NCBI GenBank assembly: GCA_945860685.1
Contig: CAMASJ010000004.1
Span: 1-41,961, forward strand
DNA length: 41,961 nt
Direction: 5' to 3'
Origin: Akkermansia muciniphila
GTDB taxonomy: Bacteria > Verrucomicrobiota > Verrucomicrobiia > Limisphaerales > UBA9464
Part shown: piece after piece, positions 1 through 41,961 of the stretch
Numbering within the stretch: the first letter of the stretch is position 1
How the letters are laid out: each line of letters begins with the position of its first letter
Made by a program: the position numbers and the translations under genes
Notes under the pieces: model-generated
Database searches by the model: none
Seen by the model: the letters and a program-made list of their open reading frames with translations, nothing else
Told to the model about the DNA's origin: nothing

Positions 1-1
1 C

Positions 2-493
2 GCCGACGACTTCCTCCGTCCGCACGGCATCGACTACTTCGAGAACTCCCGGAGGGCCACGCTGGCGCAACGGGCCCACGCGATCCGGAATCCGGGCGGC
101 TTCGCGGGATACGGTCCATGGACCTGGGGCTTCACCGCCAGCGACACCCCGGAAGGGTACGCCGCCCACGGCGCGCCGCCCTCCGAGAACGAGCACGGCA
201 CCGTGGTTCCGACCGCGCCGGGAGGCTCGGTGGCGTTCGCCCCGGAGGTGTGCATCCCGACGCTGCGTTCCTTCTACGAACAGCACAGGGAGGGGCTTTG
301 GGGGCCGTACGGATTCCGCGACGCGTTCCATCCGGGACGTGGCTGGTATGCGACCGACACTCTGGGGATCGACCAGGGGCCGATCCTGCTCATGATCGAG
401 AACCTGCGCGGCCGCGGGCCGTGGTCGCGGCTGGGCAAGGACCCCATCCTGCGCCGCGGGCTCGAGCGCGCGGGCTTCCGACCCCTGCGTTGA
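2..493 (+). CDS. Glucoamylase-like family protein (PF10091 / GH144-like), C-terminal fragment, truncated by window start
   Basis: Frame 2 is open from the window edge: ADDFLRPHGIDYFENSRRATLAQRAHAIRNPGGFAGYGPWTWGFTASDTP...APGGSVAFAPEVCIPTLRSFYE...GLWGPYGFRDAFHPGRGWYATDTLGIDQGPILLMIENLR, typical of the glycoamylase-like C-terminus. Confidence 0.85.
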   Translation, partial: ADDFLRPHGIDYFENSRRATLAQRAHAIRNPGGFAGYGPWTWGFTASDTPEGYAAHGAPPSENEHGTVVPTAPGGSVAFAPEVCIPTLRSFYEQHREGLWGPYGFRDAFHPGRGWYATDTLGIDQGPILLMIENLRGRGPWSRLGKDPILRRGLERAGFRPLR

Positions 494-1164
494 ACTGGCT
501 CGCCCATTTCGTGCTGTCGCCTTCCGATGATCGCGCGCGACTCGGTGGATGGCTTGCCGACGTGCTGACCCCGTCCGAGGCCGCTTCGGTATCCGACCCG
601 AGGGTCCTCGCCGGGATACGCCTCCACAGGGAGATCGACCGCCTCACCGACGCGCATCCCGCGGTGCTCGGGTCGAGGTCCCGTCTGCCGCAAGGAGTCC
701 GCCGCTACGCCGGCATCGTCCTGGACGTCGCCTGGGACCACTTCCTTTCGCTCCGTTTCCGGGAGCGGGTGGGACGGGATCTCGGGGGCTTCGTGGAGGA
801 AGTCCATGCGGGCCTTCTCAGGCAGCGTCCGATCCTCTCCGCGGAGGTGGCCGCGGTGGTGGACCGGATGATAGCCGAGTCGTGGCTGACCTGCTACCGG
901 GACGCCGACGGCTACGAGTTGACCCTCCGGCGGATCGCGAACCGGCTCTCGCCCAGGGCCCGCGCGGCCTTCGAGCCCGAGGCGGCTCGCCGGCATTTGG
1001 AGGCCGAACACGACCGGCTGGAACCCGCCTTCGAACGACTGTGGCCGGATCTCGTGGCGCTGGCGGCCACCGAAGGTGTCGTCCTTCCAATGGCCTTCGG
1101 AGGGGATTGGCATGCAAAGCGGCCCAGCCGCGAAGGATCGGGCCGGGAACCGCGCGTTTCCTGA
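490..1164 (+). CDS. Acyl carrier protein phosphodiesterase-like (AcpH/YajB family)
   Basis: TTG start overlapping the upstream stop (TTGA); MNWLAHFVLSPSDDRARLGGWLADVL...GIRLHREIDRLTDAHP...RRYAGIVLDVAWDHFLS matches the AcpH pattern. The longer ORF start at 118 overlaps the upstream gene and is unlikely. Confidence 0.8.
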   Translation: MNWLAHFVLSPSDDRARLGGWLADVLTPSEAASVSDPRVLAGIRLHREIDRLTDAHPAVLGSRSRLPQGVRRYAGIVLDVAWDHFLSLRFRERVGRDLGGFVEEVHAGLLRQRPILSAEVAAVVDRMIAESWLTCYRDADGYELTLRRIANRLSPRARAAFEPEAARRHLEAEHDRLEPAFERLWPDLVALAATEGVVLPMAFGGDWHAKRPSREGSGREPRVS

Positions 1165-1372
1165 GGCTGGATGGTACGCCGACCCGTGCTCACCAAAGCG
1201 CCTCCCAATTCGGCGCAACAATGGCGACTTGGAGTTGCAGCGTGAGGTCCGTCCCTCGATCAGGGATCGGGGAATGGAGAGGGGACCGCAGCTTGGCAGC
1301 CGCGGCTACTTGCGTAAGAGAGGGAATGACGGATCCGGAACCGCTTGGCCCCAGGGGCCGGGCTCGGCCACA

Positions 1373-2338
1373 ATGGGGGTTCCGCTCGCCTCCACAACGG
1401 ACTGCGAAGCGGCACGCGTGCAAATCCTCCGACAACCGGTTCCGGTCTCGCCCAACGGCGTCTGTCTCGCCCTGGGAATGTTCGACGGCGTCCACCTCGG
1501 CCACCAACACGTCATCCGGCAGGCGCTTCTCGACGCGCGGACGTTCGGGGCCCGGTCGGTCGTCGCCACCTTCGATCCGCATCCCCTCGCGGTGGTCCGT
1601 CCCGAGCAGGCGCCGAGGCTGCTCCAGCCTCCGGGCCAGCGTCTCGCCGAGATCGCCCGCCTGGGCGCGGATGCCGCCCTGGTCCTGCGTTTCGACGCCG
1701 AGTTCAGCCGGCGGACCGGGGAACGCTTCGTCCGGGACCTGGCGGAAGGCTTCGTCCGGATCCGCAGCTTCACCGTCGGGGAAGGCTTCAGCTTCGGCCA
1801 CGGCCGCAGCGGCGACGTCCCGCTGCTCCGTCGGTTGGGCGCCGAGCTGGGGTTCGAGGTGCATGCGATGGCGCCGATCCAGATCGGCGATGCCGTGGTC
1901 AGCAGCACCCGTGTCCGGGCGGCGCTCCGGGATGGCGAACTGGGGTTGGTCGCGGAGCTGATCGGACGTCCCTACGCCGTTTCGGGAACCGTGGTCGAAG
2001 GCGATCGCATCGGGAGGACCCTCGGATTTCCCACCGCCAACCTGGAGGTGGCCGGCCTGGAGCTTCCTCCTCCCGGCGTCTACGCGGTCCGTGCCCGGCA
2101 TCCGGGCGGGGAACATCCGTCGGCGTTGAACATCGGCTTCCGCCCGACCCTGCGCTCGGGCGTGCCGGAACTGCGTTTCGAGGTGCACCTGATCGGGTTC
2201 GACGGCGACCTCTACGGCGCCAACGTCGAGGTCGAGTTCGTCCGCCGGATGCGCGGAGAGATCCGCTTCGACGGGCTGGAGGCGTTGAAGGCTCGCATTG
2301 CGCAGGACGTGCGGGAGGTCGCAGCGCTGTTGAGCTGA
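1373..2338 (+). CDS. ribF: Bifunctional riboflavin kinase / FAD synthetase
   Basis: LALGMFDGVHLGHQHVIRQAL, VATFDPHPLAVVRP, VVEGDRIGRTLGFPTANLEV, ALNIGFRPTL: canonical RibF motifs. Start chosen at ATG 1373 inside the longer ORF 1076..2338. Confidence 0.95.
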   Translation: MGVPLASTTDCEAARVQILRQPVPVSPNGVCLALGMFDGVHLGHQHVIRQALLDARTFGARSVVATFDPHPLAVVRPEQAPRLLQPPGQRLAEIARLGADAALVLRFDAEFSRRTGERFVRDLAEGFVRIRSFTVGEGFSFGHGRSGDVPLLRRLGAELGFEVHAMAPIQIGDAVVSSTRVRAALRDGELGLVAELIGRPYAVSGTVVEGDRIGRTLGFPTANLEVAGLELPPPGVYAVRARHPGGEHPSALNIGFRPTLRSGVPELRFEVHLIGFDGDLYGANVEVEFVRRMRGEIRFDGLEALKARIAQDVREVAALLS

Positions 2339-2416
2339 GGGTTCGCAGGACCCGGGCGAGGCTCCGGGACAGCTCGAGGCTTCCGCCGGATCGGCCACCG
2401 GTAATAGGGTCGGCCC

Positions 2417-4171
2417 ATGGACAAGAACGAGGTGGCGGCGGTCCTCGGGGAGATCGGGACCCTGCTGGAGCTGAAGGGGGAGAACCCGTTCAAGACGCGG
2501 GCGTACCACAATGCCGTCCGGGTGCTCGAAGGACTGGACGGCTCACTGGAGAAGCTGGTCGCGGAGAAGCGGCTCGGCGAGCTCAAGGGCTTCGGCGAGG
2601 CCTTGCAGGACAAGGTCACCACGCTCGTCACCACCGGAAAGCTTCCCTACTTCGAGGAACTGAAGGCGTCGCTTCCGCCCGGGCTCCCGGCGCTGTTGGA
2701 GATCCAGGGACTCGGCCCCAAGAAGGTGAAGAAGCTCCACGACGAGCTCGGGATCGACTCGATGGAGAAGCTCGAGGCCGCCTGCCATGCTGGCACCATC
2801 GCCGCGCTCGAGGGGTTCGGTGAGAAGTCCCAGTCGAAGATCCTCGAGGCGATCGCCTTCAAGCGTCAGTTCGCCTCGAGGCACCGCCTGTTCGACGCCT
2901 TGGTCGTGGCGGAGCCGATCCTCGAGTCCCTGCGCGGACATCCCGACGTCATCCGCTGCTCGACCGCCGGCAGCCTGCGGCGCTGGAAGGAGGTCATCGG
3001 CGACATCGACTTCCTTGTTTCGTCGAAGAACCCGTCTGCGGTGATCGGGGACTTCGTGTCGCAGCCCGGGATCCAGTCGGTCCTGGCGAAGGGGGAGACC
3101 AAGGCGAGCGTGATCCTCGGCGCGGGGATCCAGGCCGACCTGCGTGTGGTGGCGGACGTGGAGTACCCGTTCGCGCTCGCCTACTTCACCGGCTCGAAGG
3201 AGCACAACATCGTGATGAGGCAGCGTGCGATCGCACGTGGGCTGCGGCTCAACGAGTACGGTCTGTTCCGGAGCCACGAGGAGACCCGCGATCCCGCGCT
3301 GCGCATTCCGTGCCGCGACGAGGCGGACATCTTCGCCGAACTCGGCTTGGCCTACGTGCCGCCGGAGTTGCGCGAGGACCACGGGGAGTTCGCCGCGGTC
3401 GAGTCCGGTGGACGCCTTCCGAAGCTCATCGAATGGACCGAGCTGAAGGGGTCGCTGCACAACCACTCGAATTGGTCGGACGGCCGTGACACCCTTGAGG
3501 CCATCGCCGCCCACGCCCATGAGCTGGGGCTCGATTACTGGGCCGTCACCGACCATTCGCGGGCGTCCTTCCAGGCCAACGGCCTCGACCTCCGGCGCCT
3601 TGCGGAGCAGAAGGAGGCCATCCGCCGGGTGAACGAATCCTACGCCGCCGAGGGGAGCGAATTCCGTCTGCTGACCGGAAGCGAGGTCGACATCCTCAAG
3701 GACGGCCTCGACTTCGATGACGGGACGTTGGCTGGACTCGACGTGGTGGTGGCGAGCCTGCACGTGCCGTCGAGCGACCCCGCGGAGAACACGCGTCGGC
3801 TGGTGCGGGCCGCGGAGAACCCGTACGTGCACATGCTCGGCCACCTGACGGGGCGTCTGCTGCTGGAGCGCGAGGCCTACAAGCTGGACATGGACGCCGT
3901 TGTGGACGCCTGCGCGGCCACCGGCACATGGATCGAGCTGAATGCGAGCCCGTACCGTTTCGACCTCGACTGGCGGCTGTGGAAGCGGGCGCGGGACAAG
4001 GGGGTGAAGTGCGTCATCAACTGCGACGCCCATCGGTTGCACCACTTCGACTTCCTGCGGCTCGGGGCCGGCATCGCCCGGAAAGGCTGGCTGACCCGGG
4101 CGGACGTGATCAACACACTGACGTTGCCTGCCCTGAGAACTGAGCTGGAAGCAAAGCGCCGGAAGAGCTGA
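2417..4171 (+). CDS. polX: Family X DNA polymerase with C-terminal PHP domain (PolX)
   Basis: N-terminal HhH repeats (IQGLGPKKVKKL, LEGFGEKSQSKI), nucleotidyltransferase AGSLRRWKEVIGDIDFLV, PHP motifs LHNHSNWSDGRDT, VTDHS, CDAH. Confidence 0.95.
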   Translation: MDKNEVAAVLGEIGTLLELKGENPFKTRAYHNAVRVLEGLDGSLEKLVAEKRLGELKGFGEALQDKVTTLVTTGKLPYFEELKASLPPGLPALLEIQGLGPKKVKKLHDELGIDSMEKLEAACHAGTIAALEGFGEKSQSKILEAIAFKRQFASRHRLFDALVVAEPILESLRGHPDVIRCSTAGSLRRWKEVIGDIDFLVSSKNPSAVIGDFVSQPGIQSVLAKGETKASVILGAGIQADLRVVADVEYPFALAYFTGSKEHNIVMRQRAIARGLRLNEYGLFRSHEETRDPALRIPCRDEADIFAELGLAYVPPELREDHGEFAAVESGGRLPKLIEWTELKGSLHNHSNWSDGRDTLEAIAAHAHELGLDYWAVTDHSRASFQANGLDLRRLAEQKEAIRRVNESYAAEGSEFRLLTGSEVDILKDGLDFDDGTLAGLDVVVASLHVPSSDPAENTRRLVRAAENPYVHMLGHLTGRLLLEREAYKLDMDAVVDACAATGTWIELNASPYRFDLDWRLWKRARDKGVKCVINCDAHRLHHFDFLRLGAGIARKGWLTRADVINTLTLPALRTELEAKRRKS

Positions 4172-4214
4172 GAACACTCAGGGAACCCACTGAATCGAAC
4201 CTGTCCCCGAAACC

Positions 4215-4436
4215 ATGATCCTCTACCTGATTCTGGCCACACTCGTCGTCGGAGTGATCCTTCTGGTGCGTCGTTTGACCCAGGGTGGTGCCGGTGGAGT
4301 CGGCTCGGGATCCTCGGATGGCGGATTCTCGGGCTTGGACCACGGCTCATCGGGTGGATCCGGAGCCGATTGCTCGTCGGACTCCTCGGATTCCGGAGGG
4401 GATTGTAGTGGGGGAGGCGACGGGGGTGGCGATTAG
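4215..4436 (+). CDS. Small single-TM protein with Gly/Ser/Asp/Cys-rich low-complexity tail
   Basis: 73 aa: MILYLILATLVVGVILLVRRLTQGGAGGVGSGSSDGGFSGLDHGSSGGSGADCSSDSSDSGGDCSGGGDGGGD; one hydrophobic helix then SGGDCSGGGDGGGD tail; fits between polX and the convergent gene. Confidence 0.6.
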   Translation: MILYLILATLVVGVILLVRRLTQGGAGGVGSGSSDGGFSGLDHGSSGGSGADCSSDSSDSGGDCSGGGDGGGD

Positions 4437-4454
4437 ACACAGCGGTATCGCTGA

Positions 4455-6320
4455 TCAACGGGCGCGACGGATGACGTTTTGCGCGCCGGCCCGGATCGGG
4501 TGCCGGGTGTTCGAGCCGTCTGGCCAGCGGACCTCGGCCGAGTCTGCCGTCGCGGTTCCCAAGCCGAAGGTCAAGGTGAGTTCGCTCTGCGAAAGGTAGC
4601 TCTTGGTCGGCATGACATGACGCGAAAGACGTCGCCCGTCGCTGGTGGCGACCGTCACCCAAGCTCCGATCGCCTCCGGGTTGCCGCGGTCCCCGACCAA
4701 GCGGATGCGGATCCATCCATGTCCCAATCGCTGGTCGTTGCGCAGGAGCAGGGGAGGACCGTTGATCTGGGTGATGACCACGTCGAGATCGCCGTCCGAG
4801 TCCACGTCGGCGTAGGCGGATCCGCGTCCGACGACCGGTGTGAACAGGTCGGGGCCGCTCACCTCCGGCCCCGCTGCGGTGAAGGTGCTTCCGCCCCCGG
4901 CGTTCCAGAAGAGCTGCGCCGGCTGACGGTAGCGGACGTCGGCCTGGATCTTCTCGATGTCCTCCTCGATGTGGCCGTTGGCGGTCAGGACGTCGAGACG
5001 TCCGTCGAGGTCGTAGTCGAAGAAGAACAGCCCGAACTTCAGCAGGAGCCTGCTGGCAGGGCCTAGTCCTTCGGGGATCGCCTCGTCGGCAAACACCAGC
5101 TCTTCACGCACCGGTTGTCGCACGTAGAGCGCGTTCATCTCGTTCGCGAAGTTGCCGATCGCGATGCCGAGGGCGCGGTCGTTCCGGAAGCGGGCAGCGT
5201 CGATACCCATGGCGCCGCGCGTCTGGCCGTAGGCATCGAAGGCGATGCCGCTCTGTGCGCCGATCTCTCGGAAGGTGCCGTCGTGGCGGTTGGTGAAGAC
5301 GAAGTTCTGGACGGTGTCGTTGGCCAAGACCAGGTCCATCCAGCCGTCCTCGTTCAGGTCGATCGGTGCGACCGCCAGGGTCTTTGCCATGGGATGGCCG
5401 GTCGCCGGATTCCGGATGACGAGCCCGCTCTCTGGGGAGACGTCGGTGAAGCGTGTGGTTCCGGTGCCGGGGTCGGTTCCGTCGTTGCGCCAGAGGCTGG
5501 GCGCGGTTCCGGGGAAGTTCCAGGGGCGACCGTAGGCGCGGCCCACTCCGACGAGTTGGTTGTTCACCTCGTGGTCGAGCGCGGGAGTCCAGCCCACGTA
5601 GCGACCCACGAAGAGATCGAGGTCCCCGTCGTTGTCGGCGTCGAACCATGCGGCGGCGGTCGTCCAGTCACCGCCTTCGGCCGGGATTCCCGACTGCCGG
5701 GTCATGTCCTCGAAGCGGGCCTCGCCGCGGTTGCGCAGGAGACGGACCCCACCCACCCCGGTCAGGAGGATGTCCGTGAGGCCGTCCCCGTCGAAGTCCG
5801 CGCAGGCGGCACCCATCCCGTAGAAGGGACGGTCGAGTCCCGAGCCCTCGGTGACGTCGGTGAAGCGCCACGGGCCGCCGGAGGGCGTGTCGTTGCGGAA
5901 GATGCGGGAGAAGGAGGTGGCGGGGGGGGTGGTCGATCCCGGCCAGTCGCCGGAGTTGACGAACAGGAGATCCGGATCGCCGTCCGCGTCGAAGTCGAGG
6001 AATGCCACGCCACCGCCCATGGTTTCCGGGAGCAATTTGGATCCGGTGGCGCCGTTGCGGTGGACGAATCCCACGCCGCTTTCGGCGCCGACCGCGGTGA
6101 AGCGGGCCAGCGGCGGGCGGGCACCGCTGATGGCGTTCAAGGGGGCCTCGAGTGGGGTGATGCGGGCGTCGTTGGGTGCTGCGGGGCGAGCGAACCACCA
6201 GACGGCGCCGCCGGCGACGAAACCGAGGACGACCAGCGCCAGCAGGGAACGGCGCAAGGCCGCGCCGACCAGGTCGGCGTCCTCCGCGGGCGGGATGGGG
6301 TCCGGCTCGTTCGGCAGCAT
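4455..6320 (-). CDS. FG-GAP/VCBS-repeat protein with C-terminal ASPIC/UnbV domain (CRTAC1-like), N-terminal TM anchor
   Basis: Repeated D-x-D-x-DG-x-x-D motifs (DFDADGDPDLLFV, DFDGDGLTDILL, DADNDGDLDLFVG, DLNEDGWMDLVLAN, DYDLDGRLDVLTANG, DVDSDGDLDVVI) and C-terminal GAWVTVATSDGRRLSRHVMPTKSYLSQSELTLTFGLG...VRWPDG. Confidence 0.93.
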   Translation of the reverse strand: MLPNEPDPIPPAEDADLVGAALRRSLLALVVLGFVAGGAVWWFARPAAPNDARITPLEAPLNAISGARPPLARFTAVGAESGVGFVHRNGATGSKLLPETMGGGVAFLDFDADGDPDLLFVNSGDWPGSTTPPATSFSRIFRNDTPSGGPWRFTDVTEGSGLDRPFYGMGAACADFDGDGLTDILLTGVGGVRLLRNRGEARFEDMTRQSGIPAEGGDWTTAAAWFDADNDGDLDLFVGRYVGWTPALDHEVNNQLVGVGRAYGRPWNFPGTAPSLWRNDGTDPGTGTTRFTDVSPESGLVIRNPATGHPMAKTLAVAPIDLNEDGWMDLVLANDTVQNFVFTNRHDGTFREIGAQSGIAFDAYGQTRGAMGIDAARFRNDRALGIAIGNFANEMNALYVRQPVREELVFADEAIPEGLGPASRLLLKFGLFFFDYDLDGRLDVLTANGHIEEDIEKIQADVRYRQPAQLFWNAGGGSTFTAAGPEVSGPDLFTPVVGRGSAYADVDSDGDLDVVITQINGPPLLLRNDQRLGHGWIRIRLVGDRGNPEAIGAWVTVATSDGRRLSRHVMPTKSYLSQSELTLTFGLGTATADSAEVRWPDGSNTRHPIRAGAQNVIRRAR

Positions 6321-6465
6321 GGTTCCCGGACACCTTTCGACAGGGCAGCTTTGGATTCAATGGAAGAACCCCGGGGATTCGTCACCTCGTGCCGTCGCGC
6401 GCTTGGCATCGGGGGAGCGGCTCTGTTTGGATGGGGTGGTGGAGGTTGAGACCATAACGGTGGAC

Positions 6466-7497
6466 ATGCCGGCGGAGGGTCTGCTGACCGACCTGCTTCG
6501 GGAGGTGTCCCGGTCTTTCTACCTGACACTTTGGGTCCTGCCGGCGGCGGTCCGGACACCCATCAGCCTCGCTTACCTGCTCGCCCGCGCCACCGACACC
6601 GTCGCGGACGCGTCCGGTGTGCCGGTGGAAGCACGGTTGGACGCCTTGGAATCGTTGGGAAACTGGATCCGCGGCGACGCCGTGAAGCGTCCTGACTTCT
6701 CGCGGTTCCTGGGTTCGGACGCGGGAATCACGGAGGCGGAAGGACGTTTGTTGTCGCGACTTTCGTCGGCGGTCCAGTTGCTGGAACTGTGCGACGCCTT
6801 CGAGCAGGAGAGGATCCGGGAGGTGCTCGCCGTGATCGTCTCAGGGCAGGTGCTCGACCTGCGGCGGTTCGGCACGGTGGAACCGGGGACCGTCCGCGCC
6901 TTGGCGACGGCGGCTGATTTGGACGACTACACCTACAGGGTTGCCGGCTGTGTTGGGGAGTTCTGGACCCGGTTGTGCCGGAAGTCGGTCTTTCCGGAGC
7001 CCCGGCTCGACGATGCGAAGTTGCTCGAGGATGGGGTCCGCTTCGGGAAGGGCCTCCAGTTGGTCAACATCCTGAGAGACCTGCCGCGGGATCTGCAGGC
7101 AGGTCGATGCTACTTGCCTGTCAGCGAACTTTCGGAGGTCGGATTGGAGCCCAGGGACCTTTTGCAGCCCGCACGTTCCGGGGCGCTGAGCCCCGTTTAC
7201 CGGCGTTGGCTGGACTTGGCCGAATCCCATCTGGAATCCGGTTGGCGCTACACCACATCCGTGCCCCGGTCGTGCGTGCGGGTTCGATTGGCCTGCGCCT
7301 GGCCGGTGCTGATCGGCATACGGACCACAGGGCTGCTCCGGGAAGGCCCGGTCCTCGAGCCGCGGCATCGGATCAAGTTGGACCGGAGTGCGGTGCGGGG
7401 AATCCTATGGTCGTCCGTGTGGAGACTTCCGTTCCGCGGTCTTTGGGAATCTCAGTTCAAAGGCCAGCGACGCACCTTGAGGGTCCAGATGCCATGA
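6466..7497 (+). CDS. Squalene/phytoene synthase family protein
   Basis: SRSFYLTLWVLPAAVRTPISLAYLLARATDTVAD (DxxxD), YTYRVAGCVGEFW, GLQLVNILRDLPRDLQAGRCYLP. Start ATG 6466 (alternative GTG 6460). Confidence 0.93.
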   Translation: MPAEGLLTDLLREVSRSFYLTLWVLPAAVRTPISLAYLLARATDTVADASGVPVEARLDALESLGNWIRGDAVKRPDFSRFLGSDAGITEAEGRLLSRLSSAVQLLELCDAFEQERIREVLAVIVSGQVLDLRRFGTVEPGTVRALATAADLDDYTYRVAGCVGEFWTRLCRKSVFPEPRLDDAKLLEDGVRFGKGLQLVNILRDLPRDLQAGRCYLPVSELSEVGLEPRDLLQPARSGALSPVYRRWLDLAESHLESGWRYTTSVPRSCVRVRLACAWPVLIGIRTTGLLREGPVLEPRHRIKLDRSAVRGILWSSVWRLPFRGLWESQFKGQRRTLRVQMP

Positions 7498-10115
7498 ATC
7501 CGCAGCCGCCCAGTTCGCCTTTGTCGACACGGGTGGCCAGTCATCTGCGGACCTTCGTCCTCTCCTACCTGGTGTTGGCCTCCGGACTGGTCTTCAGTGG
7601 CGTACTCTCCGGCTCGCTGCGAAGCCATTACCAAAGACGCGAGGAGATGTCGTTCCGCCAGAAGTCCGAGGAGCTTCTGGGCCGCTTCGATTCGGTGCTG
7701 CTGTCGTACGAGGTCTTCCTTCGGGGAGTCGCCGGCTACTTCTCCTCCAGCCAGCAGGTCGCGCCGTTCGAGTTGGAAGGCTATCTCCGTACCGCCATCG
7801 GCAACCTCACCAACAGCGTCCTGCTCGACATCGGGTTTGCCGAGCGTGTGGGGACGAACGAGATGGCCGACCACATCGAGCGGATCCGCCAGGCTGGGAA
7901 TCCGAAGTACTTCATCCAGCGTCCCGAGGGACCGGTGGAAGGAGGACATGTCTACCCGATCACCCAGATCAGCGATTTCAACGCCGGCGCGATCCGGGCC
8001 ATCGGTTGGGATCTCGGGCAGGATCGCGCCCGATTGGAAGTCCTGCGGACCGCGGTCCGGACGCGGAATCTCGCCGTTTCGGGACCGATTTCGCTCCACC
8101 GCGAGATGAGCACCAACTCGCTGCCGGGGGTGCTGGCGGTGCTTCCGGTGTTCGTCCAGCCGCCCGCCACCCAGTTGGAGACCAACGCCCATCCGGTCGG
8201 ATTCGTCTTCGGCTCGATCCTGACGGACCAGCTCTGGAAGCCCTATCTGCAGGGTCTCGATGGCGTCCAGTTCCGGATCCTCGCGGATTCCGATCCGACG
8301 GCGCCCCCGGTGTTCGCCTCGTCCGGGGATCCAGGGGAGCCCGGAGAACCGACGCGCTCCCGGGTGGGGACATTGGAGAGGCTGGGCCGGCGTTGGCGGG
8401 TCGAGTTCCTCGATTCGCCCGCCTTCGCCGAGCAGTTCCACTCGCCGCTGCCGGGGGTGGTCCTCGGCGTCGGAACGGCGTTCACCTTGGTGCTCTCCGT
8501 CGTGGCGTCAATCCTCGCCCTGCGTCGCAGGGATGCGGAGTTGTCCGCCGTGAAGATCGGGGCATCCGAATCCCGGGCCCGTGCGGCCCTGGCGGAACTG
8601 GCGGAGCGGGAACGCCAGATCGCAGACGAACGCGATCGCCTGGCGGTCACCCTCAAGTCCATCGGCGACGCGGTCATCACCACCGATGTCGACGGACGGA
8701 TCCTGTCGCTGAACCGGGCCGCCGAGAACCTGCTTGGGCGCAGCGAACGCGAGGTTCTTGGCGTGGAGGTCTCGCGGATCCTGAGCCTGCGCCAGCGGGA
8801 ATCGGGGCAACCATTCCTCGACCTGGGCGTGCGGCTGCGGGGGGTGGCCGAGTCCGACCTGATTCCCGGATTCTTCCAGTTCGCCCGGGAAGGGCATCAG
8901 GAGCGGACACTGGTCGTGGCGCTTTCGCCGCTGCGGGTGCGAAGGGCGGGTGCGGAGGGACGGGTGGTGGTGCTCCGGGACCTGACGGAGAGGCGCCAGC
9001 TGGAGGAGGAACAGATCCGGGCCGGACGACTGGAGTCGGTGGGATTGCTGGCCGGCGGCATCGCGCACGACTTCAACAACTACCTCACCGCCATCCTCGG
9101 CAACCTCTCCCTGGCGCGGGATTCGAAGGGGGCGGACCTTGAGACGTTGCTGGAGCGGACGGAACACGGCGTGCGTCGGGCCCAGCGGCTGACCCAGCAG
9201 CTGTTGACCTTCTCCAAGGGCGGGGCGCCGGTGGTGCGGCCGACCGACCTTCGTGAGCTGGTGCGGGACACGGCCGAGTTCGCCGTCCGCGGCGCCACGG
9301 TCCGCTGTGAATTCACGATCGTACCCGGGCTCTGGACGACCGCCGTGGACCCAGCGCAGATCTCGCGAGTGATCCAGAATCTCGTCGTCAACGCGTCACA
9401 GGCGATGACCTCGGGCGGGGTCATCCACATCGTGATGGCCAACCAAGGGGCGATGCCCCGATTGGGAGATGGCCGGTACGTGCGGGTCTCCGTGGTCGAC
9501 GATGGACCCGGAATCGCCCCGGCCCACCTGGCCCGGATCTTCGAGCCGTATTTCAGCACGAAGTCCGGCGGCTCCGGCCTCGGCCTGGCCACCGCCTTCC
9601 GCATCGTCCGGCAGCATCGGGGGGACATCGTAGTCCGATCGGAACCGGGACGGGGTGCGACGTTTGACCTCTACCTTCCGGCCACCGACGAGGTGCCCGT
9701 GCCCGAGGCGCCAGTGCCGGGCAAGCCGGTCCGTGGCATCGGACGGGTGCTGGTGATGGACGACGAACAGGCTATCCGCGACGTGGCGAGGGCGATGCTC
9801 CGCCGGTTGGGATACGAAGTCGAATGCGTCGCTAATGGGACGGATGCCATCCAGCTCTACCGGGAGGCCATGGAGCATGGAAAGCGGTATGACGTCGTGC
9901 TGCTCGACCTGACCATCCCGGACGGCCTGGGCGGACTGGAGACGGCCGCGATGCTCCGGGAGGGCGATCCCGAGGTGGTGACGGTGGTTTCCAGCGGCTA
10001 TTCGGTCGATCCCATCATGGCGGACCACCTCCAGCATGGATTCGCCGGGGTGCTTCCCAAGCCCTACCGGTTGGACGAAATGGCCCAGGTGATGGACCGT
10101 GTGCGCCGTCGATGA
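7494..10115 (+). CDS. Hybrid sensor histidine kinase: TM-CHASE-TM-PAS-HisKA-HATPase-REC
   Basis: CHASE-like extracellular region (EVFLRGVAGYFSSSQ...IGFAERV...YPITQI), PAS (SIGDAVITTDVDGRILSLNRAAENLLG), H-box LAGGIAHDFNNYLTAILGNL, G-box DDGPGIAPAHLARIFEPYFSTKSGGSGLGLATAFRIV, REC VLVMDDEQAIRDVA...VVLLDLTIPDGLGG...LPKPY. ATGA overlap with the upstream stop. Confidence 0.95.
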   Translation: MNPQPPSSPLSTRVASHLRTFVLSYLVLASGLVFSGVLSGSLRSHYQRREEMSFRQKSEELLGRFDSVLLSYEVFLRGVAGYFSSSQQVAPFELEGYLRTAIGNLTNSVLLDIGFAERVGTNEMADHIERIRQAGNPKYFIQRPEGPVEGGHVYPITQISDFNAGAIRAIGWDLGQDRARLEVLRTAVRTRNLAVSGPISLHREMSTNSLPGVLAVLPVFVQPPATQLETNAHPVGFVFGSILTDQLWKPYLQGLDGVQFRILADSDPTAPPVFASSGDPGEPGEPTRSRVGTLERLGRRWRVEFLDSPAFAEQFHSPLPGVVLGVGTAFTLVLSVVASILALRRRDAELSAVKIGASESRARAALAELAERERQIADERDRLAVTLKSIGDAVITTDVDGRILSLNRAAENLLGRSEREVLGVEVSRILSLRQRESGQPFLDLGVRLRGVAESDLIPGFFQFAREGHQERTLVVALSPLRVRRAGAEGRVVVLRDLTERRQLEEEQIRAGRLESVGLLAGGIAHDFNNYLTAILGNLSLARDSKGADLETLLERTEHGVRRAQRLTQQLLTFSKGGAPVVRPTDLRELVRDTAEFAVRGATVRCEFTIVPGLWTTAVDPAQISRVIQNLVVNASQAMTSGGVIHIVMANQGAMPRLGDGRYVRVSVVDDGPGIAPAHLARIFEPYFSTKSGGSGLGLATAFRIVRQHRGDIVVRSEPGRGATFDLYLPATDEVPVPEAPVPGKPVRGIGRVLVMDDEQAIRDVARAMLRRLGYEVECVANGTDAIQLYREAMEHGKRYDVVLLDLTIPDGLGGLETAAMLREGDPEVVTVVSSGYSVDPIMADHLQHGFAGVLPKPYRLDEMAQVMDRVRRR

Positions 10116-11026
10116 AGGTCCTGATTACCGGTGGAACCGGATTTGTCGGTCGTTCGATCTCCCGAGGCCTCTCGGAGGCCGGAGTCCCGCACCGCCTGCT
10201 TTCCCGTCGCGGGGTTGGGCTGGGTGGGCTGTCGGAAGGATTCGCCGGCTCGATTCTCGACCGGAGTTCGTTGGACCGCGCGTTGGTCGGATGCGACCGG
10301 GTGATCCACCTGGTGGGCATCATTTCCGAGGCGCCGGGCCAGACCTACGAGGGGGTCCACGCCGAAGGAACCCGCCAGGTGCTGGATGCGGCCCAGGCCG
10401 CGGCCGTGCGCCGATGGGTCCACATGAGCGCGTTGGGAACGCGACCTGATGCGGTGGCCCGCTACCACCGCAGCAAATGGGAGGCGGAGCAGGCGGTGCG
10501 GTCCTCGGGGCTGGATTGGACGGTGTTCCGGCCGTCTGTGATCTACGGGAAGGGCGACGGCTTCGTGAACCTGTTCGCCGGAATCGGAAGATGGTCGCCG
10601 TTGGTTCCCGTGGTCGGCGGCGGCCATTCGCGGCTGCAGCCGGTGGACGTCGAATCGGTCGCGAGGTGTTTCGTCCGCGCCGCGGTGGAATCCCTGGGGA
10701 TCGGGGAGACCTTCGACGTGTGCGGTCCGGTTCCGCTGACGTTGCGGGAGATCCTGGACGAGATCGATCGGGCGATGGGGCGGCGACGCCTCCGGTTGGT
10801 GGTTCCACGTCCGGTTGCTTGGGGGCAGGCCCGGTTCCTGGAATGGCTTTTCCCGTCCGTGTTCCGGCAGGCGCCGCCGCTAAATCGGGATCAGATCCTC
10901 ATGCTGGACGAGGACAATGTCGGGGATCCGCTCCCTGCGAGGCGCCTGTTTGGGCTTCGCGAGGAGAGTTTCGCAACTGGCCTCGCGCGGATGTTTGGAG
11001 GAAGTGGGATCAAGAGGTCTTCTTGA
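10112..11026 (+). CDS. NAD(P)-binding atypical SDR / NAD-dependent epimerase (complex I NDUFA9-like)
   Basis: MKVLITGGTGFVGRSISRGL Rossmann motif; VIHLVGII, VHMSALGTRPDAVARYHRSKWEAEQAVRSSGLDWTVFRPSVIYG. ATGA overlap with kinase stop. Confidence 0.9.
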   Translation: MKVLITGGTGFVGRSISRGLSEAGVPHRLLSRRGVGLGGLSEGFAGSILDRSSLDRALVGCDRVIHLVGIISEAPGQTYEGVHAEGTRQVLDAAQAAAVRRWVHMSALGTRPDAVARYHRSKWEAEQAVRSSGLDWTVFRPSVIYGKGDGFVNLFAGIGRWSPLVPVVGGGHSRLQPVDVESVARCFVRAAVESLGIGETFDVCGPVPLTLREILDEIDRAMGRRRLRLVVPRPVAWGQARFLEWLFPSVFRQAPPLNRDQILMLDEDNVGDPLPARRLFGLREESFATGLARMFGGSGIKRSS

Positions 11027-12059
11027 TCCGTATGCCGCCGCCGCTGGTGCGAAGGTGGACCTTGGGGCCGCCTCCGTTGACCTGGCCGCGGAGTTCATCG
11101 CGTTCCCGCTTCTCCGGCGAGGAGACCGGGAGCTCGCTGGAGACGCCTCCTCCGGAGCTTTCGGCGTCGAGGTGGAACTTGGCATCCGAAGCGGTTCGCA
11201 CGGTGATGCCACCGCCGGACGTCTCCAGATGGACGTCGCCGGGGACGGGCGAGGGGAGTTCGGCCTGGATGCCGCCGCCGCTGGTCGAGCCGTTGAGGGC
11301 CCCGCCGACCTTCTCCAGGACGATGCCGCCGCCGGAGGTGTCCACCGTCGCGGGACCGTTGAAGTTCCGCACGGAAATCGGGCCGCCCGAGGTGTCGGCA
11401 TGGAGAGAGCCACCCCCACCCTTGACCTCGATCCCGCCTCCGGAGGTGTCCACATGGATCTCCCCCACGCTGTCATCGACATGGATGCCGCCGCCCGAGG
11501 TGTCTCCGTGGATGGGGCCACGGATCCTGGAAAAGCGGAGGGAACCGCCCGAGGTGTCGGCCTTCACCTGGCCTTCGACGTCCGCGACCGAGATCGGTCC
11601 GCCGGCGGTGTCGAGTTCCAGCTTGAAGCGTGGGGGCACCGAAATCCTGAGTTTCGCCTCGGTACGGCGGTTGCGGAGGATGTTCCAGTTCCATTGTCCG
11701 CCGCTGGCATCCTTCCGGACGGCCGTGAAGACGAGCGTGTCCCCTTCCTCGGAGATGCGGATGGGTCGGTCCTCGAGGAAGTCGGCCTCCTTCTTCCGAT
11801 TCCCCATGGAGATCCGTCGCAGGGAATCGAAGACCACTTCGCTGGTGGAGTTCGTGGAGACCTCGATGCTGCCGAACTCGATGCGCACCTTCAAGGTGCC
11901 CCCTGGGGCGGCTGGCACACGGTGGAGCAGCACCTCCTCGGTGTTTGTTTCACTCGTGTGAACCACGGGAGTGATTTCGGCGCCAAGCGAATTGGCGCCT
12001 ATCGACACCCACAGGGCGAAGAGGGTCGACGTGGACAGGATATTCTGGGCGGGAAGCAT
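11010..12059 (-). CDS. Exported DUF4097-like adhesin/beta-solenoid repeat protein
   Basis: MLPAQNILSTSTLFALWVSIGANSLGA signal-like N-terminus; ~10 repeats of [DSE]TSGGGI. Start chosen at 12059 rather than ORF start 12236. Confidence 0.8.
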   Translation of the reverse strand: MLPAQNILSTSTLFALWVSIGANSLGAEITPVVHTSETNTEEVLLHRVPAAPGGTLKVRIEFGSIEVSTNSTSEVVFDSLRRISMGNRKKEADFLEDRPIRISEEGDTLVFTAVRKDASGGQWNWNILRNRRTEAKLRISVPPRFKLELDTAGGPISVADVEGQVKADTSGGSLRFSRIRGPIHGDTSGGGIHVDDSVGEIHVDTSGGGIEVKGGGGSLHADTSGGPISVRNFNGPATVDTSGGGIVLEKVGGALNGSTSGGGIQAELPSPVPGDVHLETSGGGITVRTASDAKFHLDAESSGGGVSSELPVSSPEKRERDELRGQVNGGGPKVHLRTSGGGIRIKKTS

Positions 12060-12743
12060 GGTGGGTCTTGGCGGCAACCTCGGACCCGAATGTCCCGGGC
12101 GCACGAAGGTGTTGAGTTTCTCGTTCTTCAGCGATATTGGGATGAACGGTTGAGGGCCGATGGCGGCTCCGCAGGTCCAACTCCGGACGTGGACCAACAA
12201 TCGAATCCACGTACGGTCCGTGCGGGGTGTCGCCATCGGCCCTATCCGTTTACCTGCCAGTTCACCGGGCTTCGAATCCAGGTTTCGGAATCAATCCCAA
12301 GGGGACCGGACCTACTTCCTTGATTCGTGTGCCCGAATCGCTGACAAACCACCAAACCGGCGTTTCGGACTCCCGGGCCCGCCGTCTGTTCAACAAGCGG
12401 ACGCGGGAATCGGCAAACGGACAAATCCTACACCCGGTGCTACGTCCTGGGGTTTCAGGAAGTTTGGATTTTCTTTGGAAAGCTCCCCGAGTCGGGGAAT
12501 TCCTCCCTTCGATGCCTTCTGGGCCGCAGACGACAAGTTGAGGGAGGCTGCGTGCCCCGGTGCCCTCGGACGCAGTGTTTGGGAGGGTGCCATGGATATC
12601 CATCACAGTGGCACGGCCTCCCCTTACCCCAGAGTCGATTCACCTCTTCCGTCCTTGAAAAGGGTGCAGGATTTGCTTACTTTTTTTTGGTCTGGGTTCG
12701 AGGGAAACCAGATCATGCCGGGATTCCCCGGTCACAGGAGGTC

Positions 12744-13793
12744 ATGAATCGCAAAAACAGTTGGTCAGCATTCGTCGTCGGCGCCGGACTTGCCGGAGCA
12801 GCCCAGGCACAGAGCCAGCTGAGCACCTACAATCTCATCGTCCGGGACACGCTCGCCCAAGCGAACCGTGTCTACGGACGGGTGATCGTCCAGAACATCA
12901 ATTTGGCTGGGGAAGATCGGGTCGTGGAGGTCGGAACGAGGTTGGGTTCCTCGAATTCCGATGGAATCACACCGATTCCTTCACAGTCGACTCCGAGTCT
13001 TCTGGTCGGGGGCTATATCAATGCAAACGACGACGACGACGACGACGACGACTACACCATTCGGGTTATGAATGGCAGCGCGTTCCTGGACAACACTTCG
13101 GGATCCGCACCATCGAGCCGTATTTCCCTCCAGCAGTCTTCCAACGGCGCGACGATTCAGCGGGCGAATCCCACTGGATCCTCTCAGGCGGCGACCTTTG
13201 ATTCGGTGTTCAATGCGGTGGTGACCGAAGCTTCGACCTATGCCACCAGGGCGTCGAACGCGTCCTTCAGTTCGTCCGGAAACACCACCACCTTCACCAT
13301 CCCCGCTTCGACCTCGGTCCGCCAGGTGGTCTTCAGCCTGACTGAGGCCCAAGCTGAGACGATTTTCGAGAACCAGAATGGGCAGGTCCAGTTCAACCTG
13401 AACGGCCGTCAGGTCAGTTCAATTGATTCGATCATCGTCAACATCGCCGGCTTCGACAGCGGCGCCAATTTCAGCAATCTCGCCAACTTCCTGGGAACGA
13501 TCACCAGTGATTTGAGCTTTCGGTCGAGGGTCCTCTGGAACTTCCATCAGCACGATGGGGACATCACGCTGGACCGGAGCTGGTACGGCTCGATTTTGGC
13601 TCCGGAGGCTACATTGGAGGGCGATTCCGACCTCGTTGGTTCGGCCGCGGTGAAGAATATCCTTTTCAACGCCGAGATCCATGGGCCTGCATGGACTGGA
13701 GTGCCCGAGCCGTCCACCTACGCTGCGATCTCCTTCGTGGTCGCCGTCGGCGGAATGACCGTTTGGCGTCGGCGCCGTGCATCGAAGGTCTGA
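12744..13793 (+). CDS. Choice-of-anchor A family protein with PEP-CTERM sorting signal
   Basis: Signal peptide (MNRKNSWSAFVVGAGLAGAAQAQ), preceded by CAGGAGG; YNLIVRDTL...VYGRVIVQNINL, LWNFHQHDGDITLDRSWYGSILAPEATLEG...NAEIHG core; C-term VPEPSTYAAISFVVAVGGMTVWRRRRASKV. Confidence 0.88.
   Translation: MNRKNSWSAFVVGAGLAGAAQAQSQLSTYNLIVRDTLAQANRVYGRVIVQNINLAGEDRVVEVGTRLGSSNSDGITPIPSQSTPSLLVGGYINANDDDDDDDDYTIRVMNGSAFLDNTSGSAPSSRISLQQSSNGATIQRANPTGSSQAATFDSVFNAVVTEASTYATRASNASFSSSGNTTTFTIPASTSVRQVVFSLTEAQAETIFENQNGQVQFNLNGRQVSSIDSIIVNIAGFDSGANFSNLANFLGTITSDLSFRSRVLWNFHQHDGDITLDRSWYGSILAPEATLEGDSDLVGSAAVKNILFNAEIHGPAWTGVPEPSTYAAISFVVAVGGMTVWRRRRASKV
13029..13052 (+). repeat. (GAC)8 trinucleotide microsatellite encoding Asp8
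   Basis: aac-(gac)x8-tac read directly from sequence; encodes N-DDDDDDDD-Y in the PEP-CTERM protein. Confidence 0.97.
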
Positions 13794-13870
13794 TTCGGCT
13801 TCGGTCTGCCGTTACCTTCGGAGGGGTTCTCCTCGGATTTTCCGGGTGACGATTCCTCCGTCACCGCGGT

Positions 13871-15604
13871 TCAGAGCCATCGTCTGACGAGGTTTTTCTC
13901 CGCCGTCTTCAGGCGGTCCGTGTTCAAGCCGGCAAAGATCCTCTTTGCCGCTTCCCGCTGCTGATTGGCGGCCAAAACCAACGCGTGAACCATCCTCCAG
14001 CGGGAGGGTGCCTGTTCGAGGTTCAAGCCCTGTCCCTCCAGGACATCCAGTGCCTCCGACGCCCGGTTGTCTTGCAGATAGAACAAGGCCAGCGTGATCC
14101 TCAGACCTGGCTGGGAATCGGGCTGTTGTGCGGCTTCTATGAACTGCTTCTCGATTTCCGGGTCGCGTCGGCCTTCGAGAAACAGCGTGTACGCCAACTC
14201 GTTGAGGGCCAGTAGGTCGTTGGGGTTCAGGCTCAGGAGGCGGCGCGTGGCCAGGATCACCAGGTCGGGCCGATCCCCCAATTGGGAAAGCCTCAAGACC
14301 TGGAGAGCCGCCGCTTTGGCCAATGAAGGCAGTTCGAGCAACTCCACCCAGGCGCGCATCGCCATGTTGTGGTCGCCCATCTGCTCTGAAAGCTTGGCCA
14401 ACCGCTGCAGTTCCTCGGGAAGTCCCCGGGCGTATCCGATGGCGGAATCGAGGTGGTTCCGTGCGGCTTCGGCATTGCCCTGCGCATGGGCCGCAGAAGC
14501 CAGCAGTCCGAAACGCCGATATTGCACCAAGGGCAACTCCTTGTCTTCAAGCAGGGCAACCAGGTCGTCCCATCGGCCGACGCCGCCAAGTGCCGTGCAA
14601 TGCCAGAAGATCCAGCCTTGGTCCTTGCGAGCCCGGGCGAGAGGCATCGCCTCCAAAAGCTTCTCTGCGGCGCCGTTCTCGTAGAGCCACTTCAGGCACA
14701 AGGCCACCTCCGCCGAATTCGTTCGCTGCGCGGCCAACTCGGTGGTGCGGGTGACCAGGACGCCACGGGACTCAGGTGCCAACTCCAACCGCAGGGTCAG
14801 CAGGCTCAGCATGGAGTCCACCGGTGGGTTCTTCAGACGCTCCAGTTGGTCTGCGATGGAGGTCTTTTCCTCGCGGGTCAGCGATTTGTCCACCGCAAGG
14901 GTCTTGAGCGCCTCGATCTGGACGGGGCTTTCGCTTCGGGCCAGTTCGCGAAGAAGGCCGCGGCCCTCGTCCCGATAGCTGGGAAGCGGGTGGCCCGCCA
15001 TCAGGCTGGCCAACGCCAGCTTGGGTGCCGCGTTGGTGGGATGGAGGACGGTTCCACGGCGGGCCACCACGATCGCCGCCTCCACATCTCCACGCTGGCG
15101 GAGGAAGCGGATGCTAAGGCGGATGTTTTCCAGATCCGCCTCGTCCTCCTTCACCAGTTCGGCCAATTCCTTTTGGGCCAGGTCCTCCCGACCCAGATTG
15201 AGCGCCGAGGAAACGAACCGCTGCCGGTCCAGTCGTGTCGCTCTTGGGTCGGCGACCACGGTTTGCCAATAACCCAAGGCCTCCGGCATGCCGTAGAGGT
15301 CGCACATCTCCGCCGTGATGCGGGCCACGGTCAGGCGCTTGGGCGCAAACTGAACCGCGGTGCGGATCCGAGTCATCGCGCGTTCGAATTCGCCGGCGTC
15401 CATGGCCGCCCTGGCCTCCGCAGCCAGGGCGTCGCCCCGACGTTCCTTCATCCAACGATATGCGGGACGGAAGTAGACAGCACCCAGGCCGATGAGGATC
15501 ACCAAGGCCAGGAATCCAGGAAGGATCCAGCGGCCCTGTCGCTGGTAAGCCTCGATGACTTCCCGATGCTGGGAGTCTTCGGGTGAGGGGCGCTCGGCGT
15601 CCAT
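13871..15604 (-). CDS. Membrane-anchored TPR-like repeat protein
   Basis: 577 aa, one N-terminal TM (WILPGFLALVILIGLGAVYF) followed by helical TPR-like repeats (AAMDAGEFERAMTRIRTAVQFAPKRL, LNELAYTLFLEGRRDPEIEKQFIEAAQQ, LALFYLQDNRASEALDVLEGQGLN). Confidence 0.75.
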   Translation of the reverse strand: MDAERPSPEDSQHREVIEAYQRQGRWILPGFLALVILIGLGAVYFRPAYRWMKERRGDALAAEARAAMDAGEFERAMTRIRTAVQFAPKRLTVARITAEMCDLYGMPEALGYWQTVVADPRATRLDRQRFVSSALNLGREDLAQKELAELVKEDEADLENIRLSIRFLRQRGDVEAAIVVARRGTVLHPTNAAPKLALASLMAGHPLPSYRDEGRGLLRELARSESPVQIEALKTLAVDKSLTREEKTSIADQLERLKNPPVDSMLSLLTLRLELAPESRGVLVTRTTELAAQRTNSAEVALCLKWLYENGAAEKLLEAMPLARARKDQGWIFWHCTALGGVGRWDDLVALLEDKELPLVQYRRFGLLASAAHAQGNAEAARNHLDSAIGYARGLPEELQRLAKLSEQMGDHNMAMRAWVELLELPSLAKAAALQVLRLSQLGDRPDLVILATRRLLSLNPNDLLALNELAYTLFLEGRRDPEIEKQFIEAAQQPDSQPGLRITLALFYLQDNRASEALDVLEGQGLNLEQAPSRWRMVHALVLAANQQREAAKRIFAGLNTDRLKTAEKNLVRRWL

Positions 15605-15661
15605 GGAACCCCGCGTTACCGGAGTCCTCGTTCCGAATCAAGCCGGCATGCCGCCAAAAGG

Positions 15662-15689
15662 AAAACGGCGGCCGGTTGACCGGCCGCCG
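15662..15689 (-). terminator. Intrinsic terminator downstream of ilvB
   Basis: Minus-strand stem CGGCGGCCGG-TCAA-CCGGCCGCCG followed by TTTT. Confidence 0.85.
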
Positions 15690-15719
15690 TCGGAGATCGA
15701 ACTGGTGTCTTGATCCGGA

Positions 15720-17591
15720 CTACCAGCGCATGTCGGCCACGGTTCTTCCGGCCGGGATGAACGGAAGGACGTGTTCGGTATAGGGGGTGATCACGTCGAG
15801 CACGTAGGCCGTCTCGGAAGCCAGCATCCGTTCGAGGGCGGCGCGCAGGTCCTTGCGGTAGACCACGCGTTCGCAGGAGACGCCGAAGCTGTTGCAGACC
15901 TTCACGTAGTCCGGGTAGATCCCGGAGCGGTTGGCCGGGTTGCCGAGGTAGGTGTGGCCACGGTTGCCGTCATAGAAGTTGTCCTCCCACTGCACCACCA
16001 TGCCGAGGTGCTGGTTGTTCAGGACGATCGCCTTGGCCGCGATCTTCTCGATGTGTGCGGTGGCCAGTTCCTGGATGTTCATCAGGAACGAGCCGTCGCC
16101 GTCGATGTCGATCACCTGCTTGTCCGGGCGGGCCACCTTGGCGCCGAGGGCCGCGGGGAAACCGTAGCCCATCGAGCCCAGTCCGGCGCTGGTCACGAAC
16201 TGCCGGGCGAACTTGTACTTGTACCACTGGCCGGCCCACATCTGGTGCTGACCGACGCCGGTGGTGATGATGGCGTCGCCCTGGGTCAGGCGCCACAGCT
16301 CCTCGATCACCATCTGGGGCAGGATGTATTCCTCCCCGTCCTTATGGAACGGCTTGATGTGGGCCGAGTCGACGATCTGACCTTCCGTGGTGTAGCGGAA
16401 CGGAGCCTTGGCCTTCCACTCCGTGATCTGGTCGTGCCAAGTCGGGAACTTCTTCTTGATCCCGCCGCGCTGGGCGATCAGGGCGTTCAGCCGGGTGAGG
16501 GCGTCCTTCAGGTCGCCATGGATGGCGAGGTTCGCACGCTTGTTCTTGTTGTGCTCCGAGGCGTCGATGTCGATGTGGACGATCGTTGCGCCCTTGGCGA
16601 ATTCCGAGAAGGCGCCCGTGACGCGGTCGTCGAACCGGACACCGAAGGCGAGAAGCAGATCGCAGCCGTCCTTGAGCTTCACCAGCGGTTCGGTGGGGTC
16701 GGTGCGCTTGACGTACTCGCCGTTGACCGCCCAGTTGGCGAAGGCGGCACCGTGCATGCCGAGCCAGCGGAGCGACAACGGATGCTCCTCAGGGAAGCCG
16801 CCGACGCCCATCAGCGTCGTGGTCACCGGGATCTCGCCGGACTCGGCAAAGCGAAGCAGCTCGCCGGAGGCGCCGGCGGTGATGATGCCGCCGCCGCAAT
16901 AGAGCACCGGGCGCTCGGACTTCTCGATCAGGCCGATCACTTCGTTCAAGGCCAGTTCGTCTGCGAACACCTCGTCGGTGTAGCCCCGCAGATTGGCCTT
17001 CACCTCCTCGATCGTCGGCCAGACCGGTCGCGCCTTGAGCTGCTGCACGTTCTTCGGGAAGTCGATCACCACAGGCCCCGGACGTCCGCTCTGGGCGATG
17101 TAGAACGCCTCCTTCACGATCCGGGGGATGTCGTTGATGTCGGTGATCAGGTAGGAGTGCTTCACGATCGGCAGGGTCACACCCACCATGTCGGTCTCCT
17201 GGAAGGCGCCGCGACCGATCATCGCCTGGGGCACCTGTCCGGTGATGGCGACGAGCGGGGTGCTGTCCATGAAGGCATCCGCGATCGCGGTCACCAGGTT
17301 GGTCGCGCCGGGACCGCTGGTGGCCATGCAGACGCCGGCCTTGCCGGTGACGCGGGCGTATCCTTCGGCAGCGAAGCTTCCACCCTGCTCATGACGGGGA
17401 AGGATGGTGCGGATCTTGGACCGGGTCAGCGACTGGTGGATCTCCATGCTCGCTCCGCCCGGGTAGGCGAAAATGACCTCGACGCTTTCACGCTCAAGGG
17501 CTTCGACGAAGATGTCGCGTCCGAACATCAGCGGTCCGATTTCCTTGTTCGGATTCGGGGTGGGGGTGGTCGTCTTGGTGGCCGTGCTCAT
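15720..17591 (-). CDS. ilvB: Acetolactate synthase large (catalytic) subunit
   Basis: [90 protein letters not shown]...[16 protein letters not shown]. Start at MSTATK (17591); the upstream ORF extension runs into the attenuator. Confidence 0.96.
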
Positions 17592-17646
17592 TCTGTGTTG
17601 TCTCCGTGTCTGGCCGGACGTCGTGGATCTCTGTCCTGCTAGGAAC

Positions 17647-17677
17647 AAAAAACCCACGGCCGTCCCCGGCCGTGGGT
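17647..17677 (-). terminator. Attenuator terminator in the ilvB leader
   Basis: Minus-strand 11-bp perfect stem ACCCACGGCCG-GGGA-CGGCCGTGGGT followed by TTTTT, located ~55 nt upstream of the ilvB start. Confidence 0.88.
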
Positions 17678-17693
17678 TCTTGTGAAAGTGTGT

Positions 17694-17765
17694 TCAAGCA
17701 CGACAAGACCCCGCGGCGGCGATGCCGCCTACGACTACGGGGACAAGTACGATTGCCGTGCTCAT
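17694..17765 (-). CDS. Putative ilvB leader peptide (MSTAIVLVPVVVGGIAAAGSCRA)
   Basis: 23 codons: ATG AGC ACG GCA ATC GTA CTT GTC CCC GTA GTC GTA GGC GGC ATC GCC GCC GCG GGG TCT TGT CGT GCT TGA; 5 Val, 2 Ile, 1 Leu; directly upstream of the attenuator terminator and ilvB. Confidence 0.75.
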   Translation of the reverse strand: MSTAIVLVPVVVGGIAAAGSCRA

Positions 17766-17820
17766 TGACGGGAGAAAGGTACCAAGAACAGGCGCGTCCG
17801 GGTCAAGCTCCGGTTGGCCG

Positions 17821-18309
17821 TTAGGTTCGGCTTTCGCCGGATCCGATTCCCGGCGGGCTCCATTGGAATGGACCGGATTCGAACCGGTGTTCCAACCGGG
17901 CCAACACCACGCCCCAGGATCTCCGGAAATATTGGTGCGCCGCATCCCATTCCGGGCCGTCGCCCCAGCCCAGGTGGGTCAGGGTGACACGGGTGGCCAC
18001 CAATCCCAATGCCTGAAACTGGACCACCACCCAGGTCTTCCTCAACCGGACGGTCGGGAACCTCGGCGGCGCGTTCCATTCGAAGGCCAACAGCGTCCCG
18101 GGGACGAAGGTCTGGATCCGGCAACCCTCGCTCCCACGGCTCCCGGCCGGTGCGTCCAGACGGAAATACAACTCGAACTTGCCCCCGGGCCACAGTTCGA
18201 CCAGGGCTTGGGGCGCAAAGAAGGTGGCCAGACCCTCCGAGGTGGTCCAGGCGGACCAGACCGCATCGGCAGGGCCTGGAATCGTGAGAACCAGGCGGAT
18301 GGCTTTCAT
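17821..18309 (-). CDS. SRPBCC / AHSA1-like (START-fold) domain protein
   Basis: MKAIRLVLTIPGPADAVWSAWTTSEGLATFFAPQALVELWPGGKFELYFRLDAPAGSRGSEGCRIQTFVPGTLLAFEWNAP...TRVTLTHLGWGDGPEWDAAHQYFRRSW. Confidence 0.85.
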   Translation of the reverse strand: MKAIRLVLTIPGPADAVWSAWTTSEGLATFFAPQALVELWPGGKFELYFRLDAPAGSRGSEGCRIQTFVPGTLLAFEWNAPPRFPTVRLRKTWVVVQFQALGLVATRVTLTHLGWGDGPEWDAAHQYFRRSWGVVLARLEHRFESGPFQWSPPGIGSGESRT

Positions 18310-18486
18310 GCACAGGATCGGGGTTCCCCGCCCGTGCTCGGGCAGGTTGCCGACACCGTAGCGGATCCCTTCCTCTACGCACTGGACGGCTGTTTTGTTT
18401 CGGAGAATTCCACTCATGGATGACCCAGTCGTACCTGCGAGAAGCCGGTCTGGCTTCAGGATCTCAGGCGGCCCATCCTGTACCCC

Positions 18487-19299
18487 ATGCCTTCCGTCCT
18501 CGCCGTCTTTGCCCATCCGGATGACATCGAGTTCCGTGCCGCGGGGACGCTGCTGCTGCTGCGCGACCGCGGTTGGGAAGTCCACTACTGCAATCTCTCC
18601 AACGGCGACTTGGGAAGCAGCGTGATGACCTCGGCCCGGACGGCGCGGATCCGGGCTGCCGAAGCCCGGGCGGCCTGCGAGTCGATGGATTTCCGCTGGC
18701 ATCCGCCGATCGGCCGCGACCTCCAGATCTTCTACTCCGACCGTCGTGTGCGCCAGGTCTGCTCATTGGTGAGGAAGGTCCGCCCGTCCATCCTGTTGAC
18801 CCATCCGTTGTCCGACTACATGGAGGACCACATGGAGACGGCCCGGATCGTCGTGACCGCGGCCTTTGCCCGGGGAATCCCCAATTACAAGTCGATCCCC
18901 GCACGGTCGCCCGTGCTCGATCCCGTCACGATCTACCATTCCACGCCGCATGGGCTTCGCGGGCCGATGCGGGAGCTGGTGCAGCCGGAGTGTTACGTCG
19001 ACATCACCTCCGTGGCGGATCGGAAGCGGGCGGCCTTGGCTTGCCATGCGAGCCAGAAGGAGTGGTTGGACGTCTCCCAAGGCATGGACAGCTACCTCGT
19101 TTCCATGGAGGACGAATGTCGGGAACTCGGGCGTCGGTCGGGGAGGAAGGGGCTGGCGGAAGGATGGTCGCGGCACCTGCACCTCGGGTTCGGAAACGAA
19201 TCCGATGATCCCCTGCGAAGTGCTCTAGATCGACTCTGGAGTCCCGGAGATGCCGGGAAATCCGGCATGCGCGGAAGGTCCGTGCGTCAGCGTCGATAG
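18487..19299 (+). CDS. PIG-L / LmbE-family deacetylase
   Basis: VLAVFAHPDDIEFRAAGTLLLL...CNLSNGDLGSS...RIRAAEARAACESM...HPLSDYMEDHMETARIV. Confidence 0.92.
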   Translation: MPSVLAVFAHPDDIEFRAAGTLLLLRDRGWEVHYCNLSNGDLGSSVMTSARTARIRAAEARAACESMDFRWHPPIGRDLQIFYSDRRVRQVCSLVRKVRPSILLTHPLSDYMEDHMETARIVVTAAFARGIPNYKSIPARSPVLDPVTIYHSTPHGLRGPMRELVQPECYVDITSVADRKRAALACHASQKEWLDVSQGMDSYLVSMEDECRELGRRSGRKGLAEGWSRHLHLGFGNESDDPLRSALDRLWSPGDAGKSGMRGRSVRQRR

Positions 19300-20375
19300 A
19301 GACGCTTCAACGCGGCGGCGTTGGCCTTGCAGGTTCCACGTTCGGTGATGAGGGACGTGATCAGGCGCGAAGGCGTGACGTCGAAGCCGTCATTCCGGGC
19401 GACCACGCCTTCAGGGGTGATCCGGACCTCGAGCCGGCGGCCGTCTGCGGCGGTGCCCTGGATGTGGGTGAGTTCGCGGGCATTCCGCTGTTCGATCGGG
19501 ATTTCCCGGACGCCGTCTCGGATCGTCCAGTCCACCGACCCACCCACGAAGGCGACGTAGAACGGAATGCGATGCTCCCGAGCGGCCAAGGCCTTGAGGT
19601 AGGTGCCGATCTTGTTGGCCACATCGCCCCGTGAGGTCACCCGGTCGGCCCCGACGATCACGGCGTCCACCAAACCCTGCTGCATGAGATGCCCCGCGGC
19701 GTTGTCGGCGATGAGCGTGTGGGGAACGCCTCTTCCGCCGAGTTCCCAGGCGGTCAGGGCGGCGCCTTGGTTTCGCGGGCGGGTCTCGGAGACCCAGACA
19801 TGCACGGGAATGCCCGCCTGATGCGCGAGGTAGATCGGCGCCGTGGCCGTGCCCCAGTCGAGGGTGGCGATGCGACCCGCGTTGCAGTGGGTCATGATCC
19901 GGAGCGGTTCTCCGGTTTTTTTCCGCGCGAGCAGTTTCCGGAAAAGCGCGAGACCGTTCTCACCGATGGCCCTGTTGATGGCGACATCCTCGGCGACCAT
20001 CGCCACGGCCTCGTCCCATGCGGCCTTGGACCGTGACCTCGTGGGCAGTGGCTTCAGCAGGGTGCGCATCCGTTCCAACGCCCAACGGAGGTTCACCGCG
20101 GTGGGGCGCGTGTGGACAAGCGACTCGAACGCCTTTTCCAGCCCAGCGTCCGAAGGGTCGGCCCGCATGCCGAAGGCCATCCCGAAGGCGGCGGTCACGC
20201 CGATCAGGTTCGAACCCCGCACCTGCATGCTGCTGATCGCCTGGGCGGCCCCGGCGACCGTCTCCAGGCGGATCGTCTCCACGGCATGCGGCAGCAGCGT
20301 CTGGTCGAGGATGCGGATCGAACGGCGGTCGCGTCCTGGTTCGAGGGAGCGGATGGAGGCGTTCGAGTTGCTCAT
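19287..20375 (-). CDS. mtnA: S-methyl-5-thioribose-1-phosphate isomerase
   Basis: IRILDQTLLPHAVETIRLETVAGAAQAISSMQVRGSNLIGVTAAFGMA, MTHCNAGRIATLDWGTATAPIYLA, VSETRPRNQGAALTAWEL, VIVGADRVTSRGDVANKIGTYLKALAAREHRIPFYVA. Confidence 0.94.
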   Translation of the reverse strand: MSNSNASIRSLEPGRDRRSIRILDQTLLPHAVETIRLETVAGAAQAISSMQVRGSNLIGVTAAFGMAFGMRADPSDAGLEKAFESLVHTRPTAVNLRWALERMRTLLKPLPTRSRSKAAWDEAVAMVAEDVAINRAIGENGLALFRKLLARKKTGEPLRIMTHCNAGRIATLDWGTATAPIYLAHQAGIPVHVWVSETRPRNQGAALTAWELGGRGVPHTLIADNAAGHLMQQGLVDAVIVGADRVTSRGDVANKIGTYLKALAAREHRIPFYVAFVGGSVDWTIRDGVREIPIEQRNARELTHIQGTAADGRRLEVRITPEGVVARNDGFDVTPSRLITSLITERGTCKANAAALKRLYRR

Positions 20376-21574
20376 AGGCCCAGACGTTTCCGGCTTTCCA
20401 GGACGCGCGAGGGATCGGCGATGTATCCCGCGAGCTTCTCCAAACGTTCGCCGGCGGCGACCAGCGTCTCCTCTCGCTTGGCGAAATGCAGGCGGAGGAA
20501 GCGGTGTTCCGGGTGACGGAAGAAGCTCGATCCGGGAACGCCGGCGACGCCGATTTCCCGGATGAACCACTCGGCCGCGCGGACGTCGTCCTCGAATCCG
20601 AGCACCGAGATGTCGAGCATGACGTAGTAGGCGCCCTGCGGTTCGGTGAAGGGCAGCCCGGTCCGCCGGAGGTAACCCAGGAAGACGTCCCGCTTCCGCG
20701 TGTAGAGCCGCCGCAGGTCGTCGTAGTAGGAGGGAGGCATCTCCAGTCCGGCCACGGCGGCCTCCTGGAGCGGGGCGGCCGCGCCGACGGTGAGGAAGTC
20801 ATGCACCTTCCGGGCCTGGGCGACGACCTCCGGACGGGCGAACACGTAGCCGAGTCTCCAGCCGGTGATGGAATAGGTCTTCGAAAGGGAATTGCAGGTG
20901 ATGGTGCGTTCGAAGGCACCCGGCAGGGCGGCGCCATACACATGCCTATGGGGCTCGTAGACGATGTGTTCGTACGGTTCGTCCAGGATCACGAACGCGT
21001 CGTGCCGCTCGGCCAGTGCGAGGATCTCGGTGAGTTCCTCGCGGGTGAACACCTTGCCGGTCGGATTGGAGGGGTTGCAGACGACGATCGCCTTGGGCTT
21101 GCGTTCAAAGGCCTTCTCCAGGGCTTCGCGTCGGTAACGGAAGTCGGGAGGTTCCATCGGAACGTAGATCGGCTCGGCGCCCGATAGGATCGCGTCGGCG
21201 GCGTAGTTCTCGTAAAATGGGGAGAACACGACCACGCGGTCCCCGGGATCACACGCGGTCATCATCGCCACCATCATGGCCTCGGTGCTGCCGCAGGTGA
21301 CGACGAGATGGCGGTCGGGGTCGACCTCGAGTCCGGTGTCGCGCTGGATCTTCGCCGCGAGTGCGTTCCGGAATCGGGGGGCGCCCCAGGTGACGGAGTA
21401 TTGGTGATGGGGCCCCCGGGTGGCGCGTTCCAAACCGGCGAGCAGTGGTTCGGGCGGGTCGAAATCCGGGAATCCCTGGGCAAGGTTGATGGCGCCATGT
21501 CGGCTCGAAAGCCGGCTCATGCCGCGGATGACGGACTCGGTGAAGGCGTGGAGACGGGATGCGGTCTGGGGCAT
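20372..21574 (-). CDS. PLP-dependent aminotransferase class I/II (candidate MtnE-type methionine aminotransferase)
   Basis: INLAQGFPDFDPPEPLL, VVTCGSTEAMMVAMM, VVCNPSNPTGKVFTREEL, VILDEPYEHIVY, TCNSLSKTYSITGWRLGYVFA (PLP-Lys). ATGA overlap with mtnA; alternative start 21601. Confidence 0.9.
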   Translation of the reverse strand: MPQTASRLHAFTESVIRGMSRLSSRHGAINLAQGFPDFDPPEPLLAGLERATRGPHHQYSVTWGAPRFRNALAAKIQRDTGLEVDPDRHLVVTCGSTEAMMVAMMTACDPGDRVVVFSPFYENYAADAILSGAEPIYVPMEPPDFRYRREALEKAFERKPKAIVVCNPSNPTGKVFTREELTEILALAERHDAFVILDEPYEHIVYEPHRHVYGAALPGAFERTITCNSLSKTYSITGWRLGYVFARPEVVAQARKVHDFLTVGAAAPLQEAAVAGLEMPPSYYDDLRRLYTRKRDVFLGYLRRTGLPFTEPQGAYYVMLDISVLGFEDDVRAAEWFIREIGVAGVPGSSFFRHPEHRFLRLHFAKREETLVAAGERLEKLAGYIADPSRVLESRKRLGL

Positions 21575-21641
21575 CGGGAGGCGGAGGATGGCAAGCCGCA
21601 TCAAAGGATCCAAGAGTCCAGCCACCGGATTTTGGGAATGA

Positions 21642-21673
21642 AAAAGGGCGGCCCGTTTCCGGGACCGCCCTTT
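21642..21673 (-). terminator. Intrinsic terminator after the first pseudopilin-like gene
   Basis: Minus-strand GGGCGGTCCCGGAAACGGGCCGCCCTTTTTC. Confidence 0.8.
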
Positions 21674-21697
21674 TGCGGAAGGGAAGATTGGTTCGGG

Positions 21698-22615
21698 CTA
21701 TTTGATCGTCGCCTTGGACCTCATCCATTGGAGGTCCGGGTTGTTGGAAGTGTCGACGTTGAGCGTCAGCTCCGCGCCGCGCCGGACCGACTGGGTGAAC
21801 TCCCGCGAGCGCCACTTGTGGATCTCGGAATGGCCGTCTGCGAAGGTGAAGTGGCAGCCGTTGTTGTAGTAGGCCGCCGGGAAATCGACGATCTTACCGG
21901 TACCGCTCAGGGCGCTCATGTTGACGACGAAGTAGCCGTCGTTGATGGAGTCCTCCCGTTCGTCCACGAACACGAAGCGGTCCGACGGGGAATCGATGAC
22001 CGAAAGCAGCGGGTACTCGCGGCCGAATCGATCGCCGCCGGAGTCGGTCCAGACGCCGCCGCGTCCCATCCAGTTGTTCATGGAATAGCTGCGGACCCGG
22101 TTCTGGATCTGGCCACGGAACTGGGCGGATTCCGGTTGGTTGCCCATCACCTTGCCGGTGGTGCGATCGCCCGGGGCCCGCCAGGCCTCCTTGCTGCTCA
22201 GGTATTTCCAGAGGGGGCTGTACTTGGCCTGGGCCACGGCGGAGACGAGTTCCGCGTCGTGATCCGGCGGGATGTCGAGCCAGCCTTCGCCGTTGGGGCC
22301 CATGCCGCTCCATTCGCGGCTCTGGTTGATGCGATCCCCGGCCAAGGCCACGGAGGGGTTGCCGTCCGTGGACGTGTAGCCGACGGAACCCATGAGACGG
22401 TCGTTGGCATCCGTGGCGTACATGTTCCAGCCCAGGCCCATCTGTTTGCCGTTGCTCAGCGCCTTGACCTGCATCGCCTTGGACTTGGCCCGGCCCAAGG
22501 CCGGCAGGAGCATTCCTGCGAGGATGGCGATGATGGCAATGACGACGAGGAGTTCGATGAGGGTGAAACCCCGCTGGAATCGGGGCCGCAGGGGTACAAT
22601 GAGGGTGGGGTTCAT
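21698..22615 (-). CDS. Type II secretion pseudopilin-like / prepilin N-methylation-motif protein (DUF1559-like family)
   Basis: [36 protein letters not shown]-terminus, C-terminal [17 protein letters not shown]. Confidence 0.88.
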
Positions 22616-22698
22616 GGGAACTGCGTGTGGATTCCCCGAGAGTGTCCCCGAGTCATGGTGCTGCAAGGGAAAACAGTGTCGTGGGACGTTGAGACCAA

Positions 22699-22724
22699 CA
22701 AAAAAGCCCGCCGGATCGGCGGGC
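22699..22724 (-). terminator. Intrinsic terminator after the second pseudopilin-like gene
   Basis: Minus-strand GCCCGCCG-ATC-CGGCGGGC followed by TTTTTTT. Confidence 0.88.
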
Positions 22725-22749
22725 TTGTGAGGGGAAATGGATCCGGAAC

Positions 22750-23601
22750 TCAGCGGGCGTAGGTGCTGCGCTCCTTGAGCCAGTTGAGGTCGATGCCGCG
22801 GTCGGCCGGAGTGGCGCCGATCGCCGCCGTGCGCTTGGTGATGTTGCCATCGCGCCAACGCTTGATTTCGGAGTGACCGTCCGCGTAGGACAAACCGCCG
22901 GCTCCGTTGTGGTAGGTGGCGGGGATGTCGACCCAGTTGCCGCTGTTCGGATCGCAAACGAACCAGCCGTCGTTGATGGACGCCGGGTTCTCGTCGATCG
23001 TCACCCAGGTGTCCGCCGGGCGGGTGATCTGGGACTGGCGGCGGAAGTTGATGATGCCGGCTCCTTGGAATCCTCCGGTGTTGCTGTCAGCCGCCCAAGG
23101 GTTGATCGGGTTCAGCCAGGCGTTCATCGACATGGAACGAACGGTCGAGTTTCCAGCGCCGCCATAGGGGCGACGGGTTCCGCCCTGCCACGTGTGACGG
23201 TCGGAAGGACAACGGTACGGCCCCATGCTGTTAACGAAGGGAAACAGCAGGGAGTGCATGATCAGCGCCGAATTCGTGGCCACATTGGCGACGTCCATCG
23301 TGCCCATCGCCCACTGGTTGAGCGGATAGTTGCGTGCGGCGTTGGTGGCCGAGACCAACGAGTCCAGCCCCGCGGTCCGGCAGATCAGGTCGTTGTATTC
23401 ACCGGAATAGAGGGTCCAGCCGAGCATCAGCTGCTTCCCGTTGTTCATGCAGGCGATGCCTTGGGCCTTGGACTTTGCCCGGCCGAGTGCCGGGAGCAGC
23501 ATGCCCGCCAAGATGGCGATGATGGCGATGACGACGAGGAGTTCGATCAGGGTGAAACCGGCGAGGTTCGCCCGTCGCTGGGAAAAATGAATGGACTTCA
23601 T
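22750..23601 (-). CDS. Type II secretion pseudopilin-like / prepilin N-methylation-motif protein (paralog of 21698..22615)
   Basis: [51 protein letters not shown]-terminal [18 protein letters not shown]. Confidence 0.88.
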
Positions 23602-23738
23602 GTCTTGGGAATTCGTGGGGCAGGCGTGAAGTTCCGGAATTGGTGCCGAATTGGCAAGTGTTTGTTGACCACCGCACAGCTGTGTCGGTTTCGTGAAACT
23701 GGACATTATCCGTCCCCGGGACGGAGTCTCGTCTCGGG

Positions 23739-24605
23739 ATGCGACTGCGAGACCACCTGAACTCCGCGGCGGAACGAATGCGGAATGCCGGAATCGAGGA
23801 TCCTGAGTCCGAGTCCCAAATCGTTGCCGCCGAGGTAATTGGGGTTTCACGACCTCGCGTTGCCTTGCTGCTGGACTCGGTTCCGCTGCAGGGATTCGAG
23901 GCCCGTTTCGAGGAGGTGATCACGGGGCGTCTTCGGCGGGTGCCTTTGCAGCATCTCTTCGGCGTGGCGCCTTTCTTGGAACTGGATCTCGTGGTGAATG
24001 GCGACGTTCTGGTACCGCGTCCTGAGACCGAGATTCTCGCGATTCGTGCCGTCGAAATCCTCCGGCGAGAAGGTGGTGCCCGGGGTGCAATTCTGGATGT
24101 CGGCACCGGTTCGGGATGCCTTTCCATCCATCTTGCCAAAAGCCTTCCAGCGTTCTCGATCCAGGCCATCGACGTCTCGCCCGCCGCCCTCTCGGTGGCG
24201 GAACGGAACGGTGCGGTCCATTGCCCGGGGCGCATCGACTTCCGCAAGGTGGACGTCTTGGGGCTTGGTCCCGACGCCTTCCAAGGACTGGACCTTGTGG
24301 TTTCGAATCCACCGTATATCCCGTCGGCAGAGATCCGGACCTTGGAGCCCGAGGTTCGGGACCATGATCCGATTTCGGCGCTCGATGGGGGAGCGGATGG
24401 TTTGGTCTTCTACCGGCATTTGGCCGACGTTGCGGTGGATTGGGTCCGACCTGGGGGATGGATCCTGCTGGAGTTGGGCGACGGCCAGACGGACGCGGTG
24501 GGAGCGCTGTTTCGTCGACGGGCTTGCGAGGTCTCGGTGGAGAAAGACTTGAGCGGACGTGACCGGGTTCTCATCGTGCGGACGTCCTCGGCATGCGCGG
24601 CGTGA
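23739..24605 (+). CDS. prmC: Peptide chain release factor N5-glutamine methyltransferase
   Basis: [80 protein letters not shown]. Confidence 0.93.
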
Positions 24606-24641
24606 ATCCCACGCCCGATCCGATGCTTCACACCCAATTCC

Positions 24642-25904
24642 ATGGATAGTTTTCTCATCGAGGGCGGAGTGCCCCTGAAGGGCGAGGTCCTCATCAGCGG
24701 CTCCAAGAACGCGGTCCTCCCGATCATGGCCGCGACGCTGTTGACCGCGGAGACCTGTGTGATCCGGAAGGTTCCCGACCTGAGCGATGTCGGGTTCATG
24801 GCCAAGATCCTCCGTTCACTCGGGGCCGAGGTGTCCCTCGAGGGCGGCACGTTGACCGTGAAGGCGGAGAAGCTGTCCGGCTTCGGCGACTACGAGTTGA
24901 TCCGGAAGATGCGGGGATCGATCTGCATTCTAGGGCCGTTGCTGGCGCGATTGAAGGAGGCGCGGGTCTCGCTGCCGGGTGGGTGCGTGATCGGGACCCG
25001 TCCGATCGACCTGCATCTGAAGGGGCTTCAGGCCTTGGGAGCCGCGGTCGAGGTCGACTCTGGCTACGTGCGGGTGCATGCGCCGAAACTCGATGGGCAG
25101 ATGGTGTTCCTCGGCGGGCGTGTCGGGCCGACGGTCCTAGGAACCGCGAACATCCTCATGGCGGCCACCTTGGCGGAGGGTGTCACTGTGATCGAGAGCG
25201 CGGCCTGCGAGCCGGAGATCATCGACCTCGCCGACTTCTTGAACGCGATGGGGGCGAAGATCCATGGAGCCGGTAGCCCGACCATCACGGTCACCGGCGT
25301 AAAGGAACTGCATGGCGCCGAGCACGAGGTGATTCCGGACCGGATCGAGGCCGGCACCTTCGCTGCGGCGGCCGTGGCGACCGGCGGGGAAGTGATCCTC
25401 CGCGGGGCGCGTCCGGACCATCTCGGAGCGGTGCTGGACAAGCTGCGGGAAGTGGGCGGCGTCGTCACCCGCAACGCCGGTTCCCTGACGGTGCGGGGCG
25501 GAGGGGCTCTTCGTCCGGTGGACATCACCACGATGCCCTACAGCGGATTCCCCACCGACATGCAGGCCCAGCTGATGGCGGTGGCCTGCTTGGCACCGGG
25601 CACCAGCATCATCACAGAGCGGATCTTCGAGTCGCGCTTCATGCATGCATCAGAGCTGATGCGCTTGGGGGCGGAGATCGCCATCGAAGGGCCTAGCGCC
25701 ATTGTGAAGGGGGGCAGGCCTCTGAGCGGTGCACCGGTCATGGCGTCGGACTTGCGTGCCTCCGCGGCCTTGGTGATCGCCGGACTGGCCGCCGGTGGGA
25801 AGACGCAGGTGAACCGGGTCTATCATTTGGACCGAGGTTACGAGCGGATGGAGTTGAAGATGCAGGCGTTGGGCGCGCGGATCTCTCGGGTTCCCGGGGA
25901 ATGA
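24642..25904 (+). CDS. murA: UDP-N-acetylglucosamine 1-carboxyvinyltransferase
   Basis: GEVLISGSKNAVLPIMAATLL, MRGSICILGPLLAR, LPGGCVIGTRPIDLHL (catalytic Cys loop), SGFPTDMQAQLMAVACLAPGTSIITERIFESRFMH, HLDRGYERM. Confidence 0.96.
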   Translation: MDSFLIEGGVPLKGEVLISGSKNAVLPIMAATLLTAETCVIRKVPDLSDVGFMAKILRSLGAEVSLEGGTLTVKAEKLSGFGDYELIRKMRGSICILGPLLARLKEARVSLPGGCVIGTRPIDLHLKGLQALGAAVEVDSGYVRVHAPKLDGQMVFLGGRVGPTVLGTANILMAATLAEGVTVIESAACEPEIIDLADFLNAMGAKIHGAGSPTITVTGVKELHGAEHEVIPDRIEAGTFAAAAVATGGEVILRGARPDHLGAVLDKLREVGGVVTRNAGSLTVRGGGALRPVDITTMPYSGFPTDMQAQLMAVACLAPGTSIITERIFESRFMHASELMRLGAEIAIEGPSAIVKGGRPLSGAPVMASDLRASAALVIAGLAAGGKTQVNRVYHLDRGYERMELKMQALGARISRVPGE

Positions 25905-26305
25905 GCAAGCTGTTGCTAGCGTTGTTGATCGCCTCCGTCGTCTACGGGGTCTATCGGATCTCGAAGGTCTACGAGGCCGCCGACGTGGAAGAACGCGCAC
26001 GAGCCCGGGAAGCGGCTTCCGAGGTCGCCCCGGAGGCTTCCCTGCCGGCGCTGTCTCCCCAAGCCGAAGCGACATTGGCCGCCGCGGCCGCGGCCGGCGC
26101 TCCTGCGTTGAAGACCTGGCTGGAAGCCAACGCCCGGTTCATCCCGGAACCGCGACTCTCTGCGATCCAGTTGGACTACGCCCAACTCCTGATCCGGAGC
26201 AACCCGGCGGAGGCTCGCCGAATCTACGAAGCGGTGAAGGCCCGCACACCGGCAGGTTCTCCTCTCGCGCCCCGCTTGGCGCGGTTGTCGAAGACTTTCC
26301 TTTAA
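25901..26305 (+). CDS. Small TM-anchored alanine-rich protein, unknown function
   Basis: ATGA overlap with murA; MSKLLLALLIASVVYGVYRISKVYEA TM segment, then Ala-rich helical region. Confidence 0.7.
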   Translation: MSKLLLALLIASVVYGVYRISKVYEAADVEERARAREAASEVAPEASLPALSPQAEATLAAAAAAGAPALKTWLEANARFIPEPRLSAIQLDYAQLLIRSNPAEARRIYEAVKARTPAGSPLAPRLARLSKTFL

Positions 26306-26313
26306 CCGATCCA

Positions 26314-26814
26314 ATGGACATCACGTTCAGTTGCCCGGGCTGTGGCATCAGCCTGGAGGTGGAATCCGAGGCGGCAGGTCAGCAGTTCGACTGCCCGTCC
26401 TGCCACAAGCCCATCCAAGTGCCTTCCCCGGCTTCCCCGGGACTGGCCGGTGGTCCGCCGGCATCCCAAGTGGCTGCCGCCGCGGCAGTCCCACAGCCTC
26501 AGGCTTCGAAGATCGAGAAACGCATCAGCGTGCCCGTCACCTCCAATCCCGTGGAATCCCTCATCCAGAAGCCCAACAAGTCCCTCGACGCCGTCTCCCG
26601 CGATCAGAAGCCCGGCCTCCGGGTGAAGACGATCCGGCATTCGGACTGCAAGGAGGTTGGGAAGGACAAGTTCGACGACACGGTCTCGGAGTTCCTCAAC
26701 CGGATCGGCGACAACGCCGTCGTGAGCATCACCCCGATCAGCTACAGCTACGTCGAGATGGCCACCCAGAAGCTGGTGACCGATTTCGGCGTGATGGTGG
26801 TGTACCGCGCCTGA
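26314..26814 (+). CDS. Zinc-ribbon protein with C-terminal DUF4177-like domain
   Basis: FSCPGCGISLEVESEAAGQQFDCPSCHKPIQVP (CxxC...CxxC); C-term DDTVSEFLNRIGDNAVVSITPISYSYVEMATQKLVTDFGVMVVYRA. Confidence 0.75.
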   Translation: MDITFSCPGCGISLEVESEAAGQQFDCPSCHKPIQVPSPASPGLAGGPPASQVAAAAAVPQPQASKIEKRISVPVTSNPVESLIQKPNKSLDAVSRDQKPGLRVKTIRHSDCKEVGKDKFDDTVSEFLNRIGDNAVVSITPISYSYVEMATQKLVTDFGVMVVYRA

Positions 26815-26981
26815 ACCGTCTGCGGCGGCGGACGCCGTCGGGAGGCCTGCAGTGGCGGCGATCCGGAAAGGGGGCGGCGAACGGAGGTCGCTCCCGGGGA
26901 AGCCCCGGATTCCATGGACCTTGGGATTGGCCTTTCTGCGTAACCGGGACCAACCTCCCCGGTCTACGGTCCCGTCCAAAG

Positions 26982-27701
26982 ATGAAATCCGCGCTATTCG
27001 TCGCCGTCGCCGCCAGTGTCGCCCTGCTGAGTCTCCATGCCGGCGAGGCCGAGGACCGGCTCAAGGCGGCCGTCGCCAAGCTCACCGACGCCCCGGGCTA
27101 CACTTGGGTCTCCACGACCGACATCAGCGGCGCCCCGATGCGGTTGAGTCCGACCACGGGCAAGGTTGAGAAGGGGGGCTTCATGGTCCTTTCCACCGAG
27201 GCCTTCGGGTCCGAGATCGAGGTGGTCCGCAAGGGCACGAACGCGGTGGTGAAGACCGATGACGGCTGGATGACCGCCGCGGAGCTTCCTCAGCCGAACT
27301 TCGGCGGCGGCGGAGTGCCCAACATGGGGGCGATGATGGGGCGCCGGCTCCTTTCCTCGAAGCCGCCGGGCGAGGAGGTGGACTCGCTGCTGCGCCGACT
27401 CGGACCGCTCAAGGCGGATGGCGACGTCCTCTCCGGCGAATTCACCGAGGAAGGTGCGAAGGAGTACCTGAAGGAAAGCCGTCGCGGACGTTCCTTCGCC
27501 GAGCCCAAGAGCGCCAAGGGCGGGATCCGGTTCTGGCTCAAGGATGGAATCGTTTCCAAGAGCGAGCTGAACCTCGACACCGAGATGGAAACCCCGCAGG
27601 GATCGATGTCCCTCAACTCCAAGACCACCACGGAGATCAAAGACGTCGGAACCACGAAGGTGCGCGTCGCTTCCGAGGCGTTGAAGAAGCTGGGTCTCTG
27701 A
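26982..27701 (+). CDS. Exported protein of unknown function, directly upstream of macA-like gene
   Basis: Signal peptide MKSALFVAVAASVALLSLHAGEA; 239 aa; internal start in ORF 26331..27701. Confidence 0.75.
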   Translation: MKSALFVAVAASVALLSLHAGEAEDRLKAAVAKLTDAPGYTWVSTTDISGAPMRLSPTTGKVEKGGFMVLSTEAFGSEIEVVRKGTNAVVKTDDGWMTAAELPQPNFGGGGVPNMGAMMGRRLLSSKPPGEEVDSLLRRLGPLKADGDVLSGEFTEEGAKEYLKESRRGRSFAEPKSAKGGIRFWLKDGIVSKSELNLDTEMETPQGSMSLNSKTTTEIKDVGTTKVRVASEALKKLGL

Positions 27702-27749
27702 TCCGCGCCCGTCTCCATCCCAACCTTTCCCATTTCCGCTTCCCCCCGA

Positions 27750-29207
27750 ATGAAGGCTTCCCCCGTTTCCCGTTTCAACCGCGCCGACCGCACTTGGGCG
27801 GCCTCGATGGTCGTCCTCGCCTTGGGCTCCGCCGGCTGTGACCGCTTCAAGAAGGAGGCGCCACCCGAGTTCAAGACCGAGGTCGCGGTGCTGACCAACA
27901 TCGTCCAGAGCGTCAGCGCCAACGGAGGCATCGCCCCCACCCGGCAGGTCCAGGTCGGATCCCAGATCTCGGGTACGATCACTGAGCTCAAGGTGGACTT
28001 CAATTCACGGGTCCAGGAGGGGGATGTGCTCGCGAAGATCGATCCCGCCATCTACGAACGGGCCTCGGCCCGGGCGGATGCCGACCTCTCGAATGCCAAG
28101 GCGGGCCTTGCGTTGGCCGAGTTCAACTTCAAGCGTTCGAAGGAGCTGTACGCGTCCAAGCTGATCTCGGAGACGGAGTATCAGCAGGCGGACGTGTCCC
28201 TCCTTCAGGCTGCCGCGGTGGTCAAGACCCGTGAGGCGGCATTGGAGAGCGCCAAGGTGGACCTCGATCGTACGACGATCTATGCGCCGATCAGCGGCGT
28301 TGTGGTCACCCGCAGCGTGGATGCCGGTCAGACGGTCGCCGCGAGCTTCAGTACGCCGACCCTTTTCCTCATCGCGCAGGACCTCACGCGGATGCAGATC
28401 GAACTGGCTGTTTCCGAGGCCGACATCGGCAACGTGGCCGAGAAGCAGCGGGTCGAGTTCAACGTCGATGCCTTCGCCAACCGCAAGTTCGACGGGACGG
28501 TCCGACAGGTTCGGTTTGCGCCGACGACCAACCAGAACGTGGTGACCTACACTACCGTGGTCGACGTCGACAACCGCTCGATGCGGCTGCGTCCGGGCAT
28601 GACCGCAACCGCAACCATCATCACTTCCGAGAAGACGAACATCGTCCGAATCCCGGCTTCGGCCACGCGCTTTGCGCCGCCGTCCGCGGTCACGGTCCTG
28701 CCGGCGACCAATCAGGTTTCCACCAACGACATCGTCCGTCCTTCGATGCCCGGGATGGAGGGCATGCCGACTCCGCCTTGGGTGGCAGAGGGGCGCCGCC
28801 CGACCGAAGAGGAGCGGAAGAAGTTCGACGAAAGCCTCACTCCTGAGCAGCGGCAGCAATTCCAGGCGATGCGCGAACGGATGCGGTCGATGATGGCTGC
28901 CGGCGGAGGTGGCGGCGGCGGGGGCATGGGCGGTCTCGGCGGCGGGGGTTCGCCTCGTCCGCGTCAGGCCGAGGGGCCGACCCTCAAGACCATCTACACG
29001 CTGCTTCCCGGTGCCGAGGGTGCCGCGCCGCAATTGCAGGCGGTGAACGTGAAGATCGGTCTCACCGACGGAAGTTCCGCCGAGGTGATCGAGGGGCTGC
29101 AGCCGGGTGCCGTTGTCGTGACCGGCCTACGGACGACCGCTGCGGCCGCGGCCGCACCTGCTGCCAATCCTTTCGGCGGACCGTTCGGCGGGGGCCCGCG
29201 CCGTTGA
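27750..29207 (+). CDS. MacA/HlyD-type periplasmic adaptor subunit
   Basis: RQVQVGSQISGTITELKVDFNSRVQEGDVLAKIDPAIYE, RTTIYAPISGVVVTRSVDAGQTVAASFSTPTLFLIAQDLTRMQIELAVSEADIGNV. Confidence 0.93.
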   Translation: MKASPVSRFNRADRTWAASMVVLALGSAGCDRFKKEAPPEFKTEVAVLTNIVQSVSANGGIAPTRQVQVGSQISGTITELKVDFNSRVQEGDVLAKIDPAIYERASARADADLSNAKAGLALAEFNFKRSKELYASKLISETEYQQADVSLLQAAAVVKTREAALESAKVDLDRTTIYAPISGVVVTRSVDAGQTVAASFSTPTLFLIAQDLTRMQIELAVSEADIGNVAEKQRVEFNVDAFANRKFDGTVRQVRFAPTTNQNVVTYTTVVDVDNRSMRLRPGMTATATIITSEKTNIVRIPASATRFAPPSAVTVLPATNQVSTNDIVRPSMPGMEGMPTPPWVAEGRRPTEEERKKFDESLTPEQRQQFQAMRERMRSMMAAGGGGGGGGMGGLGGGGSPRPRQAEGPTLKTIYTLLPGAEGAAPQLQAVNVKIGLTDGSSAEVIEGLQPGAVVVTGLRTTAAAAAAPAANPFGGPFGGGPRR

Positions 29208-29986
29208 TTTCAACCAACATCCCGATGCCCGCCGTCGTCCAGTTGATCGATTTCCGCAAGACCTACCGCACCGGTGAGATCGAGGTGCAGGCCGTCCGCG
29301 GAGTGAACCTCACCATCGAGAAGGGCGAGTTCGTCGCCATCATGGGTTCCTCGGGCTCCGGCAAGAGCACCATGATGAACACCATCGGTTGCCTCGATCG
29401 GCCGACCGAGGGCAAGTGCCTGATCGACGGTGTGGAGACGGGTTCTCTCGGCCGCAACGAGTTGGCCGAACTGCGCAACCGCAAGCTCGGGTTCGTATTC
29501 CAGGGGTTCAACCTCCTCTCGAGGACGACGGCCCTGGAAAACGTGGAGCTGCCGATGATGTACGCCCGTCCGCGCCCCACGGCATCGGAGCAAAGCAAGA
29601 GGGCCACCGAGGCATTGACGCTCGTGGGCTTGGGAAAGCGCCTCGACCACACACCCAGCCGGCTCTCCGGCGGTCAACAGCAACGGGTGGCCATCGCCAG
29701 AGCCTTGGTGAATCGGCCGACCCTACTCCTCGCCGACGAGCCGACTGGCAACCTCGATTCCCGGACCAGCATCGAGATCATGGGCATCTTCCAGAAGCTG
29801 AACGACGAGGGCATGACCGTGGTGATGGTCACCCACGAGCTCGACATCGCGAACTACTGCAAACGGGTCGTGGTGATGCGGGACGGCCTCATCCGCAGCG
29901 ACACCGCGGTCACCTCCCGGTTCATCGCCGTGGAGGAACTCCAGAAACTCGAGGCCGAACAGAAGGCCGTCCAACTCACCGCCTGA
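29204..29986 (+). CDS. MacB-type ABC transporter ATP-binding protein
   Basis: GSSGSGKSTMMNTIGCLDRPT (Walker A), SRLSGGQQQRVAIARALVNRPTLLLADEPTGNLD. TTG start overlapping macA stop; alternative ATG 29225. Confidence 0.93.
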   Translation: MISTNIPMPAVVQLIDFRKTYRTGEIEVQAVRGVNLTIEKGEFVAIMGSSGSGKSTMMNTIGCLDRPTEGKCLIDGVETGSLGRNELAELRNRKLGFVFQGFNLLSRTTALENVELPMMYARPRPTASEQSKRATEALTLVGLGKRLDHTPSRLSGGQQQRVAIARALVNRPTLLLADEPTGNLDSRTSIEIMGIFQKLNDEGMTVVMVTHELDIANYCKRVVVMRDGLIRSDTAVTSRFIAVEELQKLEAEQKAVQLTA

Positions 29987-29988
29987 CC

Positions 29989-31203
<1,215 letters not shown>

Positions 31204-31207
31204 GTCC

Positions 31208-31801
31208 ATGGAAGGCGATGCCGATCGGGTGGCCCAATCCAAGGCGCAGCTGCGTCAGGAGCTGAAATCGCGTTGGGCATCCTTGGATTCCGTCGAAAGG
31301 GCTCGGCAATCCGCTTTGGTCTGTGCCCGGGTCTTGGATCTGGCCGAGTGGCGGGAAGCCCGTTCGGTGGCGCTTTTCGATCCTCGGGGCGACGAGCCCG
31401 ATGTCCGCCCCCTTTTTGTCGAGGCCTTGAGGACCGGACGGAGGGTGGCCTTTCCCGGATGGGATCCAGACAGTGAAACCTACTGCTTCCGAGAGGTTTG
31501 TGGGCAAGGGGATTTCGTGTTGGGTCGCTTCGGGCTTCGGGAGCCGTCCCAAGACTGCCCCCGGTTCGGGCCGGAGTCGCTGGACTTGGCGTTGGTCCCG
31601 GGCGTAGCGTTCACCCTTGATGGAGCGCGCTTGGGTCGTGGTCGTGGTTTCTACGACCGGCTCTTGGCCTCCTTCCGTGGAACGGCCTGCGGGGTCTGCT
31701 TCGACTTCCAATTGCTGGAGAAGATCCCGGTGGCCGCCCACGACGTGAAAATGCAACGGGTCCTGTCGCCTACCTCCGCAACGAGGGACGGCGCGGGTTG
31801 A
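31208..31801 (+). CDS. 5-formyltetrahydrofolate cyclo-ligase
   Basis: SKAQLRQELKSRWASL, DLALVPGVAFTLDGARLGRGRGFYDRLL, GVCFDFQLLEKIPVAAHDVKM. Confidence 0.92.
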   Translation: MEGDADRVAQSKAQLRQELKSRWASLDSVERARQSALVCARVLDLAEWREARSVALFDPRGDEPDVRPLFVEALRTGRRVAFPGWDPDSETYCFREVCGQGDFVLGRFGLREPSQDCPRFGPESLDLALVPGVAFTLDGARLGRGRGFYDRLLASFRGTACGVCFDFQLLEKIPVAAHDVKMQRVLSPTSATRDGAG

Positions 31802-31805
31802 ATGA

Positions 31806-33365
31806 ATGCCATCTGAAGCTTGGTTGCTGTCGGCCGCCTTTGCAGCGGTCGGGGCCGGGGTCGCCTACGCCTTTTTCCGGGTGAAGGAGCAGGCCCTCCG
31901 TGCGGAGCTGTCCGTACGCGAACGCGAATTGACCGAGCAGGTCCGTCGCGAGGCCGAATCCGCCCGGGTGCAGGCCCGGTTGACCGCGCAGGAGGAGTCG
32001 TCCCGCTGGCGCGCCGATCAGGACCGGGACCTCGAGTCCTCCCGTCAACGCCTCTTGGCGTCGGAAGGTCGTGTCGCGGAACGGGAGGCCACGGTGGGAC
32101 GGCAAATGGACCGTCTGGCCACCTTGGAAGGCGAGCTCAAGGTTCGTCAGGAGTCCGTCGACGCCGCCCGGACCACGCTGGATCGCGAGCGGGAAGAGGT
32201 GCGACGGTTGTCCGAGGAACGCCGTTCCCAGTTGGAGCGGATCTCCCACCTGAATGCGGTCGAGGCGCGGACGCTCCTCTTGAAGGAGGTTGAACAGGAG
32301 GCGGCCACCGACGCCGTCAACCTGACCCGCCACATCCTCGAAAAGGCCCGCACCGGCGCCGAGGACCAATCCCGACGGATCATCGCCACGGCGATCCAGC
32401 GCTATGCCGGGAAGCACACCTTCGAGACCAGCACGGCGACCGTGGCCCTGACCGGCGACGAGATGAAGGGCCGCATCATCGGCCGGGACGGTCGGAACAT
32501 CCGGGCCTTCGAGAATGCGACCGGCATCACGGTGCTCGTCGACGACACGCCCAATGCCGTCGTTCTTTCCGGATTCGATCCGGTGCGTCGGGAGATCGCC
32601 CGTCAATCCATGGAACGCCTCATCCTCGACGGCCGGATCCACCCGACCCGGATCGAGGAGGTGGTCGCGGCGGTGAGCCAGGAGATGGAGGGATTCATCC
32701 TCCGCAAGGGCGAGGAGGCCATCTACAAGGCGGGGCAGCCTCCCATGAATCCCGAGGTGGCTCGGATGCTGGGACGTCTCCACTTCCGCCACAGCTATTC
32801 CCAGAACGTGCTCGACCACTCCATCGAGGTCGCGCACCTGGCCGGGTTGATGGCCGCTGAACTCGGCGAAGACACCGCCTTGGCCCGTCGGTCAGGGCTC
32901 TTGCACGACATCGGCAAGGCCATGTCCCACGAGATCGAAGGCCCGCACGCGATCGTGGGCGCCGACTTCCTGAAGCGACTCGGGGAATCGCCGGTCATCG
33001 TCAACGCCGTGGCTTCACACCACGATGAGGTCCCGCACGAGACCATCTTCGGCATCCTTGTCGCGGCCGCCGATGCCATCAGCGCCTCCCGTCCGGGATC
33101 CCGTAGCGAGGGGATGACCACCTATCTCCAACGCCTTGAGAACCTGGAGCGCATCGCCTTGGACTTCGACGGCGTGGAACGTGCGTTCGCCATCCAAGCC
33201 GGCCGGGAACTCCGCGTCGTGGTGAAGCCCGAAGTGGTCGACGACCGCGAATCGGTCCGCCTCGCCCGGGACATCGCCCGGAAGATCGAGGATCAGCTTC
33301 TCTATCCGGGTCAGATCCGGATCACCGTGATCCGTGAGACCCGCTGCGTGGAGTACGCGAAATAG
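31806..33365 (+). CDS. rny: Ribonuclease Y
   Basis: N-terminal TM, coiled coil, KH (EMKGRIIGRDGRNIRAFENATGITVLVDDTP), HD (HSIEVAHLAGLMAAELGEDTALARRSGLLHDIGKA), C-term VIRETRCVEYAK. Confidence 0.97.
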   Translation: MPSEAWLLSAAFAAVGAGVAYAFFRVKEQALRAELSVRERELTEQVRREAESARVQARLTAQEESSRWRADQDRDLESSRQRLLASEGRVAEREATVGRQMDRLATLEGELKVRQESVDAARTTLDREREEVRRLSEERRSQLERISHLNAVEARTLLLKEVEQEAATDAVNLTRHILEKARTGAEDQSRRIIATAIQRYAGKHTFETSTATVALTGDEMKGRIIGRDGRNIRAFENATGITVLVDDTPNAVVLSGFDPVRREIARQSMERLILDGRIHPTRIEEVVAAVSQEMEGFILRKGEEAIYKAGQPPMNPEVARMLGRLHFRHSYSQNVLDHSIEVAHLAGLMAAELGEDTALARRSGLLHDIGKAMSHEIEGPHAIVGADFLKRLGESPVIVNAVASHHDEVPHETIFGILVAAADAISASRPGSRSEGMTTYLQRLENLERIALDFDGVERAFAIQAGRELRVVVKPEVVDDRESVRLARDIARKIEDQLLYPGQIRITVIRETRCVEYAK

Positions 33366-33531
33366 GATCCGTCAGGGGTGCAAAATGCCGGCTTCCCGTG
33401 CACCCGCGGGACCTGATCGGCGTCACCGACATCGGTCGACTTCTGTTTCGGACGTAGGCTGCAAGTCGTCTCGACCATCCGATTCAGGGATTCCATGTCC
33501 AGACGCTGCGCCTTCTTCCCGGCTTTAGCGT

Positions 33532-33561
33532 TTGACCGTGCTTGACCCCCCCGCTTACGGT
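33532..33561 (+). promoter_or_regulatory. Candidate sigma70-like promoter upstream of the PpiD-like gene
   Basis: TTGACC-N18-TACGGT, 31 nt upstream of ATG 33592; by eye only. Confidence 0.3.
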
Positions 33562-33591
33562 CCCGCGCTCCGCAGGAATCGGCAAATCGTT

Positions 33592-35241
33592 ATGATCGGT
33601 ACCATCCGTAAACATTCGAAATGGCTTTGGGGCGTCATCGTGGTCGCGGTGATCCTCAGCTTCGTCATCTGGTCCGATGCCACTCCAGGCCGGTCCGTCT
33701 TCAGTTCCACTGGGAGCGATTTCGGGCGCCTCTACGGTCGTCCCGTCACGCGGGACCAGTACCTCAAGGCGTTGAATGCCGTCGAGGTGGACGATCGCAT
33801 GCGCGGCAACCAAGGCCGGACGGGTGTGGATCGCGAGCGGCAGGTCCAGGAGTACCTGCTCCTGCAGTCCAAGACCCGTGAGATGGGAATCCAGGTGAGC
33901 GATGAAGCCGTCGGTGCGTACATCCGCGAGACCTTCAAGGATCCTTCGACCGGCGCCTTCAACTACGACGCCCTGATCCAGAACCTCCAGCAGCGCACCC
34001 GTGTTCCTGAGGCGGCGTTCATCGAGTACGTCCGCCAGCAGGTGGCCATCCAACACCTCGTCGAGGTGGTCGGGGCGTCTTCCCGTCTGGTAACACCTCG
34101 GGAGGCCGAGGCGGAGTTCACCCGCGAGAACGAGCAGTACGTCGCCTCCGTCGCGCTCTTCAGTGTCTCCAACATCCTTTCTTCGATCACCGCCAAGCCC
34201 GAGGAGTTGACCCAGTTCTACAGCAACCGGATCGCTTCCTACCGCATCCCCGAGCGCTCGGTGCTGATGTATGTCCGCTTCGACGCGACGAACTACCTCG
34301 CCGAGGCCAAGTCGGAAATCACGAAGGACGTCACCTTCACCAACCGTTTCGAGCAGTACTACACCCAGCGCGGCGCGGATGCGTTCCGCGACGAGCAGGA
34401 CAAGGTGATGTCGAAGGAAGCCGCCTTTGTGAAGCTCCAGGAGGAGACCGCCGAGCAGGGGGCTCTGGTTCTCGCACGCCGGGCCGCTTCCGTCTTCAAC
34501 GACGAACTCGGCAAGCTGACCAACGTGAATCCCGCGGCCTTCGCGACCACGGCCCAGAAGCTTGGCGTGCCCGTGCGGAGCACGCCTCCCTTCCGTGCCG
34601 GCGAGCGGATCGTCGGGCTGGAGGAGTTGACCCAGCTCCCGCAGCGCGTGGCCGCCCTGGACGCGGAGACCCCGTACACGGAACCGCTCGACGGCACCTC
34701 CTACGTGGCCATTCCCCTGTTGCAGGCGAAATTGCCTCCGGAGATTCCCTCCTTCGAATCCGTCCGCGAACGTGTCGGCCGGGACTTCAAGCAGGACCGC
34801 GCCCGGACTTCCGCCCGTGAGGCCGGTGAGAAGTTCCAATCCGCGGCCGCGGCCGGGGTTGGTGCCGGAAAGACCTTCTCCGAGGTCGCCGCCGCCCAGA
34901 GGGTGACCCATGCGGAGTTGCCTGCGTTTTCGATCGCATCGCAGTCTGTTCCCGGCCTCGATGCCCGCCTGAACCTCTACTCGCTCAAGAACGCCGCGTT
35001 TGTCCTGAAGACCAACGAGGTGGGGCGCTATACCGAAACCGCCGACGGTGGCTTCGTCCTGTATCTGAAAGAGAAACGGGCGGTGTCCGAAGCCGCGATC
35101 AAGGCCGGTCTGCCGGCGGCTCTGGCGGAATCGCGTCAGCAGCGCCGGATGGCGGCGTTTCAGAACTGGTTTGGCATGGAGTTCCAGAAGGCCGGGCTCG
35201 CCGCCGCCGCCAAGGCGGCCGCCGGAAGCCCGGTTCCATGA
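33592..35241 (+). CDS. SurA_N/PpiD-like membrane-anchored periplasmic foldase
   Basis: MIGTIRKHSKWLWGVIVVAVILSFVIW TM anchor, SurA_N-like region (YGRPVTRDQYLKALN...YLLLQSKTREMGIQVSDEAVGAYIRETF). Confidence 0.8.
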   Translation: MIGTIRKHSKWLWGVIVVAVILSFVIWSDATPGRSVFSSTGSDFGRLYGRPVTRDQYLKALNAVEVDDRMRGNQGRTGVDRERQVQEYLLLQSKTREMGIQVSDEAVGAYIRETFKDPSTGAFNYDALIQNLQQRTRVPEAAFIEYVRQQVAIQHLVEVVGASSRLVTPREAEAEFTRENEQYVASVALFSVSNILSSITAKPEELTQFYSNRIASYRIPERSVLMYVRFDATNYLAEAKSEITKDVTFTNRFEQYYTQRGADAFRDEQDKVMSKEAAFVKLQEETAEQGALVLARRAASVFNDELGKLTNVNPAAFATTAQKLGVPVRSTPPFRAGERIVGLEELTQLPQRVAALDAETPYTEPLDGTSYVAIPLLQAKLPPEIPSFESVRERVGRDFKQDRARTSAREAGEKFQSAAAAGVGAGKTFSEVAAAQRVTHAELPAFSIASQSVPGLDARLNLYSLKNAAFVLKTNEVGRYTETADGGFVLYLKEKRAVSEAAIKAGLPAALAESRQQRRMAAFQNWFGMEFQKAGLAAAAKAAAGSPVP

Positions 35242-36044
35242 AGTCCTCGGGACCGGTCGTCAAACTGTCCTCCCCGGCCACCGGGGAGTTCTGGCCGGTC
35301 CCGGTCGTTTTCGAAGACGCCAACCTGCTGGCGCTGAACAAGCCGGCAGGCCTCCTCACCTCTCCGGACCGCTACGACCGTGAGCGGCCGAACCTGATGA
35401 AGCTGCTTCATCGGGACGTGGAGCGGAAGGCTCCCTGGGCGGAGGCGCGGGGCTTGGACTACCTCGCCAACGCCCACCGTTTGGATTTCGAGACCAGCGG
35501 TGTGATCCTTCTGGCGAAGGACAAGCCGACCTTGGTCGCCCTCGCCAACCAGTTCGGGACCACCCATCCGGAGAAAGTCTACGTCGCCTTGGTCCAGGGG
35601 GTTCCGGAGACGGAGTCCTTCGAGGTCGACCTCAAGCTGAAGCCTGACGAACGGGTTCCGGGTCTGATGCGTTGGTCCAAGGAGGGCAAGCAGAGCCTCA
35701 CGCGCTTCCACGTCCTGGAACGGTTCCAAGGGGTTTCCCTTTTGGAATGCCGTCCAGTGACGGGTCGGACTCATCAGATCCGGGTCCACCTGAAGGCGGC
35801 GGGTTTCCCCATCTACGCCGATGACGACTACGGCGACGGACAGCAGCTTTTCCTTTCGTCGCTGAAGCGTTCCTACCGTCTCAAGGAAGGGGCCGAGGAA
35901 CGACCTTTGACCCCGTCGTTGGCATTGCACGCCTGGAAGCTCACGGTGACCCATCCCGTGGGTGGGCATCCGGTGGAGATCACGGCTCCGTGGCCAGCGG
36001 ACCTCGAGGTGGCCCTGAAGTACCTGCGCCGCTACGCGGTCTAG
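35238..36044 (+). CDS. RluA-family pseudouridine synthase
   Basis: LLALNKPAGLLTSPD, NAHRLDFETSGVILLAKDKPTL, GRTHQIRVHLKAAGFPIYADDDYGDG. ATGA overlap with upstream stop. Confidence 0.93.
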   Translation: MKSSGPVVKLSSPATGEFWPVPVVFEDANLLALNKPAGLLTSPDRYDRERPNLMKLLHRDVERKAPWAEARGLDYLANAHRLDFETSGVILLAKDKPTLVALANQFGTTHPEKVYVALVQGVPETESFEVDLKLKPDERVPGLMRWSKEGKQSLTRFHVLERFQGVSLLECRPVTGRTHQIRVHLKAAGFPIYADDDYGDGQQLFLSSLKRSYRLKEGAEERPLTPSLALHAWKLTVTHPVGGHPVEITAPWPADLEVALKYLRRYAV

Positions 36045-36111
36045 GACCGACGTCTTTCGGGTTCTGTTTGCTGTTCACGCCGTCCGAATTGGAGTCCAAT
36101 CGCCGGGTCTC

Positions 36112-37950
36112 GTGAGCTATCAGGTCATCGCACGCAAATACCGGCCGCAGCGGTTCGAGGACGTGGTCGGGCAGGAGCACGTCACCACGACGCTGGCCAA
36201 CGCCATCCGTGCGGGCCGCATCGCCCACGGCTACCTCTTCTGTGGGCCGCGCGGCACCGGCAAGACGACGCTCGCCCGCATCTTCGCCAAGGCCCTGAAC
36301 TGCACGGGCGGACCGTCTGCCGAGTTCGACGAGTCGGATCCAAGGGTGCGTGAGATCACCGAAGGCCGTTCGCTGGACGTTCTCGAGATCGACGGCGCGT
36401 CCAACAACGGCGTGGACCAGGTCCGGGAGCTCCGGGACACCGCCCGCTTCGCGCCGGCCACGGGGCGATACAAGATCTACATCATCGACGAGGTCCACAT
36501 GCTGTCGACGGCCGCCTTCAACGCCCTGTTGAAGACGCTGGAGGAGCCGCCGGCCCACGTGAAGTTCCTCTTCGCCACGACCGATCCGGAGAAGGTGCTG
36601 CCGACCATCCTGAGCCGTTGCCAACGGTTTGATCTCCGCCGGATTCCATCGGCTTTGATCGTCAAGCATCTCGCTTGGATCGCCGGGGAGGAGAAGGTGG
36701 AGATCGACCAGGCGGCTCTGCATGCGATCGCGCGGGGCTCGGACGGCGGCATGCGCGATGCGGAATCGACGCTCGACCAGCTGATCAGCTTCTGTGGCGG
36801 CAAGGTGGTCGAGGCGGATGTCCTTTCGATGTTCGGACTCGCCGCCCAGGCGCATCTCCTCGAGTTGTCTGCCGCGATCCTCCGTTCCGATGCCGCGGGG
36901 ATCCTCGGTCAACTCGACCGGTTGGCGAAGTCCGGCAAGGACCTCGGCCGCCTTTTGTCCGATCTCCTGCATCACTTCAGGAACCTACTCCTGCTGGTGA
37001 TCGACCGCGGGAACACCGGGTTGGTCGAGGCGAGTGAGACCGAGCTGGCGGCGCTCAAGACGCAGGCGGGGCTCGTAGACGCCGAGGCGTTGACGCGGGT
37101 GATGGAAGTGTTGAGTTCCGCGGAGGGGCGCCTGCGGGACGTGGCTTCCCGGCGCATCTTCCTCGAGGTGACCCTTCTCAAGGCTTCCCAGGCCCGTGAG
37201 GCGATCCCGCTCGATGGCGTGTTGCGTCAGCTCAAGGCCCTCCGCGAGCAGTCGCCCACGCCCCAGCCCACCGTGGTCGCCGCGGTCCAGCCCCGAGTGC
37301 CGTTGGATCCTCACGCGCAGACCGTGGTCGCCACACCGCCCCCCATCGTTGTAACGCAGGCGCCGGCCGAGGTTCCGCAACGAGCCGCATCCGTACCGGC
37401 ACCGTCCGCACCGCCCGTGACTCCGGCGCCAGCGGCATCCCCGACGACTGTGGAGACGCCTCGGGCCGTTCCTGTCCCGGAGGACATCGATTCCGTCTGG
37501 AAGGCCCTGCTCGCCGGAATCCCTGCGAACGAGTCGCTGCTGCGTTCCTCGCTCCAATCCTGTCTCCCGACGCAGCTTTCCCGCGGTGTGTTGACCGTCT
37601 CGCATCCGGCAGACGTCTATGTCGACACCCCGCGCAACCAAGCGACCCTGAAGGCGGTCCTGCGTTCGCTCGGTCCCAACCTGGGCGAGGTGCGTTTCGT
37701 ACAGTCCGAGGCCGCCCCGTCCACCGAGGCGATCACCTTGACGCCGACGGTTCCGCCTCCGCCCCGGGAACCGGTTCGGTCACCGTCTCCGGAATCCAAG
37801 GCCCCGGAGTCGAAGTCGCGTCCGGCGCAACCGGTCCTGTTGAACAAGGAGGAGTTCCTCAACGACCCGCTCGTGCGTCAGGCGCTGGAGGTCTTCAAGG
37901 GACGGATCATCGAGGTGCGTGCGGCATCCGACCCGGTGGCTGGAGAATGA
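36112..37950 (+). CDS. dnaX: DNA polymerase III subunit gamma/tau
   Basis: GTG start; YRPQRFEDVVGQEHVTTTLANAIRAGRIAHGYLFCGPRGTGKTTLARIFAKALNC, DVLEIDGASNNGVDQVRELRD, YIIDEVHMLSTAAFNALLKTLEEPPAHVKFLFATTDPEKVLPTILSRCQRFDLRRI. Confidence 0.96.
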   Translation: MSYQVIARKYRPQRFEDVVGQEHVTTTLANAIRAGRIAHGYLFCGPRGTGKTTLARIFAKALNCTGGPSAEFDESDPRVREITEGRSLDVLEIDGASNNGVDQVRELRDTARFAPATGRYKIYIIDEVHMLSTAAFNALLKTLEEPPAHVKFLFATTDPEKVLPTILSRCQRFDLRRIPSALIVKHLAWIAGEEKVEIDQAALHAIARGSDGGMRDAESTLDQLISFCGGKVVEADVLSMFGLAAQAHLLELSAAILRSDAAGILGQLDRLAKSGKDLGRLLSDLLHHFRNLLLLVIDRGNTGLVEASETELAALKTQAGLVDAEALTRVMEVLSSAEGRLRDVASRRIFLEVTLLKASQAREAIPLDGVLRQLKALREQSPTPQPTVVAAVQPRVPLDPHAQTVVATPPPIVVTQAPAEVPQRAASVPAPSAPPVTPAPAASPTTVETPRAVPVPEDIDSVWKALLAGIPANESLLRSSLQSCLPTQLSRGVLTVSHPADVYVDTPRNQATLKAVLRSLGPNLGEVRFVQSEAAPSTEAITLTPTVPPPPREPVRSPSPESKAPESKSRPAQPVLLNKEEFLNDPLVRQALEVFKGRIIEVRAASDPVAGE

Positions 37951-38029
37951 TCTTCGGCCGCAATTGCCGCCCGGCTTCCGGGCGGTTAATCCTTCCCCCC
38001 GATTCGAAGCGGGAGAAACACCATACGAT

Positions 38030-38341
38030 ATGAGCAGCGTCGGAAAACTCATGAGGCAGGCCCAGCGGATCCAGCAACAGATGGAATCCGTCCAGGCCTC
38101 GCTCGCGCAGAAGTCCATCGAGACCAGCTCCGGCGGCGGAGCGGTCAAGGTGACCGTCAGTGGCGACGGCAACGTGAAGTCCATCCGCATCCTTCCGGAC
38201 GCGGTGAACAAGGACGACGTGGCCTTCCTTGAGGACCTCGTCCTGACCGCGGTCAACAGCGGCATCGCACAGGCTCGGGAACTGTCGAACAAGGAGATGG
38301 GCTCCGTGACCCAGGGCTTCGGCCTTCCCGGGATGTTCTGA
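38030..38341 (+). CDS. YbaB/EbfC family nucleoid-associated protein
   Basis: MSSVGKLMRQAQRIQQQMESVQASLAQKSIETSSGGGAVKVTVSGDGNVKSIRI; located between dnaX and recR. Confidence 0.93.
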   Translation: MSSVGKLMRQAQRIQQQMESVQASLAQKSIETSSGGGAVKVTVSGDGNVKSIRILPDAVNKDDVAFLEDLVLTAVNSGIAQARELSNKEMGSVTQGFGLPGMF

Positions 38342-38359
38342 GGTGGTTGGCGTCGCTCC

Positions 38360-38962
38360 ATGACAACCTTGCCGCAGCCGGTCATCGCCCTGATCGCCGC
38401 GTTGAAGGGGTTGCCGGGAATCGGTCCGCGGTCCGCGGAACGACTGGCATTGCATCTCGTCCAAGCCGACGCATCCGGCGTCCGTCTCCTCGCCGAGAAC
38501 CTGATCGCGGCCAGGGAACGTGTCGCGGGCTGCCAGCGTTGCGGCGCCCTGACAGAGGTCCAGCCCTGCGGGATCTGTGACGATCCTCGGCGTGACGGCT
38601 CGGTGGTGTGCGTCGTCGAACGCCCGACCGATCTGCTCTCCTTCGAGCGGTCTGGCTCCTTCAAGGGACGCTACCATGTCCTCGGAGGCCGGCTGAGCCC
38701 ATTGGATGGTGTCGGGCCCGAGGATCTGCGTATCGATGCCCTGACCCATCGGATCGATTCCGAGGGATTCCGGGAAATCATCCTCGCGCTGTCCGGCGAC
38801 GTGGAAGGGGATGCGACGACGCACTATCTTGCGCGGCTCTATTCCGGACGCGGTGTCCGGATCACCCGCTTGGCGCAAGGCCTGCCCGCGGGTGCGGGCC
38901 TTGAGTATGCCGACGAGCTGACCCTGAGCCGGGCCATGGAAGGACGGCGGGAATTCCAATGA
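38360..38962 (+). CDS. recR: Recombination mediator RecR
   Basis: LPGIGPRSAERLALHL HhH, zinc finger CQRCGALTEVQPCGICDDPRRD, Toprim CVVERPTDLLSFE...YHVLGGRLSPLDGVGP. Confidence 0.96.
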   Translation: MTTLPQPVIALIAALKGLPGIGPRSAERLALHLVQADASGVRLLAENLIAARERVAGCQRCGALTEVQPCGICDDPRRDGSVVCVVERPTDLLSFERSGSFKGRYHVLGGRLSPLDGVGPEDLRIDALTHRIDSEGFREIILALSGDVEGDATTHYLARLYSGRGVRITRLAQGLPAGAGLEYADELTLSRAMEGRREFQ

Positions 38963-39570
38963 AACCAAATCCTACAAAAGCCGTGGTCTTCGACTTGGGC
39001 AAGGTGCTCCTCGACTTCGACTACGGCCTGCTTGCCCGCCGGGTGGCGCCTCGGTGCCGCCTTACCGCCGAGGAGTTCCGCCGCGAAGTCGACCAGTCGC
39101 CGTTGCTGCACCGCTATGAGACGGGCTTGATCGACGACCAGGGGTTCCTTGACGCCGTGATTGGGCGTTCGGGTTTCGAAGGGGACCGCGACGAGTTGGG
39201 GCGCCTGTTCGGCGACATCTTCACGCCCATTCCCGAGATGGTCGACCTCCATGGAAGGTTGGTGGCGCTCGGAATCCCTACCTACGTGTTCTCGAACACC
39301 AACGCCTTCGCCATCCGACACATCCGCGAGTCCTATCCGTTTTATTCGGGCTTCACCGGCGAGATCCTTTCCTTCGAGGTCCGTTCGATGAAACCGGATG
39401 CGGGTATCTATGTGGCGCTGGAGAACCTGTCGGGGCTCCGTGGACCGGACCTCCTCTACATCGATGACCGGCCGGAGAACGTGGAGGCGGGAACCGCGCG
39501 CGGATGGCAGGCGTGGCTGCATTCGGATCCGTCCGTGACCGTACCCCGGGTGTTGGATCTGTTCCGCTGA
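38959..39570 (+). CDS. HAD-superfamily hydrolase (YihX-like)
   Basis: VVFDLGKVLLDFDYGLL, TYVFSNTNAFAIRHI, FEVRSMKPDAGIY, YIDDRPENVEAG. ATGA overlap with recR. Confidence 0.9.
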   Translation: MKPNPTKAVVFDLGKVLLDFDYGLLARRVAPRCRLTAEEFRREVDQSPLLHRYETGLIDDQGFLDAVIGRSGFEGDRDELGRLFGDIFTPIPEMVDLHGRLVALGIPTYVFSNTNAFAIRHIRESYPFYSGFTGEILSFEVRSMKPDAGIYVALENLSGLRGPDLLYIDDRPENVEAGTARGWQAWLHSDPSVTVPRVLDLFR

Positions 39571-39653
39571 AAGGACGCTCCCGGGAGGGTTCTATCCGAG
39601 CCTCCATCAACACCGTTGCAACCTCCTGTCGTTCGGCTTCACTCCGCGGCCGG

Positions 39654-40712
39654 ATGAATCACAGTGACTCCCCTTCGGCCCTCGGTTTCCGCATGCCCGC
39701 GGAATGGGAGCCGCACCGCTCCACCTGGCTGACCTGGCCTCGTCCCGAGGGAATCAGCTTCCCCGACAAATACGAAGGCGTGCCCGACGTGTACGCCGAG
39801 TTCATCCGGCTTCTGGTGCAGGTGGAGGACGTGAACATCAACGTCTGGAATAGCGAGATGGAGGAATGGGTCCGAGGTCTGCTCCGCGAAAGGAACGTTC
39901 CGCTGGAACGTGTCTTCTTCCATCATTTCCCCGCCTACGAACCTTGGTGCCGCGACCATGGTCCGATCTTCCTCGTGCGAGACCGTGGAGGAGTCCGCGA
40001 ACGTGCTGTGGTGGATTGGGCATACAACGCGTGGGGCGGCAAGTACCCGCCCTACGACCTCGATGATGCTGTTCCAAGGCACGTCGCCGCGCTGCGACGG
40101 CTGCCCCTCCATTCCCCGGGTATCGTCATGGAGGGTGGCTCCATCGAGGTCAACGGTGCTGGAACCCTGATCACCACTGAGGCCTGCCTCCTGAATCCCA
40201 ACCGGAATCCCCACCTGAATCGAGAGCAGATCGAGGGTTACCTGAGATCCTTCCTCGGAATCCGCAACGTCCTTTGGCTGGGGGACGGCATTGTCGGCGA
40301 CGATACGGACGGCCATATCGACGACCTCACCCGCTTCGTGGATCCCGGAACCGTGGTCACCGTCGTCGAGGAGGATCCTTCGGACGAAAACCACGACCTG
40401 CTCCAAGACAACCTCAAGCGTCTGCGAACGATGCAGGATCAGGACGGTCGGCCCTTGAGGTTGGTCGAGTTGCCCATGCCTGGAAGGGTGGAGCACGACG
40501 GGCAGAGGCTTCCTGCGAGCTACGCCAACTTCTACATCGCCAACGGACTGGTGGTCGTTCCGACCTATCGGCATTCCAACGATCGCCGAGCGATCGAGAT
40601 CCTGCAGTCGGTTTTCCCCAACCATCGGGTGGAAGGGCTGGATTCCACGGAGTTGATCTGGGGCCTGGGCTCGTTCCACTGCATCTCCCAGCAGGAACCG
40701 GCGGGAATCTGA
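39654..40712 (+). CDS. Agmatine deiminase (peptidyl-arginine deiminase family)
   Basis: FRMPAEWEPHRSTWLTWPRPEG, PWCRDHGPIFLV, AYNAWGGKYPPYDLDD, VMEGGSIEVNGAGTLITTEACLLNPNRNPHL, LGDGIVGDDTDGHIDDLTRFVDPGTVV. Confidence 0.94.
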   Translation: MNHSDSPSALGFRMPAEWEPHRSTWLTWPRPEGISFPDKYEGVPDVYAEFIRLLVQVEDVNINVWNSEMEEWVRGLLRERNVPLERVFFHHFPAYEPWCRDHGPIFLVRDRGGVRERAVVDWAYNAWGGKYPPYDLDDAVPRHVAALRRLPLHSPGIVMEGGSIEVNGAGTLITTEACLLNPNRNPHLNREQIEGYLRSFLGIRNVLWLGDGIVGDDTDGHIDDLTRFVDPGTVVTVVEEDPSDENHDLLQDNLKRLRTMQDQDGRPLRLVELPMPGRVEHDGQRLPASYANFYIANGLVVVPTYRHSNDRRAIEILQSVFPNHRVEGLDSTELIWGLGSFHCISQQEPAGI

Positions 40713-40725
40713 TCCGCAGCAAAGA

Positions 40726-40760
40726 CAAAACGGCCGCCGACGGGTGTTGTCGGCGGCCGT
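40726..40760 (-). terminator. Intrinsic terminator between convergent genes (best U-tract on minus strand)
   Basis: 12-bp stem ACGGCCGCCGAC-N7-GTCGGCGGCCGT; minus-strand read is followed by TTTT. Confidence 0.8.
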
Positions 40761-40799
40761 CCGGGATTGGAATCCCAAGGTGAGTGGGCGTCCGTTCGG

Positions 40800-41961
40800 C
40801 TACCAGGTCGCGTCAGGCCAGAGGTGGGCTCCGAAGTCCTTCAATTGCTGGATCAGGGTTGGCGAGTAGCCAAAGGTCGTCGCGGATTCAATGATTCCGG
40901 CGTGGCTTCGGATCCAAGGGGGAGCGGTCGTCGTACCCGGCGTGTTGTCGTTGTCGAGCGGATCGATTTCGCCGGTGACGTTGATGAAGTAGCTGCGTCC
41001 GAAGAATGTCGTCCAGTTTGAGGATTCCTCCACGAAGGCGCTGATCACCGAATCCCGGAAGTTGGGATCGTAGTTGCTCCAAGCGGCATGGCTTGCTGAG
41101 CCGAAAATCCAACCAAGACGGGGACCCGCGCTGAAACCCGAGTAGCTGTTGGAGGGGGTGAAGGGATCGCTGGTACCCGCCTCGGCTGATTTTGCCATCA
41201 CCGTGAGCATCATCGCCTCCGATGGGAGTCCGTGGGTCCACAGATGGAAGACCTGTCCCATCAAGTAAGCCCAATCAATGGGGCTGGTGTCGTTCCGGCG
41301 GTGGTTGGAGTCGTTCAGGACCAATTGAAGCCAATACCATTGGAAAGAACGGATGGCCAACGTCTTGGTAGTCGAATCGCGGAGCGAGTTCTCGACCTGA
41401 CGAGTCATCGAAAGCTGTGGCGCCGTTTGAAAGGCGGTGCCCGTCGTTCCTGGCCAAGTACGCGCTGCGGACTCAGGCCAAGGGAACATATACTTGCCCG
41501 AGTCCTCCAGGCTGAGCGTCTGGAGTGCGTCCCACGTGCGTACCAGACGCCATTTGGCCAAGCTGTACCGGGCGATCTGGAAAGCCGCGCTGTCATCGGT
41601 GTCTCCACCCATGGGAACCAGATGGGTGGCCGCCCATCCCTGAAAGGCCGCCCAAGCGTTTGCCATTTGGATTTGGAACTGTTCCTTTGGGGTGGTCCTC
41701 AACAGCTTGAAGGCGGCATCCACCGGCAGGAAGGAATCGCCCCAATAGTCGAGCGGATGCACCTGTGGGAGCCAAGTGTTCCAGTCCGGAAGCGGCAGCT
41801 GGATCGGAAGCTCACGGGCGTTGATCGTGGCTGCGAAATTGAAGGAGGGAGCGCCGCCGCCGAAAAGAGAATTGAAGGTCGCAGTCTCGTTGGTGGTGAC
41901 CGCACCGATTCCACCACCGGCCGCCCAATACCCGATCGGAAGCGAATCCAGCCCAGCCGCC
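40800..41961 (-). CDS. Large protein of unknown function, C-terminal part only (continues past window end)
   Basis: Minus frame is open to the window edge: ...AAGLDSLPIGYWAAGGGIGAVTTNETATFNSLFGGGAPSFNFAATINARELPIQLPLPDWNTWLPQVHPLDYWGDSFLPVDAAFKLL...DFGAHLWPDATW*. The listed GTG start at 41762 is internal. Confidence 0.75.
   Translation of the reverse strand, partial: AAGLDSLPIGYWAAGGGIGAVTTNETATFNSLFGGGAPSFNFAATINARELPIQLPLPDWNTWLPQVHPLDYWGDSFLPVDAAFKLLRTTPKEQFQIQMANAWAAFQGWAATHLVPMGGDTDDSAAFQIARYSLAKWRLVRTWDALQTLSLEDSGKYMFPWPESAARTWPGTTGTAFQTAPQLSMTRQVENSLRDSTTKTLAIRSFQWYWLQLVLNDSNHRRNDTSPIDWAYLMGQVFHLWTHGLPSEAMMLTVMAKSAEAGTSDPFTPSNSYSGFSAGPRLGWIFGSASHAAWSNYDPNFRDSVISAFVEESSNWTTFFGRSYFINVTGEIDPLDNDNTPGTTTAPPWIRSHAGIIESATTFGYSPTLIQQLKDFGAHLWPDATW

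Follow-up and report, generated by a model that had tools for sequence, protein, structure and literature searches.

Anatomy of the region before ilvB

The window, meaning the whole 41,961-nt stretch of DNA analysed here, carries on its minus strand an ilvB gene preceded by a short Val-rich ORF, a set of competing RNA pairings and an intrinsic terminator. An earlier note, made from the letters alone, had proposed that these parts form a branched-chain amino-acid attenuator. The features are listed in order of transcription, with what each assignment rests on.

17801..17806, minus strand: -35-like box TTGACC of the putative leader promoter, from the sequence; 135/139 distinct relatives have a TTGAC 34-43 nt upstream of the leader start, against an expected 1.4
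17783-17778, minus strand: alternative -10 box GGTACC, with a 17-nt spacer
17776..17781, minus strand: -10-like box TACCTT, with a 19-nt spacer, from the sequence and from relatives, where TANNNT is most frequent 12-16 nt upstream of the leader start
17694..17765, minus strand: leader peptide ORF, MSTAIVLVPVVVGGIAAAGSCRA plus stop, from the sequence; a Val-rich ORF is kept at the equivalent place in the order
17724..17742, minus strand: region 1, CCCCG (17742-17738) and GGCGGC (17729-17724), which pairs with region 2; from the sequence and the minimum-energy fold
17703..17717, minus strand: region 2, GCCGCGGGGUCUUGU, common to hairpin 1:2 and antiterminator 2:3; from pair counts (58 sequences), an arm-swap test and masked folding
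17669..17683, minus strand: region 3, ACAAGAACCCACGGC, common to antiterminator 2:3 and terminator 3:4; from pair counts and masked folding
17647..17677, minus strand: intrinsic terminator 3:4, ACCCACGGCCG-GGGA-CGGCCGUGGGU plus six U; from the sequence and pairing among relatives
15720..17591, minus strand: ilvB, the gene under the proposed control, encoding the biosynthetic acetolactate synthase large subunit (TIGR00118, 665 bits against a cut-off of 538)

The 23-codon ORF is present as first described: it runs from ATG (17765-17763) to TGA (17696-17694) on the minus strand and encodes five Val (GTA GTC GTA GTC GTA, in order), two Ile and one Leu. The 83-aa ORF of which it forms the tail (17694..17945) is merely a mechanical reading frame. 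Hairpin 1:2 was correctly placed, with CCCCG paired to CGGGG (17713-17709) and GGCGGC to GCCGCC (17720-17715), and so was the 11-bp terminator, whose arms are ACCCACGGCCG (17677-17667) and CGGCCGTGGGT (17662-17652) with a run of six T at 17652-17647. The 2:3 helix needed extending: its GGG/CCC and GCCG/CGGC segments stand, but it had been drawn too short, as UCUUGU (17708-17703) also pairs with ACAAGA (17683-17678); the full antiterminator is GCCG.GGG.UCUUGU with ACAAGA.CCC.CGGC. No ilvN adjoins ilvB in the window, again as noted; the small subunit gene is unlinked, on another contig (C121), so that its absence here does not mean a missing subunit.

One way to read such a hairpin is as the terminator of the gene upstream, or as a constitutive insulator, with the ORF incidental. 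As an intrinsic terminator the hairpin is indeed strong, and upstream of it a reading frame on the same strand ends at 17821; however, in 135/139 relatives the promoter box intervenes between the upstream gene and the leader, the hairpin is conserved together with the Val-rich ORF and with a region 2 that complements the terminator arm, and leuA has a Leu-coded equivalent (below). We regard this reading as very improbable. Transcription of ilvB from a start between terminator and gene, which the earlier note held would count against attenuation, finds no promoter-like site there, in a weak scan that missed the leader promoter too; the latter omission is attributable to the spacer of 19. A generic terminator scan reported no terminator, probably because extra A-U and G-U pairs absorb the T-run.

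At ordinary sigma-70 spacing, the promoter boxes place the predicted transcript start no more than a few nt from the leader ATG. Shine-Dalgarno-like motifs precede the leader in 3/139 cases; such motifs are also rare before ilvB (11/135), and the missing motif therefore proves nothing alone, the inference of leaderless initiation resting on promoter spacing. The mRNA from which the leader is translated is thus probably leaderless or nearly so. The choice of leader start slightly favours starts with TTGAC upstream, although few leaders had alternatives.

Competing structures and the coding signal

The 131-nt leader region folds at z = -6.7. A terminator stands between leader and ilvB, as attenuation demands, and 98.6% of its cells are paired across 58 sequences. 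The antiterminator, which uses the terminator 5' arm and so excludes it, shows eight pairs changed on both sides, with 28 such cells against 14.3 in shuffles (58 sequences; relatedness uncorrected). Examples of compensation are CUUGU/ACAAG, CCUGU/ACAGG (L191) and GUUGCG/CGCAAC (L027). Pairing of the antiterminator arms is better within a locus than after an exchange of arms between loci (Wilcoxon p = 6e-8, relatedness uncorrected). The comparison that the earlier note proposed speaks for both helices, with near-universal pairing in the terminator and compensatory change in the antiterminator. The MAFFT alignment is poor over the 5' half of the leaders.

Folding with a masked ribosome gives the two states that a ribosome-controlled switch would need. 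When the mask covers Val codons, region 3 pairs with upstream sequence (0.71 on average, 0.80 at the best codon); when it covers the stop codon, region 3 is free (0.04), and the contrast holds in 137/137 leaders. Folding with no ribosome differs among leaders. Many leaders of relatives would form the antiterminator (mean 0.61), the 1:2 hairpin not being dominant there; in the window's own leader the minimum-energy fold is predicted to contain the 1:2 hairpin, and the antiterminator would not form (0.16 for L002, a near-identical relative). In this leader the finished terminator has the greater thermodynamic stability of the two; therefore, the model requires kinetic folding, and it assumes a particular order of folding as transcription proceeds, just as the classical model does.

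A CCRGCC motif lies at 17617..17612 on the minus strand, complementary to GGCYGG in the terminator 5' arm and loop. The motif is present in 73/133 relatives, for the most part 20-28 nt upstream of the ilvB start; shuffles give about 8.

The ORF itself carries a clear signal. Across 138 distinct leaders, Val makes up 25.3% of residues in the coding frame, compared with 8.0% and 2.1% in the remaining two. GTA encodes 42% of the Val residues in the leaders but 1.3% of those in ilvB of the related loci, and none of the 46 Val codons of ilvB in the window's own genome is GTA. The number of Val codons is 3-9 in almost every leader, with 10 and 11 in two; the low count in some close relatives, only 3 in L007, L009, L010 and L013, tells against the model. 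The distance from stop codon to terminator core is mostly 17-20 nt. Constraint on the peptide is mild (pN/pS 0.62), which fits expectation if chiefly the control codons matter.

A second perspective supposes that the ORF encodes a small peptide with a function, or that the terminated leader RNA acts in trans as an sRNA. Terminated leaders could be abundant, and a C-terminal AxGxCR is conserved; that conservation, however, overlaps antiterminator bases (CUUGUCG), the remaining peptide drifts, and the element lies directly before ilvB, with a single full copy in its own genome. The chance of this is slighter still than that of an insulator, and no greater chance attaches to a third supposition, that a metabolite-binding riboswitch or a T-box controls the terminator. 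The leader is structured, with alternative hairpins, and ppGpp riboswitches serve other ilvB genes (PMC10272879). Against this, Rfam scans gave no family above its gathering cut-off, here or in relatives (the best, His_leader, scored 21.3 bits against 49), conservation tracks codons and amino-acid identity, Val for ilvB and Leu for leuA, and a T-box would need a longer leader.

Distribution and the leuA counterpart

Relatives of the ilvB locus were drawn from named genomes and from the family and order of the window. Within Limisphaerales, nearly every genome with DNA upstream of ilvB has leader and terminator before the gene, in fixed order and spacing: a Val-rich short ORF, then a terminator of the CCCACGGC..GCCGTGGGTTTTTT type, then ilvB. 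The conservation of a short ORF with Val/Leu/Ile runs, which the earlier note had proposed to seek in relatives, thus extends across the order. Dozens of families and about 140 distinct ilvB leaders were covered, with one clear loss and one weak form; both fell among 60 further order members, the loss in a complete genome (L245, G110), the weak form, low in Val and with an imperfect terminator, in L239 (G112). A detector for a terminator plus a short ORF rich in branched-chain amino acids found nothing in 305 dinucleotide shuffles of order members, nor in 400 shuffles of other members of the phylum.

A covariance model of the ilvB leader picked up a single full copy in the window's own genome; in one order member it gave a second match, located before leuA. 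A Leu-rich leader of the same layout as that of ilvB occurs in 23/30 leuA loci of the order, several others being incomplete; these leaders are 29% Leu, with a consensus resembling MNxNLNLRLLLNALLL..AAVGF. In the window's own genome, leuA (contig C74, L365) follows a GTG-started leader, MTVFGNLRLPSALRLRGAADGRC, and then a terminator. GTG starts prevail among the leuA leaders of L369-L398, for example MNRNLNLRLLLNSLLCGVAVGF, with terminator CCCCACTGCC..GGCGGTGGGG. No terminator was seen in the region before ilvC. The control amino acid thus matches the gene, Val in the leader of ilvB and Leu in that of leuA; the preferred codon goes with the gene as well, which strongly supports tRNA sensing. 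Judged from the letters, then, both genes appear to have the short leader ORF coding for the pathway amino acid that attenuation calls for.

Among the first class and phylum members checked from outside the order, the closest ilvB copy has no such leader. The idea that the attenuator is absent beyond the order was nevertheless withdrawn, as other ilvB copies and other lineages carry leaders of their own. Equivalents unrelated in sequence precede other ilvB copies, in L288/L293 (MKLTLVVLLVKVVVVVVTSNEFARA), L278 (MLNVIRLVVVNVVVVVTNVVSAR) and L298-L301. At these loci, from other orders of the class, ilvB is of a second type (for L288 the best NCBIfam match is PRK08155) and has a Val-rich leader and a terminator of its own. 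Attenuators before ilvB also occur elsewhere in the phylum, in about a dozen genomes of other families. Val/Ile/Leu-rich leaders with terminators were seen there before ilvB at L323, L335, L342, L344, L345, L353, L354, L356, L357, L360, L361, L302 and L304; their sequences are mutually dissimilar. At L364 (G331), tandem leader ORFs, MNTVFNNIISVIIIAAVVIIGCGAAGCCC and MNTTLFNNNPNFVPALPVSGSVVVSIAAVIIIAIVISVIIIITPPGAA, precede ilvB, with a terminator-like hairpin after each; the arrangement is possibly a double attenuator. Some records titled Acidobacteria (L063) or Akkermansia muciniphila (L005, L010, L038, L040 and L062) contain the order's ilvB and leader; these titles are therefore probably wrong.

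Proposed mechanism and relation to known systems

We are confident, from the sequence comparisons above, that the element is a ribosome-mediated transcription attenuator that would make ilvB respond to charged tRNA-Val. Its transcription start, translation, ribosome stalling, read-through and response to starvation are inferred as follows. RNA polymerase would start from the TTGACC promoter, very near the leader ATG; with ample Val-tRNA, the ribosome would reach the stop codon and cover region 2, leaving region 3 free to form the 3:4 terminator, and transcription would stop before ilvB; with Val-tRNA short, the ribosome would stall on the Val run and cover region 1; region 2 would then capture region 3 before polymerase has made region 4, and polymerase would read through into ilvB. 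Perhaps the tRNA for the rare GTA codon is the main one sensed. The classical logic that the earlier note assigned to the locus gains support from the conserved ORF, terminator pairing, compensatory changes in the antiterminator and leader promoter box.

In the enterobacterial ivbL-ilvB and ilvL-ilvG systems, a leader peptide coded with Val, Leu and Ile, mutually exclusive hairpins and a terminator precede an acetolactate synthase gene. The element described here is alike in its branched-chain-coded leader, exclusive hairpins and terminator adjoining such a gene; it differs in belonging to another phylum, in its unlinked ilvN, in lacking a Shine-Dalgarno motif and in the probable leaderless start of its leader.

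Actinobacterial leaders offer a second comparison: Streptomyces IlvL and LeuL, C. glutamicum ilvBNC and the Corynebacterium ilvB-II motif (PMC8079986, PMC11857589, PMC10272879). They share a short branched-chain-coded leader, a terminator with antiterminator, and separate leaders for ilvB and leuA. Leaderless leader transcripts are reported for Streptomyces (PMC8079986), and promoter spacing predicts the like for the present leaders. The present leaders have a much longer Val run (mostly 4-8 Val), their region sequences are unrelated in the parts compared, and ilvB stands alone, in contrast to the ilvBNC operon of C. glutamicum. For the ilvB-OMG and Leptospira ilvB motifs, which precede ilvB in other bacteria, uORF attenuation has been reported as probable (PMC10272879); the peptides there are Thr-rich as well, whereas Thr is 3.1% of the present leaders, a distinction of composition.

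The suggestion that this is attenuation beyond the Proteobacteria holds in that it is seen, at the level of sequence, in Verrucomicrobiota, but is not novel as such: attenuation is known in Actinobacteria, Firmicutes and others (PMC2965389, PMC8079986, PMC10272879). Naville and Gautheret in 2010 remarked that leader peptides beyond Proteobacteria and Actinobacteria were almost unknown at the time (PMC2965389); by 2023, Narunsky et al. made the case for widespread uORF attenuation of ilvB (PMC10272879). No description of leader-peptide attenuation for Verrucomicrobiota was found in the open-access literature searched.

Taken jointly, the observations incline us, with rather less assurance than for the ilvB element itself, toward a wider picture: a pair of attenuators throughout Limisphaerales, Val-coded at ilvB and Leu-coded at leuA, both leaderless or nearly so; GTA would gauge one Val-tRNA isoacceptor, and other lineages of Verrucomicrobiota would have evolved or kept versions of their own, in at least one case two in tandem. 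The attenuator predicts how branched-chain amino-acid synthesis is controlled in a common but little-studied order, and would extend leader-peptide attenuation of the classical kind to Verrucomicrobiota. About 140 natural variants of one attenuator, together with a Leu-coded twin, permit a direct test of codon rarity and leaderless initiation as setters of attenuator sensitivity. They also constitute a family of small genes overlooked by ordinary annotation.
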